Part shown: one piece after another, positions 1-64,000 of the stretch
Numbering within the stretch: position 1 is the first letter of the stretch
How the letters are laid out: each line of letters begins with the position of its first letter
Origin: Desulfobacula sp.
GTDB lineage: Bacteria > Desulfobacterota > Desulfobacteria > Desulfobacterales > Desulfobacteraceae
DNA length: 64,000 bases
Direction: 5' to 3'
Assembly (NCBI RefSeq): GCF_014237455.1
Contig: NZ_JABZFL010000074.1
Span: forward strand, 37,723-101,722
Program-made: the position numbers and the translations under genes
Notes under the pieces: generated by a model
What the model was told of the DNA's origin: nothing
The model's input: the letters and a program-made list of their open reading frames with translations, nothing else
Database searches by the model: none

Positions 1-2
1 CC

Positions 3-206
3 GTGTATTTCGTCATTAATACATGGAAAAAACCACCCATTCTAACCCTGGTCAGAAGAAGAGGGTTTGATTCCGAGGAGCTGGGAAATTTCAGACTTCC
101 ACAGAATCTTGAAACAGAATTTATGAAGGGAATCGGTCAATACAAGGGAGTCTATGCGGTTGAAGGAGACGTCAGAGATTGGCTCAAAAAGGAACTTGAA
201 GTTTAA
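3..206 (+). CDS. C-terminal part of an unknown protein (cut by window edge)
   Basis: The frame is open from the first bases of the window to a TAA at 204-206, so the listed GTG is probably internal and the gene starts outside. The visible 67 residues contain a basic stretch (VRRRG) and end in a charged helix-like segment (DVRDWLKKELEV). I do not recognise the family. A strong terminator follows at once, which supports this being the true 3' end of a real gene. Function cannot be assigned from this fragment. Confidence 0.5.
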   Translation: MYFVINTWKKPPILTLVRRRGFDSEELGNFRLPQNLETEFMKGIGQYKGVYAVEGDVRDWLKKELEV

Positions 207-250
207 GTCTAAATCTTAACCACCGCCTTGAAGTTCCGTAGCCAAACGTT

Positions 251-300
251 CGGGGCAGAAATACAACGCCATGCTGTGATTTCTGCCCCGATTGTTTTTT
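251..300 (+). terminator. Rho-independent terminator
   Basis: A long GC-rich stem (CGGGGCAGAAAT pairing with ATTTCTGCCCCG) is followed by TTGTTTTTT. The T-run is on the plus strand only, so it ends the truncated first gene. It abuts the stop codon of the convergent proC gene. Confidence 0.85.
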
Positions 301-1156
301 AACTGCCTTTTTTATTATTTTCTATAAAATCTTTTACCATCATTTCACCCAGCTCTTTTGAGCGTTTTGTGGCCGATTCTATGGCATTGATCATGGTGGT
401 TCGAAGTCCTCCCTGTTCCAGAGTATGGATACCGGCAATGGCTGTCCCGCCAGGGGATGCCACCCTGTCTTTGAGTTGCCCGGGGTGTTCTTTTGATTCA
501 AGCAGGAGCTTTGCAGCCCCGAGAACCGTCTGGGTGGATAAAAGCAGAGAGTCTTTTCTTGACAACCCCATTTTAACACCGGCATCTGCCATGGCCTCAA
601 CAATGATAAAGATATAGGCAGGCCCGCTGCCGCTTAATCCGGTAAATGCATCCATGAGAATATTTTCCTGGATAAAAACGGTTTTTCCAACAGAATCGAA
701 AATAGCTCTTGCAAGCGCCACATCATCCTTTGATGCGTATTCACCGGCTGCAATGGCTGTAGCACTCTCTTTTACAAATGCGCAGATATTGGGCATAACC
801 CTGATCAGCCGAAGCTCCTTGCCAAGCCCTGACGCGATGGCAGCCAGGGGAACACCCGCTGCAATTGAAATGATCAGTTTTGATTGATCAAGGGCCCTTG
901 CCGTTTCTTTTAAGACTGATCCTAAGATCTGGGGTTTTGTGGCATAGACGATGATTTCAGATTTTTTTGCCACTTCAATATTGTCTGTGGTTGTTGAGAC
1001 CCTGTATTTATGTTGAATTTCTTCTAAAAGATCTTCTGCAATATCTGAACAGATAATATTTTCGGGTTTTGTCGCCTTGGAAAGAACCAAACCACTGATC
1101 AACGCTTCACCCATATTTCCGCTTCCAATAAATCCTATCTTTTTCTCCTGCAGCAT
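299..1156 (-). CDS. proC: Pyrroline-5-carboxylate reductase
   Basis: Reduces 1-pyrroline-5-carboxylate to L-proline with NAD(P)H in the cytoplasm, the last step of proline synthesis. The 285-aa length is normal for the family. A Rossmann dinucleotide motif (GFIGSGNMG, residues 8-16) opens the protein. The C-terminal dimer domain carries the family signature GLSGSGPAYIF and VASPGGTAIAG around residues 173-241. An AAGGAG ribosome site about ten bases upstream supports the ATG at 1156. It stands alone, with no other proline genes nearby. The glycyl radical enzyme at 31.9 kb probably makes the same substrate from hydroxyproline, so this ProC could serve that route as well as biosynthesis; that link is inference. 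Confidence 0.96.
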   Translation of the reverse strand: MLQEKKIGFIGSGNMGEALISGLVLSKATKPENIICSDIAEDLLEEIQHKYRVSTTTDNIEVAKKSEIIVYATKPQILGSVLKETARALDQSKLIISIAAGVPLAAIASGLGKELRLIRVMPNICAFVKESATAIAAGEYASKDDVALARAIFDSVGKTVFIQENILMDAFTGLSGSGPAYIFIIVEAMADAGVKMGLSRKDSLLLSTQTVLGAAKLLLESKEHPGQLKDRVASPGGTAIAGIHTLEQGGLRTTMINAIESATKRSKELGEMMVKDFIENNKKGS

Positions 1157-1925
1157 ATTGATAGTACTCCTTAATATTATTGATTAAAATAAAGAATTTA
1201 TATTAAGACGTTCAAATTAATATAGTCAAGACAAATTATCTGGCCCTGCAGGGCAATCGGTCTGATCAGCCCGCGTTTATTGTAACGCGGCACATCATCT
1301 GTGGAATCAAACCAAATTCGCTGTTATCAGTCGCCAAGGCACTTTGTCGTTGAGAAGGGCAGAAAAGATCGGGTGGGCAACGACTTCCTGATTAAGTTCA
1401 AAGCAGAGGCAGACGAGAGTCTGTCATGCATTTATGTTTTGGGAAATAATGATTTTCAAATAAATGAATGGGCTGTCTGTTTTTCGGATTTACGAGATGA
1501 TTCGATTCTCTATTGGTTAGAGACAGGAAACGCCTCCCAAAACAATAATTTTGATTTGATATCAAATAGGATCTGCTTGGTCTTTGAAACATGTCGGTCA
1601 AGGATCAATTATAAAAATTAATTTGTATTGTTTTCATACATAAAGTATGTTGATTTTCATTGAATTGATTTGAGTAACAAAAAGAAAATGCATAAAGATG
1701 CCACGAATGGTATCCAGGCGATTGAGGTCAAAGCTTGAATAGTGAATAAGACAATATATTATTTATTAATTCAAGAATTTAACATAACCAGCAAGAAAAA
1801 ATGGGTCAAGTCTATATTTGAAACGGACGGCTTCGCGTTTGATGTTCTGCAAGGAAAACACTACATTAATGAGCATGCCAGCCTTGTTATTCGGTATAGG
1901 TCCACAAACTTTATAGGAGGAATTT
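1157..1925. other. Region without a convincing gene
   Basis: No ORF here has both a ribosome site and a recognisable product. The track ORFs at 1301-1621 (GTG start, no ribosome site) and 1742-2056 (GTG start, weak GAGG far upstream) look like chance or decayed frames. A hairpin CCGCGTT/AACGCGG lies at 1271-1290 without a T-run. The proC promoter must lie in the first part but no clear -35/-10 pair was found. The stretch runs into small and broken genes at 1926-2550. Confidence 0.5.
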
Positions 1926-2087
1926 ATGAACATAACGGACAGCGAATCAATAATTCTTTTGACGGCCTCCAATCTCGTGACAATGAGAGCGCCCGGACAA
2001 GGGATGAAACAGAAAGACCTGGTGGAAGCCACGGTGAAAATATACAAAATGCTTAAAGAAGAATTGGCAAAGGCTACCAACAAGTAG
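1926..2087 (+). CDS. Small hypothetical protein, 53 aa
   Basis: This ORF is too short for the supplied track. The ATG at 1926 follows an almost ideal ribosome site (AGGAGG, spacing five). It encodes MNITDSESIILLTASNLV followed by a charged, probably helical C-terminus (KDLVEATVKIYKMLKEEL) and stops at TAG 2085-2087. I do not recognise the family. It overlaps the track ORF 1742-2056 in another frame and the broken ORF that follows. The ribosome site makes it the best-supported coding unit in this decayed stretch, but it could equally be the surviving start of a gene that has since lost its frame. Confidence 0.5.
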   Translation: MNITDSESIILLTASNLVTMRAPGQGMKQKDLVEATVKIYKMLKEELAKATNK

Positions 2088-2353
2088 TTGAGATCGCTGC
2101 AGATTATGTAGAAAGGGGTATTAAGTATTTTGTATTTGATCTCGTAGATGTTACACTAGAAGTACATTTTGTAGAACCTATTGTCTACAGATTCAAGAGT
2201 AAAAAACTCTATTATCCGCTTAAAACATCCAATACCTTCGGGGGCTCCGGTGGGATCGATCTTATTATTATTGCGCCAGTGACATTATGCAATCCACTTG
2301 TGGGGGAAGATCTTTACAGCCAGGAAAAGGAACTATATTCCCGGTATTTCTGA
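2057..2353 (+). pseudogene. Remnant of a larger unknown protein
   Basis: An open frame without an initiation codon runs from just after a TAA (2054-2056) to TGA 2351-2353. It reads as ordinary protein sequence (for example ADYVERGIKYFVFDLVDV, then KKLYYPLKTSNTFGGSGGI). The alternation of hydrophobic strands and the YPLKTSN segment remind me of DUF2330-type proteins, but this is a weak impression. It is in the same frame as track ORF 1742-2056, so one stop codon may have split a gene. The fragment ends inside the next ORF. Confidence 0.35.
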
Positions 2354-2550
2354 TGCTGGTATTCATTGTTGCCGTCTCCTCCCAGGCAATAGCCGACTGT
2401 GGTTCAGACTGTGTAAGCAGTTGTTCAGGGCTTACCGGCAAGGACTATGAGGAATGCATACATGACTGTATAAATAATTGCCTGGACAATGATCCGCCAC
2501 CGGTTCCTGACGTGCCAGCTCCAACGCCAGCAAAACCGGCATCGGAATAG
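2287..2550 (+). CDS. Small secreted cysteine-rich protein
   Basis: The 87-residue ORF has a hydrophobic signal-peptide-like segment (FLMLVFIVAVSSQAIA) with a plausible AxA cleavage site, then a compact six-cysteine core (CGSDCVSSC ... ECIHDCINNC) and a Pro/Ala-rich tail. The paired C-x3-C spacing suggests disulfides or metal binding after export. Neither ATG 2287 nor ATG 2353, which overlaps the previous stop as TGATG, has a good ribosome site, so the start is open. The later ATG would still leave a short signal peptide. I do not recognise a named family. It may be the only intact end of a decayed locus. Confidence 0.5.
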   Translation: MQSTCGGRSLQPGKGTIFPVFLMLVFIVAVSSQAIADCGSDCVSSCSGLTGKDYEECIHDCINNCLDNDPPPVPDVPAPTPAKPASE

Positions 2551-2721
2551 GCTGCTTTTTTTTCCGGCAGGCTATTTGAAATGTATAAAAATTTAATTGT
2601 GATTATCCCTTCTGGCCCTATAATTGCTTATTTATTTTAAAATAAAAAGTGGCATGATTGTTATAAATTCAGGTGTGAGTGTATGGAGACGGGTTTACAA
2701 GTATAATAAAAGGAAGATGAT

Positions 2722-3435
2722 GTGAAATACAAAGGATTTCAATTGCCGACATTAATCAGTGGAATATTGATTCAGCGGTATAAACGGTTTCTTGCCGATA
2801 TAGAGCTTGAAACAGGTGAAAAGGTAACAGCCCATTGTCCAAACTCAGGTTCTATGAAAGGGTGCGCAATGCCAGGATCACAGGTCTGGCTGTCAGAGAG
2901 CGATAACCCCAAAAGAAAGTATAAATATACCTGGGAATTGATTAAGGTGCCGGGAACAATGATCGGTATCAATACCCAGGTGCCCAATAAACTGGTGAAA
3001 CAATCCATTGAAAATGGTCTGATAAAAGAGTTGTCCGGCTACACGCGCGTGAAAGCCGAGGTGAAAACAAGCAGCCATACAAGGCTTGATCTGTTACTGG
3101 AAAATGAGGTTGAAGAAAAGTGCTATGTGGAGATAAAAAACTGCACTCTGGCAGAAGAAGGAACGGCCATGTTTCCGGATGCAGTGACAACAAGGGGGCA
3201 AAAGCATCTTGACGAACTGGACCGCCTTGTATCTCTCGGTCACAGGGGGGTCATTTTTTTTCTGATTCAGCGTATGGATGCAAAAGCCTTTAAACCGGCG
3301 GCTATGATTGATAAAGTCTATGCCGAAAAATTGAGGAACGTTGTGAAAAATGGTGTTAAGGTTATTGTAAGGGATACGGTCATCAGTACGCAGATGATCA
3401 GGTTGGGAAATACCGTGCCTGTGGATCTGGATTGA
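2722..3435 (+). CDS. sfsA: SfsA family protein
   Basis: SfsA (sugar fermentation stimulation protein A) has an N-terminal OB-like fold and a C-terminal nuclease-like fold; its cellular role is still unclear. The 237-aa length is typical. Family signatures are present: HCPNSGSMKGC near residue 33, YVEIKNCTL (the E-x-K nuclease-like core) and FPDAVTTRGQKHL. The GTG at 2722 is chosen because AGGAAG sits five bases upstream; the two nearby ATGs are out of frame. It is probably monocistronic, with the nifU promoter starting about 50 bases after its stop. Confidence 0.93.
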   Translation: MKYKGFQLPTLISGILIQRYKRFLADIELETGEKVTAHCPNSGSMKGCAMPGSQVWLSESDNPKRKYKYTWELIKVPGTMIGINTQVPNKLVKQSIENGLIKELSGYTRVKAEVKTSSHTRLDLLLENEVEEKCYVEIKNCTLAEEGTAMFPDAVTTRGQKHLDELDRLVSLGHRGVIFFLIQRMDAKAFKPAAMIDKVYAEKLRNVVKNGVKVIVRDTVISTQMIRLGNTVPVDLD

Positions 3436-3483
3436 TGGCCTGCTATTGCCAGGTAAGATGCCAATTAAAAAGATACGGTTTCA

Positions 3484-3512
3484 TTGACATCCTACCACTC
3501 TGTAGTATGTTA
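3484..3512 (+). promoter_or_regulatory. nifU promoter with overlapping palindromic operator
   Basis: TTGACA at 3484-3489 and TATGTT at 3506-3511 are 16 bases apart, a good sigma-70 match. Between them lies TACCAC-TCT-GTAGTA (3493-3507), an inverted repeat with one mismatch placed exactly where a repressor would block RNA polymerase. Rrf2/IscR-type regulators commonly control Fe-S assembly genes this way; which regulator binds here is inference. Confidence 0.5.
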
Positions 3513-3570
3513 GACTTGGTTATTTGAATAAAAAGTTCAATCCTGTGGAGATTTGATTAAGGAGGCGTTT

Positions 3571-4134
3571 ATGTGGGATTATACAGATAAAGTTAAAGAT
3601 CATTTTTTAAAACCCAGGAACGTGGGTGAGTTGGAAGGAGCCAATGCGATTGGAGAGTCCGGCTCTTTAAGTTGCGGTGATGCATTAAAACTGTATTTAA
3701 AAGTCAATGAGAACGAAAGAATTGTTGATGCAACTTTTATGACCTTTGGATGTGCAAGTGCTGTGGCGTCTTCATCAGCCTTGACTGAGATTATTAAGGG
3801 GATGACCCTGGATGATGCGGCAAAAATAACCAATGATGATATTTCAGATTATCTAGGGGGCCTGCCAAAAGCAAAAATGCATTGTTCGGTCATGGGACAG
3901 TCAGCTTTGAAAAAAGCTATTGCAGATTACAGAGGCATCCAGATTCTGGAAAAACCGGGCGAGATTGTTTGTGAATGCTTTGATGTTACTGATCTTGAGA
4001 TCATAGATGCTGTAAAAACAAACGGCCTTGAAACTACTGAAGATGTGACAGACTACCTGAAAGCCGGTGGCGGATGCGGCAATTGTCTTGAAAGGATTGA
4101 AGAATTAATTGAGTCTGTTAAAGCCAAAGGATAA
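3571..4134 (+). CDS. nifU: Fe-S cluster scaffold NifU
   Basis: Scaffold on which Fe-S clusters are built from sulfur supplied by NifS. The track start (TTG 3553) is replaced by ATG 3571, which has AAGGAGG five bases upstream and gives the typical MWDYTDKV N-terminus (187 aa). The IscU-like domain has the three ligand cysteines C35, C61 and C105. It is followed by a BFD-like domain with C134, C136, C169 and C172 for a permanent [2Fe-2S] cluster. The C-terminal thioredoxin-like Nfu domain of full-length NifU is absent, as is common in non-diazotrophic anaerobes. It lies eight bases upstream of nifS in the same operon. Confidence 0.95.
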   Translation: MWDYTDKVKDHFLKPRNVGELEGANAIGESGSLSCGDALKLYLKVNENERIVDATFMTFGCASAVASSSALTEIIKGMTLDDAAKITNDDISDYLGGLPKAKMHCSVMGQSALKKAIADYRGIQILEKPGEIVCECFDVTDLEIIDAVKTNGLETTEDVTDYLKAGGGCGNCLERIEELIESVKAKG

Positions 4135-4142
4135 TTCAAACA

Positions 4143-5315
4143 ATGAAAATAGTCTATACAGATAATAATGCAACAACAAAAGTCGCTGATGAAGTCATAG
4201 AAGAAATGCTTCCCTATTTTGGGGAACTATATGGCAACCCGTCTTCCATGCATACCTTTGGAGATAAGGTAGACAAAAAACTCAAACAGGCAAGACAGCG
4301 GGTGGCCGATTTGATCAATGCTGATCCGGATGAGATTGTTTTTACTTCCTGCGGAACAGAGAGTGATAATTCAGCTATTTTTTCAGCCATTAACGCCTTT
4401 CCTGAAAAAAAACATATTATTACTTCCAAAGTGGAGCATCCTGCCATTAATAAGCTTTATCAGCATCTCCAGGAGACAAAAGGCTATGAGGTAACATTTG
4501 TTCCGGTTGATGAGAAAGGACTTTTAGATCTTGATCTGCTGTATGACAGCATGACGGATAACACGGCCATTGTTTCATTAATGTGGGCAAACAATGAAAC
4601 CGGTGTCATGTTCCCCATAGAAGATATTGCAAAAAAAGCCGGTGAAAAAGGTATTTTGTTCCATACCGATGCGGTTCAGGCCGCCGGTAAAATTTCCATT
4701 GATGTGAAAAAGTGCGGTGTTACCATGTTGTCACTTTCCGGGCATAAAATTCATGCACCTAAAGGGGTTGGTGTCCTTTATATAAAAAAGGGATTTAAGT
4801 TTTCACCCTATCTGATCGGCGGACACCAGGAGAAAGGACGACGCGGTGGTACGGAAAATACCGTTTCCATTATCGGGCTTGGAAAGGCCTGCGAGCTTGC
4901 CCGTGAGAATCTGTCCGTTATGAATACCAAAGTCAGGGAACTTCGGGATTATTTACAAAAAGGTATTCTTGAGGCAATACCCGGGTCTTCGGTTAACGGG
5001 GATCTTGAGCAGAGGCTTCCAAACACCTTATCTATCGGGTTTGATGCCGTGGAAGGAGAATCCATACTGTTGATGCTGGACCGTGATGGAATCTGTGCAT
5101 CTTCGGGCTCTGCCTGCACATCAGGCTCTTTAGAACCTTCTCATGTGCTTATGGCTATGAAAGTGCCCTTTAAATCAGCCCATGGATCTATTCGATTCTC
5201 TTTGTCTCATTATAATACTAAAGAAGAAATGGATATCATTATTACAACACTCGTGCCTGTGATTCAAACGCTGAGAGATATGTCGCCCTTCTGGAAAGAC
5301 GGGAAAGTTATATGA
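4143..5315 (+). CDS. nifS: Cysteine desulfurase NifS
   Basis: PLP enzyme that takes sulfur from L-cysteine as a protein persulfide and passes it to NifU. The 390-aa protein has the class V aminotransferase fold. The PLP lysine is K202 in SGHKIHAPKG, and the catalytic cysteine is C325 in SSGSACTSGS, the short-loop arrangement of the NifS/IscS group. DNNATTKV near the N-terminus and HTDAVQAAGK are conserved cofactor-binding segments. Eight bases separate it from nifU, and its stop overlaps the hdrC start (ATGA), so translation is probably coupled. The partner and gene order make the Fe-S assembly role firm. Confidence 0.95.
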   Translation: MKIVYTDNNATTKVADEVIEEMLPYFGELYGNPSSMHTFGDKVDKKLKQARQRVADLINADPDEIVFTSCGTESDNSAIFSAINAFPEKKHIITSKVEHPAINKLYQHLQETKGYEVTFVPVDEKGLLDLDLLYDSMTDNTAIVSLMWANNETGVMFPIEDIAKKAGEKGILFHTDAVQAAGKISIDVKKCGVTMLSLSGHKIHAPKGVGVLYIKKGFKFSPYLIGGHQEKGRRGGTENTVSIIGLGKACELARENLSVMNTKVRELRDYLQKGILEAIPGSSVNGDLEQRLPNTLSIGFDAVEGESILLMLDRDGICASSGSACTSGSLEPSHVLMAMKVPFKSAHGSIRFSLSHYNTKEEMDIIITTLVPVIQTLRDMSPFWKDGKVI

Positions 5316-5848
5316 TAACCCTTGACAACGAACAGGATGCGTTTGCAGATGAAATAAAGACAAGATCAGGGATTAATTTTAGTGCCTGTTTGCACTGTCA
5401 ATCCTGTGCAAACGGATGTCCGTTTTTAGAGGGCATGGATTATGCCCCCAATGCTGTGCTTCGCCTTATTCAGCTGGGCCTTGAAGAAACAGCCTTAAAA
5501 TGCTCCACCATCTGGATCTGTGTGGGATGCAATACCTGCAGCAGTTATTGCCCCATGGCGATTGACATATCTGCTGTTATGGATGAACTTCGACATAAAG
5601 CCATTGAAAAAGGGATCAAAATTGCAGAACCTGATGTGTTAAATTTTCATAACGAAGTATTGAACACGGTAAAAAAATACGGCAGAACCCATAAACTTGA
5701 GATCATGATGCGGTATAAGCTCAAGAAGATGGATCTTTTCAGTGATATGGGGGTGGGCCTTAAAATGTTGAAAAAAAGAAAACTGGATTTAACACCGTCA
5801 AAAGTTCAGGATGAAAAAGCGATTGAAAAAATCTTCAAAGGCAAATGA
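5312..5848 (+). CDS. hdrC: Heterodisulfide reductase subunit C-like protein
   Basis: Iron-sulfur electron-transfer subunit partnering HdrB. Two [4Fe-4S] motifs are present, CLHCQSCANGCP (from residue 27) and CVGCNTCSSYCP (from residue 69), in the alpha-helical fold usual for HdrC. At 178 aa it matches cytoplasmic HdrC. It overlaps nifS by four bases and runs 38 bases into hdrB. No HdrA flavoprotein or hydrogenase subunit is nearby, so bifurcation by this pair alone cannot be claimed. Sitting behind nifUS, it may accept or donate electrons in Fe-S assembly or belong to another redox complex; both are inference. Confidence 0.88.
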   Translation: MITLDNEQDAFADEIKTRSGINFSACLHCQSCANGCPFLEGMDYAPNAVLRLIQLGLEETALKCSTIWICVGCNTCSSYCPMAIDISAVMDELRHKAIEKGIKIAEPDVLNFHNEVLNTVKKYGRTHKLEIMMRYKLKKMDLFSDMGVGLKMLKKRKLDLTPSKVQDEKAIEKIFKGK

Positions 5849-6713
5849 AAACAGCCGTCAGTCCGACAGATTAAGGTTTTCTTTCTTTCCGGGGTGTTCG
5901 CTCAAAGCATCCGGGCATGAGAATACCCTGTCCTTATTGAAGTTTTGCGATAGCGTGAATATTGAACTGAAGGAGCTTGAAGACTGGAATTGCTGTGGAT
6001 CATCATCTGCCCACAGCGTTGACCGGGATGTGGCAGAAAAGCTTCCCATGAGAAATATCTCCCTGGCTCCAAAGGGAATCCCGTTAATGATCGCCTGCCC
6101 AAGCTGCCTTATCCGTATCAAGTCCATGTATTTAAAAATTAAAGGGGATGAGACTTTAAAACAGGAATATGAAGATCTATGGGGGAAACCCTTTGATGAA
6201 GATCTTGAAATCATCCATTTTTTTGAAATTCTTAATCGGGTTCGCATTGACGATTATATTGATCGTCCTAAAGAAAAATTGAAAAAATTGAAGGTTGCAC
6301 CCTATTATGGCTGCATGCTTTCCATGCCGCCGGATTTAAGATTTGAAAAAAGCTATTACGGGATCATGGAAAAGACCCTTGCAACACTTGGGGCTGACCT
6401 CATCTCTTTCGGGTATGGATCCCGGTGCTGCGGCACATACCTGTCTGTTGCAAAACCTCAGATTGCCCAGAAGGTTGTGAATGAAATTATATCCAGGGCA
6501 ATGGAAGCAGGAGCGGAGTGTATGGTAACTGCCTGTTCCATGTGCCACCTGAATCTTGAAATCCGGTGTTCGCTTGAAAATCCCATCCCGATCCTTCATT
6601 TTTCCGAATTGCTCTCAATGGCTTTGGGAGCCGAAGACCAGAAAAAATGGTTCCCGCGGCATATCGTGGATCCTGTCCCCCTTCTAAAAAAAAGAGGTTT
6701 GTTAATTTCCTGA
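5811..6713 (+). CDS. hdrB: Heterodisulfide reductase subunit B-like protein
   Basis: Catalytic-type subunit with two CCG domains, which in HdrB hold non-cubane [4Fe-4S] clusters that reduce disulfides. The first domain shows FFPGCSLKASGHE, NCCGSS and CPSC. The second shows YYGCMLS, RCCGTYLS and CSMCH. The 300-aa length is normal. The ATG at 5811 lies inside hdrC and has only a weak AGG upstream; homologues usually begin close to the FFPGCSL strand, so a later non-ATG start is possible. With hdrC it forms a pair lacking hdrA. It ends the nif-hdr operon. Confidence 0.88.
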   Translation: MKKRLKKSSKANENSRQSDRLRFSFFPGCSLKASGHENTLSLLKFCDSVNIELKELEDWNCCGSSSAHSVDRDVAEKLPMRNISLAPKGIPLMIACPSCLIRIKSMYLKIKGDETLKQEYEDLWGKPFDEDLEIIHFFEILNRVRIDDYIDRPKEKLKKLKVAPYYGCMLSMPPDLRFEKSYYGIMEKTLATLGADLISFGYGSRCCGTYLSVAKPQIAQKVVNEIISRAMEAGAECMVTACSMCHLNLEIRCSLENPIPILHFSELLSMALGAEDQKKWFPRHIVDPVPLLKKRGLLIS

Positions 6714-6908
6714 TAACCTCAATAACCCCAACTTTTTAAATATTAAAAACAACCTTGTCTTTTTAAATCAATACCTGAAAGTATAAAAGTATTTATTGAA
6801 AGTGGCAGCATTTGATTGGAATATCAGATTATCTAACGCTACTCTATTTTAATTCTGATGTCAGGCTTGTGTTAGCAACAGATATTGTGGTCTGGTTCTG
6901 ATTCAGAA

Positions 6909-6938
6909 AGCCCGGGACTTCTATTAGTCCTGGCTTTT
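6909..6938 (+). terminator. Probable terminator of the nifUS-hdrCB operon
   Basis: AGCCCGGGACT pairs with AGTCCTGGCT around a short loop and is followed by TTTT. It is about 195 bases after the hdrB stop. The stem has a bulge and the T-run is short, so strength is uncertain. Confidence 0.55.
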
Positions 6939-6964
6939 AAATTCAGAGACGTTGGAAAACCATA

Positions 6965-7024
6965 ATAGACAAAGTCCGCACCATATCAGAATGGATATTC
7001 CTTACTTTTTGTCTCCAATTAAAA
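6965..7024. repeat. Left copy of a diverged ~60 bp direct repeat
   Basis: ATAGACAAAGTC-n2-CACCAT-n-TCAGAATG followed after a gap by CTCCAAT recurs at 14193-14250 in the same orientation with scattered mismatches. The two copies bracket the restriction-modification and XRE/ImmA block. They could be ends of a lost insertion sequence or island boundaries. The rest of the 6714-7200 gap holds the operon terminator and nothing else recognisable. Confidence 0.6.
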
Positions 7025-7200
7025 TTGAATAGAATCTTGATTGATTTGATGATGTCCTCTCCCAAATAATGGATGATCAGTCTTGTAGTTTGATAAATTA
7101 TGAGATAGTTTACTGCTATCGGTTGTGAAAAAACATAGTCATGGAAGGTTTGTAATTATCCCTTTTCCAAAGAACTCTCCTGACTTAATTGAGGTGAAAT

Positions 7201-10200
7201 ATGGCAGTTGATATTCTTGGACCAAAACAAGCTCTTAACAAAGCCTTTTTAAAAATAAAGCCTCTTAGAAGCGATATTGAAAAATTTAAAACAAATGTTA
7301 AGATCCTGCTGGATCAAGTCCATGAGAGCGAGTCGGAAGAATTTCATAAAAATCTTATTTCTGATTTTCTTAAAATCACCTATTACCACCCCGATTTTTT
7401 TATCAATACCAAGGACAGAAAAGACCTTGTAATTCATAACGGGAAAGATGCCAGAGCCAGTGCCGGGGTTATAATCGAGGCAAAGAATCCATCCAACAGG
7501 CAAGAGATGGCCCAGAAAGGCAAGCTTAACACCAAAGCACTTCAGGAACTTATTTTTTATTATCTACAGGAGAGGTTTAAGGAAAAGAACATCGAAATAA
7601 AGCACCTTATCATAACCAATGTTTATGAATGGTTTATCTTTGATGCCAATATTTTTGAAAAGCTTATTTCAGCGGACAAGGGGCTGTTAAAAAAATTCAA
7701 GTCATTTGATGGAGGCAGCCTTTCAGGCAGGACCACTGATTTTTTTTATTCCGAGATAGCAAAGCCGTTTATCGATTCCGTCCAAAATCAAATCAGCTTT
7801 ACTTATTTTAACTTAAAGGAGTATGAAAAAGCGCTTAGAAACAGTGACAAAAAAGATGATAATAAGTTCATTGCACTTTTTAAACTTTTTTCTCCTCAGC
7901 ATTTATTAAAACTTCCTTTCAAAAACGACAATAACAGCCTTGACCGGTCTTTTTATTCAGAACTGCTTCATATTATCGGACTCACTGAAATAAAAAAAAC
8001 CGGCAAAAAACTGATACAGAGGGAAGAGCAATCAAACCGCAGTCAAGGAGCATTAATTGAAAGTGCCATTGTACAATTAGATACAATGGGGAAAATTTAC
8101 AGATTACAAACGCCTTATAAATATGGCGAGTCTTTTCAGGAAAAACTTTTTAATGTCGCACTTGAACTGTCCATCACATGGATCAACAGAGTCCTTTTCC
8201 TTAAATTGCTTGAAGCCCAGATAATAAATTATCATAACGGCAACAAAGAATACGCCTTTATGACCATTGAAAAAATTAAGGATTATGATGATCTCAATAC
8301 CCTGTTTTTCAGTGTGCTAGCCAGAAGGCCAAACGAAAGAAATGAGGATGTAAAGAATCAATTTGGAAAAGTCCCTTATCTTAACAGCTCCCTTTTTGAG
8401 CCGACTGAGTTAGAGCAGAGAACGATTTCAATCAGCAATCTAAGGGATGATAAAAAATTATCAATTGTTTCTTCTACGATATTAAAAGACCGAAAAGGGA
8501 AAAAGAAAAAAGGCGAAATAACAGCAATTGAATATCTTTTCCAATTTCTGGACGCTTATGATTTCAGCAGCGAAGGAGCTGAGAAAATCCAGGAAGACAA
8601 TAAGGCTCTTATCAATGCCTCTGTTCTGGGGCTTATCTTTGAGAAAATAAATGGTTACAAGGACGGATCTTTTTTTACCCCTGGTTTTATCACCATGTAT
8701 ATGTGCAAAGACACGCTGAGAAAGGCCGTTATTCAAAAATTTAATCGTGTCAAAAATTGGAATTGTTCGTCATTTGAAGATCTTAGAGAAGATTTGCATG
8801 AGTATATAAAAATCCACCCTGAAGGCAGGAAAACGCCAAGGAAAGAGGCAAATGAAATTATCAACAGCATAAAGATCTGCGACCCGGCTGTCGGCTCCGG
8901 CCACTTTCTTGTTTCTGCCTTAAATGAACTGATCGCCATCAAATATGACCTGGGGATTTTTCAGGACAGAGATGGAAAAAAAATCACTGAATATTCCGTT
9001 ACGGTTGTGAATGATGAACTCATTGTTACAAGAGACAGTGATGATGAAAACCTGTTTTTTGAATACAGACCGTCAAACAAGGAATCTCAGTGTATCCAGG
9101 AAACCCTTTTTCATGAAAAGCAGGGATTAATAGAAAATTGCCTTTTTGGAGTGGATATAAATTCCAACTCTGTCAAGATCTGTCGGCTGCGACTCTGGAT
9201 CGAACTGTTAAAAAGCGCTTACTATACTGCGGAAAGCAGGTTTTCCGAACTTGAAACCCTCCCTAATATCGATATCAATATTAAATGCGGTAATTCCCTT
9301 ATCAGCAGATATCCCCTTGATTCGGATTTGAAGGAAGCTCTGAAAAAAAGCAAGTTGAGTATCAATGCATACAAAAAGGCTGTTCATACCTACCAAAACG
9401 CTGAAAGCAAAGATCAGAAAAGGGAAATGGAGGCCCTGATCGCAGAAATTAAATCCAACTTTCAAAGCGAAATCACAAAAAATGATCCCAGAGTAAAAAG
9501 GCTCGCAAGACTCAAAGGAGCGCAGATAGACCTTGTTAAGCAATTGGAATTGTTTGAAAGAACAAAAGCTGAAGAAAAGGAGAGAAAGAAGAAACTTGAA
9601 AAACTTGAAAAAGAAATCGCTCAGATTGAAAATACCATAGAAGAAATCAAAAGCAACCGGATATACGAAAATGCCTTTGAATGGCGTTTTGAATTTCCGG
9701 AAGTTCTCAATGATAATGGTGAATTTGAAGGGTTTGATGTGGTCGTTGGCAACCCGCCATATATCAGACAGGAAGCGATCAAGAATCAAAAACCCTATCT
9801 CAAATCAAATTTCATCACTTACACAGGTACTTCGGATTTGTACGTTTTCTTTGTTGAGCGGGGGTTTCAGATTTTAACAAAAACAGGTTGTTTTTGTTAT
9901 ATCATGCCGAATAAATGGATGCAGGCGGGATATGGGAAGCCTCTCAGAGCTTTTTTCCTTGAAAACAGATTGGAAAAAATAATCGATTTCGGTGATTTGC
10001 AGGTTTTTGAAGAGGCAACCACCTACCCCTGCATCCTGTCGGCAATTAACAAACCCTGTGGAGATGATGCGGCATTTGATTCCGCTCCTGTAAAGACTCT
10101 TTTATTTAAAGATGGATTTGAAAATTATGTAAAATCGATAAACAATCAAATGAAAATTTGTGAACTTAGCGATGCAACATGGATTGTCAGCTCAGGGCCG

Positions 10201-11016
10201 GATCAAAAACTGCTTTCTAAGTTAAACAGTTACTGTGTTTCATTAGCTGACTATGTGGATGGAAAGTCATTTAGAGGTGTTGTAACTGGATTAACAGAGG
10301 CATTTATCATAGGAGAGGGCATAAAAGAAAACCTGTTGTCAACAGATCCCAAAAACTTAGATTTATTAAAGCCGGTATTGAGAGGCAGGACAATAAAAAA
10401 ATGGTACACAAATCAGGATAATCTTTGGCTGATTGGCACCTTTCCTGTTTTAGATATCAATATTGATAAGTATCCAGCCATAAAAGATTATTTTTTTACT
10501 TTTGGTGAAAAAAGACTTGAACAATCAGGTTCAAAAGGGAGTCGAAAAAAAACAGGAAACAAATGGTTTGAAATCCAGGATAATATAGCGTATTGGCGGG
10601 AATTTGAAAAAAACAAAATTATGTATCAAGTTTTTCAGGTCAAGCCATGCTTCATTTATGACGATCAAGGATTATATTGTAACAATTCTATGTGGATAAT
10701 CCCAAAAGACGACAAAGTCCTTTTGGCAATTTTGAACTCTAAAATCGGCTGGTGGCTTATTTCTCAATATTGCACTGCCATTCAAAACGGGTATCAGCTT
10801 ATCTGGCAATATTTCGGCCGGATTCCCATCCCGAAAATCCTTGATGAACAAAAAGAATTGAGAGAAAGAATAACCGATCTTGCTGATCGAATTATCGAAG
10901 CAAAAAAAGGCAACCCGGGAGCAGATACCACTTCAGCGGAAAACAAAATTGATCAGCTTGTTTATCAACTTTATGGCCTTGATGATGAAGAGATTCAACT
11001 TATTGAAGGAAAATAA
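7201..11016 (+). CDS. Type IIG restriction-modification enzyme (nuclease-methyltransferase fusion)
   Basis: A 1271-residue single-chain enzyme. The N-terminal region has a PD-(D/E)xK-type nuclease core: D75 in KDLVIHNG and E93-x-K95 in IIEAKNPSN. The central amino-methyltransferase domain has the AdoMet motif DPAVGSGHFL near residue 561 and the catalytic NPPY near 850, marking an N6-adenine methylase of the Eco57I/TaqI class. A charged coiled-coil insert (about 730-820) lies between them. The C-terminal part resembles TaqI-type target-recognition domains (PVLRGRTIKKWY). GAGGTG upstream supports the ATG. Cleavage and methylation therefore share one specificity domain, so no separate methylase is needed. 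BREX PglX is an alternative fold relative, but no other BREX gene is present. Confidence 0.88.
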   Translation: MAVDILGPKQALNKAFLKIKPLRSDIEKFKTNVKILLDQVHESESEEFHKNLISDFLKITYYHPDFFINTKDRKDLVIHNGKDARASAGVIIEAKNPSNRQEMAQKGKLNTKALQELIFYYLQERFKEKNIEIKHLIITNVYEWFIFDANIFEKLISADKGLLKKFKSFDGGSLSGRTTDFFYSEIAKPFIDSVQNQISFTYFNLKEYEKALRNSDKKDDNKFIALFKLFSPQHLLKLPFKNDNNSLDRSFYSELLHIIGLTEIKKTGKKLIQREEQSNRSQGALIESAIVQLDTMGKIYRLQTPYKYGESFQEKLFNVALELSITWINRVLFLKLLEAQIINYHNGNKEYAFMTIEKIKDYDDLNTLFFSVLARRPNERNEDVKNQFGKVPYLNSSLFEPTELEQRTISISNLRDDKKLSIVSSTILKDRKGKKKKGEITAIEYLFQFLDAYDFSSEGAEKIQEDNKALINASVLGLIFEKINGYKDGSFFTPGFITMYMCKDTLRKAVIQKFNRVKNWNCSSFEDLREDLHEYIKIHPEGRKTPRKEANEIINSIKICDPAVGSGHFLVSALNELIAIKYDLGIFQDRDGKKITEYSVTVVNDELIVTRDSDDENLFFEYRPSNKESQCIQETLFHEKQGLIENCLFGVDINSNSVKICRLRLWIELLKSAYYTAESRFSELETLPNIDINIKCGNSLISRYPLDSDLKEALKKSKLSINAYKKAVHTYQNAESKDQKREMEALIAEIKSNFQSEITKNDPRVKRLARLKGAQIDLVKQLELFERTKAEEKERKKKLEKLEKEIAQIENTIEEIKSNRIYENAFEWRFEFPEVLNDNGEFEGFDVVVGNPPYIRQEAIKNQKPYLKSNFITYTGTSDLYVFFVERGFQILTKTGCFCYIMPNKWMQAGYGKPLRAFFLENRLEKIIDFGDLQVFEEATTYPCILSAINKPCGDDAAFDSAPVKTLLFKDGFENYVKSINNQMKICELSDATWIVSSGPDQKLLSKLNSYCVSLADYVDGKSFRGVVTGLTEAFIIGEGIKENLLSTDPKNLDLLKPVLRGRTIKKWYTNQDNLWLIGTFPVLDINIDKYPAIKDYFFTFGEKRLEQSGSKGSRKKTGNKWFEIQDNIAYWREFEKNKIMYQVFQVKPCFIYDDQGLYCNNSMWIIPKDDKVLLAILNSKIGWWLISQYCTAIQNGYQLIWQYFGRIPIPKILDEQKELRERITDLADRIIEAKKGNPGADTTSAENKIDQLVYQLYGLDDEEIQLIEGK

Positions 11017-11083
11017 TTTCAACCTTGGTCATAAATTCCAAAATATCATCAGAGCTTATAGCTGAAAGATTAATATCTCCGAA

Positions 11084-11152
11084 ATGGGCCTATTTTCGAT
11101 TATAACAGCAGCGCTTGTAGGCATTCTAATCTTTGTATTGGTTGATTTATAA
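11084..11152 (+). CDS. Possible 22-residue membrane peptide
   Basis: An ATG opens a frame for MGLFSIITAALVGILIFVLVDL, a single hydrophobic helix with almost no other content. Such peptides occur as type I toxins or small membrane regulators. There is no convincing ribosome site, and the stretch from the R-M stop to the xre promoter is AT-rich, so a chance ORF is quite possible. No antisense RNA promoter was identified. Confidence 0.2.
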   Translation: MGLFSIITAALVGILIFVLVDL

Positions 11153-11258
11153 AGGGAAAGAGGAAAACGAAGTTATAGAAATTTAAGAGCTGAAGGATCA
11201 AAATTAAATTTACGCAAATATAGGAGTATTTATCTTCTCTTTTTTTGGCGTAAAAACC

Positions 11259-11287
11259 TTGACAAGCTTAATTTTAATAACTATATT
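11259..11287 (+). promoter_or_regulatory. Sigma-70 promoter of the XRE-ImmA operon
   Basis: TTGACA and TATATT are separated by exactly 17 bases, the best -35/-10 pair seen in the window. It lies about 60 bases upstream of the XRE start codon. Confidence 0.75.
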
Positions 11288-11297
11288 GATTTTATGA

Positions 11298-11315
11298 TAT
11301 ACGCTAATGTGTATA
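11298..11315. promoter_or_regulatory. Candidate operator of the XRE regulator
   Basis: TATAC and GTATA form an inverted repeat with an eight-base centre, starting ten bases after the -10 box and so over the transcription start. The position fits autorepression by the XRE protein it precedes. The assignment is inference. Confidence 0.4.
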
Positions 11316-11347
11316 AATTAATAAATAAAAACAAAAAGGAGGCTCTA

Positions 11348-11710
11348 ATGATTGATTTTGGCAGGTCATTAAAAAAAGCAAGGCAAGCCAAAAGGATCAC
11401 GCTTAGAAAACTTGGAGAACATGTAGATCTGTCGGTGGGATATTTGTCTGATATTGAACACAACAGGAAAAATCCACCAAAGCTTGATTTGGTCCAGAAA
11501 ATTGAAGAATTTTTAGGAATTCTGGATGGCAGTCTTGTAGGATTGGCATCGGTAATTAAAAGAAAGATGCCAAAAGATCTATCGAGCAATATAATGCTAA
11601 AGCCCAACCTATCAGGTGCTTTGTTAAGAGTTGATGAAGATATCGATGCTGATCAGGTTGATGAATTTATGAATTTTGTAAAACAACTTGAGCGAAAAAG
11701 GAGACAATAA
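11348..11710 (+). CDS. XRE-family transcriptional regulator
   Basis: A 120-aa protein with an N-terminal lambda-repressor-like helix-turn-helix (RKLGEHVDLSVGYLSDIEHNR) and a helical C-terminus. The track start at 11294 is replaced by ATG 11348, which has AAGGAGG with five-base spacing; the longer version would place coding sequence over the operator. The next gene is an ImmA-like peptidase, starting immediately after its stop. In mobile elements such as ICEBs1, the peptidase cleaves its XRE partner to release repression. Here the pair follows a restriction-modification gene, so it may control that locus or be an independent stress-response module. Confidence 0.88.
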   Translation: MIDFGRSLKKARQAKRITLRKLGEHVDLSVGYLSDIEHNRKNPPKLDLVQKIEEFLGILDGSLVGLASVIKRKMPKDLSSNIMLKPNLSGALLRVDEDIDADQVDEFMNFVKQLERKRRQ

Positions 11711-11711
11711 T

Positions 11712-12308
11712 TTGGGAAACATGGTTCCTATTGCTAAACCTAAAAGCGGAGCTGGAATTGATTTGGATGCTCAAATGCTAATCATGAGGATTCAACCAGA
11801 TGCTCTAAAGAGACCATCTTCTTTTGATATTGAATCATTTTTTGATCTGGATTTAAAAAAGCTTACGGGAATAGATCCCGATTATCGCGAGTTGCCAGTA
11901 GGAATTCATGGATTTACAGATTCAGATAAAAAAGAATGTGTTATTTCAGCAAAACTTATGGAGGGAAATTCCAAGCCAGATATATACTTCGCGAGATCAA
12001 CAATGGCACATGAAATAGGTCATGCAATAATACATGTCCCAGAATTCAGATTAAAGAAAGCTATATTGAGATCTATACACGATGATGATCACGCTTCTTT
12101 GAAAATGTATAGACAAAGCGATATTCCTTTATTTAAAAATCCGGAATGGCAGGCATGGAGATATGCAGGTGCACTGCTAATGCCTGCTATTACTTTTAAA
12201 AAACTTGTTAATGATGGTGTTAGTGCAAGAGAAATGGCAAATATATTTGAAGTCAATCCTGCTTTTGTTCAGACGAGAGCCAGGGCATTAAAAATTGAGC
12301 TTAAATAA
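11712..12308 (+). CDS. ImmA/IrrE-type metallopeptidase
   Basis: Zinc peptidase with the signature MAHEIGHAIIH (HExxH). The domain follows an N-terminal segment with little similarity to anything I know, and a C-terminal helical region (NDGVSAREMANIFEVNPAFV) resembles the winged-helix tail of this family. The track start (TTG 11688) lies inside the XRE gene. TTG 11712 has GGAG eight bases upstream and ATG 11721 is the fallback. Likely target: the XRE regulator encoded just before it. The pair ends at a strong terminator, so it is a self-contained operon. Confidence 0.85.
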   Translation: MGNMVPIAKPKSGAGIDLDAQMLIMRIQPDALKRPSSFDIESFFDLDLKKLTGIDPDYRELPVGIHGFTDSDKKECVISAKLMEGNSKPDIYFARSTMAHEIGHAIIHVPEFRLKKAILRSIHDDDHASLKMYRQSDIPLFKNPEWQAWRYAGALLMPAITFKKLVNDGVSAREMANIFEVNPAFVQTRARALKIELK

Positions 12309-12310
12309 AA

Positions 12311-12338
12311 AAAGAGCATTTGGCCATGCTCTTTTTTT
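12311..12338 (+). terminator. Rho-independent terminator of the XRE-ImmA operon
   Basis: AGAGCA-n8-TGCTCT is preceded by an A-run and followed by seven Ts. It is close enough to the immA stop to leave no doubt about which operon it ends. Confidence 0.9.
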
Positions 12339-12390
12339 ATATTTGCAGCTTTAATATTATCCGGCGTGAGGACTGGAAATATCAAAAATA

Positions 12391-12414
12391 ATTTTCAACG
12401 ATTCAGTTGAAAAT
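12391..12414. promoter_or_regulatory. Perfect inverted repeat of unknown role
   Basis: ATTTTCAAC and GTTGAAAAT are perfect nine-base arms around a six-base centre. There is no T-run, so it is unlikely to be a terminator. It lies about 105 bases upstream of the small gene at 12519 and could be a protein-binding site. Confidence 0.35.
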
Positions 12415-12518
12415 GGTTTGCTGCCCATTGTGTATTTAAATTACAATGTCCGTAAAGTCATTATTTACACTCTGAGACCAATTTGTCAATAAAAAATCCT
12501 CGATAAGGAATTTAGATT

Positions 12519-12656
12519 ATGGATCATAAATCTAAAGGCCGTCGGATTATTGGGTTCATCTTCCGAGCTTGGAGATATACCAAGGATGGAACTCAAATCT
12601 GGGCTAAAGACTATGGCCTCAAAGCTTGGAAAATTCCAATCTATGAAAAGGCATAG
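12519..12656 (+). CDS. Small hypothetical protein, 45 aa
   Basis: Missing from the track because of its length. ATG 12519 follows AAGGA. The product is basic and aromatic: MDHKSKGRRIIGFIFRAW, then a K-D-G-T-x-I-W-A-K-D-Y-G-x-K-A segment and the end IPIYEKA. The layout, basic N-terminus plus a G-x3-A-K-D-Y-G-x-K-A-x-x-I-P strand pair, matches my recollection of short conserved proteobacterial proteins of unknown role. Tight patterning and the lack of low complexity argue for a true gene. It sits alone between the XRE/ImmA operon and the lipoprotein operon. Confidence 0.6.
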   Translation: MDHKSKGRRIIGFIFRAWRYTKDGTQIWAKDYGLKAWKIPIYEKA

Positions 12657-12750
12657 TTAACCTGAATCAGTGCCTACGGCACCATGTTTTGGTCTCGGCA
12701 TGGAACAGAACAGAGACCACTTCTATTAATTCTTTATTATGAGGTAAAAA

Positions 12751-13704
12751 ATGATTGACTTTGTAACAGTAAATGAATTGAAAAACGGTATTAAATTTAA
12801 ATCACTGCTCATCATTCTCCTTCTTCTAACATTTTGTTTATCTGGATGTGTTGGGCTTCTGACTGAGTCTCAAGTAACAGAAATTAAAAAATTCTCTTCC
12901 GCTTCAAACTCATACAGTGATTATCCAGGAGCAGTTATTAATTCTCATGCAGATCTGAGTTTTCATAACCAGCTTACAAACGCATCCAGTTCAGTGGATG
13001 GGAAAAATGCCTTTGGCTTCATTGAAAAAGGTATTGAAAAACACAAAAGGCTTACAGGGTTGGAAAAAAGAACAGACAATGCATGCGGAATATTGCGCTC
13101 CTATTCAGCTATCCTTGATAAACTTTCTTCAGACACCTACACAGCAGATACACAGGCGAGTTTGGAAAAATTGGGATCGCAGCTGGATCATTCAATCCAA
13201 GAATACAATGAAATTTCGAAATCTTCATTGACAACTTTTGGTAGTTTGATTGCAGCCACTCTGAGAGGTGTTAGTTCGATATACATTAAAAACAGACAGC
13301 ACAAGGCGATTAAAATGGCAGTTACAGAAGCTGACCCTGCGATTGAAGAAATCATGAACGCCATAACAGAGCTTCTGGAAATGTATGCCGGTGAAAATAG
13401 CCTGGACATTATACAAGCGGAAAAAGACGATTTGCAGACGTGGTACGAAACTTCAGGATATAAACAGCCTTTGTCCACGGCCATATGGGTGGCTGAAGAA
13501 CTTGAAAGAATTGAATCCGTCCTAATTTTAGTTGAAAAATCGAAAAATGCGGCTGTAAATCTGCAAAAAGCCCATAAGATTTTGATAACAAAGATAGAAA
13601 AAAAGACGGATTTAAAAGATACCATTGAGATTATTGAAACCTTGGTTGAGGAAGTTGAGGCTGCCAAAAATTTTAAAGAAAAACTTGATAAAAAGAATTC
13701 CTGA
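12751..13704 (+). CDS. Putative lipoprotein with long helical domain
   Basis: A 317-aa protein. The N-terminal hydrophobic segment ends in a lipobox (LSGC, cysteine 33), so it should be lipid-anchored. The remainder is nearly all predicted helix, with heptad-like stretches and a charged C-terminus (VEEVEAAKNFKEKLDKK). GAGGT upstream supports the ATG. A 110-aa coiled-coil partner follows 15 bases later and the pair has its own terminator. I do not recognise either family. A membrane-anchored sensor or effector with a small helical partner inside an accessory block is compatible with a defence or toxin-immunity role, but nothing in the sequence proves it. Confidence 0.7.
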   Translation: MIDFVTVNELKNGIKFKSLLIILLLLTFCLSGCVGLLTESQVTEIKKFSSASNSYSDYPGAVINSHADLSFHNQLTNASSSVDGKNAFGFIEKGIEKHKRLTGLEKRTDNACGILRSYSAILDKLSSDTYTADTQASLEKLGSQLDHSIQEYNEISKSSLTTFGSLIAATLRGVSSIYIKNRQHKAIKMAVTEADPAIEEIMNAITELLEMYAGENSLDIIQAEKDDLQTWYETSGYKQPLSTAIWVAEELERIESVLILVEKSKNAAVNLQKAHKILITKIEKKTDLKDTIEIIETLVEEVEAAKNFKEKLDKKNS

Positions 13705-13719
13705 TAGGAGGGTATTATA

Positions 13720-14052
13720 ATGGTAAATAAAGAAATTAAAACGGTTTTGGATGATATAAGGTCTTTGAAAAAAAAGGTTCAGATTCGGAAAGCCAATGCC
13801 GACCACCCTGCAAAAAAAGAGTTGGAAGATGTTTACATTATCCTCGACGACCTCGAAGATGACCTGACATTCAGCGAGTTGGAAAAGAAAGTTGAGAATA
13901 TTGAAAGATCTTCAAAAAAACTAAAATCGGTCATTAAAAAGGCCAAAGAAAAGTCGGATGATATAGATGACATCGTTCGAAAAATAGACAAAATTACTGA
14001 TGTCCTTGATAAGATAGCTGACATAGCTGGGAAAGGTGCTTCTATTGTATAG
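13720..14052 (+). CDS. Small coiled-coil protein paired with the lipoprotein
   Basis: A 110-aa, highly charged, almost purely helical protein with heptad repeats throughout (for example LEKKVENIERSSKKL and VRKIDKITDVLDKIADIAG). It has no signal peptide, so it should be cytoplasmic unless the amphipathic C-terminus binds membrane. AGGAGGG upstream supports the ATG. The 15-base gap to the lipoprotein gene and the terminator right after it define a two-gene operon. The pairing suggests that the products act together across or at the membrane, which is inference. Confidence 0.68.
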   Translation: MVNKEIKTVLDDIRSLKKKVQIRKANADHPAKKELEDVYIILDDLEDDLTFSELEKKVENIERSSKKLKSVIKKAKEKSDDIDDIVRKIDKITDVLDKIADIAGKGASIV

Positions 14053-14066
14053 AAATTTAATCTGAC

Positions 14067-14095
14067 AAATGGGAGATTTTCGGATCTCCCATTTT
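14067..14095 (+). terminator. Rho-independent terminator of the lipoprotein operon
   Basis: AAATGGGAGA pairs with TCTCCCATTT around an eight-base loop and ends in TTTT. Confidence 0.85.
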
Positions 14096-14192
14096 CACAC
14101 CGGGGCAAAATGTGAATGAGTGATGAAATCGTTAAGCGTTGACTACTGGCTAAAATCTGGATCAATAAATTATTAAAAAAAACAACGGATGT

Positions 14193-14250
14193 ATAGACAA
14201 AGTCAACACCATTTCAGAATGAGTATCGGTATATTTTTTCTCCAATAAAG
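14193..14250. repeat. Right copy of the diverged ~60 bp direct repeat
   Basis: Matches 6965-7024: ATAGACAAAGTC, CACCAT, TCAGAATG and CTCCAAT occur in the same order and spacing. It follows the lipoprotein operon terminator, so the two copies enclose the whole accessory block. Confidence 0.6.
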
Positions 14251-14431
14251 GTTATTTTGACATTTTTTCCGCAATAAATTATATTTTCACAAAAGTTGAT
14301 TTGCTGAAATGCTTCGAAGGTCATTAAAAATGTTGATACGGAATACTTAAACCATGTTTTGAATTTGTATGGTCATTCGAATTTATAGAATATGCGGGGA
14401 TGTGCACCGAGATTCCAATTTGATGATATTA

Positions 14432-14461
14432 TTGACAACTTCTTCATTCCTAAACTATAGT
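14432..14461 (+). promoter_or_regulatory. Promoter of the HEPN/radical-SAM cassette
   Basis: TTGACA and TATAGT are 18 bases apart, about 110 bases upstream of the HEPN gene. A small inverted repeat (CCCAAT/ATTGGG) lies just after it in the likely leader. The rest of 14251-14571 shows nothing else. Confidence 0.6.
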
Positions 14462-14571
14462 CAACCCAATTAAAAGGATTGGGGATATAAATGCAGTTCC
14501 TATAACCCAGCCTTGCTCACTCTGCATTGTTTGTTGTGGAGTAAAGACAGAGAACCTGGAGATATAAAAAG

Positions 14572-15579
14572 ATGTCTAACCCCATTGATATACGCACAAA
14601 TGCAATGCTTTGCTTGAATTTTGGTTATGGAAGTTTAATTCGAGCAAAGACAACAATCGACTACAGGAATTCGATAGTATCAGTGCATAATGGAGTTGAG
14701 TTGCTTATGAAAATATATCTAATGGAAAAAAACAGAGCATTGATATACCAAAAAATAAATTACACATCTCTTTTAATTGACAGAACTGATACAGTGAATA
14801 AAATTACCATAGATTCAAACACTATAAACTATGCAGAATGCCAAACTAGACTGTCTAATTTTTCCAAATTACCTGAACAATATTCAGTACATCTAAAGAA
14901 GCTAAACCATTTTAGGAATAAGTGCGTTCATTTCGAATACCAGATTAGCCACAGAAAGTTAAAGATCTTACTGATTGTTCATATTTTTGAATATATAAGT
15001 GTACTGATAAAAGAGATGGGTCTCGAAATCGATTTGTTTCTCAAGGCAGGAATTGTAGCCTCATTAAGCAGGTTCAAAGAGTCGATAGACAGCCAAACAA
15101 AAAGTAGTTTTTACGAGAAAGTCGAGATTGCAAAAAATCACTATTTCGAAGATCTTACACCTCAAGAGCGAGACCAGAAGAAAAACACCGAAGATTATAT
15201 TGTAAGAAGTATAGATAAAATTGTGGCCTGCCCATCATGCCAACAAAAAGCCATACTAAAGAGAAAAGTACAACGGCAAAGGGAACGGGGTGTTGAGTTC
15301 ATAATCACAAAAAGTAGATTGATCCTTGAAGAACTGGCTTGCCACTACTGTGGCTTAAATATAACTGAATACGAAGAACTAATATTTAAGTTTGCGATAG
15401 AAGAAGTATCTCTACCCGATAAAAGGCTGCGCTTAAGCTACCCAAATGATGATTATCCATATGATGATTGCCCAAATGATGATTATCCATATGATGATTG
15501 CCCAGATGATGATTGCCCAGATGATGATTGCCCAGATGATGATTGCCCAGATGATTGCCCAGATGATTGCCCAAAATAA
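14572..15579 (+). CDS. HEPN-like/zinc-ribbon protein with a Cys-Pro-Asp repeat tail
   Basis: Residues 1-150 look like an all-helical HEPN domain. RNKCVH at 115-120 fits the R-[polar]-x3-H ribonuclease motif of that superfamily, and the preceding helix (IVSVHNGVELLMKIYLM) is typical. CPSC (220-223) and CHYC (257-260) form a zinc ribbon. Residues 291-335 are a repeat tail of PNDDY, PYDDC, PDDDC and PDDC units containing seven cysteines. GGAG lies upstream of the ATG. A radical SAM/SPASM gene starts 36 bases after the stop, so the tail resembles a modification substrate carried by a large folded leader. Alternatively the tail may simply bind metal. Confidence 0.75.
   Translation: MSNPIDIRTNAMLCLNFGYGSLIRAKTTIDYRNSIVSVHNGVELLMKIYLMEKNRALIYQKINYTSLLIDRTDTVNKITIDSNTINYAECQTRLSNFSKLPEQYSVHLKKLNHFRNKCVHFEYQISHRKLKILLIVHIFEYISVLIKEMGLEIDLFLKAGIVASLSRFKESIDSQTKSSFYEKVEIAKNHYFEDLTPQERDQKKNTEDYIVRSIDKIVACPSCQQKAILKRKVQRQRERGVEFIITKSRLILEELACHYCGLNITEYEELIFKFAIEEVSLPDKRLRLSYPNDDYPYDDCPNDDYPYDDCPDDDCPDDDCPDDDCPDDCPDDCPK
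15442..15570 (+). repeat. In-frame 15/12-bp tandem repeat encoding the Cys-Pro-Asp tail
   Basis: Seven 15-base units (CCA-n-AT-GAT-GAT-T-n-n type) are followed by two 12-base units that lack one GAT. Later units are nearly identical (CCAGATGATGATTGC), which points to recent expansion. Every unit is a multiple of three, so copy-number change alters tail length and not the frame. Confidence 0.95.
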
Positions 15580-15615
15580 TAATGAAAATTTTGAATTCTA
15601 CATGGAGAGTGTTAC

Positions 15616-16500
15616 TTGCCTGCGTACATTGCGCCAACATATAGATGCAACTTGAAATGTGAGCAATGCTACTCCGCCAAGTATGCTTCAGAGTTCCCCT
15701 ATGATTTAGACTGGCCAAACTTCATTGGTGTTTGCAAGTCTCTGATGTGGAGATATAATAGATTTTGCATTATTGGTGGAGAGCCTACTCAATGGAAGTT
15801 TATCAATGAGGCCATCTTAGTATTGAAGAATAAAAATAAGTATGTATCAGTTTTCACCAATGGTATAACACCGTTGGGAGCTTTTCCTAACAGCTTATTT
15901 ATAAACGCTAGTTCGTTCTGGAGTGATACACTACAATCAATTTTTCTAAAAAATCTTCAAAAATATAAGCACAAATCTAGGATAGTCCTTCGTTTTAATA
16001 TTGGAGAAGAATTTACAAAGCTTAACATTGAGGATGCTGTGTCGTTAGCATGCAAGTATGCAAATTCAGTGTCACTATCGTGCCGGTTCCCTGCTAAACC
16101 AATGCCCAATATTGGCAATATTATATATGAACTAGTAACAAAATTGGCATCAAAATCAATCACGACTCGAATATCTAGAGCGACACCACTCTGCATCTTT
16201 AATTCGGAACAAATAAAAATTCTGGTAAAAACAAGCAGATTGAAGGGACATTGTAGTTTACCATCGAATTCTCTTTATATACATCCAGATGGACGAACTA
16301 TACAACCGTGCCCGGAGCTTGATATAAGAGCAGATATCAAAACCCTTGACAATCTTTCCCCAAAAACTTTTTTTAGGAAAGATATAGAATTGAAGAAACG
16401 AAAACGCATTTCATCTTGTTTGAGTTGTAATCTTTTCAAGCATGGCCATTGTTGTGGTGGCTGCCTTGCTTATGATCTAATATCTGATGATATAGAATAG
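15616..16500 (+). CDS. Radical SAM/SPASM-type peptide-modifying enzyme
   Basis: The AdoMet-cleaving [4Fe-4S] site is CNLKCEQC (C11, C15, C18), and GGEPT at 54-58 is the AdoMet-binding turn. The C-terminal domain has SPASM features: GHCSLPSNS, the IHPDGRTIQPC hairpin (C213, C232), then CLSC and HCCGGC (C268-C283) for auxiliary clusters. Such enzymes install thioether or carbon-carbon crosslinks in ribosomal peptides or mature specific proteins. The TTG at 15616 is chosen because GGAG lies eight bases upstream and no ATG is available. Its presumed substrate is the cysteine-rich tail encoded 36 bases upstream. No transporter or protease gene accompanies it. Confidence 0.82.
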   Translation: MPAYIAPTYRCNLKCEQCYSAKYASEFPYDLDWPNFIGVCKSLMWRYNRFCIIGGEPTQWKFINEAILVLKNKNKYVSVFTNGITPLGAFPNSLFINASSFWSDTLQSIFLKNLQKYKHKSRIVLRFNIGEEFTKLNIEDAVSLACKYANSVSLSCRFPAKPMPNIGNIIYELVTKLASKSITTRISRATPLCIFNSEQIKILVKTSRLKGHCSLPSNSLYIHPDGRTIQPCPELDIRADIKTLDNLSPKTFFRKDIELKKRKRISSCLSCNLFKHGHCCGGCLAYDLISDDIE

Positions 16501-16779
16501 TTATCCCTCGCAAAGTCCGGTATTTGGGACAATTTCGAACTCAAACTTTGATTCAACTATATTTCCAGACAAATTCCATTAATTTTATATCCTTGCAGTG
16601 TTCTTTATAAAAAATTTAAGTGAGCAATTCTGGCTATAGTTCTGGCTTTTCAAAATTCAAAAAGTACCCCGGACTATTCCCTGAATGAATTTTTGACAAA
16701 AAATTGTTATTCAGCCATTTTGACAGCCTTGGCATTTCCGCCAAATACCCGAGTCGGGAAATCTGAATCATCCCTCTAT
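16501..16779. other. Intergenic region downstream of the radical SAM gene
   Basis: AT-rich with no ORF supported by a ribosome site. A hairpin with CTGAAT/ATTCAG and AATTTTT/AAAAATT arms (about 16691-16724) separates the convergent radical SAM and cysK genes and may act as a weak bidirectional terminator. Confidence 0.4.
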
Positions 16780-17703
16780 TCAGGATGTTTTAAACAGATC
16801 TGTACTCAGATATCTTTCCCCTGTATCCGGGATGATAAACACAATTGTTTTGCCTTTATTCTCTGGACGAGATGCAATGGTTTTTGCGGCATGAAATGCT
16901 GCACCCGATGAAATACCGCATAGGATTCCTTCCTGTTTGGCAAGATCCCTTGCTCCCTTAAGGGCCTCTTCGTTTTCAATGGTAATGACTTCATCGAGGA
17001 TATCCACGTTAAGATTTTTGGGAATGAAGCCTGCACCAATGCCCTGAATTTTGTGGGGACCCGGAGTTCCGCCGGAAATGACGGGTGAAGCGGCAGGCTC
17101 TACTGCCACGGATTTGAGATCAGGATTTTTTTCTTTTAAAACTTCAGAAACCCCTGTGATGGTGCCGCCGGTGCCCACGCCTGCTACAAAGATATCAACC
17201 TTTCCATGGGTATCATTCCAGATTTCCAATGCAGTGGTTTTTCGATGGATTTCAGGATTGGCTGGATTGGAAAACTGGTCGGGCATAAAGGAATTGGGCG
17301 TTTCTTTAACAATTTTCTTTGCCGCTTCAATGGCACCTTTCATCCCCTTTGACCCTTTGGTCAGAACAAGGGTTGCTCCCAGGTGTTCTAAAAGCTGCCG
17401 TCTTTCAATGCTCATGGTTTCCGGCATGGTTAAAATCAGTTTCAATCCTTTGACCCGGGTCACAAAGGCAAGGGCAATGCCGGTATTGCCACTGGTCGGT
17501 TCAACAATGGTGGATTCCAAATTGATTTTTTTTGTTTCAAGGGCATCCTCAATCATGGCAAGACCGATCCGGTCTTTTACACTGGAGGCCGGGTTAAAAA
17601 ATTCAGGTTTTCCATATAGTTTTGTTCCTGTTTCCCTGCTGGCGGTTTTCAGGTAGACCAAAGGGGTGTTGCCGCAGGCCTTTGTAATGTCAGGCTTGTG
17701 CAT
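16780..17703 (-). CDS. cysK: Cysteine synthase (O-acetylserine sulfhydrylase)
   Basis: Converts O-acetylserine and sulfide to cysteine with PLP. The 307-aa protein has the PLP lysine K43 in SSVKDRIG, the substrate loop EPTSGNTGI and the phosphate-binding GTGGTITG. CysK length and the C-terminal GERYLST segment are standard. It overlaps the upstream cysE gene by 14 bases and is the last gene of the cysteine operon. In a sulfate reducer, sulfide is plentiful, so supply of O-acetylserine by CysE probably limits flux. Confidence 0.95.
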
Positions 17704-18673
17704 GGCTCAAATCTTTCCGGGTTTTCTGGTATTTGTAAATAAGGTGCGGAGAGTCAATAAAGACTTTGGTGTCCGGCGGAATAGAATTGGTCAGCCAGAC
17801 ATTGCCGCCCACAACGGACCGGGCACCAATGGTGGTTTCTCCTCCCAGGATGGTGGCACCGGAATAGATGATGACATCATCTTCAATGGTGGGATGGCGT
17901 TTGGCCCCCCGAAGTTTTTCTCCTGCGTCCGGGGGCAGAGACAATGCACCAATGGTAACATTTTGATAGATTCTGACATTATTGCCGATGATACTGGTTT
18001 CACCCACAACAACACCTGTTCCGTGATCAATGACAAATCTTTCTCCTATTTTTGCACCCGGATGAATGTCGATCCCGGTCAGGCTGTGGGCATGTTCCGT
18101 CATAATTCTTGGCAGTTGGGGAACCCCCAGATTGGAAAGAATATGAGAGATTCTGTAAACCGTGATGGCATATAATCCGGGATAGGAAAAAATGACTTCA
18201 TCATGACTTTTTGCAGCAGGATCACCATCGTAGGCGGCTTTTACATCTTTGGCCAGAGAAATGCGAATATCCGGAATGGACTGGATGATTTCCAAAGCAA
18301 TGGAATTCCCGCTTTTTTCACATTCAGCGCATGCCTGACCATATCGCAGACAGTCATGTCTCAGCACATGAATGATCTGTTCTGACAGGATATCATACAA
18401 TAATGAAACTGCCTGGCCCATATTGTAAACAAGGTTTGCCCCGTCAATTTTCTCACGGGAAAAGTAGCCGGGAAAAAGAATTTCTCTGAATTTATCAATC
18501 ATTTCTTTTACGCTTGTTGAAAAATGAATCGGTTCATCTCCTATATGGGCAAAGCACCTCTTATCATCCATAGATGCAAGAATAGCATTGATAGCATGTG
18601 GTAATTCTTTGCGATACTCAGAAGCATTGTCTCTTTCGGTTCGGCAGGCGTTATTTATAATAAAATCATCCAT
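17690..18673 (-). CDS. cysE: Serine O-acetyltransferase
   Basis: Acetylates L-serine with acetyl-CoA to give O-acetylserine for CysK. The 327-aa protein has a long helical N-terminus and a C-terminal left-handed beta-helix of hexapeptide repeats, with [23 protein letters not shown] (catalytic Asp-His pair) and later [10 protein letters not shown]. It is longer than E. coli CysE and resembles the EpsC-type enzymes of anaerobes. AAGGAATTTAA at the end of the upstream regulator gene supplies the ribosome site. The 14-base overlap with cysK suggests coupled translation and a possible cysteine synthase complex. Confidence 0.94.
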
Positions 18674-18678
18674 TGGTT

Positions 18679-19074
18679 TTAAATTCCTTTTTTTGCTTCA
18701 AAAAAATGTATAAACACTTTGCAGGCTCGGCATTCTTCCATTTTGTCCTCCCATGACTTGTGGGCTTCTCCACTGCATTTGGTTCCGTTGATAAACCAGC
18801 ACAGATCGCCGGATTTAAATTCCCAGGCCGGGCATTTTTTAAGCCTTTTATCAGGACATTTCCGTAGATCCCAGCATTTATCCGAAGGTTTGCCATTGTC
18901 CAGGATTACCCGGGAAAGCAGGAAAAGTAATTGCCGTTCAACATGATGAGGTATTTTGCGCCAGCCTTGTTCATAACTGTGAATTGCCTTGATAGAGACT
19001 CCAAGAAGCTGTGCCAGCTCTTTTTGTGTTTTATTCAGTTTGGCTCGGATGTCTTTGAATTTATTGCTTTTCAT
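18679..19074 (-). CDS. HTH regulator with a two-CW cysteine-rich domain
   Basis: The N-terminal 60 residues are an XRE-type helix-turn-helix (QKELAQLLGVSIKAIHSYEQG). The C-terminal half is cysteine-rich with paired Cys-Trp motifs: CWDLRKCP, KKCPAW, DLCWFINGTKC and CRACKVF. This pattern is the two-CW domain common in deltaproteobacteria and probably binds a metal or Fe-S cluster. The gene is first in the cysteine operon, five bases before cysE, so it likely senses sulfur or redox state and controls cysE-cysK. Regulator identity is inference; the domain pattern is seen directly. The ribosome site before the ATG is weak. Confidence 0.82.
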   Translation of the reverse strand: MKSNKFKDIRAKLNKTQKELAQLLGVSIKAIHSYEQGWRKIPHHVERQLLFLLSRVILDNGKPSDKCWDLRKCPDKRLKKCPAWEFKSGDLCWFINGTKCSGEAHKSWEDKMEECRACKVFIHFFEAKKGI

Positions 19075-19278
19075 TAGTGCACTTTTTTAAGTTAAAGGGT
19101 TATTTGTCATCTTGACTTATTTTTCTAAACATATACCACAGAGTGGGGGTTGTCAATGAGAAAACCGTGCATCCAAAGGATAGACAGATACAAAAATAAT
19201 TGAGAGGCGGTTGCTTGACGCCATCTTTTTTTGCATTACTTTATGTAATAAATTATAAAAAATAATGAAAGGTGTTTT
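19075..19278. promoter_or_regulatory. Divergent control region of the cys operon and clpB
   Basis: AGTGCACT, a perfect eight-base palindrome at 19076-19083, sits directly upstream of the regulator's start codon and could be its own operator. On the clpB side TTGACG (19215-19220) is a possible -35, but no well-spaced -10 was found. No CIRCE element or clear sigma-32 promoter was seen. Confidence 0.3.
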
Positions 19279-21870
19279 ATGGAACTCGATAAATTAACGC
19301 TTAAATCCCAGGAGCTCTTGCAGGCAGCCCATGATACGGCCCGGAAAAATGGCAACCAGGCCATTGAGCCGACCCATTTTTTAAAGGCCATGATAGAGGA
19401 TGATCAGGGAATTGTCCTGTCCATATTAAAAAAGATCGGTGTCCAGGTTGGTGTTCTGAAAAAAAATATCCAGACATCTATTGAGAAACTCGTCAAGGTG
19501 TCGGGGACCGCCAGTATTTATCTCTCGCAGGACAGTAAAAAAGTGTTGGATCATTCGTTTTTGGAAGCTGGAAAAATGAAGGATCAGTACGTGAGCCTTG
19601 AGCATATCATTTTGTCCCTTACCACAATGAAAGGAGAGGCCTTTAATATACTGAAACAAAATGGTGTCACTCGGGAAGCAATTCTGACCGTGTTAAAGGA
19701 TATCCGGGGAAACCAGAGCGTGACAGACCAGAATCCCGAAGAAAAATACCAGGCCCTTGAAAAATTCGGACGAGATTTAACGATGCTTGCCCGGGAAGGC
19801 AAGCTTGATCCGGTCATTGGAAGGGACGAAGAAATCCGGCGAATTGTACAGGTCCTGTCAAGAAGACGGAAAAACAATCCCGTACTCATAGGTGAACCCG
19901 GCGTCGGGAAAACTGCTATTGTAGAAGGCCTGGCCCAGAGAATTGTTGAAGGAGACGTATCTGAAACCTTAAAAAACAGGCGGGTGATAGCCCTTGATAT
20001 GGGGGCGCTGCTTGCCGGAGCCAAGTTCCGGGGTGAGTTTGAAGAACGGCTCAAAACTGTATTAAAAGAGGTGGAAGCAGCCCAGGGTGAAGTGGTGCTT
20101 TTTATCGATGAGCTGCATACCGTGGTCGGTGCCGGGGCAGCAGAGGGGTCTGTGGATGCCTCCAATATGTTAAAGCCTGCCTTAGCCCGTGGAACCCTGA
20201 GATGTGTTGGCGCTACCACACTGAACGAATATCGAAAATATATTGAAAAGGACGCTGCTCTTGAAAGGCGCTTTCAGCAGGTTTTTGCAAAAGAGCCCAC
20301 TGTAGAAGATACCATCTCTATATTAAGAGGGTTGAAAGAAAAATATGCGGTTCACCATGGGATAAGGATAAAAGACTCTGCCCTTGTAGCGGCTGCCACC
20401 CTGTCAAACCGATATATTGCAGACCGGTTTCTCCCGGATAAGGCGGTGGATCTGATTGACGAATGTGCGTCCCGGCTGAGGATAGAGATTGACTCCATGC
20501 CAAGGGCAATTGATGAGATCTTAAGAAAAATCACCCAGGCCCAGATCGAACAACAGGCCCTGCTCAAGGAAAAAGACAAGGCATCTAAAGAGCGGCTTGG
20601 AAAACTTGAAATGGATATCGCGGCTATGAAAGAGGAGGTTGAGCCGTTAAAATTTCATTGGGACAGTGAAAAACAGCTTATTCAGGTGATCAGTGGTATC
20701 AGAGAGGATATTGACCGATTTCAGACGGAGGCTCATGTGGCAGAGCGCAATGGAGATCTTGAAAGGGTGGCCCAGATCAGATACGGAACTATCGAACAAT
20801 TACAAAAAGACCTTGAAGTCAAAAAACAGACCTTAAATGATCTTCAGCAGGACAAAAGAATGCTTAAAGAAGATGTGGAAGCATCTGATGTGGCAGAAGT
20901 TGTTTCAGCCTGGACAGGGATTCCAGTGTCTAAAATGCTCAAGGGGGAGCAGGAAAAACTGATCCGGATGGAAGATGCAATTAAAAAAAGGGTGATTGGT
21001 CAGCAAAAAGCCATTGATGCTGTATCCAATGCAGTAAGACGTGCCAGATCAGGACTTGCGCCGGAAGACCGCCCCATCGGCACCTTTATTTTCATGGGGC
21101 CGACAGGGGTTGGGAAGACTGAACTTGCTAAATCCCTTGCCCAATTTATCTTTGACAGTGATGAGAATATGATCCGGGTGGACATGTCAGAATATATGGA
21201 AAAGCATTCTGTGGCCCGGCTCATTGGCGCACCCCCGGGATATGTGGGATATGATGAAGGAGGGTTTTTGACAGAGGCCGTGAGAAGACGTCCTTACTCG
21301 GTGATTCTGTTTGATGAGATTGAGAAAGCGCATCAGGATGTATTCAATGTTCTTCTACAGGTCCTGGATGACGGAAGGATGACAGACGGGCACGGCAGGA
21401 CTGTGGATTTTCGAAACACCATTATCATTATGACATCCAATGTGGGTTCCCGGTTTTTGCAGGAGGCAGGGATAAACAGCAGACTTGAGGATGCCGATAT
21501 TCAGCAGGGGATTGCCCATGCATTGAAAGAGGCGTTCAGGCTGGAATTCTTAAACCGGATTGATGAAATCATTACGTTTCATACTTTGACAATGGAGGAT
21601 ATAAAACAGATTGCCGCCATTCAGATTGAAAAGCTTAATCAACGGCTGAAATCCCGCAACCTGAAGATCCATTTGGATGATTCTGCAATGGAGCACCTGG
21701 CAAAAAAAGGATATGATCCGACCTTTGGCGCACGCCCTTTAAAACGACTTATTCAGCAGGAGATCGAAAATCCCTTGTCTATGGTGATCCTTAAAGGAGA
21801 ATTCAGCCAGGATGAGATCATCGAGTTCAGTTTTGATGAAAATGGAAAAAGTTTGAAATTACACGGCTAA
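19279..21870 (+). CDS. clpB: Chaperone ClpB (Hsp100 disaggregase)
   Basis: ATP-driven hexamer that pulls polypeptides out of aggregates together with DnaK. The 863-aa length is typical. Order of parts: Clp N-domain with two repeats (about 1-150), first AAA+ module with GEPGVGKT near 210, the coiled-coil middle domain (about 400-530) unique to ClpB and not ClpA, second AAA+ module with GPTGVGKT near 612, and the C-terminal D2-small domain. AAAGGTG upstream supports the ATG. The 3' end overlaps the convergent sigma-54 regulator by four bases. Confidence 0.96.
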
Positions 21871-23252
21871 AATTGATCCACATAATTTTTTATTTCTTCA
21901 TTCCGGGTAAGGAATCTGTAAAGCGTTGCTCTTCCTACACCTAAGAGTCTCGCAGCCTTGGATTTGTTACCGCCGGTTTTTTTGATGGCAGCCTTAACCG
22001 ATTCAATGTCAAGTTTTCCCCTGGCAGGAATGATATCCTGTGGCTCAGGTCTGTCTGAGAACCGAAAGCTAACATCTTTGTCCCGGATGATTTCCATGGG
22101 TAGATCCGATGGCAGTATTTTGCCCCCCCGGGATCGCACCACGGAAAACTGGATCACATTTTTTAATTCCCTGACATTTCCCGGCCAATGGTAATCGAGC
22201 ATCATATCAAGCGTCTCACCGGCAAGTTGCGGAACAGCATTTGGGCTTTCCTGTTCAGCCTGTTTTAAAAAAAGGGCAGCCAAAAGGGGGATATCACTTT
22301 TGCGCTGTCTTAAAGGCGGTAGATGGATGGGAATCACATTAAGCCTGTAAAAAAGGTCTTCTCTGAATCTGCCGGCCATGACTTCTTCTTTAAGATTTTT
22401 ATTGGTGGCACTGATGATCCTGACCTCCACAGAGATTTTTTTTTCACCACCGACTTTTTCAAAAGAACCTTCCTGTAAAAATCTTAACAATTTCACCTGG
22501 GTTTTTAAGGGCAGTTCAGCCACTTCATCCAGAAAGAGGGTTCCCTTGTGGGCCAGTTCAAACCTTCCTTTCCTCTCTTTGATAGCGCCTGAAAAGGCCC
22601 CTTTGACATGACCAAATAATTCACTTTCCACAATTCCTTCAGGAAGGGCACCGCAATTTACAGGCACAAAAGCACCGCTACCATAGGAACTGATATCATG
22701 AATGGCATAGGCCACCCGCTCTTTTCCCGTGCCGGTGGCACCGGATACATTGACCGGATAATTGTACAGGGCAACATCCCTGATTTGTCTGAAAACATCC
22801 TGCATGGATTCGTGTTTGCCAATAATGTCTGCAAAATTTGAAAGGGTTTCAGCTTTTAAAGACAGGTTAAAGGATTCAGTCATATCTCTGAAGGATGCAA
22901 GCACTCCCTTAAATATATTATCGTGGCTGATAATGGCGGAGACAGTCATTTCAAGCTGACGGGCGGAACCGTCTTTTGTAACAATGTTCAATGGATATTC
23001 TTTTGAACCAAAAGAAAAATCCGGTATACCGTCGCAAAAAGAACATTTTTCTCCACAGAAAGGTGCCTGGAAAACCGTATGACAATCTTTCCCAATAACC
23101 TCTTTTTTTAGATATCCGGTAATTTTTTCCGCTTCTTTATTAAAAACCGTAATAATTCTTTCAGGAGTATGGACAATAATTCCTAATTTTAAGCTGTCCA
23201 GAACAAGATTGAGATTGTCATGGTCAAGTATGGGCTGTATCAAGTCGGTCAT
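21867..23252 (-). CDS. PAS-domain sigma-54-dependent transcriptional activator
   Basis: A 461-aa enhancer-binding protein. The N-terminal PAS domain (about 10-125) contains a four-cysteine segment ([19 protein letters not shown]) that may hold a redox or metal sensor. The central AAA+ domain has Walker A GATGTGKE, the sigma-54 loop GAFSGA and Walker B TLFLDEV. The C-terminal Fis-type HTH ([19 protein letters not shown]) binds DNA. No histidine kinase is nearby, in line with direct ligand or redox sensing. The target is not evident; a palindrome lies in its own upstream region, between it and the rubrerythrin operon. Confidence 0.92.
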
Positions 23253-23310
23253 TGTGTTATTTCCCAGATATAAAAAAATAATTATTTATTAGGGTCGCTT
23301 GGTTGGTAAA

Positions 23311-23328
23311 TGACACATTTGTGTATCA
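23311..23328. promoter_or_regulatory. Palindromic site upstream of the sigma-54 activator
   Basis: TGACACA-TTTG-TGTATCA is an 18-base inverted repeat with one mismatch per arm pair. It is about 60 bases from the activator's start codon and about 85 bases after the ferredoxin terminator. An autoregulatory binding site for the activator is the simplest reading. Confidence 0.4.
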
Positions 23329-23410
23329 GGCGCAATGTTTTTTTTATTGATTTATAAAATACTCATAGAATTTGAGTAAAAAAGGGGTGTGTTCGGGTGA
23401 GATGAAACCA

Positions 23411-23440
23411 AACCCGAAGATTTAAAAAATCTTCGGGTTA
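23411..23440 (-). terminator. Terminator of the rubrerythrin operon
   Basis: AACCCGAAGATTT pairs perfectly with AAATCTTCGGGTT. It lies just after the ferredoxin stop codon on the minus strand. The T-run is interrupted, so termination may be partial. Confidence 0.65.
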
Positions 23441-23445
23441 AAAAT

Positions 23446-23649
23446 TTATTCCCAGGTGATACAGTCTTTGGGACAATTTTTTATGGCTTCATGGATATCT
23501 TCGTCTGAGTAGTCGTCAAGGTAAAGTACTTCAACAAAGCCTGCATCATTGATGGCAAATGCGTGGGGAGCCAGCTCAACACAGATTTCGCAGAGGATAC
23601 AGCTACTCAACTCAACAACAGGTGTTTTCATAGATAACAATGTTTCCAT
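23446..23649 (-). CDS. Single-cluster ferredoxin
   Basis: A 67-aa ferredoxin with one cluster-binding motif, CILCEIC plus the distal NCPKDC, and an acidic body (DDYSDEDIHEAI). Spacing fits a [4Fe-4S] ferredoxin of the Desulfovibrio type. It is the last gene after the reverse rubrerythrin, 16 bases downstream, so it probably delivers electrons for peroxide reduction. The start is uncertain: ATG 23649 and the internal MKTPVVEL both lack a clear ribosome site, and most relatives begin like the latter. Confidence 0.88.
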   Translation of the reverse strand: METLLSMKTPVVELSSCILCEICVELAPHAFAINDAGFVEVLYLDDYSDEDIHEAIKNCPKDCITWE

Positions 23650-23665
23650 GATTTATAAAATTGGT

Positions 23666-24208
23666 TTATTTGAAAAACCGGTTTAACAGTCCTTGAAATG
23701 CCAGACCGTGACGGGCCTCATCCTTGCACATTTCATGTACGGTATCATGGATAGCATCATACCCAAGTTCTTTTGCTTTTACAGCAATTTCTTTTTTCCC
23801 GGCACAGGCACCATATTCTGCAAGCACCCTGGCTGTCAGGTTTGCCTTTGTATCAGCTTCAACCACTTCACCTAAAAGTTCTGCAAATTTTGATGCATGG
23901 TCAGCTTCTTCAAATGCGATTCTTTTATAGGCTTCTGCCACTTCGGGGTATCCTTCACGGTCTGCCTGGCGGCTCATGGCAAGGTACATGCCCACTTCCG
24001 TGCATTCGCCCATAAAATTGTTCCTTAATCCCTGAAGGATTTCAGCATCAACATCTTTTGCCACACCAATCACATGGGCATCGGCCCAGACCAGTTCTCC
24101 TTCCTGTACGGAAAATTTTTCTTTTGCTGCGCCGCATTGAGGGCATTTTTCAGGGGCCTGGTCACCCTTATGGGAATAACCGCATACTGAACAAACATAC
24201 GTCTTCAT
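23666..24208 (-). CDS. Reverse rubrerythrin (peroxide reductase)
   Basis: Reduces hydrogen peroxide in anaerobes. The rubredoxin-like iron site is at the N-terminus ([20 protein letters not shown]) and the diiron four-helix domain follows, with ligand-rich helices ([29 protein letters not shown]). This is the reverse of classical rubrerythrin order. The track ORF begins 42 codons too early; ATG 24208 has GGAGA upstream and gives a 180-aa protein of normal length. Its start overlaps the stop of the preceding small gene (TAATG). Neighbours are a ferredoxin downstream and the small conserved protein upstream, forming an oxidative-stress operon. Confidence 0.92.
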
Positions 24209-24471
24209 TAAATCGTCTCCTTTTTTATTGAATTGTCCCACCAGCCTTTTTGGACATGCGCGTGCTTTTCTTTTTGTGCCAGATCGAGAAGCCGGTACCC
24301 GGAATCCAGAAGAATTCCATAAAGGATGCCGCATCCCGGGTCTTCCCGCTGCTCATAACCCGTTTGCGCAAGTTTGATCATTTGTTGCGCAAGGTCAATG
24401 GTTTGAGCAATATTTATGTCACATTTTTTTTTAAGCATAAGTCCATCATTATTATTATTTGTTTCACACAT
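24208..24471 (-). CDS. Small conserved protein of the rubrerythrin operon
   Basis: An 87-aa protein with an Asn-rich start and a helical core containing [19 protein letters not shown] and a tail HVQKGWWD. The DPGCG-x-x-YG segment with a following KEKHAH helix is a pattern I recall from small deltaproteobacterial proteins of unknown function. Its TAA overlaps the rubrerythrin ATG, so the two are translationally coupled. The shared operon suggests a role in oxygen or peroxide stress, which is inference. The ribosome site before ATG 24471 is weak; ATG 24438 is a possible alternative. Confidence 0.75.
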
Positions 24472-24525
24472 ATCCGGCTAACTTCGTTTTTAAGGGTTAA
24501 TTCAATAAGCATGCCACAAAATAAT

Positions 24526-25221
24526 TTATGCAAATATTTCCTGACTTTCACAGGACAGGGCCATATCTGAAATACGTGTTGCTATAAAATCCCAGCCGTT
24601 AAATAGATCAATCCGATGAGTGTCTGCCATAATGTTTTCAGGTACAAGGCTGCAATTAAAACAGTTGTTGTTAATCAAGGCCCTTACGGCATATCCTCGT
24701 TTGACAGGATCTAAAGAATATAAATATCCCCAAAGGAGTCCTTTTGTCTTTTCATTCAGCTCGTGGGGATTATTTGATTCGAGATATGTCCCGATTCCCC
24801 ATAAAACACCCCTTTGAAGCGCTTCATGTTCAAGATAATTGCCATCCGGATCAAGGTATGAGAAAAGAATGGATTTAAATTCCAGGGCGAGTTCCGGACT
24901 TTGGGAAAGAATTTCTCCCATAGCTTCAGGCGACCCCCATCCGATTCCGCCGGATTCGTCATTCAGGTTCCACATGATTCGCCGTAGAACAATCCTGGCT
25001 TTTTCCATATTTTTTCGTCCCATTCGTGATCCAAGGGCTCCCATTGCTGCGATACTCCGGAATTTTATCAGTTCATTTTTATGATAAAAATGAGAAAAAA
25101 AATGCCCAACCAGCTGCTCATCAGGAATTTGCCTTAACATTTTCATGGCAGTTTCCCGATGGGGTTCCAGAAGAATTTTCCCCACCTTTTTTTTTGTTTT
25201 TCTTCCATAGGGTTTTGCCAC
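24526..25221 (-). CDS. DVU0298-family HEAT-repeat-like protein
   Basis: A 231-aa protein made of alpha-helical pairs resembling HEAT repeats, for example IKFRSIAAMGALGSRMG and GYAVRALINNNCFNC. The block GGIGWGSPEAMGEIL and the later EHEALQRGVLWGIGTY match the DVU0298 family found in sulfate reducers. No catalytic motif is visible; such proteins are usually scaffolds or act with PBS-lyase-like HEAT partners. It is the first gene of the minus-strand run leading to rubrerythrin, 54 bases before the next ORF, so it may be co-transcribed. Confidence 0.75.
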   Translation of the reverse strand: MAKPYGRKTKKKVGKILLEPHRETAMKMLRQIPDEQLVGHFFSHFYHKNELIKFRSIAAMGALGSRMGRKNMEKARIVLRRIMWNLNDESGGIGWGSPEAMGEILSQSPELALEFKSILFSYLDPDGNYLEHEALQRGVLWGIGTYLESNNPHELNEKTKGLLWGYLYSLDPVKRGYAVRALINNNCFNCSLVPENIMADTHRIDLFNGWDFIATRISDMALSCESQEIFA

Positions 25222-25439
25222 GCGACACCTTTTTTTATTTAAAGTTTAATAACTTACTTAAAAACTTATTAAGAGTAAAAAGCATAAAGTATGCCAGATA
25301 TTGGAAGACCGGTTGATGCGAAGACATTTCAGGGCTGTTGCAGACAATCGGTAGGGGTTGTGTCTCAAATTATGGGACATTTTTGTTTCGAGATACAATA
25401 AAACCTTCCTTTTTTTAATAAGGTGCTATACAAAAGACA

Positions 25440-25475
25440 CTTGCTTATAATAAGAATTAGGATCAGGTCTAAATT
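25440..25475 (+). promoter_or_regulatory. Probable extended -10 promoter of the transglutaminase-like gene
   Basis: TTGCT-TATAAT resembles an extended -10 element; no good -35 was found at the right distance. CAGGT precedes the ATG at 25476. The rest of the 25222-25439 gap has no ORF and no clear signal. Confidence 0.4.
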
Positions 25476-26138
25476 ATGGAAGAATATTTACAACCAACGT
25501 ATTTTATTGACAGTGATCATCCAGCAGTGATTGAGTTTGCAAACCGGAATAGTAAATCCGGTGAAACTGAGATCCAAAAGGCGGTTTGCCTTTATTATGC
25601 CGTCAGGGATGGCATCAGATACAACCCATACAGCATAGAGCCTTTAAAAGAATCCATGAAGGCAAGTTCCGTTTTGAATAAAGGACATGGATATTGCGTG
25701 GCCAAAGCGGTGCTGCTGGCCGCCTGTGCCAGGAGTCAGAAAATTCCCGCAAGACTTGGATTTGCTGATGTTAAAAATCATCTGAACACCAAACGGTTAG
25801 AGGAATTGATGGGGACAGATGTTTTTGTTTATCATGGATACACAGAATTGTTTTTAACTAACAAATGGGTGAAGGCAACGCCTGCGTTCAACCTGACACT
25901 TTGTAATAATTTTAATGTAAAACCTTTGGAGTTTGGCGGAACAAAGGATTCCATATTCCATCCTTTTGATAAATCAGGGAACAAACATATGGAATACGTT
26001 AAAGATCATGGGACATTTGCAGATCTTCCATGGGATAAAGCGCTTGCTGAAATGATGAAATGCTACCCTGTTTATTTTGAAGATCTCGAAAGGCGCTCCA
26101 AGGATTTTTCAACTGAAGCCCTAAAAGAGAATCAATAG
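25476..26138 (+). CDS. Transglutaminase-like cysteine protease-fold protein
   Basis: A 220-aa protein of the transglutaminase-like superfamily. The probable nucleophile is the cysteine in HGYCVAKAVLLAA, the histidine lies in FVYHGYTELFL, and the third position falls in the KATPAFN strand where the family usually has Asp or Asn. Members act as peptidases, amidases or crosslinkers; the substrate cannot be told here. No signal peptide is visible, so it is likely cytoplasmic. The gene stands alone, convergent with the core-MetE gene 14 bases away. Confidence 0.85.
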   Translation: MEEYLQPTYFIDSDHPAVIEFANRNSKSGETEIQKAVCLYYAVRDGIRYNPYSIEPLKESMKASSVLNKGHGYCVAKAVLLAACARSQKIPARLGFADVKNHLNTKRLEELMGTDVFVYHGYTELFLTNKWVKATPAFNLTLCNNFNVKPLEFGGTKDSIFHPFDKSGNKHMEYVKDHGTFADLPWDKALAEMMKCYPVYFEDLERRSKDFSTEALKENQ

Positions 26139-26152
26139 TATTTTTGATGGCA

Positions 26153-27220
26153 TTAGTCTCGTCTGAATGCCGCTGACACCTCTTTGGTCAGTCTTAATAC
26201 CTTTTTGGCAGACCCAAGATCAAGAGAGCCTGTGCCGCAGCTGGGTGTAATAAAGGATTGTGATAGGATAGTCTCTTTATCCATCTGGATTTTTTTCGAC
26301 AATTCATCCATCTGGTCATGGAGCAGTTGAACAAGACCCTGGGTGGTTTGTGCCTCAATTACTTCTGCTTTGTGGGTTGGGACAATCCCCCAGGCAAGAA
26401 ATTTCCCTTGGCCTAAGTAAGCTTTAATCATTTCAGGATAAAGGATAAATCTATCAAAAAAGGAATAGGCATCAAAGCTGATAATATCAATATTTGAGTC
26501 TAAAAGCATATCCCATTCTGTGTTGGCACAGACATGGACACCTGCCAGACCGTTTTCAGCATGGATTTCCTGAACGATTTCTTCAATGCTTTGAATGACA
26601 TCCTCTTTGGTAATAGTAATATACGCGGAGGTTCCAAACCCGGCCAATGCCGGTTCATCAAGAAAAATTATGGGAACTGCCCCTCTTTTTGAGAACTCTT
26701 TGGCCTGCCACCTGGCATTCATGGCAAGTTTTTTTATAGCCGCATCTTTTAACTGGTCATTGTAAAAAATATCTTTATCATTTTCATCTTTTACCGCAGT
26801 CCCAAAAGTGATGGGACCTGTCACCTGACCTTTCAGGGCAGTAAATGGCGCGTCTCTTTTATCCACCTGGTTTAAAAATTCAAAAAAGCCTTTTCCTCTT
26901 GTGCCTGACAGGGCAAATCTTGAAGCCCCGACATCTGAACCAGATTCAGTTACGGATAGATATTCCTCAAAAAAGGCAATAAATTCTTCATTAAATTCAG
27001 GCTTTGATGTATCAATAACGCTTTTGTCGGTCTCATCGGTAAATCCGGGAAGTCCGGGAAGAAACTGGCTGATCATGCCTTCTTCTTTATAAAGAGGCAG
27101 CTGTACCCAGAGCGGAATGTCAGGTGTGTAATCAAGAACCAGTTTTGTTGCTTCTTCATGACTGTCCATGGGAAGGCTTCCGATCAACAGGGGCAGTCCA
27201 TTGGCCTTAAAATTTTTCAT
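26153..27220 (-). CDS. Core-MetE type methionine synthase (UROD/MetE-like family)
   Basis: A 355-aa single-barrel relative of the C-terminal half of MetE. Likely zinc ligands are the His and Cys in GVHVCANTEW and the Cys in ITPSCGTGSL. FLDEPALAGFG is the conserved strand near the homocysteine site. Core-MetE proteins of anaerobes take the methyl group from a methyl-corrinoid protein, not from methyl-folate; a methyl-THF:corrinoid methyltransferase is encoded at 56.5 kb, which fits. An alternative is another member of the uroporphyrinogen decarboxylase superfamily. Confidence 0.8.
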   Translation of the reverse strand: MKNFKANGLPLLIGSLPMDSHEEATKLVLDYTPDIPLWVQLPLYKEEGMISQFLPGLPGFTDETDKSVIDTSKPEFNEEFIAFFEEYLSVTESGSDVGASRFALSGTRGKGFFEFLNQVDKRDAPFTALKGQVTGPITFGTAVKDENDKDIFYNDQLKDAAIKKLAMNARWQAKEFSKRGAVPIIFLDEPALAGFGTSAYITITKEDVIQSIEEIVQEIHAENGLAGVHVCANTEWDMLLDSNIDIISFDAYSFFDRFILYPEMIKAYLGQGKFLAWGIVPTHKAEVIEAQTTQGLVQLLHDQMDELSKKIQMDKETILSQSFITPSCGTGSLDLGSAKKVLRLTKEVSAAFRRD

Positions 27221-27311
27221 TTTTCATTTTCCATCCAAAGTTGTTTTAAATCCCGGCATTAATTACATGGGATGAATGATTATAGCATCTTTGAAAATGA
27301 ATGAGAATAGC

Positions 27312-27347
27312 AAACGGATTGCCTTAAAAGCTGAGGCAATCCGTTTT
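27312..27347 (-). terminator. Terminator of the acyl-CoA dehydrogenase gene
   Basis: AAACGGATTGCCT pairs perfectly with AGGCAATCCGTTT, loop of nine. It lies just after the minus-strand stop at 27379. T-runs are short on both strands, slightly better on plus. Confidence 0.7.
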
Positions 27348-27378
27348 ATGTAGGCGGATAACTTAAATTTATAGTTGT

Positions 27379-29193
27379 CTATTTGGGGAACATGTTATCA
27401 TCAATATCTACTGCAGCACTGCTGGTGTTCATCAGTGCATTGAATCTGCCAAGAGTTACAGGAATCTGAGTTTCCACGTAAAACTGCAGGGATTTGATTA
27501 TTCCTTCATAAAAAGATTTATCTTTCTTTTTGGCTTTTTCAAGTTTTTGGACGGCAATGGTGGCTCTCCAGAGCAGCATCCACGCCATGGTGACATCTCC
27601 TGCTGCATCCTGAAAAGGATGGGCATTGGCAAAGGCATTCAAGGCTTTTTCAGACATGGCTGTCTGGCCCATATGGATGGCAACCTCTGCAAATTTATTC
27701 ATGGCTTCTTCGACTTTGACAGCCTGTTTTTCAAGCTCGGGAAGGGCTTTGGCAGCAGCAACAGCTTTCTGCATTTCACCAAACAGATCCATAATAGGCT
27801 TGCCCTTGTTTAAGCCCAGTTTTCTTCCCAGAAGATCCATGGCTTGAATACCGTTTGTCCCTTCATAAATCAGTGTGATCCTGCAATCTCTGAGAAGCTG
27901 CGCTACGGGATATTCTTCGATGAAACCGTATCCGCCATATACCTGCATACTCTGGCTGCAAATCTCAAAAGATCGGTCGGTTACATATCCTTTCGCAATC
28001 GGGGTCAATACTTCAACAAATCCCTGGTATCTGTCTTTTTCTTCCTGGGTTGGTGCGTGATGGGCCATGTCAGAAGAATACATAACAAAATAAAGCAGGG
28101 ATCGCATGCCTTCGACCATTACCTTCATTATCATTAACTGCCTTCTAACATCCGGGTGTCTCATGATGGAGACGGATTTGGCATCCGGGTTCATGAATTC
28201 AAGCAGATCTTTTCCCTGTATCCTGTTTTTTGCATAATCAAGGGCATACATATAAGCGGCTGTAGCACACGCAAATCCCTGGAATCCAACAAGACATCTT
28301 GCTTCATTCATCATCAGGAACATGGCTTTCATCCCTTTGTTTTCTTCACCCAGAAGGGTCCCGATACAATTACCCTTGGAACCAAGAGAAAGGGAACAGG
28401 TACTGTTGCCATGGATACCCATTTTATGTTCTATTCCTGTACAGATTACATCATTAAATTCACCCAGTGTCCCATCTTTGTTTACAAGATACTTGGGGAC
28501 GAGAAAAAGAGAAATTCCTTTTGTGCCCTCAGGTGCGCCTTCTATCCTTGCAAGAACAGGATGGATGATGTTTTCTGCCAGATCATGATCACCGCCTGAA
28601 ATAAATATTTTTTCGCCGGTGATTGAAAAAGTACCGTCATCATTTTTGACGGCTTTGGTTGTCAAAGCCCCGACATCAGAGCCTGCACCGGGTTCGGTCA
28701 GGAGCATGGTGCCGGTCCATTTGCCGGTAAACATATTTTTAAGATAGGTGTCTTTTTGTTCTTGGGTGCCGAATTTTTCCAACAGGTGGCCGGCCCCCTG
28801 GGTCAATCCCGGATACATCATGAAAGGATAATTTGCACCATTGAAATATTCAGCAACACCAGAGGCAACTGTTTTTGGCATCCCCTGACCGCCCCATTCC
28901 GGGTCTTCGGTTATTGCCAGCCATTCTCCTTCATTAAATATTTTATAGAGTCTTTTAAAAGAATCCGGGGTGGTTACCTTGCCGTTCTCAAGTTTGCAGC
29001 CCTGCTCGTCCCCTTCCTTGTTGGTCGGAAGCAATTCTTTGACCGCAAAGTTTTTTGCTTCTGAGATGACAAGGTCGATGGTTTTTTTATTAAAATCAGC
29101 AAAATTTTCATGAAGTTGGGAAAGATTTTCAGCTTCAAGTTGTTCATGGATTACAAATTCAATATCCCTGCGATCGGTAATTACTTGTGTCAT
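27379..29193 (-). CDS. Acyl-CoA dehydrogenase
   Basis: FAD enzyme that introduces a trans-2 double bond into acyl-CoA. The 604-aa protein is of the long class with a C-terminal extension (from about 470) typical of FadE12-like enzymes of deltaproteobacteria. LLTEPGAGSDVG and the ISGGDHD region belong to the substrate/FAD site; QVYGGYGFIEEYPVAQLLRDCRI is the C-terminal signature and IYEGTNGIQ follows. The track GTG start is replaced by ATG 29193 with GGAGG eight bases upstream. No electron-transfer flavoprotein gene is adjacent. Chain-length preference cannot be read from the sequence. Confidence 0.92.
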   Translation of the reverse strand: MTQVITDRRDIEFVIHEQLEAENLSQLHENFADFNKKTIDLVISEAKNFAVKELLPTNKEGDEQGCKLENGKVTTPDSFKRLYKIFNEGEWLAITEDPEWGGQGMPKTVASGVAEYFNGANYPFMMYPGLTQGAGHLLEKFGTQEQKDTYLKNMFTGKWTGTMLLTEPGAGSDVGALTTKAVKNDDGTFSITGEKIFISGGDHDLAENIIHPVLARIEGAPEGTKGISLFLVPKYLVNKDGTLGEFNDVICTGIEHKMGIHGNSTCSLSLGSKGNCIGTLLGEENKGMKAMFLMMNEARCLVGFQGFACATAAYMYALDYAKNRIQGKDLLEFMNPDAKSVSIMRHPDVRRQLMIMKVMVEGMRSLLYFVMYSSDMAHHAPTQEEKDRYQGFVEVLTPIAKGYVTDRSFEICSQSMQVYGGYGFIEEYPVAQLLRDCRITLIYEGTNGIQAMDLLGRKLGLNKGKPIMDLFGEMQKAVAAAKALPELEKQAVKVEEAMNKFAEVAIHMGQTAMSEKALNAFANAHPFQDAAGDVTMAWMLLWRATIAVQKLEKAKKKDKSFYEGIIKSLQFYVETQIPVTLGRFNALMNTSSAAVDIDDNMFPK

Positions 29194-29491
29194 TTTAAAC
29201 ACCTCCGGCTATTTTATGTTACAAATTTTAAATTTTGTTTGCTAAATAATGAATTGATGCTCACTGAAATGAACCCGATAATATTTATTCCGAAATAATT
29301 GGAAGCATTGTATTTATTAAATGTTTTGCTTAATAAAAATAGAAAGTTATAAAATTTATTATGTGCCATGAATTTTAAAATACTCCGCTTGAGCACCTGC
29401 CATTAAAAAATGAATGCCAATTCATTGCATTTAATTTTAAATGTGTCAATGATTATTTTTACAAATTTAGAATAATCTTATATGCTTTGGT

Positions 29492-29971
29492 ATGGGAAAA
29501 ATTTTAATAAGTGGTTGCCTTGTAGGAGATCTGGTCAGATATGACGGCAAACATGTGCCTTTAACGGATGAATCGTTGCGCAAATGGAGCCGGAAAGGAT
29601 TGGTTGTAAGCGTCTGTCCTGAAGTTTTGGGTGGATTGAAAATCCCGAGGCTTCCAGCTCAAATCGTGAATGGAAACGGCCTGGACGTTTTAGAAGGGAA
29701 GGCAAAGGTGGTGGATATTGAGGGCAATGATGTAACACTTCCTTTTATCAGAGGGGCTGAATATGCGCTCAGTGTTGCAGAAAAATATGATATTCAGATT
29801 GCAATATTAAAGGAAAAAAGTCCTTCTTGCGGCGTGCACCATATCTATGACGGTCATTTTGACTCTAATCTTATACTAGGCTTTGGCGTTACCACTGCGA
29901 TTTTGAAACAAAGCGGAATCAAGGTTTTTTCAGAAAATGAACTGGATCAGATACCGCGAGATTATAGATAA
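29492..29971 (+). CDS. DUF523/TudS-like desulfurase
   Basis: A 159-aa member of DUF523, which includes the thiouracil desulfurase TudS. The three cysteines expected to bind its [4Fe-4S] cluster are present: SGCLVGDLVRYDG, VSVCPEVLGG and KEKSPSCGVHH. The fold binds a fourth sulfur from the substrate. Substrate in this organism is not known; removal of sulfur from thio-bases or sulfur relay are both possible. It is a lone gene without a strong ribosome site visible. The preceding 29194-29491 stretch is AT-rich and shows no further gene. Confidence 0.82.
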   Translation: MGKILISGCLVGDLVRYDGKHVPLTDESLRKWSRKGLVVSVCPEVLGGLKIPRLPAQIVNGNGLDVLEGKAKVVDIEGNDVTLPFIRGAEYALSVAEKYDIQIAILKEKSPSCGVHHIYDGHFDSNLILGFGVTTAILKQSGIKVFSENELDQIPRDYR

Positions 29972-30301
29972 GCCTTTAAATTAGCAATATATGCGTCAAC
30001 TGGCCGTCTGGATCTGCCAATTGCCTTGTCGATTTTGAAAGGTGTTAATTTGGGATTTTATTTAATCTCAGGGGACATATTGGCTCACTACCTAAAATAT
30101 TTTCCATTTTTGATCTTGCCAACACCCGGTATAAACGATAAAGTTTTTTATAGTAAAAAAGTAACCCGTCAAAGACATGGCACGCCGAGTTGTCGGATTT
30201 GTAAGAAAGTCCGTCCGGCATCCTTATTTCAACGGTCTTGACTTGTCCAATAAGGTGGGGGCAATCTTATTTTTAGAATTCATTCCGGTTCAATAAGAAA
30301 C
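29972..30301. other. Intergenic, no supported gene
   Basis: The track ORF at 30026-30241 has no ribosome site or recognisable product and is probably chance. No terminator with a proper T-run was seen after the DUF523 gene. Confidence 0.4.
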
Positions 30302-31057
30302 ATGGAAAATATGGAGAAAAATAATTGGATTTTTTTGACAAGAGATGAAGCTCTGGATGCCATTGCAATTGATTTCCAGCAATATGGCCCCCAGCCCCTG
30401 ATTTTCAGGGAACTCGCCCCTTTGATCCTGAAAAATCGGTACAGGATTGTACAACAAGGAAAAGATACCAGCCTATGGATTCAACACGGCCGGGAGTATC
30501 CGCTACAAAAGATTGATGACAAAGATCTGGGCTTTTATTTTTCTCATATATTGGAGACAACAAAATACCCGTTGAAAATTATAGCCCGCATCTGCGCCAT
30601 TGTCTTTCAGACCCGGGTTTGCCCTGGAATGGCGGTAGAAAAGGACAAGTATGGTCTCTGGATTGAAAACCATATGAATGGGTTTACCTGCTGTCGGTGT
30701 GGGCACTGTTGCAGAAGTCTCGGGTATAGCAATGATTGCACAAAAGAAGATTACCTCAGGTGGCAGGCCCTTGGCCGCAGGGATATTATGGAACGGGTTA
30801 TGATTATTCAAGAAAAAGGTAAAGACACTCAGTACAGGATCTGGCTGGATCAGGATACTGGTGTCATTGCCCGGACATGCCCCTGGCTGAAGCCAAAGCC
30901 GCAAGAACAAAGTTTTTGCTGTCTGATTCAGGATATAAAACCAGAGGTCTGCCAACAGTATCCATTTACCCGAAAACATGCCATTATGACAGGCTGTAAG
31001 GGCGAGTTTCGGCCATCCCCTCAGGGAAAACCCCCTGGCCGGTCTTTAGACCATTGA
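30302..31057 (+). CDS. YkgJ-type cysteine-cluster protein
   Basis: A 251-aa protein whose central motif CCRCGHCCRSLG, with later CPWL, FCCLIQDIKPEVCQQYPF and TGCKG, marks the YkgJ/CxxCxxCC family that probably binds zinc or an Fe-S cluster. The first 130 residues are family-specific and carry no recognised motif. It ends 54 bases before the glycyl radical activase gene on the same strand, so it may be co-transcribed and help the oxygen-sensitive system, but that is inference. The ribosome site is weak; ATG 30311 is an alternative start. Confidence 0.8.
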   Translation: MENMEKNNWIFLTRDEALDAIAIDFQQYGPQPLIFRELAPLILKNRYRIVQQGKDTSLWIQHGREYPLQKIDDKDLGFYFSHILETTKYPLKIIARICAIVFQTRVCPGMAVEKDKYGLWIENHMNGFTCCRCGHCCRSLGYSNDCTKEDYLRWQALGRRDIMERVMIIQEKGKDTQYRIWLDQDTGVIARTCPWLKPKPQEQSFCCLIQDIKPEVCQQYPFTRKHAIMTGCKGEFRPSPQGKPPGRSLDH

Positions 31058-31111
31058 ACAACCGATTCAGGTCGTGTTGCGTTAACACTGATTTGATGGA
31101 GAAAAATTTGA

Positions 31112-31867
31112 ATGCTTGAAAATCCATATGTTTTTAAAATCCAGAGATATTCCATTCATGATGGCCCTGGAATAAGAACCACGCTTTTTTTTCAAGGCTG
31201 CCCTTTGTCCTGTCACTGGTGCCATAACCCCGAAAGCCAGAAAAAGTCCTTGCAAACAGATGCAGAAGATATGGACAGGGTCGCTGCCGATTTAATGGAA
31301 GAAATTGAAAGAGATCTTATTTTCTATGATGAGTCAGGTGGCGGGGTAACTTTTTCAGGCGGGGAGCCGTTGTGTCAACCGAAATTATTATTCAAACTAT
31401 TGGATCTGTGCCGAAAGAAAGAGATTCATACCTGCCTCGACACTTCAGGATATACTGACGTTAAGATTCTTTTGAAGGCGGCAGAAAAAGTGGATTTGAT
31501 TCTTTATGATATTAAATTGATAGATGAGACGGCGCATCAAGAATATACCGGGGAAAGCGGCTGCCTTGTACTGGATAATTTAAAACAATTATCAAACCAA
31601 AGGGCCAATATCAGGTTACGGTTTCCCCTCATCCCGCAGATGACGGATACAGACGAAAACATTGGCAGGATTATGGTTTTTTTAAAAGAAAATACAATTT
31701 ACCGGGATATTCATATCCTGCCGCTTCATAAGGCAGGTGAGGCGAAATATAATTTTTTGAATATGAAAAATCATATGGAAGACATACAACCGCCATCCAA
31801 AGAAAGGGTTTTAAACGTAAAAGAACAATTTGAATCCAGGGGATTCGGTGTGGCAATCGGGGGATAA
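31112..31867 (+). CDS. Glycyl radical enzyme activase
   Basis: Radical SAM enzyme that abstracts hydrogen from a glycine of its partner enzyme. CPLSCHWC (C30, C34, C37) binds the AdoMet [4Fe-4S] cluster, SFSGGEP-type TFSGGEPL binds AdoMet, and DIKLIDETAH follows. At 251 aa it lacks the insert with two ferredoxin-like clusters found in many dehydratase activases, so it is of the short PflA-like kind. The glycyl radical enzyme gene starts two bases after its stop, which fixes the partner. Confidence 0.93.
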   Translation: MLENPYVFKIQRYSIHDGPGIRTTLFFQGCPLSCHWCHNPESQKKSLQTDAEDMDRVAADLMEEIERDLIFYDESGGGVTFSGGEPLCQPKLLFKLLDLCRKKEIHTCLDTSGYTDVKILLKAAEKVDLILYDIKLIDETAHQEYTGESGCLVLDNLKQLSNQRANIRLRFPLIPQMTDTDENIGRIMVFLKENTIYRDIHILPLHKAGEAKYNFLNMKNHMEDIQPPSKERVLNVKEQFESRGFGVAIGG

Positions 31868-31869
31868 AA

Positions 31870-34230
31870 ATGAATTCAAGAATAAAAAGCTTAAGAAAAA
31901 AAACAAGACAAAAAGAGGTGACCGTCTCCCATGAAAGGGCTGAGCTTGTTACCGCTTTTTTCAAGACCTATGTCAGTATGGATGAATCTATTCCGGTTCA
32001 AAGAGCATTGTGTCTGAAACATGTGCTTGAAAATAAAAAAATATTTATCGATGACAATGAACTGATTGTCGGAGAACGGGGACCCGAACCCAAAGCGGTT
32101 CCGACATATCCTGAAATCTGCCTGCATTCTTTGGAAGATCTTGAGATTTTAAACTCAAGACCCAAGGTGCCCTATAAGGTTTCAGAGGAAACAAAAGCAA
32201 TCTATAAAGAAAAGATTATCCCGTTCTGGAAAGGTAAGACCATAAGGGAAAAGATTTTTGCTGCCATGGAGGATCAGTGGATTGATTCTTTTAATGCCGG
32301 AATTTTTACCGAGTTTCAGGAGCAGCGGTCTCCGGGGCATACTGCCGGCGGTGAGTTGATTTATCAAAAAGGATTCAATGATCTGAAAACAGATATTGGG
32401 CACTGTCTTGGGAACATTAATTTTTTTGAAGATAAAGAGGCCCTTGAAAAGCAGGAAATCTTAAAATCTTTTGATATTGCAGCAGATGCCCTGATCGCCT
32501 TTGCCGAACGGCATGCAGATGAACTGGAACACATGGCAAAAGATGAAACAGATTCCAAACGAAAAGCAGAGCTTGAGAATATGGCCTGTGTCTGCCGGAG
32601 AGTGCCTGCCAGAAAACCTGAAACTTTTCACGAGGCCTTGCAGTATTACTGGTTCCTTCATGTCGGGGTCATCACGGAACTCAATCCCTGGGATGCCTAC
32701 AACCCGGGAAGATTTGATCAGAACCTTTATCCTTTTTATAAAAAGGATATTGAGAGCGGGATATTGACAAGGGAAGAAGCAAAGGAAATGCTTTGTTGTT
32801 TCTGGATAAAATTTCATAACCATCCGGCCCCTCCAAAGGTGGGCGTAACTGCCAGGGAAAGTAATACTTATGTGGATTTTTGTCTGATCAACCTTGGCGG
32901 AGTCACAAAGGATAATCAGGATGGCGTTAATGAATTGACCTACCTCACCCTTGATGTGATTGAAGAGATGAGACTCCTGCAGCCAAGCTCCATGATCCAG
33001 GTATCACGGAAAAATCCGGATCGGTTTATCAGGCGGGCCTTGAAAATTATTGCCACGGGATTTGGTCAACCATCAGTGTTTAATACCGATGCTATTATCC
33101 AGGAGATGATTCTTCATGGCAAATCTGTGGAAGATGCGAGAAAAGCTGGTGCCTCGGGCTGCGTAGAAGCAGGGGTCTTTGGAAAGGAATGCTATATTCT
33201 GACAGGCTATTTTAATCTTCCCAAAATTTTTGAAATCACCCTTTACAATGGCTGGGATCCAAGGACAGAAAAGCAGATCGGTCTTAAAACAGGAGACCCC
33301 ATAAGTTTTGAAATATTTGACAATTTTTTTGATGCCTATAAAAAGCAATTGGAGCATTTTGTTAATATCAAAATCAGGGGTAACAATATAATTGAACAGA
33401 TTAACGCAAGGTACATGCCTGTTCCCTTACTTTCCCTTGTTACCGAAGATTGTATAAAAAATGCAAAAGATTATAACCAGGGGGGTGCCAGATACAATAC
33501 CTCCTATATCCAGGGTGTGGGCATGGGAACTATTACAGATTGTTTTTCATCACTGAAATATAATGTATATGATAAGCAGCATATCTCCATGAAAACCATG
33601 ATGGAGGCGCTGGAAAAAGACTTTGAGGGAAACGATATCCTTATTCACAGGCTGGATCAAACGCCCAAGTATGGCAATGATGATGATTATGCAGATGAGA
33701 TATTAAAGACAGTGTTTAAGGTTTTCCATGGATTGGTAACCAAAAGACCCAATGCTAAGGGAGGGGTTTTTCGGATTAATCTTTTATCCACTACCTGTCA
33801 TGTTTACTTTGGTGAAATCACCGGTGCGTTGCCCGATGGGAGGAAAAAGGGTGTGCCGGTTTCCGAAGGAATATCTCCGGTACAGGGGGCTGACCGGTGT
33901 GGCCCCACAGCCGTATTGAAATCTGTAGCCAAAATCGATCATTTAAAGACAGGTGGGACACTCTTAAATCAAAAATTTTTGCCCGATCTTTTTAAAGAGA
34001 AAAAGGAACTTCAGGCTCTGGTGCATTTAATCCGCTCCTATTTTAAAATGGATGGCCACCATGTACAGTTTAACGTGGTGGCAGAAGAGACGTTAAGGGA
34101 TGCCCAGAAGCATCCGGAAAACCATCAAGATCTGATCGTCAGAGTGGCGGGATATTCCGATTATTTTGTGGATCTTACTTTGGCTTTGCAGGAAGAGATT
34201 ATACTTAGAACAGCCCATACCAATTTTTAA
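31870..34230 (+). CDS. hypD: Glycyl radical dehydratase, probably trans-4-hydroxy-L-proline dehydratase
   Basis: A 786-aa member of the pyruvate formate-lyase family. The thiyl cysteine and general base are C431 and E433 (SGCVEAG), the C-x-E form of dehydratases. The glycyl radical site is G761 in RVAGYSDYF. As far as I remember the C. difficile HypD active site, its key residues match at a constant offset of three: F149, H157, D275, S331, D336, F337, Y447 and T642. Glycerol dehydratase has Asp where this protein has T445. Product would be pyrroline-5-carboxylate, the ProC substrate. Peptide transporters follow. Choline and isethionate lyases are less likely on length and motif. Confidence 0.8.
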   Translation: MNSRIKSLRKKTRQKEVTVSHERAELVTAFFKTYVSMDESIPVQRALCLKHVLENKKIFIDDNELIVGERGPEPKAVPTYPEICLHSLEDLEILNSRPKVPYKVSEETKAIYKEKIIPFWKGKTIREKIFAAMEDQWIDSFNAGIFTEFQEQRSPGHTAGGELIYQKGFNDLKTDIGHCLGNINFFEDKEALEKQEILKSFDIAADALIAFAERHADELEHMAKDETDSKRKAELENMACVCRRVPARKPETFHEALQYYWFLHVGVITELNPWDAYNPGRFDQNLYPFYKKDIESGILTREEAKEMLCCFWIKFHNHPAPPKVGVTARESNTYVDFCLINLGGVTKDNQDGVNELTYLTLDVIEEMRLLQPSSMIQVSRKNPDRFIRRALKIIATGFGQPSVFNTDAIIQEMILHGKSVEDARKAGASGCVEAGVFGKECYILTGYFNLPKIFEITLYNGWDPRTEKQIGLKTGDPISFEIFDNFFDAYKKQLEHFVNIKIRGNNIIEQINARYMPVPLLSLVTEDCIKNAKDYNQGGARYNTSYIQGVGMGTITDCFSSLKYNVYDKQHISMKTMMEALEKDFEGNDILIHRLDQTPKYGNDDDYADEILKTVFKVFHGLVTKRPNAKGGVFRINLLSTTCHVYFGEITGALPDGRKKGVPVSEGISPVQGADRCGPTAVLKSVAKIDHLKTGGTLLNQKFLPDLFKEKKELQALVHLIRSYFKMDGHHVQFNVVAEETLRDAQKHPENHQDLIVRVAGYSDYFVDLTLALQEEIILRTAHTNF

Positions 34231-34341
34231 GGTGTCGGTGTTTTTCAAAATTTTGATATCGAGAATTGCTGTAAATTCCTTGACCCCTTGGCTATTTTTT
34301 GATAGGTGAAATTTATTCGTGACAGCTATTTTTTTTTATCA

Positions 34342-34370
34342 CCAAAATATGCCTGAAAAATATATTTTGG
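34342..34370. promoter_or_regulatory. Inverted repeat upstream of the peptide-binding protein gene
   Basis: CCAAAATAT and ATATTTTGG are perfect nine-base arms, 12 bases apart, about 30 bases upstream of the ATG. It is either an operator or a 5' leader hairpin. TTGACC about 70 bases further upstream is a possible -35. Confidence 0.4.
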
Positions 34371-34401
34371 TATATGTTTTAATTTTATAATGGAGGATAG
34401 G

Positions 34402-35955
34402 ATGAAAAAATTAATTTTAATTGGTTTAAGTTTATTTATGGTTTTATCTTTTACCTGTACTGCCAGTGCCAAGACCTTAAAAGTGGGTCTTGATGCCGAC
34501 CCCGTGTCCCTTGACCCTCAGGTACAGCTTTCAGGTGGGATGCTTCAGCTCTCACACTGGGTATTTGATCCGCTTGTAAGGTGGAATAAGGATCATCAGA
34601 TTGTCCCCCGTCTTGCTTCAAAGTGGGAAAGACTGGATGAATTGACCGTTCGTTTTTATCTTTTAAAAGGCGTAAAATTTCACAGTGGCAACCCATTTAC
34701 AGCAAAAGATGTCAAATGGTCTTTTGCACGTCTGCAGAAAAGTGTTGACTTTAAAGGTCTTTTTGAACCCTTTGAAAGCGTTACCATTGTTGATGATTAC
34801 ACAGTGGATATAAAAACAAAAAAAGCCTATCCCCTTCTTTTGAACATGGCAACCTATATTTTCCCAATGGATAGTGTATTTTACACAGGAACCGATGCAA
34901 CCGGACAACCCAAAGATGCCTGTGTGAAATTTACACATACCTTTGCAAATGGAAATGAATCCGGAACGGGTGCCTTTGTTGTTAAAAAATTTGAACAGGG
35001 TGTTGTGCTTGAAATGGAACGGTTTAAAGACTACTGGGATACAAAATCTCCTGGTAATGTTGACAAAGTCGTCCTGACGCCCATTAAAAATAATGCAACA
35101 CGGGTTGCAGCGCTTTTATCCGGTGATGTTGATTTTATTTCTCCGGTTCCTCCCACAGATTTTAAACGGATTAATTCCGATTCCAAAGTTGATCTGGTTA
35201 CACTGAACGGCGGACGTATCATTACGTTTCAGATGAATCAGGATAGAGTTGCAGCCTTTAAAGATGCCAGAGTTCGAAATGCCATCTGTTATGCAGTTAA
35301 CAATACGGGTATCGTGGAAAAAATAATGAAGGGAACGGCATCAGTTGCTGCACAGCAAAGCCCTGTGGGTTATGTTGGATACAAAGAAAGCCTTAAACCA
35401 AGATTTGATCTTGATAAAGCCAAAGCCCTCATGAAAGAAGCAGGCTATGCTCAAGGGTTTGAAATTACGATGATGGCGCCAAATGATCGGTATGTTAATG
35501 ATGCAAAAATTGCAGAAGCAACCGCTCAGATGCTGGGTAAAATTGGTATTAAAGTGAATCTTAAAACCATGCCAAAGGCGCAGTACTGGGATGAATTTGA
35601 TAAAAGAGCCGCTGATATGATGATGATTGGATGGCATTCAGATACTGAAGATTCCGGTAATTTCTCTGAATTTTTAACCATGTGTACCAATGCCGACACA
35701 GGATATGGCCAGTATAACAGTGGTGCTTACTGCAACAAAAAAATTGATGAACTTGTTCTTGGTGCTCAGTCAGAGACGGATATGGCTAAAAGAGCGGCAA
35801 TGCTTAAGGAAGTGGAACAGATTCTTTTTGATGAGGCTGCCTTTTTACCATTTCACTGGCAAAATCATTCCTATGCTGCAAAGAAAAACTTTAAGATCGA
35901 ACCCATTGTTAATGCACTGAACTTTCCTTATTTTAGTGACCTTGTAGTAGAATAA
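34402..35955 (+). CDS. Peptide ABC transporter, periplasmic binding protein (first system)
   Basis: Family 5 extracellular solute-binding protein (DppA/OppA type), 517 aa from the corrected start. ATG 34402 has GGAGG five bases upstream; the track ATG 34390 overlaps that site. A signal peptide (KLILIGLSLFMVLSFTCTASA) precedes the mature KTLKVGLD start. LKGVKFHSGNPFTAKDVKWSF and the RVAALLSGDVDF segment are family landmarks. It is the first gene of a five-gene transporter operon after hypD, so substrates are probably hydroxyproline-containing peptides; this is inference from context. Confidence 0.93.
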   Translation: MKKLILIGLSLFMVLSFTCTASAKTLKVGLDADPVSLDPQVQLSGGMLQLSHWVFDPLVRWNKDHQIVPRLASKWERLDELTVRFYLLKGVKFHSGNPFTAKDVKWSFARLQKSVDFKGLFEPFESVTIVDDYTVDIKTKKAYPLLLNMATYIFPMDSVFYTGTDATGQPKDACVKFTHTFANGNESGTGAFVVKKFEQGVVLEMERFKDYWDTKSPGNVDKVVLTPIKNNATRVAALLSGDVDFISPVPPTDFKRINSDSKVDLVTLNGGRIITFQMNQDRVAAFKDARVRNAICYAVNNTGIVEKIMKGTASVAAQQSPVGYVGYKESLKPRFDLDKAKALMKEAGYAQGFEITMMAPNDRYVNDAKIAEATAQMLGKIGIKVNLKTMPKAQYWDEFDKRAADMMMIGWHSDTEDSGNFSEFLTMCTNADTGYGQYNSGAYCNKKIDELVLGAQSETDMAKRAAMLKEVEQILFDEAAFLPFHWQNHSYAAKKNFKIEPIVNALNFPYFSDLVVE

Positions 35956-35990
35956 AAAGATTAGATAATTTTAAATTATCTTACTATTCA

Positions 35991-36016
35991 CCAGGGGTCT
36001 GTTTACAGACCCCTGG
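35991..36016 (+). promoter_or_regulatory. Intercistronic hairpin after the binding-protein gene
   Basis: CCAGGGGTCTGT pairs perfectly with ACAGACCCCTGG. No T-run follows. Placed between the binding protein and permease genes, it probably stabilises the upstream mRNA or limits readthrough so that binding protein exceeds permease. Confidence 0.6.
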
Positions 36017-36048
36017 TCATCTAAATCAACACAACACAAGATAAATTT

Positions 36049-37032
36049 ATGTTTGCATTCATTATAAGAAGAGCTTTCCAGGCAATCATGGTCATGCTGG
36101 TCATCAGTTTGATTGGATTTTCAATAAAAAGCAATATTGGTGATCCGGTCAGAGACCTTGTGGGTGAAAGGGTTACACCGGCAGAAAGAGCGGCAATCGC
36201 TGATCAACTGGGTCTAAATGATCCTTTTCTCAAACAGTATACACGATTTGTAAAAAATGTTTGTCATGGTGACTTTGGAACATCTTTAATCTATCGGAAA
36301 CCCTGTCTTGAGGTCATATTAAAACATGCACCTGCAACCATTGAACTTGTTCTAGGTGCCGCCTTAATCATTATTTTAATTTCTTTACCATTGGGGGTGT
36401 TTGCAGCTTTAAAACCCAAACATCTGTTTTCCCGGTTTCTCATGGGGTTTTCTACATTAGGCGTTTCAATCCCTGTCTTTTTAACCGCTATTATGTTTAT
36501 TTATCTCTTTTCTGTGATTCTGGGCTGGCTGCCATCCTATGGCAGGGGTGAAACGGTTGATATTTTTAATAATGGCTACTGGAATTCTGGCTTTTTAACC
36601 CTGGATGGATTGCAACATCTGGTTCTCCCCTGTGTCTCTCTTGCATCGATTATGCTGCCCTTATATATCCGCCTCATCCGGTCTGAAATGATGGAGGTTC
36701 TTGAAACAGAATATATTAAATATGCCTGGGCAAAAGGCCTTGCGCCCATGCGCATCTGGCTTGTTCACGCCTTTAAAAACACGTTGCTTCCCGTTGTCAC
36801 TGTTTTTGGTTTACAAATTGGTATTATGTTTGCTTTTACAATCCTTACTGAAACCGTTTTTCAATGGCAGGGCATGGGGTTTATGTTTTTAGAAGCAATA
36901 GAACGGGCTGATATTTCTCTTTTAATTGCATATCTGGTTATCGTGGCAAGTGTATTTGTTTTAGTCAATACTGTGGTTGATATATTTTATGGATTTATTA
37001 ATCCCACAGTCAGAATATCAGGAACAAAATGA
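36049..37032 (+). CDS. Peptide ABC transporter permease, DppB-like (first system)
   Basis: Inner-membrane permease subunit, 327 aa, with six hydrophobic segments starting at AFQAIMVMLVISLIGFSI. GDPVRDLVGERVTPAERAAI after the first segment is characteristic of DppB/OppB. The EAA loop (EYIKYAWAKGLAPMRIWLVHAFKN) contacts the ATPases. It overlaps the next permease gene by four bases. Pairing with the DppC-like subunit forms the channel for peptides delivered by the binding protein. Confidence 0.93.
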   Translation: MFAFIIRRAFQAIMVMLVISLIGFSIKSNIGDPVRDLVGERVTPAERAAIADQLGLNDPFLKQYTRFVKNVCHGDFGTSLIYRKPCLEVILKHAPATIELVLGAALIIILISLPLGVFAALKPKHLFSRFLMGFSTLGVSIPVFLTAIMFIYLFSVILGWLPSYGRGETVDIFNNGYWNSGFLTLDGLQHLVLPCVSLASIMLPLYIRLIRSEMMEVLETEYIKYAWAKGLAPMRIWLVHAFKNTLLPVVTVFGLQIGIMFAFTILTETVFQWQGMGFMFLEAIERADISLLIAYLVIVASVFVLVNTVVDIFYGFINPTVRISGTK

Positions 37033-37949
37033 AAAGTTCATTACAAAAATTTAAAGAGTCATATTTTCTATACAGCTTCAAACAGGATAAAGTTGCCATG
37101 GCAAGCTTTATTGCAATTGTCATATTTATCATCCTCGCAATCACAGCGCCATGGATTGCGCCAATGGATCCCTATGATGCCAACAATATCGATATTATGA
37201 ACTCTGAAATCCCTCCAAGCTGGAATGAAGGAGGGGAAAAAAGTTTTCCTTTGGGCACGGATAACATGGGAAGAGATATGCTTTCCACAATGTTATATGG
37301 TCTTAGAACATCCATAATGATCGGCATAGGCGCTGTGTCACTTCAGGCATTCATCGGTATTTTCATGGGATTGTCGGCAGGATATCTTGGGGGGAAAACC
37401 GATGCCATACTGATGCGGATAGCAGATATTCAATTTTCATTTCCGTATCTTATGCTGGCAATACTGGTGGGTGCAATTTTCCAGATTATTTTTGGCATCG
37501 GCCGATACGAACAACTGGCAGTCCCTCTTCTAATACTGATCATTGGTTTTGCGGAATGGCCAATGTACGCAAGAACCATTCGTGCTTCTGTCATGAGAGA
37601 AAAAAATAAAGAATATGTTGAAGCTGCAAAAGTCATCGGGTTATCAAAGTCAGTCATAATGGTCAGACATGTCCTGCCCAACTCCCTTACCTCCCTGATG
37701 GTTATTTCAACCATACAGATTGCAAATGCAGTTATGAGTGAAGCAGCCCTGTCTTTTCTGGGCCTGGGCATGCCGGTTACAATGCCTTCCCTGGGTTCTC
37801 TTATCAGGTCCGGGTTTGACTATATTTTCTCAGGATCATGGTGGATTACGGTTTTCCCCGGCGTTCTGCTTATTTTATTTGTACTTTCGATTAACCTGCT
37901 GGGTGACTGGCTAAGGGATGTACTTAACCCGAAACTTTATAAAGGATAG
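37029..37949 (+). CDS. Peptide ABC transporter permease, DppC-like (first system)
   Basis: Second permease subunit, 306 aa. The long N-terminal cytoplasmic segment, first membrane helix (FIAIVIFIILAITAPWIA) and periplasmic PLGTDNMGRDMLS motif are typical of DppC/OppC. The EAA loop is EYVEAAKVIGLSKSVIMVRHVLPN. Start overlaps the stop of the DppB-like gene (ATGA), indicating coupled translation. An 11-base gap separates it from the first ATPase gene. Confidence 0.93.
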   Translation: MKSSLQKFKESYFLYSFKQDKVAMASFIAIVIFIILAITAPWIAPMDPYDANNIDIMNSEIPPSWNEGGEKSFPLGTDNMGRDMLSTMLYGLRTSIMIGIGAVSLQAFIGIFMGLSAGYLGGKTDAILMRIADIQFSFPYLMLAILVGAIFQIIFGIGRYEQLAVPLLILIIGFAEWPMYARTIRASVMREKNKEYVEAAKVIGLSKSVIMVRHVLPNSLTSLMVISTIQIANAVMSEAALSFLGLGMPVTMPSLGSLIRSGFDYIFSGSWWITVFPGVLLILFVLSINLLGDWLRDVLNPKLYKG

Positions 37950-37960
37950 GATTTTTTTTA

Positions 37961-38920
37961 ATGTCTCACCTATTAGAACTTCATGATCTTGAAGTAAAAT
38001 TTGCATTGAGAACAGGCGATATTATAGCCATTGATGGTGTGGATTTGACTCTGGACAAAGGGGAAACTTTAGGATTGGTTGGAGAAAGCGGCGCCGGTAA
38101 ATCTGTTACAGGGTTCTCAATCATAAATCTTATCAGCAAGCCCGGATATATCTCAAAAGGCAAAATTATTTTTGATGGAGAAGTGATAAGTTCATTTTCC
38201 GATGAAAAGATGCGTGAAATCAGGGGAAATAAAATAAGTATGATTTTTCAGGATCCAATGATGACCTTGAATCCAGTTTTTACCATTGGCACCCAAATGA
38301 TTGAAACCCTGCTTGCCCATAAAAATATTTCAAAATCGGAAGCCACAAAGATTGCGCTTGAAAAACTTCAAAAAGTACAAATCCCGTCACCTGAAACACG
38401 GCTTGACCAGTATCCTCATGAATTATCAGGCGGCATGCGTCAAAGAATCATTATAGCGATTGCACTGCTTACGGATCCTCAAATCATTATTGCAGACGAA
38501 CCCACAACTGCCCTGGACGTCACAATCCAGGCTGAAATCATGGATCTTTTACAAGAGCTGTGTGAAACAGATCATATGTCCCTGATCTTAATTACCCATG
38601 ACCTTGCCGTTGTTTCCCAGGTTACTGAAGAAATAGCTGTAATGTATGCTGGAAAGATTATTGAATCAGGTGCCACCAATGAAGTCATATCCAATCCCCG
38701 ACATCCTTATACCAAAGGACTGATTAATTCCATCCCAGGATCAATAAAACCTGGAGAAAAACTTCAGCAGATTCCCGGTATGATGCCGACACTTTCAAAA
38801 ATTCCACCCGGGTGTGCATTTAATCCAAGATGCTTAGAAAAAATAGGAATTTGCGAAACCAATATTCCTGAGCCTAAAAAAACCGATGTTGGAACGATGG
38901 CGTCATGTCATCTGATATAA
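37961..38920 (+). CDS. Peptide ABC transporter ATPase, DppD-like (first system)
   Basis: Cytoplasmic ATP-binding subunit, 319 aa. Walker A is GESGAGKS, the signature LSGGMRQR, and Walker [13 protein letters not shown]. The C-terminal oligopeptide-transporter extension has the cysteine-containing motif PPGCAFNPRC, which in DppD/OppD relatives can bind an Fe-S cluster. It partners the DppF-like ATPase immediately downstream, whose reading frame starts close to this stop. Confidence 0.94.
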   Translation: MSHLLELHDLEVKFALRTGDIIAIDGVDLTLDKGETLGLVGESGAGKSVTGFSIINLISKPGYISKGKIIFDGEVISSFSDEKMREIRGNKISMIFQDPMMTLNPVFTIGTQMIETLLAHKNISKSEATKIALEKLQKVQIPSPETRLDQYPHELSGGMRQRIIIAIALLTDPQIIIADEPTTALDVTIQAEIMDLLQELCETDHMSLILITHDLAVVSQVTEEIAVMYAGKIIESGATNEVISNPRHPYTKGLINSIPGSIKPGEKLQQIPGMMPTLSKIPPGCAFNPRCLEKIGICETNIPEPKKTDVGTMASCHLI

Positions 38921-38934
38921 GGAAACTAAAAAAA

Positions 38935-39951
38935 ATGTCTACCCCCATTCTGACCATTGATAACGTTGTTAAACATTTTGACATTACAGGCGGATTTCTT
39001 GATCAAATCCGATTTAAAAATGGAAAATTCAAACTGGAAAAGACAACGGTTAAAGCGGTCAACAATGTATCGCTTTCTATTAACCAAGGAGAAACCTTAA
39101 GTGTTGTTGGAGAAAGCGGGTGTGGAAAATCAACCCTTGCAAGGGTTGTTATGGGGCTCTATGCGCCAAATTCAGGACAGATCCTTTATAGCGGCAAAAG
39201 AATTGACAACCTCAGCCATAAAGAGATGCTGCCCTTTAGAAAAAAAATGCAGATGATCTTTCAGGATCCTTATGCTTCCTTAAACCCCAGAAAAACAGTA
39301 CAAAGGACATTAGAAGAGCCTTTAAGATTCCATAACCCTAAAATGTCTTCAAAAAAAATTTACGATAAAATTGAAGAGATCATGGAGCAGGTCGGGGTTG
39401 ACCCTGCATGGGCGAAAAGATTCCCCCATGAGTTCTCAGGGGGTCAGAGACAGAGAATAAGTATCGCACGGGGGTTAATACTTGATCCTGAGTTAATCGT
39501 TGCAGACGAACCTGTCTCAGCACTGGATGTATCCATACAGGCTCAAATTTTGAACCTGCTGATGGAAACCGGTAAAAAACGAAGGTTAACCTATCTTTTT
39601 ATTACCCATGACTTATCCGTTGTACAGCACATCAGCACCAATGTTGCCGTTATGTATCTGGGGAACTTATGTGAACTCGCTGACTCAGGAACGCTTTTTG
39701 AAAACCCCCGTCATCCTTATACAAAAGCGCTTTTAAGTGCTATCCCCAAAATTGGTGAAACATCAGAAAAGCATATCAAGCTTAAAGGTGAGGTTCCCAC
39801 TCCGATTCATCTCCCGTCGGGATGTGTTTTTCATGACAGGTGTGTCCACGCAAATGAAAGATGTGTCAATCAGATTCCTGAATTATTGACATTAGATAAT
39901 GGCACGTGCGTCGCCTGCCATGCAGTGGAGGAAAACAGGGTAATATCCTGA
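38935..39951 (+). CDS. Peptide ABC transporter ATPase, DppF-like (first system)
   Basis: Second ATPase, 338 aa from the corrected start. ATG 38935 has AAGGAAA about ten bases upstream; the track start at 38905 lies inside the previous gene. Walker A GESGCGKS, signature FSGGQRQR and Walker B LIVADEPVSALD are intact, and the C-terminal PSGCVFHDRC motif is present. An insertion (GGFLDQIRFKNGKFKLEK) near the N-terminus is common in the DppF type. It ends the first transporter operon, 17 bases from the convergent second system. Confidence 0.93.
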   Translation: MSTPILTIDNVVKHFDITGGFLDQIRFKNGKFKLEKTTVKAVNNVSLSINQGETLSVVGESGCGKSTLARVVMGLYAPNSGQILYSGKRIDNLSHKEMLPFRKKMQMIFQDPYASLNPRKTVQRTLEEPLRFHNPKMSSKKIYDKIEEIMEQVGVDPAWAKRFPHEFSGGQRQRISIARGLILDPELIVADEPVSALDVSIQAQILNLLMETGKKRRLTYLFITHDLSVVQHISTNVAVMYLGNLCELADSGTLFENPRHPYTKALLSAIPKIGETSEKHIKLKGEVPTPIHLPSGCVFHDRCVHANERCVNQIPELLTLDNGTCVACHAVEENRVIS

Positions 39952-39968
39952 TAACAGGGATTGTTCTA

Positions 39969-40943
39969 TTAAATAAAAAAGCAGGCTGCAAAATGCCCTT
40001 TTTCATGTTCGATAAATTCAGGTTCCTTTTGGGAACAGATATCCTGCCGTTTAGGACATCGGGTATGAAACCTGCAACCGGGCGGTGGGTTTATCGGGCT
40101 GGGCACATCTCCCATCAATGGCAGTGATTTCCTCTGGTAATTGGGGTCAGGCATGGGTGAAGACGATAAAAGGGCTTTGGTATAAGGGTGCAAAGAATTT
40201 TTATATAACTCTCCTGATTCGGCAAATTCAACGATTTTTCCAAGGTACATGACAGCGACTCTGTCTGAAATATATTCCACTACATGCAGGTCATGGGAAA
40301 TAAACAGGTATGTCAGATTGAACTTTTCCTGAAGGTCTTTCAACAGGTTGATCACCTGGGCCTGGATGGAGACATCAAGGGCTGAGACGGCTTCATCACA
40401 GACAATGAATTCAGGTTTCAGAGCAATCGCTCTGGCAATACCGATTCTCTGTCGCTGTCCACCGGAAAACTGGTGGGGATACCTTCGCATGTATTCTTTT
40501 CCAAGTCCTACTGTTTCAAGTATCTCAGCTACTTCCCTGTCCCTTTGTGACCTGCTGCGCATCCCATGGACCAGGAGAGGTTCTCCTATGATCTGGGAAA
40601 TTGATTTTCTCGGGTTAAGAGAGGAAAAAGGATCCTGGAAAATGATCTGCATTCTTTTTCTCAACTGGCGCATTGCTTCAGGTTCCAGATTTCCGATTCC
40701 CTGATCCTGGAAAAACACCTTGCCCGAGGTAGGCTCTTCCAGTCTTAAAATTGTTCTTCCAAGTGTTGATTTACCACATCCGGATTCTCCTACAAGCCCC
40801 AGGGTCTCGCCTTGTTGAATAGTGAGGCTGACGTTATCTACTGCTTTGACCGAGGCAATCTCCTTCATTAAAATACCACCCTTGATGGGATAATACTTAA
40901 CCAGGTTTTCTACTCTGAGTAATGTTTTGGAATGATTAAGCAT
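39969..40943 (-). CDS. Peptide ABC transporter ATPase, DppF-like (second system)
   Basis: A 324-aa ATPase with Walker A GESGCGKS, signature FSGGQRQR, Walker [13 protein letters not shown] and C-terminal [10 protein letters not shown]. Walker B has Cys-Asp-Glu-Ala where the first system has Ala-Asp-Glu-Pro, a variation seen in DppF-type subunits. It is the last gene of the second, minus-strand transporter operon and overlaps its DppD-like neighbour by eight bases. Only 17 bases separate it from the convergent first system, with no terminator between them. Confidence 0.93.
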
Positions 40944-41913
40944 ATTTTAAACACCGTACCATATGATTTTTACTTATATTACAGATCTGAGGACTTGTGG
41001 TCATGCAGTCCTTGAACACATCCGGACAACGATTTGAAAAATAGCATCCTTGGGGAAGATCGAATAATGACGGGACCGAACCTTTTATAGTCTGCAGCCT
41101 GTTCATGTCCATATTTTTGCCCAGAACAGGTATGGACTCCATCAATCCGATGGTATAGGGATGCTTGGGGTTGGCAAACAGGGTTTTGACGTCGGCGTAT
41201 TCAACGATTTTCCCTGCATACATGACGGCCACCATCTGGGCCATTTCCGCAATCACCCCAAGGTCATGGGTGATAAATAAAATTGCGGCCCCTGTTTCAG
41301 ATTTCAAGCGGTTCATCAGATCAAGGATCTGGGCTTGAATGGTTACATCCAAAGCTGTGGTGGGTTCATCGGCAATCATCAGTCTGGGGTTGCATGCCAG
41401 TGCCATGGCAATCATGACTCTCTGGCGCATACCCCCGCTCATTTGATGGGGATATTCGTCAATCCTTGTCTGCTGGTCCGGAATTCCAACCAGTTTGAAC
41501 ATTTCAATTACCCGGTTTTTCAATTCTTTTTTGGATAGATTCTTATGAAGTTCAATGACTTCCGAAACCTGATCTCCCACAGTGAAAACCGGGTTCAAAG
41601 AAGTCATGGGTTCCTGAAAGATCATACTGATCTTGTTGCCCCTGACTTTTCTCATCTGCTTCTCGGTGGCTTTTACCAGATCCTTTCCGTCAAATAGGAT
41701 TTTTCCGCTCACAATTTTTCCGGGAGGCTCCGGAATCAGCCTCATGATGGAATGTGCAGTCACACTTTTTCCGCATCCAGATTCTCCCACTAGTCCTAAG
41801 GTCTGGCCAGGTGCGATGGTGATGCTGACATTATCAACAGCCTTGGCAATCCAGTCCCTGACGAAAAAATGTGTTCTAAGTTCTATTATATCAAGTAGAT
41901 TGTCGTTATCCAT
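40936..41913 (-). CDS. Peptide ABC transporter ATPase, DppD-like (second system)
   Basis: A 325-aa ATPase. Walker A GESGCGKS, signature MSGGMRQR, Walker [13 protein letters not shown] and the C-terminal [10 protein letters not shown] motif are all intact. It overlaps the DppF-like gene downstream and begins one base after the DppC-like stop. Its sequence differs clearly from the first system's DppD, so this is not a recent tandem duplication. Confidence 0.93.
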
Positions 41914-41914
41914 T

Positions 41915-42808
41915 TTAATCCCTCATTCGCGGATCAAGAGCATCCCTTAATCCATCACCCAGCAGGTTGAATCCTAAAACAGCAAATAAAATAGCAAGTC
42001 CCGGCAGGGTCATAACCCATGAAGCCCTTAAAATCAATGATCTGCTCTGGGCAATCATTGCACCCCATTCGGGTGTGGGTGGCTGAGCACCCAGGCCCAG
42101 AAAGCTTAAGGCGGCCGCATCAAGAATGGCACTGGCAAAATTTAATGTTGTCTGGACAATGAGGGGGCCCAGGCAATTGGGAAGAATGGCAATAAAAATA
42201 ATTCTGAATTCATTTGCCCCGATGGCCCTGGCAGCTGTCACATAGTCTTTCTCACATTCTTCAAGAACACTTCCCCGGACAATTCTTGCAAATCTGGGAA
42301 TATAGGTTATTCCGATGGCAATCATGGCATTTTTCAGACTGGGTCCAAGATAGGCAACAATCACGATGGCCAGAAGAATATAGGGAAAAGAAAGAATAAT
42401 ATCCATAATTCTCATGGTGATATTATCTATCCATCCTTTCTTGTATCCTGAAACAGCACCGATCAGGGTGCCGAAAAAGAATGCAAGACTCACGCTGATG
42501 ACAGATACCAACAGTGAGATTCTGGCGCCGTATATCAATCTGGAAAGTATGTCCCGCCCCAGGTCATCCGTACCGAGCAGATTCTTGGTAGTGCCGCCTT
42601 CGTACCAGACAGGGGGCTTGAGTTGGTCGTATAGGGATGTCTCGATCGGATCATGGGGACTGATATAGGGGGCAAATATAGCAACCATGATGAAAATGAC
42701 AATAATAATCAGTCCTGCAACGGCTGTTTTATTCCGCCACAACTGACTGAGCTGTTCCAGCATGGGATGCCGGTCCAGGGTTTTTTTGTTAGTATTTTTC
42801 TTGCTCAT
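41915..42808 (-). CDS. Peptide ABC transporter permease, DppC-like (second system)
   Basis: A 297-aa permease with an N-terminal cytoplasmic stretch, the LLGTDDLGRDILSRLIYGAR motif after the first membrane helix, and an EAA loop (DYVTAARAIGANEFRIIFIAILPN). Hydrophobic segments fit six membrane helices. It lies between the DppB-like and DppD-like genes with tight spacing, as in the usual dppBCDF order. Confidence 0.93.
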   Translation of the reverse strand: MSKKNTNKKTLDRHPMLEQLSQLWRNKTAVAGLIIIVIFIMVAIFAPYISPHDPIETSLYDQLKPPVWYEGGTTKNLLGTDDLGRDILSRLIYGARISLLVSVISVSLAFFFGTLIGAVSGYKKGWIDNITMRIMDIILSFPYILLAIVIVAYLGPSLKNAMIAIGITYIPRFARIVRGSVLEECEKDYVTAARAIGANEFRIIFIAILPNCLGPLIVQTTLNFASAILDAAALSFLGLGAQPPTPEWGAMIAQSRSLILRASWVMTLPGLAILFAVLGFNLLGDGLRDALDPRMRD

Positions 42809-42824
42809 AAACTTTACTTTTGGG

Positions 42825-43829
42825 TTATTTGATACTGATTTTAGGATTTATTACTGCATAGAGAAGATCAACAAACAGGTTAATCATGATAAAGATAGTG
42901 GCAATAATCAATGTCCCGCCCTGGATAACCATGTAGTCCCTCTGCATGACCGCATCATACATCCATTTGCCGACTCCGGGCCAGGCGAAAATGGTCTCGG
43001 TCAGGATAGCACCGCACAAAAGTACGCCGAACTGAAGGCCTATGGTCGTGACAACCGGAATCAATGCATTCCTCAATGCATGTTTGTAAACAACTTTGAA
43101 TTTGGAAAGCCCTTTGGCCATTGCGGTTTTAATGTAGTCCTGTTTTAAGACCTCAAGCATGCTGGATCGGGTCATTCTGGCAATAATTGCCGTGGGAATA
43201 GTACTTAAAGTCACAGCAGGCATGATCAGATGCCAGATTGAATCTTTGAGTGCCACCCAGTTTTTAGTGATAATGGAATCAAGCACATAAAAATTTGTCA
43301 CGACTTCCAGGTCGATCAAAACGCTCAAACGGCCGGAAATGGGCAGCCACCCGAGATTGACGGAAAATATCAGCATCAGCACAAGGCCCAGCCAGAATAT
43401 GGGCATACTGACCCCTGTCAAGGCACCTAACATGCTCAGGTAGTCAAACACGGAATACTGCTTTGTGGCGGAAATAATCCCCAATATGATCCCCACAAAA
43501 CATGAAATAAACAAGGCACACACAGACAATTCCAAGGTTGCAGGAAATCTGTGTTTGATCTCAGTCCAGACCTTTTGCCTTGTAAATATGGTTTCGCCAA
43601 GATCTCCTTTCATCAGGCGTTTCATGAACATGCCGTACTGGACATGAAGCGGTTCATTTAAGCCTAAGTGTTCCCTGACTTGATGAAGGGATTCTTCTGT
43701 TGCCCTCTCCCCCAGCATAAGTTCGGCTGGATCTCCCGGGGTCAGACGAAGCATAAAAAAGACGATCAATGACACGCCTAAAAGTGTTGGAACAAGAATA
43801 AAAATACGTCTAATAATATAAGCTAACAT
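42825..43829 (-). CDS. Peptide ABC transporter permease, DppB-like (second system)
   Basis: A 334-aa permease. The first helix (FILVPTLLGVSLIVFFML) is followed by the family motif RLTPGDPAELMLGERATEE, and the EAA loop is DYIKTAMAKGLSKFKVVYKHALRN. The ATG at 43829 has no clear ribosome site, so expression may depend on readthrough past the hairpin after the binding-protein gene. Confidence 0.93.
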   Translation of the reverse strand: MLAYIIRRIFILVPTLLGVSLIVFFMLRLTPGDPAELMLGERATEESLHQVREHLGLNEPLHVQYGMFMKRLMKGDLGETIFTRQKVWTEIKHRFPATLELSVCALFISCFVGIILGIISATKQYSVFDYLSMLGALTGVSMPIFWLGLVLMLIFSVNLGWLPISGRLSVLIDLEVVTNFYVLDSIITKNWVALKDSIWHLIMPAVTLSTIPTAIIARMTRSSMLEVLKQDYIKTAMAKGLSKFKVVYKHALRNALIPVVTTIGLQFGVLLCGAILTETIFAWPGVGKWMYDAVMQRDYMVIQGGTLIIATIFIMINLFVDLLYAVINPKISIK

Positions 43830-43856
43830 AATGTTATGATAATGTGTTTGAAAAGA

Positions 43857-43880
43857 AAAAGAGCTCTTTCAAGCTCTTTT
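43857..43880 (-). terminator. Hairpin between binding protein and permease genes (second system)
   Basis: AAAAGAGCT pairs with AGCTCTTTT around a six-base loop, and on the minus strand it ends in TTTTTCTTTT. It probably terminates most transcripts after the binding-protein gene. The first system has a hairpin in the same place. Confidence 0.65.
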
Positions 43881-43895
43881 CCTTTTTTTAGGTGT

Positions 43896-45500
43896 TTATT
43901 TAAACGACACGTTTTTCAATCTCACACTTCCGGTTGGATGAAGTTTGAAATTCATGACATTTTTGGTGGTAGGCCAGATAACAGTTGAATGGGCAATGGG
44001 AATAGTACCCACTTGATCAAAAATCACCTGGAGGGCTTTTTCATAGATTTTAGTACGTTCCGCCTGATCAATTGTGGTTTTGCCCTTGACTATCAGATTA
44101 TGATATTCCTGGTTGTGCCACTGGGTCCTGATGGAGGGGGAAGCAAGGCCGTCAAAAAGAACCGCAAGGAAATTATCAGGATCACCATTGTCACCTGTCC
44201 ATCCAAGCTGGAATAGATCCATGTCATCAGGCTGCTCACGTTGTTTTTTAAGATAAGTGCCCCAGTCATAGCTGACAATTCTTGCCTTGATACCGATCTT
44301 TGCAAGGTTTGAAATCATGGCTACACCGACCTTAAGACCTTCAGGGTTGTAGGGACGTGGAACCGGCATTGACCAAAGCGTAATTTCGCCCAGGCCTTTT
44401 CCATCTTTAAATCCGGCTTTTTCAAGTTCTTGTTTGGCAAGTTCCACATCAAAGGCATAGCCCGGGATGCTTTTATTATATCCCCACATGGTTGGCGGAA
44501 TCGGGTTCTTTGCAATCTGGCCCATACCCTGATAGATATTATCAACAATGGCTTGCCTGTTGAGAGCATGTGCAATGGCTTTTCTTAAATGCAAATTGCT
44601 CTTCCAGGGTTCCTTGGTATGGTTGAAAGACAGGTAACCAACGTTCATGCCCGGCTGAGCAATAAGCTGGAGATTTTTATCTTTTTTGGCAAGAGGGATA
44701 TCTGCCGGATTTGGGAACTGGCAGACATTGATGGAACCGGTTTTAAGTTCAAGGAATCTTACGGAGTTTTCAGGAATTGCCCTGAAAATGACTTTGTCAA
44801 AATAAGGGCCACCGGTTTTATCCCAGTACTCTTTAAATTTTTCAAGGACAATCTTATCATCCTTTACCCAGGAGACAAATTTAAAAGGTCCGGTACCAAC
44901 CGGCTGTCTTAAAAATTCTTTTGGGTTGGAAAGAAAGGCTGTCGGGCTGATAATATCGGCGAAATCCATTCCCATGTTGGCAAGGAAAGGTGCCTCTACT
45001 CTTTTCAGCTTGAATACGACTGTGTATTCGCCGGTTGCTTCAATGGAACCGATGGTGGTGTCCATTTCCATGGATACCCAATACTCAGGCGTCCTATCCT
45101 GTTTAGGAATATCAAAACCTTTTCCAACGAATTTGACATTTTTCTCCTTCATCATCCTGCCGATGGAGAAAACAACTGCATTCGCATTAAACGGTGTGCC
45201 GTCATGAAATTTGACACCTTTCCTCAAATGGAATGTATATGTCAGACCATCCGCAGCAATATCCCAGGATTCAGCCAGGCCGGGTTCCAGAGCGGTTGAT
45301 TCGTCCTTGTATGAAACCAGTGCTTCAAAGATATTATCACAGACCATAAACGAATTGCCGTCGGTTTCATATGCAGGATCAAGCCCTACGCTGTCACCGC
45401 CACGGCCGAAAACAAAGGTTCCGCCTGCTTTTGGAGCAGCAAGAACCGAACCGGAAAATAAAAACATAAATAATGTTAAAAAAATCCCTATTTTTTTCAT
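43896..45500 (-). CDS. Peptide ABC transporter, periplasmic binding protein (second system)
   Basis: Family 5 solute-binding protein, 534 aa from the corrected start. ATG 45500 has GGGGGAG upstream; the track start includes that site. A signal peptide (IGIFLTLFMFLFSGSVLAAP) leads to a mature protein starting KAGGTFVFGRGGDS. LRKGVKFHDGTPFNANAVVFS is the family landmark. It is the first gene of the operon and resembles DppA more closely than the first system's protein does. The substrate is probably di- or oligopeptides. Confidence 0.93.
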   Translation of the reverse strand: MKKIGIFLTLFMFLFSGSVLAAPKAGGTFVFGRGGDSVGLDPAYETDGNSFMVCDNIFEALVSYKDESTALEPGLAESWDIAADGLTYTFHLRKGVKFHDGTPFNANAVVFSIGRMMKEKNVKFVGKGFDIPKQDRTPEYWVSMEMDTTIGSIEATGEYTVVFKLKRVEAPFLANMGMDFADIISPTAFLSNPKEFLRQPVGTGPFKFVSWVKDDKIVLEKFKEYWDKTGGPYFDKVIFRAIPENSVRFLELKTGSINVCQFPNPADIPLAKKDKNLQLIAQPGMNVGYLSFNHTKEPWKSNLHLRKAIAHALNRQAIVDNIYQGMGQIAKNPIPPTMWGYNKSIPGYAFDVELAKQELEKAGFKDGKGLGEITLWSMPVPRPYNPEGLKVGVAMISNLAKIGIKARIVSYDWGTYLKKQREQPDDMDLFQLGWTGDNGDPDNFLAVLFDGLASPSIRTQWHNQEYHNLIVKGKTTIDQAERTKIYEKALQVIFDQVGTIPIAHSTVIWPTTKNVMNFKLHPTGSVRLKNVSFK

Positions 45501-45666
45501 TTCTCCCCCTTTGAAAATTGTGTTAAACAAAGAATAACAATGATCACTTCAACGAATCATTTCTGTCTAATAACAATGTTTACTATTAAAGTCAAAATAA
45601 TTTGACTTGTTCCAGAAAATTTTCGATGGAGTATGAAATTTCTTTATCTTTATTTAAAAAATCAGA

Positions 45667-45858
45667 TTAAAGAAAAGAAATCAGGTACACGAAGATCATG
45701 GAATTCATGACCCAGAATAATGCCTTTGCAGACCCGATACCCACCATGTCGGATTCAATTTTAAAAGAAATGATTCCGTTATGAATTGGGGTTGCAGAAT
45801 CTTCAGGGGTAAAAAAATATATTATCACTCCCATAATTTTTTTGAGTAATGCTTTCAT
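45667..45858 (-). CDS. Small hypothetical membrane protein, 63 aa
   Basis: AGGAG lies seven bases before the ATG at 45858, so translation is likely. The product has a basic, hydrophobic N-terminus (LLKKIMGVIIYFFT) and a hydrophobic C-terminus (ALFWVMNSMIFVYLISFL), with a short polar centre, so two membrane segments are possible. I do not recognise it. It lies upstream of the second peptide-transporter operon on the same strand and is divergent from the LysR gene. The rest of the 45501-45985 gap shows no further gene. Confidence 0.55.
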   Translation of the reverse strand: MKALLKKIMGVIIYFFTPEDSATPIHNGIISFKIESDMVGIGSAKALFWVMNSMIFVYLISFL

Positions 45859-45991
45859 GTGTCACTCCTTTGGTTATTTTATTGTAACGACGATTGCCTG
45901 TTCCCAAAATGTTTTATTTATGTTGAAAATATAAAACGGTTTTGTTATTAAGTAAAATTAAAACAATTTAATCTTAGGTTAAGTATTGCTA

Positions 45992-46945
45992 ATGCTTCCG
46001 GATTTTAACAGACTGAAAGTTTTTTATTATATTTTTGTACAAAAGAGTGTGGCCGGTGCAGCCAGGGAATTGAATGTTACGCCTTCCGCTGTAAGCCAGG
46101 CCCTGAATAAACTTGAGTGCGAGATAAACGTTCCTTTGTTCACACGACTTCACAAAAAACTTGTCCCAACTTTTGCTGGGGATCAATTATTTGAAATCCT
46201 TAAACCCTTTATCCGTGATCTTGAAGCCGGTATCAAACAGATGAGGCAGGCAAAACAGGTTCCCTCGGGTATGATCAGAATTGGTTCTCCCATTGAATTT
46301 GGTAAATCGTATTTTCCGGGACTGTTTGCATCCTTCAGGAAAAAATATCCAAAAGTTGTATTTACGATGAAACTGGGTGGTCCTGCCGAAATTTTTCCAA
46401 TGGTTAAAGCCGGTGAGCTTGACTTTGGTCTAGTGGATATTTTTTTAACCCGGGATCAGGTGTTTGAGGATTTCGGAGTTTACAGTATTGAGCCTTTGAT
46501 AGATGAAGAAGTGATCATGGCCTGCTCAAAAAAGTATTATGAAAAAGAAATAAAAGGAGATCATTCCTTTGAAAACCTGGTTTCAAAAGAGTTTATTTCA
46601 TACCAGAAATCTTCCTTGACTCTGAAAAATTGGTTTAAACACCATTTTAATAAATTTTCAGCCGGATTAAACCGGGTTCTGACGGTTAACAGTCATCAAG
46701 CGGTTATTACCGGGATAAAAACTCAATTGGGTATGGGAGTGATTGCTTCACATATTGTCAGCAGGGACATTAAAAGGGGCAAAATCATCCCCATAAAAAC
46801 AGACAAAAAGAATGTGATCAATAAGATATCACTGGTCCAGCTTCAGGATAAGGTGCCCAGCTTGACGGAAAAAACGTTTATAAATTTTCTAAAGACCGAT
46901 ATTCTTTTATCTGGTAAATCAAGGAAATTTGTTAACATTTCTTAA
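45992..46945 (+). CDS. LysR-type transcriptional regulator
   Basis: A 317-aa regulator with an N-terminal winged HTH (SVAGAARELNVTPSAVSQALNKLE) and a type 2 periplasmic-binding-like effector domain (SGMIRIGSPIEFGKS onward). ATG 45992 is preferred to the track TTG 45986; TAGG upstream is weak for either. It is divergent from the small membrane protein and the second peptide-transporter operon, the usual geometry for a LysR regulator and its target, so it may control that operon. The effector cannot be read from the sequence. Confidence 0.9.
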   Translation: MLPDFNRLKVFYYIFVQKSVAGAARELNVTPSAVSQALNKLECEINVPLFTRLHKKLVPTFAGDQLFEILKPFIRDLEAGIKQMRQAKQVPSGMIRIGSPIEFGKSYFPGLFASFRKKYPKVVFTMKLGGPAEIFPMVKAGELDFGLVDIFLTRDQVFEDFGVYSIEPLIDEEVIMACSKKYYEKEIKGDHSFENLVSKEFISYQKSSLTLKNWFKHHFNKFSAGLNRVLTVNSHQAVITGIKTQLGMGVIASHIVSRDIKRGKIIPIKTDKKNVINKISLVQLQDKVPSLTEKTFINFLKTDILLSGKSRKFVNIS

Positions 46946-46984
46946 AACATGTCATTACTTTTGCAGGATTTTTTTTATAACACC

Positions 46985-47812
46985 TTATTCAAAAACCTGC
47001 GGCGTCAAAATTTTTTCTATGATTTTATTCACTTTTTTAAAGTGCGTAATGGGAGACATATGCCCGCCTGGAACAGAATGAATGGAACGGTCTGGAATGG
47101 TCTGTGCCAGGATCTGGAAGATTTGAAGCGATGATAAAGGGCTTTGTTCTCCTTTAATCATGCAAATGGGAATATTGATTTTTGAATAGTCTTCAAGGGT
47201 CAATGATTCGTTAAACAGGGCCTGAAAGTCAAGTAGTACCTTGTCAATGTATTGAATAAATATGGTTTGATTATTTGGTGCCAGTTTTTCAAATGTCCCT
47301 TTCCCGGACCAGTAATTAATAAATAATTGTGTGGCGTAGGTCCTGTTTTTTTTAAGTGCAGATGTTAATTGGTCGACAATGGCTGTAATCTCATTTCGGG
47401 CGCTTCCATCAGTCGGCAGCAGGTGAAAGGCAACGGGTTCAAACACGGTCAGAGTTTTGACCCTGCTAAGTATTTTAAGCAATAGTTTCAAGGCTATCGC
47501 ACCTCCATACGAGTGGCCAATCAGATGAAATTGTTCATTGGTTTCTGTTTCTTTTGCCAAAATACCTTCGATGAGATTGATTTCATCCTCTGTTGAGAAG
47601 GTTTGAGGACTAAGAGGCAGTTCATTGTCTCCATAGCCTGCCAAATCAATGGCAATGGTTTTGAACTTGTGGCGTAATAGTTGGATTAATGGGTTCCACT
47701 GTTCCTTTGAACTCATTGAACTGTGAAGTAAAACAGCGACAGGCCCGTGGCCTATAACAGAATATCCCGGTGTCGTGTCCAATAATTTTCTCCTGTTTTT
47801 AAAAAAAAGCAT
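46985..47812 (-). CDS. Alpha/beta hydrolase
   Basis: A 275-aa alpha/beta-fold hydrolase. The oxyanion region is VAVLLHSSMSSKEQW, the nucleophile elbow is GHSYGG, and the catalytic His is in PGGHMSPI near the C-terminus. The acid residue is probably in the MIKGEQSP region, where Asp is replaced by Glu or lies nearby, so this point is unsure. Substrate is unknown. It is convergent with the LysR gene and has no obvious operon partner. Confidence 0.9.
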   Translation of the reverse strand: MLFFKNRRKLLDTTPGYSVIGHGPVAVLLHSSMSSKEQWNPLIQLLRHKFKTIAIDLAGYGDNELPLSPQTFSTEDEINLIEGILAKETETNEQFHLIGHSYGGAIALKLLLKILSRVKTLTVFEPVAFHLLPTDGSARNEITAIVDQLTSALKKNRTYATQLFINYWSGKGTFEKLAPNNQTIFIQYIDKVLLDFQALFNESLTLEDYSKINIPICMIKGEQSPLSSLQIFQILAQTIPDRSIHSVPGGHMSPITHFKKVNKIIEKILTPQVFE

Positions 47813-47902
47813 AAAACCGACCCTTTATAGGGTATTCATACAATTATTACAATAAATTCATTAATGGTAAAATTCATGATGTCAGGAGGGTTTAAATAAT
47901 GT

Positions 47903-48565
47903 ATGGTGGCCTTTGCGCACTATGAATATATTGGAAGAGTGGGTGAAGTGATTCATTATTTAACCATTGGAACTATTTTGGGATTATCTGCCGGGTTGGC
48001 ACCAGGACCATTATTGGCGCTGGTGATTTCAGAAACCATTTTGCATGATATCAGGGCCGGTATCAAAGTAGCCCTGGCCCCTCTGGTTACAGATTTACCC
48101 ATTATTGTGTTGACGGTATTTATCCTGTCCAGGTTATCAGGCTTTCATGGCATATTGGGAGTGATTTCCCTTGTTGGTGGTATGTTGGTACTGGTTATGG
48201 GGATTCAGGGCATGAAAGCTAAAGGCGTAGAAATTGATATTCAAAAGGCTAGTCCAAGATCACTGACAAAAGGAATACTGGTCAATATGTTAAGCCCTCA
48301 TCCTTATCTTTTCTGGCTGAGTGTGGGAGCACCCACAATGACCAGGGCAAATGATAAGCATGTTTTTGCCGCAGCAGCGTTTGTCATCAGCTTTTATGTG
48401 TTATTGGTCGGAACAAAAATAGTGCTGGCGATTCTGGTTGGAGAGTCCAAAGCTTTTTTAAAGGGCCGTGTCTATATTTATACTATGAAATTTTTAGGTT
48501 TTGCCTTGTGCACCCTTGCTGTCTTTCTTTTTAAGGATGGGTTCAGTCTTCTGGGAATATTATAA
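47903..48565 (+). CDS. LysE/RhtB-family exporter
   Basis: A 220-aa membrane protein with about six hydrophobic segments. GLSAGLAPGPLLALVISETI near the start is the LysE-family signature (G-x3-PGP), and NMLSPHPYLFWLSVG marks the second half. Members export amino acids or related small molecules. AGGAGGG lies 12 bases before the ATG. It is alone and convergent with the psp operon. Confidence 0.9.
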   Translation: MVAFAHYEYIGRVGEVIHYLTIGTILGLSAGLAPGPLLALVISETILHDIRAGIKVALAPLVTDLPIIVLTVFILSRLSGFHGILGVISLVGGMLVLVMGIQGMKAKGVEIDIQKASPRSLTKGILVNMLSPHPYLFWLSVGAPTMTRANDKHVFAAAAFVISFYVLLVGTKIVLAILVGESKAFLKGRVYIYTMKFLGFALCTLAVFLFKDGFSLLGIL

Positions 48566-48575
48566 CCATAGAAGC

Positions 48576-48615
48576 AACAACGGCTGCAATAATAATTTGT
48601 GCAGCCATTGTTGTT
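48576..48615. terminator. Hairpin between lysE-like and psp genes
   Basis: AACAACGGCTGCA pairs with TGCAGCCATTGTTGTT with a small bulge. No T-run on either side, so it may be only a weak, bidirectional terminator between convergent genes. Confidence 0.4.
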
Positions 48616-48638
48616 CGTAATGAAAAAAAGATGAAGGT

Positions 48639-49079
48639 CTATTCCCAGTCAAATTCCCTTGAAGTGACTGTATGTTCCATCCTCTGAATGCGGCGTTCAA
48701 TATTTTTAAATTTTCTTTTGATTCTCTGGATGGCCGATTGCCTTGAACGGGTATAGGTGTCATAGAATTCTTCGTCTTTTTCATCACGCAAAGGGGAAAC
48801 CGGTTCCATTTTCAGCAGCAGGCCTGCAACGATATACATGACGCCGATCGGCCAGAAGCCGGTAAAAAGAAATAAGACCAGGGTAATTATCCTCAGCCAG
48901 AAAACACTGAGATTAAAGTGTTCGGCAAGTCCCCGGCAGACGCCCATGAAGATGCCTTTTCTGGATCGATAGATCCCCTGGCTCGAGGTCAGAGCTTCAA
49001 GCCTGTCTCTGAGACCATTATAATGCCTTTTGTATTGTTTAAATTTATGGTTTCGTCTATGTCCATAGTGTCGCCTCAT
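48639..49079 (-). CDS. pspC: Phage shock protein C
   Basis: A 146-aa protein. The PspC domain begins at GIYRSRKGIFMGVCRGLAEHF and contains two adjacent hydrophobic segments (LRIITLVLFLFTGFWPIGVMYIVAGLLL). The C-terminal region is a charged helix that can contact PspA or PspB. The basic N-terminal 40 residues are longer than in E. coli PspC. Its start overlaps the pspB stop by four bases. It is the last gene of pspABC and senses envelope stress in the inner membrane. Confidence 0.93.
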   Translation of the reverse strand: MRRHYGHRRNHKFKQYKRHYNGLRDRLEALTSSQGIYRSRKGIFMGVCRGLAEHFNLSVFWLRIITLVLFLFTGFWPIGVMYIVAGLLLKMEPVSPLRDEKDEEFYDTYTRSRQSAIQRIKRKFKNIERRIQRMEHTVTSREFDWE

Positions 49080-49330
49080 TTGTGAAAATCCTTTCTTTGG
49101 CGCTCAATCAGTATGGTTTCAAGCGCTTCAACCCGTTCTTCCATTTTTGACAGTCCATGATAAATATCCTGGATCATTTTAGTCTCTTCAGCATGGGCTT
49201 GTTTTTCTTTTTTGGACAGCCCCCCTGTTTTGGCGGCCCTGATGATGCCGATAATAAGCAATCCAAGGGTGGCGATTAAGAGTATTGCACCGCCAATGCA
49301 GAGTCCTACGATAAGTGCGCCAGTCATCAT
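49076..49330 (-). CDS. pspB: Phage shock protein B
   Basis: An 84-aa protein with one N-terminal membrane helix (GLCIGGAILLIATLGLLIIGII) and a cytoplasmic coiled coil ending ERVEALETILIE, the layout of PspB. It lies between pspA and pspC, overlapping pspC. Sequence alone is weak because the protein is small, but gene order makes the call firm. Confidence 0.85.
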   Translation of the reverse strand: MMTGALIVGLCIGGAILLIATLGLLIIGIIRAAKTGGLSKKEKQAHAEETKMIQDIYHGLSKMEERVEALETILIERQRKDFHK

Positions 49331-49363
49331 ACTATTACTCCGATTTGATTAGTGTCTGAAGGT

Positions 49364-50047
49364 TTATGCATTATTCGTATCATTATTTTTTGAAGATTGG
49401 GAGGATTTTAATTTATCGAGTTCTGCTTCAATGTCGTCATCTGCCTCCAGGGCATCGAACTCCTCTTCAAGTGTTGCAGGCCTGCCATAGTTGACAAGGT
49501 CTGCCTCTGCTTCCATTCTTTCGATGTGATTTTCAAGTTCTTCAAATTTTAGCATTACATCGGCACTGTCCGCACGCCGGATTTCTTCCTGGGCTCTTTT
49601 TTTGCGTTTTGCCCGGATGTGTCTTTGTACCAGCATTCGTTGCTTTTCCCTGGCAGATTTGAGTTTGTTTTCAAGTTCCTGGATGTCATCGCGATATTGT
49701 TCAATGATCACACTCAGCTCGATTAATTCTACCTCAACAGCCTCGGATTTCTGTGTATACCGCCTTTTTTCCTGAAGTGCCTGTCTGGCCAGCGAATCTT
49801 TTTCTTTATTCACGGCAAGTTCAGCTTTATGAGCCCAGAAATCTTCTTTTTCCTGAATGTTGTCCAGAAATCTTTGAACTTTTTTTTGATTTGCAATGGC
49901 ATTCGCGCAGGAAGATTTGATTTCAATCAATGTGTCTTCCATTTCTCTGATCATCAGCTTGATTAATTTTTCCGGATCTTCTGCTTTATCCAGCATGGCA
50001 CTCATGTTTGATGCGACAATGTCTTTAAACCGTGTAAAAATTCCCAT
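49364..50047 (-). CDS. pspA: Phage shock protein A
   Basis: A 227-aa coiled-coil protein of the ESCRT-III-like PspA/Vipp1 family. It protects a leaking inner membrane and inhibits PspF when unstressed. ATG 50047 replaces the track start: AGGAGA lies nine bases upstream and the product then begins MGIFTRFKDIVASN, the amphipathic membrane-binding helix. EDPEKLIKLMIREMEDTL is a family landmark. An acidic C-terminus follows. A sigma-54 promoter lies 56 bases upstream. Confidence 0.95.
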   Translation of the reverse strand: MGIFTRFKDIVASNMSAMLDKAEDPEKLIKLMIREMEDTLIEIKSSCANAIANQKKVQRFLDNIQEKEDFWAHKAELAVNKEKDSLARQALQEKRRYTQKSEAVEVELIELSVIIEQYRDDIQELENKLKSAREKQRMLVQRHIRAKRKKRAQEEIRRADSADVMLKFEELENHIERMEAEADLVNYGRPATLEEEFDALEADDDIEAELDKLKSSQSSKNNDTNNA

Positions 50048-50102
50048 TTTGTTTTCTCCTTGTATGTAAAAATTATTTTTTCTAAAATTCATAGATACAA
50101 AT

Positions 50103-50118
50103 AGCATTTTGCGTGCCA
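50103..50118 (-). promoter_or_regulatory. Sigma-54 promoter of pspABC
   Basis: On the minus strand the sequence TGGCACGCAAAATGCT matches TGGCAC-n5-TTGCW at all but one base, with the invariant GG and GC correctly spaced. It lies 56 bases before pspA, and the PspF gene is divergent. Confidence 0.85.
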
Positions 50119-50188
50119 GGCTAGGTTTTTATTTTAAATACGCTTTAATTTTAGTGAGTTATGGTTATTGACTATTATGTATTATGTG

Positions 50189-50217
50189 TGGTAATATTTA
50201 CCAATAAATGGTAATAT
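50189..50217. promoter_or_regulatory. Probable PspF upstream activating sequence
   Basis: TGGTAATATTTACCA (50189-50203) is a perfect 15-base palindrome, and a further half-site TGGTAATAT starts 20 bases later, on the same helix face. They lie 70-115 bases upstream of the sigma-54 promoter, the right distance for an enhancer. Confidence 0.65.
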
Positions 50218-50278
50218 AGACTAATAATAGAATTATTTTGCCATACACGCCGATTGTTTCAGGGGGAAAGGGGGAGGG

Positions 50279-51343
50279 ATGGTTTTATCCGGTCAGAGCC
50301 AAGGGAGCAGCAAGCACTTTTCAATACCGGAAGCTTTGGGTCAGTCAGAGACTTTTCTTGAGTTTCAGGAGCAAATATCAAAGGTGGCATCCATTGAGCG
50401 CCCGGTTCTTATTCTCGGGGAACGCGGAACGGGTAAAGAGCTTGCAGCGTCAAGGATTCATTTTTTATCAAAACGGTGGCAAAAGCCTTTGGTGACATTG
50501 AATTGTTCGGCACTGACACCAACCCTGATAGGGTCTGAGTTGTTCGGGTATGAAAAAGGAGCGTTCACTGGTGCCGGCTTCCGGCGGCCAGGCCGATTTG
50601 AGAAAGCGTCCGAGGGCACACTTCTCCTAGATGAAGTTGGAACAATCCCCACAGAGGTTCAGGAAAAAATTTTAAGGGTAGTGGAGTATGGTAATTTTGA
50701 ACGGGTCGGTTCCTCCGAGTCCATCCATGTTGATGTGCGGATTGTGGCGGCAACAAATGTGGATCTTTCTTTGATGGCGCAGTCCGGTGAGTTTAAGCAG
50801 GATCTTCTTGATCGGCTTTCGTTCGAAGTGATTTATGTGCCGCCGTTAAGAGAGAGAAAAGGGGATATCCTGGTCCTATCAAACCATTTTGCAGGGAGGA
50901 TGGCGTTTGAGCTTGGCTGGGATGAAATACCCAGGATTTCTTCTCAGGCATTAAAGTCGCTTGAGGCGTATCCCTGGCCGGGAAATATCAGGGAATTAAA
51001 AAATGTCGTTGAACGGGCGGTCTATAAATCTTCGTTCGGTAAAATTAAAGAGGTTTCCTTTAACCCGTTTAATAATCCCTATGGAAATACTCTGGAAAAC
51101 AGGGCGGTTAAAGTCCATACAGGTTCGCTGATTCCAGATGAATCAAAAGCCGGTGACTCTGTTGATATCATGGATGGGATTTTGAAAAAATCGTTCAAGG
51201 AGGCGGTGGGTGAGTTGGAGTGGTATCTGTTATCAAGGGCTTTAAAAGAGTGTCAATTTAACCAGAAAAAAGCAGCTAAAAGACTTGGGCTTTCCTATGA
51301 TCAGTTTCGGGGTATTAAGAAAAAGTATGCAGGAAGGATCTGA
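50279..51343 (+). CDS. pspF: PspF, sigma-54-dependent activator of the psp operon
   Basis: A 354-aa enhancer-binding protein with no N-terminal sensor domain, as is typical of PspF, which is controlled by PspA binding. Walker A is GERGTGKE, the sigma-54 contact loop GAFTGA and Walker B TLLLDEV. The C-terminal HTH is NQKKAAKRLGLSYDQFRGIKKKY. It is divergent from pspA, sharing the control region that holds the enhancer. A G-rich ribosome site precedes the ATG. Confidence 0.93.
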   Translation: MVLSGQSQGSSKHFSIPEALGQSETFLEFQEQISKVASIERPVLILGERGTGKELAASRIHFLSKRWQKPLVTLNCSALTPTLIGSELFGYEKGAFTGAGFRRPGRFEKASEGTLLLDEVGTIPTEVQEKILRVVEYGNFERVGSSESIHVDVRIVAATNVDLSLMAQSGEFKQDLLDRLSFEVIYVPPLRERKGDILVLSNHFAGRMAFELGWDEIPRISSQALKSLEAYPWPGNIRELKNVVERAVYKSSFGKIKEVSFNPFNNPYGNTLENRAVKVHTGSLIPDESKAGDSVDIMDGILKKSFKEAVGELEWYLLSRALKECQFNQKKAAKRLGLSYDQFRGIKKKYAGRI

Positions 51344-51359
51344 TAATAATTAAGTTACA

Positions 51360-51375
51360 GTTCATCATGATGAAC
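51360..51375. promoter_or_regulatory. Distal operator of the ferredoxin-metV operon
   Basis: GTTCATCATGATGAAC is a perfect 16-base palindrome. A near copy occurs at 51507-51522. The two starts are 147 bases apart, close to 14 helical turns. Confidence 0.5.
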
Positions 51376-51465
51376 AAATTGTATTAATGATATACTATTT
51401 TTTTGATTAGACGAAACCCCCGACAGGCATGATTAACCTATAATTTATTGGCCCGTAAAAAGAAG

Positions 51466-51494
51466 TTGACCCGTTTGGCTACATCGTGTATCAT
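51466..51494 (+). promoter_or_regulatory. Promoter of the ferredoxin-metV operon
   Basis: TTGACC and TATCAT are separated by 17 bases. The predicted start point is a few bases before the proximal operator, about 95 bases upstream of the first gene. Confidence 0.65.
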
Positions 51495-51506
51495 AACTAC
51501 CATTGT

Positions 51507-51522
51507 GTTCATGATGCTGAAC
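51507..51522. promoter_or_regulatory. Proximal operator of the ferredoxin-metV operon
   Basis: GTTCATGATGCTGAAC has the same GTTCA/TGAAC arms as the distal site and lies just downstream of the -10 box, where a bound repressor would block initiation. Confidence 0.5.
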
Positions 51523-51596
51523 GGCTGTGCTTTAAATGCAAATTGATTCAATACTTTAGGAAAAGGTGGAGATGATAAGAATGGAGATCTTTAGCA

Positions 51597-52070
51597 ATGG
51601 ATGTTAAAACGCTCATAATCCATCCGGAGAAATGCAATAATTGCGGGGACTGTGAAACAGCATGCATTAATATCCGTACAAGTTTAAGTAGCCCCGGCCT
51701 GTCCTGTATTCGAATCCTGAAAGACAATGAAGATTTCTTTTTCCCCATCGCCTGCAAGCAGTGTGAAAATCCGCCCTGCATGGCAACCTGTCCCAAAGAG
51801 GCGATTTGTCGTGATGATGAACTTGCCCTGGTCTTGATTGACCGTCGAAAATGTGTGGGATGCGGCATGTGTGTATCTGCCTGCCCCTTTGGTGCAATGA
51901 AACTGGATAAACTAAAGGCTAAATCCTATAAATGTGATCTGTGCGGCGGTGATCCCGAATGTGTGAAAGTCTGTGAGCCAATGGCCATTGAATATCAGAC
52001 GTTTGAAATGCTTAAAATACCCAATATGGTTCATGTGGCAGGAAAGCTGGCACGCCTGGCAAAACCTTAA
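51597..52070 (+). CDS. Four-cluster polyferredoxin (HycB/CooF-like)
   Basis: A 157-aa electron-transfer protein with sixteen cysteines in four [4Fe-4S] motifs: CNNCGDCETAC, CKQCENPPCMATC, CVGCGMCVSAC and CDLCGGDPECVKVC. This is the CooF/HycB/DMSO reductase subunit B pattern. GGAGA lies upstream of the ATG. It is first in an operon with a second ferredoxin and metV, so it likely carries electrons for methylene-tetrahydrofolate reduction. No membrane or molybdoenzyme subunit is encoded next to it. Confidence 0.9.
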   Translation: MDVKTLIIHPEKCNNCGDCETACINIRTSLSSPGLSCIRILKDNEDFFFPIACKQCENPPCMATCPKEAICRDDELALVLIDRRKCVGCGMCVSACPFGAMKLDKLKAKSYKCDLCGGDPECVKVCEPMAIEYQTFEMLKIPNMVHVAGKLARLAKP

Positions 52071-52103
52071 AGTGATTGAAGAAGAAATCAAGGAGATATT
52101 AAC

Positions 52104-52490
52104 ATGTCCTTTTTTAAAGTAAATGAGAACTGCAATGGATGTCTGGCCTGTGTACAGAATTGCCCGGCAGGCGCATTGAATTATTTTGATCAGGAAGACA
52201 GCCGGAAAATACTGCATAATATGTCTCTTTGTGCCAGGTGTGGCCACTGCTGGAGGATCTGCCCACAGGATGCCATTGAATTCAAGGTTTTGCTTACGGG
52301 CAGATTTGACCTGGTAACAACCTTGGATCTGGTTCATTGCAAGGTTTGTGGAGAACCCATTTACACTGCAAGCCTTGGTGATACGGTTTCAAATAATACT
52401 CAGACGATTGAGCCCCTGTGCCCTGATCATAAAGGGTCAGAACCTATAAATGTATGGAAAAAACTTGCCTCCAAAAGAGCTTCCCAATAG
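52104..52490 (+). CDS. Two-cluster ferredoxin with an extra zinc-like domain
   Basis: A 128-aa protein. Two [4Fe-4S] motifs (CNGCLACVQNCP and CARCGHCWRICP) form a ferredoxin domain. The C-terminal half adds CKVCG and a later LCPDH, a probable zinc site. AAGGAGATATTAAC precedes the ATG. It lies between the polyferredoxin and metV with short gaps, so the three products probably form one redox unit. I do not know a named family for the exact architecture. Confidence 0.85.
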   Translation: MSFFKVNENCNGCLACVQNCPAGALNYFDQEDSRKILHNMSLCARCGHCWRICPQDAIEFKVLLTGRFDLVTTLDLVHCKVCGEPIYTASLGDTVSNNTQTIEPLCPDHKGSEPINVWKKLASKRASQ

Positions 52491-52500
52491 GAGATAATGT

Positions 52501-53184
52501 ATGATAGTCGGCGAACATAAACCAATTGAAGAGATTATTGAATCAATAAAAGAATATAATAATGTTCTGGTAGTAGGGTGTCAAACCTGTGTGGCAGTAA
52601 GCTTGACCGGTGGTGACAGGGCTGCAAGATCGATGACGGAAGCGCTAACACATGCGTTTAAAGATAGTAAAACCCTTCATCTTTTTGAAAACAGTATGAT
52701 AGAAAGACAATGCGAAAAAGATTGGATTGAACCGTTTTTTGATCTTCCCGAAGGAGTGGAGGCCATCTTGTCCCTTGCATGTGGTGCCGGGGTTCAAACC
52801 ATGGCGGATGTATTTAAAGGCATTCCTGTTTTACCAGGGTTGAATACAACTTTTGTCGGTGCATTGGATGAGCCTGGTGTTCTCAATGAAAAATGTGTGG
52901 GATGTGGTGATTGTCTTCTGGGATTGACCGGCGGCATATGCCCCATTGCCAGATGTGCCAAACGGCTTCTCAACGGTCCCTGCGGCGGGTCATCAAAGGG
53001 GAAATGCGAGATCAGTATTTCTTTGGGCCGGGATGTTGACTGTGCATGGCATTTAATTGTAGAACGTCTCAAAGAACTGGGTAAACTTGATAATTATGAA
53101 AAGATAAGTGAAACAAAAAACTGGGCACCCGGTGGTGCCGGAGGCCCCAGACAGCTGGTTCATCCAGGTGAAACACCGTTTTAA
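52501..53184 (+). CDS. metV: Methylene-tetrahydrofolate reductase accessory subunit MetV
   Basis: MetV binds MetF and supplies its [4Fe-4S] electron path in the Wood-Ljungdahl methyl branch. The 227-aa protein shows VGCQTCVAV near the N-terminus, CVGCGDCLLG in the middle and the diagnostic CPIARCAKRLLNGPCGGSSKGKC block. AGGAGATAATGT precedes the ATG. No metF lies in the window; the catalytic subunit must be elsewhere. Operon partners are two ferredoxins. The MeTr-type methyltransferase at 56.5 kb belongs to the same pathway. Confidence 0.92.
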   Translation: MIVGEHKPIEEIIESIKEYNNVLVVGCQTCVAVSLTGGDRAARSMTEALTHAFKDSKTLHLFENSMIERQCEKDWIEPFFDLPEGVEAILSLACGAGVQTMADVFKGIPVLPGLNTTFVGALDEPGVLNEKCVGCGDCLLGLTGGICPIARCAKRLLNGPCGGSSKGKCEISISLGRDVDCAWHLIVERLKELGKLDNYEKISETKNWAPGGAGGPRQLVHPGETPF

Positions 53185-53198
53185 AAGGATTTAATCCA

Positions 53199-53381
53199 TC
53201 ACAACCTGTTTACAGGAACATTGGCCAGTTTTTCCTCAAGGTATTCATCCATGAGAATTTTATATTTATCTTCGGGGTAATTTGTTGTGCAGGCCCTGCA
53301 GCAAAGATAGACTTTTTTTCAGGTTCGTTTAATGTAAAGCTTTCCGCCGCAGTTTAAACAGTTTCCTTTTATGGTGTTCAA
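53199..53381 (-). CDS. Candidate selenoprotein: small dual-CXXC protein with in-frame UGA
   Basis: Not in the track because UGA ends the frame. Reading through it gives 60 residues: a TTG start with AAAGGA upstream, CLNCGGKLYIKRT, then UGA at codon 21 (53319-53321), then KKVYLCCRACTTNYPEDKYK and an acidic helix ending ANVPVNRL before a normal TGA. Two C-x2-C pairs form a zinc-ribbon. I recall a small deltaproteobacterial family with this layout in which the UGA position is Cys or Sec. A hairpin (TGCAGG/CCTGCA) begins about 15 bases after the UGA, where a bacterial SECIS element belongs. A nonsense-mutated gene is the alternative. Confidence 0.65.
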
Positions 53382-53481
53382 AATTTTTATCCTTTATTTT
53401 TTAATATTCTGCAGATAAAATACTGCCAAATATAATAAAAGTCAAAAATAATAAGTACCAGAAAACAGGAGTCTTGAATAT

Positions 53482-53964
53482 ATGGGTAGAAATATGGAGA
53501 GATACAAACGAAGCTATCCTATTTCCTGGGACCAGCTTCACCGGGATGCAAAAGCCCTGTCATGGAGACTTCATGACATAGAAAGACCATGGAAAGGGAT
53601 TGTTGCAATCACGCGGGGCGGCATGGTTCCTGCCGCAGTTATTGCGCGGGAACTTGGGATACACTATATTGATACGGTCTGCATCACCGCCTATGACTGG
53701 AAGAATCAAGGAGAGGCAAAGGTCCTGAAAAATATTGATGATTCAGGGGAAGGATTTTTGATTATTGATGATCTTGTGGACACGGGCTCAACAGCCAGGG
53801 TTGTCAGGAAAATGCTGCCGAACGCCTATTTTGCAACGGTATATGCCAAACCCGCCGGCAAACCTCTGGTGGATGCCTATGTGACGGAAGTCAGCCAGGA
53901 CACCTGAATTCTTTTTCCATGGGATTCAGAGTCTCAATTTGTTGAACCTATTGCCGGGAACTAA
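53482..53964 (+). pseudogene. gpt: Xanthine phosphoribosyltransferase interrupted by UGA near the end
   Basis: Salvages xanthine and guanine with PRPP. The 141 residues before the stop cover the whole catalytic core: [15 protein letters not shown] and the PRPP motif [14 protein letters not shown]. The frame stops at TGA 53905-53907 after SQDT, and continues open for 18 codons (ILFPWDSESQFVEPIAGN) to TAA. Gpt proteins have Trp after QDT, followed by a stretch like FPWD, so this TGA replaces TGG. It may be a nonsense mutation, a sequencing error or a readthrough site. The shortened protein could retain some activity, because the core is intact. Confidence 0.85.
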
Positions 53965-53971
53965 ATAGAAT

Positions 53972-54003
53972 CTGCCGGGAGTCTAAACCAACCTCCCGGG
54001 CAG
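53972..54003 (-). terminator. Probable terminator of argG
   Basis: CTGCCGGGAG pairs with CTCCCGGGCAG around an 11-base loop. It lies between convergent gpt and argG and may serve both; T-runs are poor. Confidence 0.5.
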
Positions 54004-54012
54004 ACGATTTGA

Positions 54013-55242
54013 TCATTTTTTTTTATTGATGATATTTCTGTGGGCCATCAGCCGGATGGCATTGATTTTAATAAAACCTTCAGCATCTTCCTGATTGTAC
54101 CCGCCTTCAATATCCATGGAAGACAAATCCTGATCATAAAGGGAAGAAGGACTTGTCCGGGCAACGGGATAAGCTGTGCCTTTATAGAGCTTTAAGGTGA
54201 CTTCACCGTCAATGACTTCCTGGCTCTTATCAATGGCCACCATGAGAAATTCCATTTCAGGACTGAACCAGAATCCATTGTAAACCAGTTCTGCAAACTT
54301 GGCAGACAGCATGTCTCTGAGCCGCATCACTTCCCGGTCCATGGCCACACCTTCAATATCTTTGTGGGCTTCGTGGAGAATGGTGCCGCCCGGGGTTTCA
54401 TACACACCCCTTGATTTGATTCCCACAAACCGGTTTTCAACCATGTCAAGCCGGCCAATCCCATTTTCTCTGCCCAGCTCATTGAGGTATTCAAACAGTT
54501 CAAGCGGGTCAGTTTTAATTATATTATTTTCAAGATGGGTGACTTTAACCGGGATGCCGTCCTTGAATTCAACTTTAATCTTTGTGGGCTTGTCCGGTGC
54601 ATCTTCCGGGGACACGGTATGGGAATAAATGCTGTCTTCACATTCATGAGCAGGGTCTTCAAGGATGCCGGCTTCATGGGAAATATGCAGAAGGTTATCA
54701 TCTTCACTATAGGGTTTGGATGCAGACTGTTTGGTTGGGATACCGTGTTTTTCAGCATACTCAAGAAGATCTGTTCTCCCCTTGAAGGTGCTTAAAAAAT
54801 CAGCGTTTTTCCAGGGTGCGATGACTTTGATTTTGGGATTCAGGGCATAGTATGACAATTCAAACCGGACCTGATCGTTGCCTTTGCCTGTTGCACCATG
54901 GGAGACATACTCGGCACCAAGCTGTCTTGCAATTTCTATCTGTTTTTTTGCAATGATGGGGCGGGCAATGGCTGTTCCTAAAAGGTATCGCCCTTCATAT
55001 ATTGTGTTGGCCTTATACACGGGAAAGATATAATCGGTGACAAATTCTTTTTTCATGTCTTCGATAAATACTTTGGACGCACCGATTTTTAATGCCTTTT
55101 GTTCTGCCGCCTGAAAGTCTTCTTTCTGGCCGATATTGGCCATATAGGCGAATACTTCATACCCCTGTTCCAAAAGCCATTTCAAGATAACAGAGGTATC
55201 AAGTCCTCCTGAATAGGCAAGAACAACTTTTCCTTTTGACAT
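54013..55242 (-). CDS. argG: Argininosuccinate synthase
   Basis: Joins citrulline and aspartate with ATP to give argininosuccinate, the penultimate step to arginine. The 409-aa protein begins with the ATP pyrophosphatase P-loop AYSGGLDTS, and contains the conserved [24 protein letters not shown] precedes the ATG. It is monocistronic; no argH is adjacent. Confidence 0.96.
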
Positions 55243-55448
55243 TGGGTCTCCTTTATTTTTTTAAATTCCAATTGGTTTTAAATGTCATGGCTTATTAATG
55301 AAGAAAAACATTGAAATAGTCAACAAAAAATGGCTTTGATGAGGTCCTTTTCGGATCAGATTGGGTTCGATACTTGTTGACTACAGCTTTGTACCAGACT
55401 ATAGAGTTAAGAATAGAAATACAAATGTGATTTACAACAGGAAACGGA

Positions 55449-56555
55449 ATGAATATTAATAAAGAACAATTACTGGAGTTGCTGGCGCAAATCGCGCCCA
55501 ACCGTTATCTTCAGGCGGTGTTGATTGTCCTTTTGTTTTTTGGCCTGGCAAAGCTCATGGATGTGATCACCACCCGTGTAATTAAAAGATGGATAGAAAA
55601 GACCCGACTCAAAATAGACGATCAGGTACTTGACATTTTTCACAAGCCCGTCTTTCTCAGCATCATACTCTTTGGTCTTGCCCTGGCTACGGAAAGACTG
55701 GAGTTTAAAGAGACCATAAACTTCATAACCCTGGGCGGGCTGAAAACCGTGGCCATATTTTTGTGGGCAGCTGCTGCAGCACGATTCCTTAAGCTTCTAA
55801 TCAAACTGGTGAGTCATGACAAAAGTCGGTTCAAGTTAATACAGGACCAGACCCTGCCGTTGTTCAACAATCTGTTGATTATTCTGGTAACAGGCCTGTC
55901 AATTTATATTATTTTTCTGGTCTGGAATATTGATCTGACAGCCTGGGTAGCCTCTGCCGGGATAATAGGTCTTGCAATTTCCTTTGCCGCAAAAGACACG
56001 TTGGCCAATTTGTTTTCAGGTGTATTTATCATGGCGGACGCACCCTATAAACTCGGGGATTTCATTGTTCTTGATTCAGGCGAGCGGGGAGCGGTGACGA
56101 ACATCGGTATTCGCAGCACACGTCTTTTAACCCGTGATGATGTGGAAATTACTGTGCCCAATTCAATCATGGGAAATACCAAGATTACCAATGAAGCCGG
56201 CGGCAGGCATGAAAAATTTCGCATTCGTGTCAAGGTGGGAGTCGCTTATGGATCGGATATTGATAAGGTTCATAAAGCTTTGCTTGACGTGGCAACAAAC
56301 TTCCCGGATGTCTGTAAAAATCCTGAGCCGCGCATACGATTTCGCACCTTTGGAGACTCAAGCCTTGATCATGAATTATTATGCTGGGTAAACAAACCGG
56401 TATTGCGAGGCAAACTACTGCATTTGCTTAACACTGCTGTTTATAAACGCTTTGGGCAGGACGGCATTGAAATACCATTCCCCCAGCGAGATGTGCATAT
56501 CCGGTCGGCATCGGAAGACAAGGCAAGCATTGACTCATATGAAACTGATCGCTGA
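55449..56555 (+). CDS. MscS-family mechanosensitive channel
   Basis: A 368-aa small-conductance channel with about five hydrophobic segments before the pore helix (GIIGLAISFAAKDTLANLFSG), which is the MscS TM3 pore pattern of alternating small residues. The beta domain follows (GDFIVLDSGERGAVTNIGIRSTRL) and the C-terminal domain ends with VHIRSA. The length is larger than E. coli MscS owing to two extra N-terminal helices. The last 17 bases overlap the start of the methyltransferase gene. No function beyond turgor relief can be read. Confidence 0.93.
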   Translation: MNINKEQLLELLAQIAPNRYLQAVLIVLLFFGLAKLMDVITTRVIKRWIEKTRLKIDDQVLDIFHKPVFLSIILFGLALATERLEFKETINFITLGGLKTVAIFLWAAAAARFLKLLIKLVSHDKSRFKLIQDQTLPLFNNLLIILVTGLSIYIIFLVWNIDLTAWVASAGIIGLAISFAAKDTLANLFSGVFIMADAPYKLGDFIVLDSGERGAVTNIGIRSTRLLTRDDVEITVPNSIMGNTKITNEAGGRHEKFRIRVKVGVAYGSDIDKVHKALLDVATNFPDVCKNPEPRIRFRTFGDSSLDHELLCWVNKPVLRGKLLHLLNTAVYKRFGQDGIEIPFPQRDVHIRSASEDKASIDSYETDR

Positions 56556-57333
56556 TAATCTTCGAATTACAAAAAAAAATATTCAGAATGCGCTTAAGGC
56601 CTGTGACCCCAAACCCATACAGGAGCTTGTGAAGCAGTGTGTGGAAAAAGGGGCATGGGCCATTGATGTAAATACCGGGCCGTTGACCAGGTCTTCTGAA
56701 AAGGGCATGGCATTTTTTATTGAGGCGATACAGAGTGTGACAGACCTGCCATTACTCATTGATACCTCCAATCCCGTTGCTATGAAGGCAGGGCTTGAAG
56801 CTGCAAATAACAAGGCTATAATTAACGGATTTTCCCTTGAACCCCGTAAGCTTGAGCAGATTTTACCCCTTGCAGAAGTGTATGATGCGGATATTGTCGG
56901 GTTTCTGCTGTATCCTGACAGTCGGATTCCAAAGGATAAGGCTGAAAGATTTGAGATTGCCCTTGAGTTATTTGAACAGGCTGAAGCGATGGGTGTTGCC
57001 AAAGAGCGGATCATTATTGATCCGGTTGTTCCACCGCTGGCATGGGAAGACGGGATTGTCCAGGCAAGGGCGGTTTTGGATGTTATAAGGACGTTGCCGG
57101 ATTTATTGGGTTCTCCCGTGAGGACCATTGCAGGGCTTTCCAATTTGACCACAGGGGCAGGGGATAAAGTCAAAAAGAGGCTTGTGGAGCAAAGCTATCT
57201 TGCCATGCTGGCAGCGGCAGGTCTGGATTATGCCCTGCTGGATATATTGAACCATGAGACCGTAAGGGCAGCCAGGACTTCCGGCATTCTTGCCAGGGAA
57301 GAACTCTTTTCCTGGGGGATAGTTCCAGGGTAA
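56539..57333 (+). CDS. Methyl-tetrahydrofolate:corrinoid methyltransferase (AcsE/MeTr-like)
   Basis: Pterin-binding barrel, 264 aa from the corrected start. The track start lies deep in mscS; ATG 56539 gives a normal N-terminus (MKLIADNLRI), though the ribosome site is weak. Family motifs: WAIDVNTGP, LLIDTSNPVAMKAGLEA, INGFSLEP, DPVVPPLAW and AGLSNLTTG. It moves the methyl group from methyl-THF to a corrinoid protein, feeding acetyl-CoA synthase or core-MetE. With MetV it marks an active Wood-Ljungdahl branch. MtrH or another DHPS-like methyltransferase is the alternative. Confidence 0.87.
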   Translation: MKLIADNLRITKKNIQNALKACDPKPIQELVKQCVEKGAWAIDVNTGPLTRSSEKGMAFFIEAIQSVTDLPLLIDTSNPVAMKAGLEAANNKAIINGFSLEPRKLEQILPLAEVYDADIVGFLLYPDSRIPKDKAERFEIALELFEQAEAMGVAKERIIIDPVVPPLAWEDGIVQARAVLDVIRTLPDLLGSPVRTIAGLSNLTTGAGDKVKKRLVEQSYLAMLAAAGLDYALLDILNHETVRAARTSGILAREELFSWGIVPG

Positions 57334-57370
57334 TGGTTTATTTTATGATCACCATCGGAGGGACAAAATA

Positions 57371-58754
57371 ATGGCAAAGAGCAGTGTGAAAGGAACCGAA
57401 GGAAAGCATATGAAAAGTTTAAAAAAATTATTGATCATTATTCCTGTCATCTGCGGGATTGTTCTCTTCGTTTGGATGAAAAGCACCAAACAGCCGCCCG
57501 CCCGTCTTGACCACAAAGAGCGGGTTCAGACCGTCCGGGTGATTTCTCTGGAAAAAACCCGGGTTGTGCCCAGGGCCATCAGCTATGGATATGTTGAGGC
57601 AGAACGTACCTGGGAAGCTATTTCCGAGGTCAGTGGTAAAATCGTTTACATGAATAAAAATTTGAGAAAAGGGTATTTTATTCGCAAAGGTGAGCTTTTG
57701 TTCAAAATTGATACCACTCCATACGGGCTTGCCGAAACCCGGGGAGTGGCAGAGCTTATGAATGTTGATGCCCGGCTCAAGGAGCTTGCCCAGTCCCAAA
57801 AAAATACCCAGCGTGTCCTGTCCATTGAAAAAAAATCCCTGACCAGTGCCGCTCAGGAGCTTAAGCGCAAGCGGGAATTGTTTGACAAAGGCTATATCTC
57901 TGCTTCCGATCTGGAAAGAGAAGAAAGAATTTTTTTGACCCATCAGACCACAGTGAATAATCTTCAAAATACCTTAGCCCTGATCCCGTCACAGAAAAAA
58001 GCCCTTTTGGCTCAGAAAAAATCAGGGGAATCCACAGTGACTGAACGGCGCCTGGATGTGGCCAAAACAGAAATCTATGCCCCCTTTAACTGCCGGCTGT
58101 CTGTAGTGAATATTGAACTTCACCAGTATGCGACTGCCGGAAGCGTGCTGGTTAAAGCAGAAAGCATTGAGAGTGCCGAGATTTCGATACAGTTGGCACC
58201 CAAAAATTTTTTAAATCTCATGCCCAGGGAAGATGGTCCCATGATTCCGGAAGTACCAAATATGGAGATTCTTCGCCAGGCAATTGGAATTACTGCCAAG
58301 GTGATACTTCCCTTAGATGAGGTGAATCAAATTGAATGGGATGGTCGGTTTTCCCGGACCAGTGAGTCCATGGATCTTAAGACAGGGGCTATTACAATCT
58401 ATATCACAGTGGATAAATATGCTTCCTGGAAAGCGGCCACCTCTGCTTACCAATATGTATGTGGAGGTGGAACTGCGGGGGAAAGCGGTTCCGGATCGGT
58501 TTGTAATCCCCAGAAGTTCCGTGCATGAAGAAAAAATTTATATCTGTTCCCCGGAAAACCGGCTTGTAATTAAGCCGGTAAAAGTTGAATTCCAGGTGGA
58601 AAATTTGGCCGTGCTATCCACAGGGCTTGAACAAGGTGAGACTCTGGTGTTAACCGATCTTGTGCCGGCCGTGGAGGGGATGCTGCTGAAACCCTTTCAG
58701 GACAGCGACATTGCAGAACAACTGAAGCGTCAGGCCACTGGGGAGGCATTGTAG
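57371..58754 (+). pseudogene. RND efflux membrane-fusion protein, frameshifted
   Basis: The adaptor begins at ATG 57371 (GGAGGG upstream) with an N-terminal anchor (LLIIIPVICGIVLFVW), a biotinyl-lipoyl-like strand (ISEVSGKIVYMNKNLRKGYFI), a helical hairpin and a beta-barrel. Near 58421 the frame is lost: the reading continues plus one as PGKRPPLLTNMYVEVELRG, the expected next strand, and runs to TAG 58754. Deleting one base in GCTTCC restores the full protein of about 460 residues. A single indel, real or a sequencing error, is the cause. It is two bases upstream of the pump gene. Confidence 0.85.
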
Positions 58755-58755
58755 C

Positions 58756-61700
58756 ATGAATTCATTTAAAAAGATGATTTCGTTCATGTGTGCCCATCCC
58801 ACGGCTGCAAATCTTCTCATGCTACTGTTTATCACCCTGGGTCTGATTTCGGTTACCGGCCTGAAACGGGAAACCTTTCCCGATTTTTCTGTCAATGCCG
58901 TTGAAGTCACGGTGACGTATCCTGGGGCCACTGCCGAAGATATAGAATCATCTGTGTGTCGGCGTATCGAAGACGTCATTGACAGTGTGACCAATATCGC
59001 CGAGGTCCGGAGTACGGCCATGGAAAACAGGGCTTTGGTTGTAGTGGAAATGGTGGATGAAGGTAATATCATCGAGTTTTTCAATGACATCAAAACCGAG
59101 GTGGAAGCCATTAATGATTTCCCGGCCCAGGTGGAGGATGTGATCGTCAAACGGATCAACAGGACCGACCCGGTAGTGTCTGTAGCAGTAACAGGACCCA
59201 TGAGTCCAGTGCATTTAAAGTTTTACTGCGAGGATCTCAAAGACAGGCTCAAGGCTCTGGGTATGGTTTCCCAAGTGGAAATATTGGGGTTTTCCGATCA
59301 TGAATTTTTAATTGAGATTCCGTTTTACACTATGATGCGCCTGGGCCTTTCCGTGTCTGATATCGAAGGGGCAGTGGGGGTTCAAAATCTGGATTTGCCA
59401 GTCGGAAGCCTGGAAACAAGGGATTCGGACATTCTGATCCGGTTTTCCGAAGAAAGAAAAACCCTATATGCCTTGGAGGACCTCATTGTGATATCCGGGG
59501 AAACGGGCGCAGAAATCCAGCTGGGGGATATTGCCAAAATTTCGGACCGATTCACGGAGGATGAAGACAAAATCCTGTTTGACGGAAAACGGGCCGGGCT
59601 GCTCCAGATCAGTAAAACCAAGTCCGAGGATGCCTTGAGAGTTCTGGATGCGGTGACAGCCTTTCTGGCAGAGGAGCAGACAAGAGCCCCTTCAGGCATC
59701 TCCTTTACCATTACCCAGAATGTGTCCAAGGTGGTTCGGGACCGGCTTCAAATGCTGGCCGTGAACGGGATACAGGGGCTGGTCCTGGTGTTTTTTGCCA
59801 TGCTGCTGTTTTTCCCTTTTTCCTTTTCCTTCTGGGTGGCCATGGGCCTGCCGGTTACTTTTCTACTGACTTTTTTCTTTATGAAACATCTGGGATTGTC
59901 TCTGAACATGCTGTCCATGGTCGGTCTTTTGATCGGGCTTGGCCTGCTCATGGATGATGCCATTGTGATTGCCGAAAATATTGCCGCCCACCTTGAAAAG
60001 GGAAAAGATTCTTTCAAGGCTGTTGTAGACGGCATATCCGAAGTAGCAGCGGGCGTGTTTTCTTCATTTCTAACCACTTTTTTTATTTTTGGGGCACTGG
60101 CCTTGAGCATGAAAGGGGATATCGGAAAAGTACTTTACGTGATTCCCGTGATTCTGATCCTGACCCTTTCCGTGAGTCTGGTGGAAGCCTTTTTCATTCT
60201 TCCCAATCATCTGTCCCATTCTCTGGCCGGGCATTCCTCAGGCAGACGTAAGGGCAGGTTCCGCCAGAAAACTGAGGCAGGCCTTGCCTGGATGCGGGAA
60301 CAGATCCTTGGCCGGTTTGTGGATGCGGCTGTCAATTTCAGGTATTTATTTGTCGGGCTGGTTATCTTTGCCTTTATTGCCTCCATCTCCATGATCGCCG
60401 GTGGGTATTTGAAAATTCGGGCTTTCCCTGAAACGGAAGGAGAAGTGCTCCAGGCCCGGATTCTATTCCCCCAGGGAACTCCCCTGGAAAGAACCGAAGA
60501 CTACGTGGACAAAATTGTAAAGGCGGCAGACAAAATGAATACTGCCTTATCTCCTTTACAGCCGGGTAAAGCGAACCTGGTGGAACATATCAGTGTGCTT
60601 TACAACACCAATGCAGATGCCGGAGAAAGCGGTCCCCATGTGGCCACGGTTTCCCTGGACCTTTTAAACGCTGAAAACAGATCCGGGTCCATGGATGATA
60701 TCATCAATAAATGGAGATCCCTGGCAGGGGAATATCCCTGATGCCATTGCCTATAAAGAGCCCACCATGGGCCCGGGCGGGCTTCCCATTGAAATCCGGC
60801 TTAAGGGGAAAAACCTTGATGATTTAAAATCAGCCTCCACAAAGCTGATCAACTGGCTATACACCTATGAGGGAGTGGCAGACCTTTATGATGATTTGCG
60901 GCCGGGCAAGCCGGAAATTCTGGTCAAACTTAAAAAAGGGGCAACAGCTAGGGGATTTGATGCCGGAAGTGTTTCAAAACAGCTGAGAGCCGCCTTTTAT
61001 GGCAGTACTGCCAGCGAGATAATTGTCAGGGATGAATCCTATGAGGTGAATCTCAGGATGGCTGCTTCTGACAGGCGCAGCATTTTTGATCTTGAAAATT
61101 TTTATCTCATGAACGGCAAAGGAGGGCGGATTCCTTTGAATACCGTGGCATCCATCACCTACAGCAGGGGATATACCGGAATCAGACGGGTGGATGGTCA
61201 ACGGACCGTCACGGTTACCGGGGATGTGGATACCCGGGTTGCCAATGCAGCGGATATTATCACCGATATAAAAGTCAGGTTTATGCCGGAATTGAAAAAA
61301 CAATTTCCCGATATTTCCATCGGACTGGAAGGTCAGGCCAAAGAAACGAAGACTTCCATGGGGGGTATGCTAAAGGCCCTTGGCATAGGTATTTTTGGTG
61401 TGTTCTGTCTTTTGAGTTTTCAGTTTAGAGCCTATCGGGAACCCTTTGTGATTATGGTGACCATTCCCTTTGCACTCATCGGTGTTGTCTGGGGTCATCT
61501 GCTTATGGGACTTGACCTCTCCATGCCCAGTATCCTGGGATTTGTTTCCCTGGCCGGCATTGTGGTGAATGACTCCATTCTTCTGGTCGGTTTTGTCAGG
61601 CAGCACACGGCAATGGGTATGGCCGTGGACGATGCCGGAAAACTGGCTTCAAGGGAGCGGTTTCGGGCAGTTCTGCTGACCACGGTAACCACTATCGCAG

Positions 61701-61879
61701 GCCTTTTGCCCCTTCTGGCAGAAAAATCCATGCAGGCCCAGGTCCTGATTCCCCTGGCCTGCTCCATTGTGTTTGGGCTGATGATGTCCACCCTGCTGGT
61801 TCTGGTGGTGGTACCCTGTCTTTATACCATCCTGTCGGATTTCAACCTGGTGAGGATGGACACTGACAGACCCGGTTAA
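58756..61879 (+). pseudogene. RND efflux pump, inner-membrane transporter, frameshifted
   Basis: AcrB-like transporter of about 1040 residues once repaired. The first frame (58756-60741) carries the N-terminal half: an initial helix (MLLFITLGLISVTGL), the porter domain and the GLLMDDAIVIAENI signature of helix 4. It stops at TGA 60739 just after a GGGG run at 60727-60730. A second frame (60695-61879) continues with IPDAIAYKEPTMGPGG and the C-terminal membrane half (LAGIVVNDSILLVGFV). Removing one G joins them. No outer-membrane factor follows. With the broken adaptor, the whole pump is suspect. Confidence 0.85.
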
Positions 61880-61953
61880 TGTTCTTATGACGTTATGCCT
61901 GAAAAGAGGTTATATTTCTTGGAATTTTATTTTGTCAATTATAATAGAAACTG

Positions 61954-62853
61954 TCAGATGAAAATTGCAAGACAGGCGCCAGTCAATGCCAGAAGTATGG
62001 CAATGCTTTTGTTCACGGTTATTTTTTCTTTCAGGAAAATAGCGGCCAGGATAAAGATAAATATGGTGGACATCTGGTTCAAAATAGCGGCCCGGGATGC
62101 TGTTGTATATTTCATTCCTGCCACCCAGCAGAGCAGTGCCAGATAATTTCCCGTAAAAGAGGCGGGAAGGGCAATAAGCCAGCCCTTTGAAAATTTGAGC
62201 TCCCTGAAGTATTGTTTCCGTTTGGGGTGGAATAAGATAAGGACCAACAGGGATACTGTTGCTGCCGTTACTCTGACAAGGGTTGCCCAGAAGACATCGG
62301 TTCGTTCCAGCAAGTTTTTTATCATCACAATACCGGCAGCCAGGAAAATCATGGAAAGGCAGCCAATAATAATGCCGGGCAAAGGATTTTTGTTTTCCCG
62401 TCTTTGTTTCAAGGTTTTATCCAGATCCTTTTTTCTTTTTATTGAGCCCACAAAAACGGCTGTAAGTACCAGGAGACCGCCGATAATGGCACCGACACTT
62501 AAATTTTCTCCCAGCAGGATAAAAGAAAAAAAGATTACACTGGGAAGATAGAGGCATTCCACAATGGCAACAAGGCCTGCACCCAGCCTGTTTAAAGCGA
62601 TGAAAAAGAAAAGATCTGCCAGCGTAATCCCGATAAACCCTGATGCTGCCAGCAGCAGCCAGTCGTTGATGGGCTTGTCCGGGAAAAACGGGATATTTAA
62701 AATTACCATGGTCAGGGAGACCAGGATCAATGCCACAAAACTTTTATAGATATTCAGAGAAATAGGAGAAAAGACTTCACCGCTTTTTTTGAACAGGATC
62801 ACAGCACTGGCCCAGAAAAAGGCCGACAAAAGTGATAATACGGAACCCAGCAT
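61954..62853 (-). CDS. EamA/DMT-family transporter
   Basis: A 299-aa membrane protein with ten hydrophobic segments in two EamA repeats (first starting LLSAFFWASAVILFKKSG, second GIIIGCLSMIFLAAGIVMIKN). Members export or import small metabolites; the substrate is not evident. A charged loop (KRKKDLDKTLKQRREN) separates the repeats. It lies five bases before the MaoC-like gene's stop on the same strand, so the two are likely co-transcribed. Confidence 0.9.
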   Translation of the reverse strand: MLGSVLSLLSAFFWASAVILFKKSGEVFSPISLNIYKSFVALILVSLTMVILNIPFFPDKPINDWLLLAASGFIGITLADLFFFIALNRLGAGLVAIVECLYLPSVIFFSFILLGENLSVGAIIGGLLVLTAVFVGSIKRKKDLDKTLKQRRENKNPLPGIIIGCLSMIFLAAGIVMIKNLLERTDVFWATLVRVTAATVSLLVLILFHPKRKQYFRELKFSKGWLIALPASFTGNYLALLCWVAGMKYTTASRAAILNQMSTIFIFILAAIFLKEKITVNKSIAILLALTGACLAIFI

Positions 62854-62858
62854 AGTGA

Positions 62859-63803
62859 TTACCCTTGATGGTTGTTCAAAACCCTTCCCTTTAGATGGGG
62901 AAACTCTTTTTGTTTATCACGAAGTTCAAAAATGACAATGGTCTGTTGGTTTTCTGTATCATTTTGGCATTCATACCCCAGCGTCGTTGTGGCAGGCATG
63001 AAAATCGGCAGTTTAAAAGAGGCTTCAATAAAGGCTGAATCGTAAAGGTCAAATTTCTTGTCAAGGGTTCCAATAACCCTTGCAAGGCTCCACATACCGT
63101 GGGCAATGGATCTTTTGAATCCGAAAAGCTTTGCCAGAACCGTGTAAAGATGATGAGGGTTATAATCACCGGACACGCTTGCATATTTTCTGCCCGTATC
63201 AGGTGGTACAAGGATAGTCTTTTTTTTTTCCAGAAATATGTCGTCTTTTTTTTTTGATGTCTTTTCCTTTTTTACCTGGCTTCGGGTAAAAAAGGTAGAG
63301 ATCCCCTGCCAGACAAGTTTGCCTTCGGATATGACCTCCAGAGTAAAATCGGTTTCAATCCCTTTCTCGGTTTTTTTAATGCTGTCAAGTGTGCAGGCAA
63401 GATCAAGTGTTTCATCGGTTTTCACAGACCGTTTCTGCTCAAAAGACTGAAATATCTGGATCAGTCCCAAGGGGTTTATGGGGAAAAAAGAAGATGTAAT
63501 AAATCTGCCTAGAAGGCCAATAAAGAGTGTTTGCAAATAGGATATGGGAATGATGCCGGGCCGGTCTTTTGAAAAGCCGCAGACGGCTCTGTAATTTTTA
63601 ATCAGTTTTTTATCCGGTAAATAGTTTTTTAAAATAATCTGTGTTTTATTGACAATGGCGTCATCTTTAATCGTATTGGAGCGAAAGGGGGAAATCAAAA
63701 ATGCTTTGAGAAAAACAAATCCCATGGAGGGATGTTTTTTTATTTCCACGACAGTTTTCGGATCAGTCAGTGCTATCTGTTTGATAGATTGATTATTTTT
63801 CAT
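62859..63803 (-). CDS. MaoC-like (R)-hydratase/dehydratase domain protein
   Basis: A 314-aa protein with a double-hotdog layout. The catalytic hydratase-2 motif is at about 210-240: YASVSGDYNPHH with the following SIAHGMWSLARV, including the Asp-His pair. The N-terminal half is a degenerate hotdog with no catalytic residues and a hydrophobic patch. The family hydrates enoyl-CoA or enoyl-ACP. Linkage to the acyl-CoA dehydrogenase at 27 kb is not implied. It is the first gene of a two-gene unit with the DMT transporter. Confidence 0.88.
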   Translation of the reverse strand: MKNNQSIKQIALTDPKTVVEIKKHPSMGFVFLKAFLISPFRSNTIKDDAIVNKTQIILKNYLPDKKLIKNYRAVCGFSKDRPGIIPISYLQTLFIGLLGRFITSSFFPINPLGLIQIFQSFEQKRSVKTDETLDLACTLDSIKKTEKGIETDFTLEVISEGKLVWQGISTFFTRSQVKKEKTSKKKDDIFLEKKKTILVPPDTGRKYASVSGDYNPHHLYTVLAKLFGFKRSIAHGMWSLARVIGTLDKKFDLYDSAFIEASFKLPIFMPATTTLGYECQNDTENQQTIVIFELRDKQKEFPHLKGRVLNNHQG

Positions 63804-64000
63804 TTTATCCGCTTGAAAAATTTTTTATCATAAAAAAACACACTTTATCTTTGTCTGGGCTTGAAGTCAATAAAGGGATTGGGCCCAAATCCACCGCCTA
63901 AATTTTTTTATACTGCTCCAAGCTAAAATCGGGGGGATTTTTTTAAAATCAGGGGTCGATTTTAACAGAATTTAACTTTTCATGCCAAAAATATTCTGTA
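63804..64000. other. Window end, upstream region of the MaoC-like gene
   Basis: AT-rich sequence with no ORF that starts or ends convincingly here. It should hold the promoter of the minus-strand MaoC-like/DMT pair, but no clear -35/-10 pair was identified. Confidence 0.3.

Follow-up and report, generated by a model that had tools for sequence, protein, structure and literature searches.

We analysed a window of 64,000 nucleotides from Desulfobacula sp. (contig NZ_JABZFL010000074.1, positions 37,723 to 101,722), in which two neighbouring genes encode a predicted HEPN-family ribonuclease with a repetitive Cys-Pro-Asp tail and a short radical SAM enzyme. Table 1 lists their features. Alignment A5 comprises the window HEPN protein and six homologues, from prophage-type contigs; A7 is an alignment of the radical SAM enzyme, and L129 denotes a second, orthologous pair described below.

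Table 1. Features of the HEPN-radical SAM locus (window positions) and the evidence for each.
Feature	Position	Strand	Evidence
Low-GC island, about 10 kb, between hdrB and cysK	6718..16783	.	hdrB-cysK spacing in congeners
HEPN/zinc-ribbon protein with Cys-Pro-Asp tail, predicted RNase effector	14572..15579	+	335 aa ORF; 70% identical orthologue body in L129, dN/dS 0.18
HEPN domain, approximate extent; E43-x3-K47 and R115-N-x3-H120	14599..15030	+	invariant in alignment A5; PADLOC matches
Zinc ribbon CPSC...CHYC (C220, C223, C257, C260)	15229..15351	+	Cys invariant in A5
C-terminal tail, 47 aa, [C/Y]-P-x-D-D units, 7 Cys, 21 Asp, four CX3D motifs	15436..15576	+	counterpart in L129 has 89 aa, 19 Cys
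15-bp tandem repeat coding for tail	15441..15567	+	Tandem Repeats Finder
Ribosome binding site GGAGAG of radical SAM gene	15604..15609	+	sequence; TACATGGAGAGTGTTxCTTGCC kept in L129
Radical SAM enzyme, 294 aa, no N-terminal RRE domain	15616..16500	+	Pfam Radical_SAM 8.6e-7; 74% identical orthologue in L129
CNLKCEQC, [4Fe-4S]/SAM motif	15646..15669	+	sequence; Cys invariant in A7
SPASM-like region, seven auxiliary cysteines	16192..16464	+	invariant in A7

The original prediction assigned to the first gene a HEPN-like domain (RNKCVH), a zinc ribbon and a repeat tail of nine PDDDC-type units with seven cysteines, and all three were borne out. In alignment A5 the Rx4H motif R115-N-K-C-V-H120 and the upstream E43-x3-K47 are invariant, as are all four zinc-ribbon cysteines. 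These residues meet the criteria of a survey of the HEPN superfamily, namely Rx4-6H with a polar residue after the arginine and an upstream acidic residue within Ex3[KR] (PMC3710099); the same survey lists a HEPN family that overlaps DUF3644 and occurs with fused zinc ribbons and in R-M operons (PMC3710099). PADLOC profiles gave weak, partial matches to the window protein (PDC-S64, 6.9e-8; DUF3644, 3e-7; HEC-08, 3.3e-7). HEC-08, DUF3644 and PDC-S64 were matched by all seven members of A5, and PDC-S64 was the sole match of the three for the L129 orthologue at E <= 1e-5. An AlphaFold model of the protein is helical, with a pLDDT (34.5 from the single sequence, 42.6 with seven sequences) too poor for the model to be used. 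A Foldseek search of this low-confidence model against the PDB and viral models returned zero significant matches, with HepT/SO_3166 entries among the non-significant top hits. The product of gene 1 is a predicted HEPN-family RNase effector; its cutting of RNA is a prediction, and there are no toxicity or phage data.

The tail reads SYPNDD-YPYDD-CPNDD-YPYDD-CPDDD-CPDDD-CPDDD-CPDD-CPDD-CPK, and its 47 residues include 10 Pro and 5 Tyr in addition to the Asp and Cys counted in Table 1. Nine full units were counted, and the 15-bp repeat noted earlier behind them (8.7 copies, 85% matches) is far beyond chance. In the window this repeat is nearly perfect and uses a single codon per residue (GAT, CCA, TGC). 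The longer L129 tail is built from CPD, CPDED and CPDGD units, and its DNA repeat is 39 bp long, as against 15 bp in the window; it draws on all four codons for proline and both for cysteine. Among the 18 complete Cys-Pro-Asp units of L129 all differences in the C, P and D codons are silent, non-synonymous ones being confined to the terminal CPK unit. CX3[D/E] motifs number 12 in the L129 tail, compared with 4 in the window. The combination of different DNA repeats, the same style of peptide and silent changes indicates that the peptide is what selection keeps.

The second gene had been described as an adjacent SPASM-type radical SAM gene. The ribosome site and the gap of 36 bases were found as described, and the radical SAM motif CNLKCEQC is present; the SPASM type is only inferred, the enzyme having no match to a SPASM profile. 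The inference is made because seven auxiliary cysteines (C193, C213, C232, C268, C271, C279 and C283) are invariant among three relatives. The gene starts with TTG, and both this start codon and the ribosome site are kept in L129. With a two-sequence profile, the nearest solved relatives were SkfB, SuiB, anSME, Tes (tetraether lipid synthase) and PqqE, which are mostly peptide- or protein-modifying SPASM enzymes. Neither an RRE nor a PqqD match was found in the enzyme, whose radical SAM core starts at about residue 5, and no third gene is shared either. Its best PADLOC match is prokaryotic viperin (2.9e-7, radical SAM core only, residues 8-84); a viperin-like function was rejected, the score being 27.5 bits against a cut-off of 180 for the viperin model. 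A 25%-identical enzyme lies in a RiPP-type locus (L003:453-2769), between a 132-aa precursor-like protein without a Cys/Asp repeat tail and a second radical SAM gene. More distant radical SAM relatives are clustered with a PqqD/RRE gene or in three consecutive radical SAM genes (L131:1498-3614 and L130:337-3858); these clusters are probably peptide-modification loci.

The pair lies in an island that also contains a type IIG RM gene, CapH/CapP-like regulators, a lipoprotein and a coiled-coil protein. The proximity to a restriction-modification block noticed earlier holds: the island includes the type IIG RM gene at 7201-11016. Genes for a CapH-like HTH protein and a CapP-like IrrE metallopeptidase, a defence-linked regulator pair, follow the RM gene (11294-12308). 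Upstream of the HEPN gene, in a gap of 520 bp, a 29-bp sequence occurs twice in tandem (14233-14291). A promoter of the pair's own, also part of the original prediction, could not be supported: the number of promoter-like sites (11) is that expected from shuffled sequence (11.4), and the second pair does not share the upstream DNA. In several congeners the convergent hdrB and cysK genes are about 15-30 bp apart with nothing between them, and the gap is a variable insertion site, or hotspot, in the genus (window; L097:4019-17597; L101:13341-16163). The congener L097 carries Type I RM and PtuA/PtuB-like Septu genes at this site; other congeners have metabolic or transport genes there.

The second pair came from a search of 390 genomes of the class, for which a profile was built from the window enzyme and one distant relative. 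It is located in genome G752, from another family of the same order, and has the same gene order and spacing as in the window. Identity to the window is 70% for the HEPN body and 74% for the radical SAM enzyme, and dN/dS is approximately 0.18 for each of the two proteins; judged from these ratios, both proteins are under purifying selection. Homology at the DNA level is confined to window positions 14571-16482 and does not extend beyond the two genes, indicating that the pair is the moving unit and that no third gene travels along. The G752 pair has a GC content of 41%, compared with about 56% for the genome. Two direct copies, 90% identical, of a very stable hairpin of about 80 bp bracket this pair exactly (L134:634-715 and 2976-3053); a sample of 400 kb from other contigs contained no copy of it. 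The copies could be cassette recombination sites, possibly integron attC-like. Neighbouring genes encode type II and III methyltransferases, a type III restriction subunit and a DUF4062 protein, and the genomic context of both pairs is defence-like. A potential concern is that G752 is rated 7% contaminated, so that the host of the contig is uncertain; the independent occurrence of the pair stands either way. The two genes form a mobile cassette present in two distantly related genomes, these being the only two examples found.

An enzyme and its substrate would be predicted to occur together or not at all, and this is the pattern observed. The sole close homologue found, that of L129, keeps both the tail and the adjacent SPASM-type gene, as the original prediction would have it. 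Both are missing from all 11 distant HEPN relatives of the HEC-08/PDC-S64/DUF3644 type that were inspected, drawn from genomes of the order, a Priestia plasmid and viral contigs, with about 1-6 kb of flanking sequence covered. HEPN homologues lacking tail and enzyme would have argued against the proposal; the only ones found are these members of the wider family, and at 16-24% identity they are not counted against the pair. Short peptide patterns for close HEPN relatives revealed no pair in 85,462 species genomes. In the same genomes the tail pattern CP[DN]DxCP[DN]D gave 77 matches, and the flanks fetched for them contained no radical SAM ORF; TSP3-type repeats and short, probably non-coding frames accounted for many of the matches. 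No pair was found in plasmids, phages or viral contigs. The pattern searches say little about prevalence, because the tail pattern cannot match L129 (CPDEDC) and the HEPN peptides narrowly miss it. One match, in G475 (L009), proved spurious, the genes there being an ATPase and others of housekeeping type.

The explanation that best accounts for the whole, to which we assign a probability of about 50% in the absence of any modification, toxicity or phage data, is that of a mobile two-gene module in which the enzyme would cross-link the tail and so control the RNase. Gene 1 would supply a HEPN RNase effector whose disordered, acidic Cys-Pro-Asp/Glu tail serves as a repeat substrate, in effect a RiPP-like core attached to a protein of full size, and gene 2 a short SPASM-type radical SAM enzyme acting on that tail. 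Action of the enzyme on the tail is an inference that we regard as probable; it has strong genetic support and is the firmest part of this reading. The enzyme may join cysteine sulfurs to side-chain carbons of Asp or Glu, each thioether lowering the mass by 2 Da; this linkage, inferred by analogy, could equally turn out otherwise. PapB provides the precedent, forming Cys-Asp/Glu thioethers preferentially in CX3D motifs with spacings of 0-6 tolerated (PMC9413430), and Asp-Cys repeat peptides are encoded beside radical SAM genes (PMC9062424). Modification of the tail would then control the HEPN RNase. In the version we prefer, the cross-linked polyacidic tail would act as a built-in RNA mimic that keeps the RNase off, and infection or loss of enzyme activity would leave freshly made, unmodified toxin active. 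Restraint as the outcome is a tentative inference, again by analogy, here with MntA, whose modification of the toxin HepT, a HEPN protein, blocks it (PMC7641770); this precedent suggests a reason for an effector to have a modifying enzyme of its own. It is because PapB chemistry fits the tail and MntA/HepT the regulation that we favour a restrained RNase with a partner-cross-linked tail. Weighing against this explanation are the count of only two examples, the lack of an RRE domain or gene, unlike in typical thioether maturases, the absence of a Cys/Asp repeat tail from the small protein next to the 25%-identical L003 enzyme, and the low confidence of the AlphaFold model, for which Foldseek gave no significant match.

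The same enzyme and substrate could also operate in the opposite sense, with the enzyme maturing the HEPN protein so that modification of the tail activates or anchors it, as anSME does with sulfatases, instead of restraining a toxin. The co-conservation of tail and enzyme is compatible with such a role, anSME is a SPASM activator of a full-size protein that is among the closest solved relatives, and maturation requires no separate antitoxin logic. Activation is the chief alternative, which we consider possible but rather unlikely: most HEPN relatives work without tail or enzyme, indicating that the HEPN fold needs no activation, and in HepT/MntA modification by the partner silences the HEPN protein.

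The tail might instead bind metal or an Fe-S cluster, or be merely acidic and disordered, and the enzyme's target would then lie elsewhere, in a nucleotide, an RNA or a phage protein. Relatives have extra zinc ribbons at the position of the tail, Cys and Asp are capable of binding metal, and the viperin match of the radical SAM core would suit another target. That match is far under its cut-off, however, and the seven conserved auxiliary cysteines point to the peptide- or protein-modifying SPASM type; together with the joint presence or absence of tail and enzyme, this makes a separate target improbable. Still less can be said for a tail that arose as a neutral slippage expansion beside a gene that is adjacent by chance. 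The nearly perfect window repeat, with one codon per residue, is what a recent expansion would leave, but the L129 repeat differs in length, has mixed codons and shows only synonymous C-P-D changes in its 18 complete units, and in a different genomic context the two genes retain 70-74% identity, with homology that goes no further than the pair. Chance adjacency and slippage alone are largely refuted by the second pair and the synonymous changes in its units.

Control of the RNase through its cross-linked tail would, if true, make the pair the first toxin-antitoxin or defence module controlled by radical chemistry. Known cases of radical SAM cross-linking concern small secreted peptides and cofactors, and the known control of HEPN RNases is through protein or nucleotide partners; a module joining both would add a new way of restraining an immune toxin. 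Such a module would also demonstrate the modification of repeat cores in place on large proteins, and would supply a self-contained pair of tag and enzyme with which cross-linked tails could be made. The pair is directly testable with two genes. A new immune switch, in which an RNase effector carries its own RiPP-like tail and has its activity set by radical-SAM cross-links made by a dedicated partner, is a prospect to which we give somewhat less than even odds.

Among known systems, HepT/MntA (HEPN/MNT, type VII toxin-antitoxin) resembles the pair in being a two-gene module in which the adjacent MntA covalently modifies, and thereby blocks, a HEPN RNase (PMC7641770). Its modifier is a nucleotidyltransferase (GSX10DXD) where the window has a radical SAM enzyme, and its target is the Tyr of RX4HXY, compared with the presumed repeat tail of the window protein. 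The HepT motif itself is not met: RNKCVHFEY in the window and RNAYVHFQY in L129 are both RX4HXXY, with the Tyr one residue further on. The HEC-08/PDC-S64/DUF3644 candidates (EC042_2821-like HEPN family) share the HEPN domain, zinc ribbon and catalytic motifs (PMC3710099), and like the window pair they occur on prophages and beside R-M genes. Unlike it, the members inspected lack both a Cys-Pro-Asp tail and a radical SAM partner. QhpD-type thioether SPASM maturases are grouped with PapB as SPASM-type enzymes. PapA/PapB, which produce the ranthipeptide freyrasin, likewise combine a radical SAM enzyme, SPASM-type as is inferred for the window enzyme, with a Cys/Asp repeat substrate of CX3D spacing (PMC9413430), but the presumed substrate in the window is a tail on a predicted RNase of full size, and the window enzyme has only 294 aa and no RRE, so that the RRE-dependent leader recognition of ranthipeptide systems is not met. 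In SSN cluster 59 a radical SAM gene is accompanied by peptides with as many as six Asp-Cys repeats, in a mobile context with a recombinase (PMC9062424). The repeats there belong to a peptide and not, as in the window, to a HEPN effector. In the His-Xaa-Ser system the HxsA repeat is located at the C-terminus of a longer protein. This repeat motif has been assigned to radical SAM enzymes for maturation (HxsA with HxsB/HxsC; PMC9062424, citing Haft and Basu), which is the likeness to the window pair; the repeat is a different one, two radical SAM enzymes are involved and there is no HEPN domain. Text searches of openly licensed papers found no description of a HEPN-radical SAM pair, which is suggestive and not proof. 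The components are each of a known kind, and as far as can be told their combination is new.
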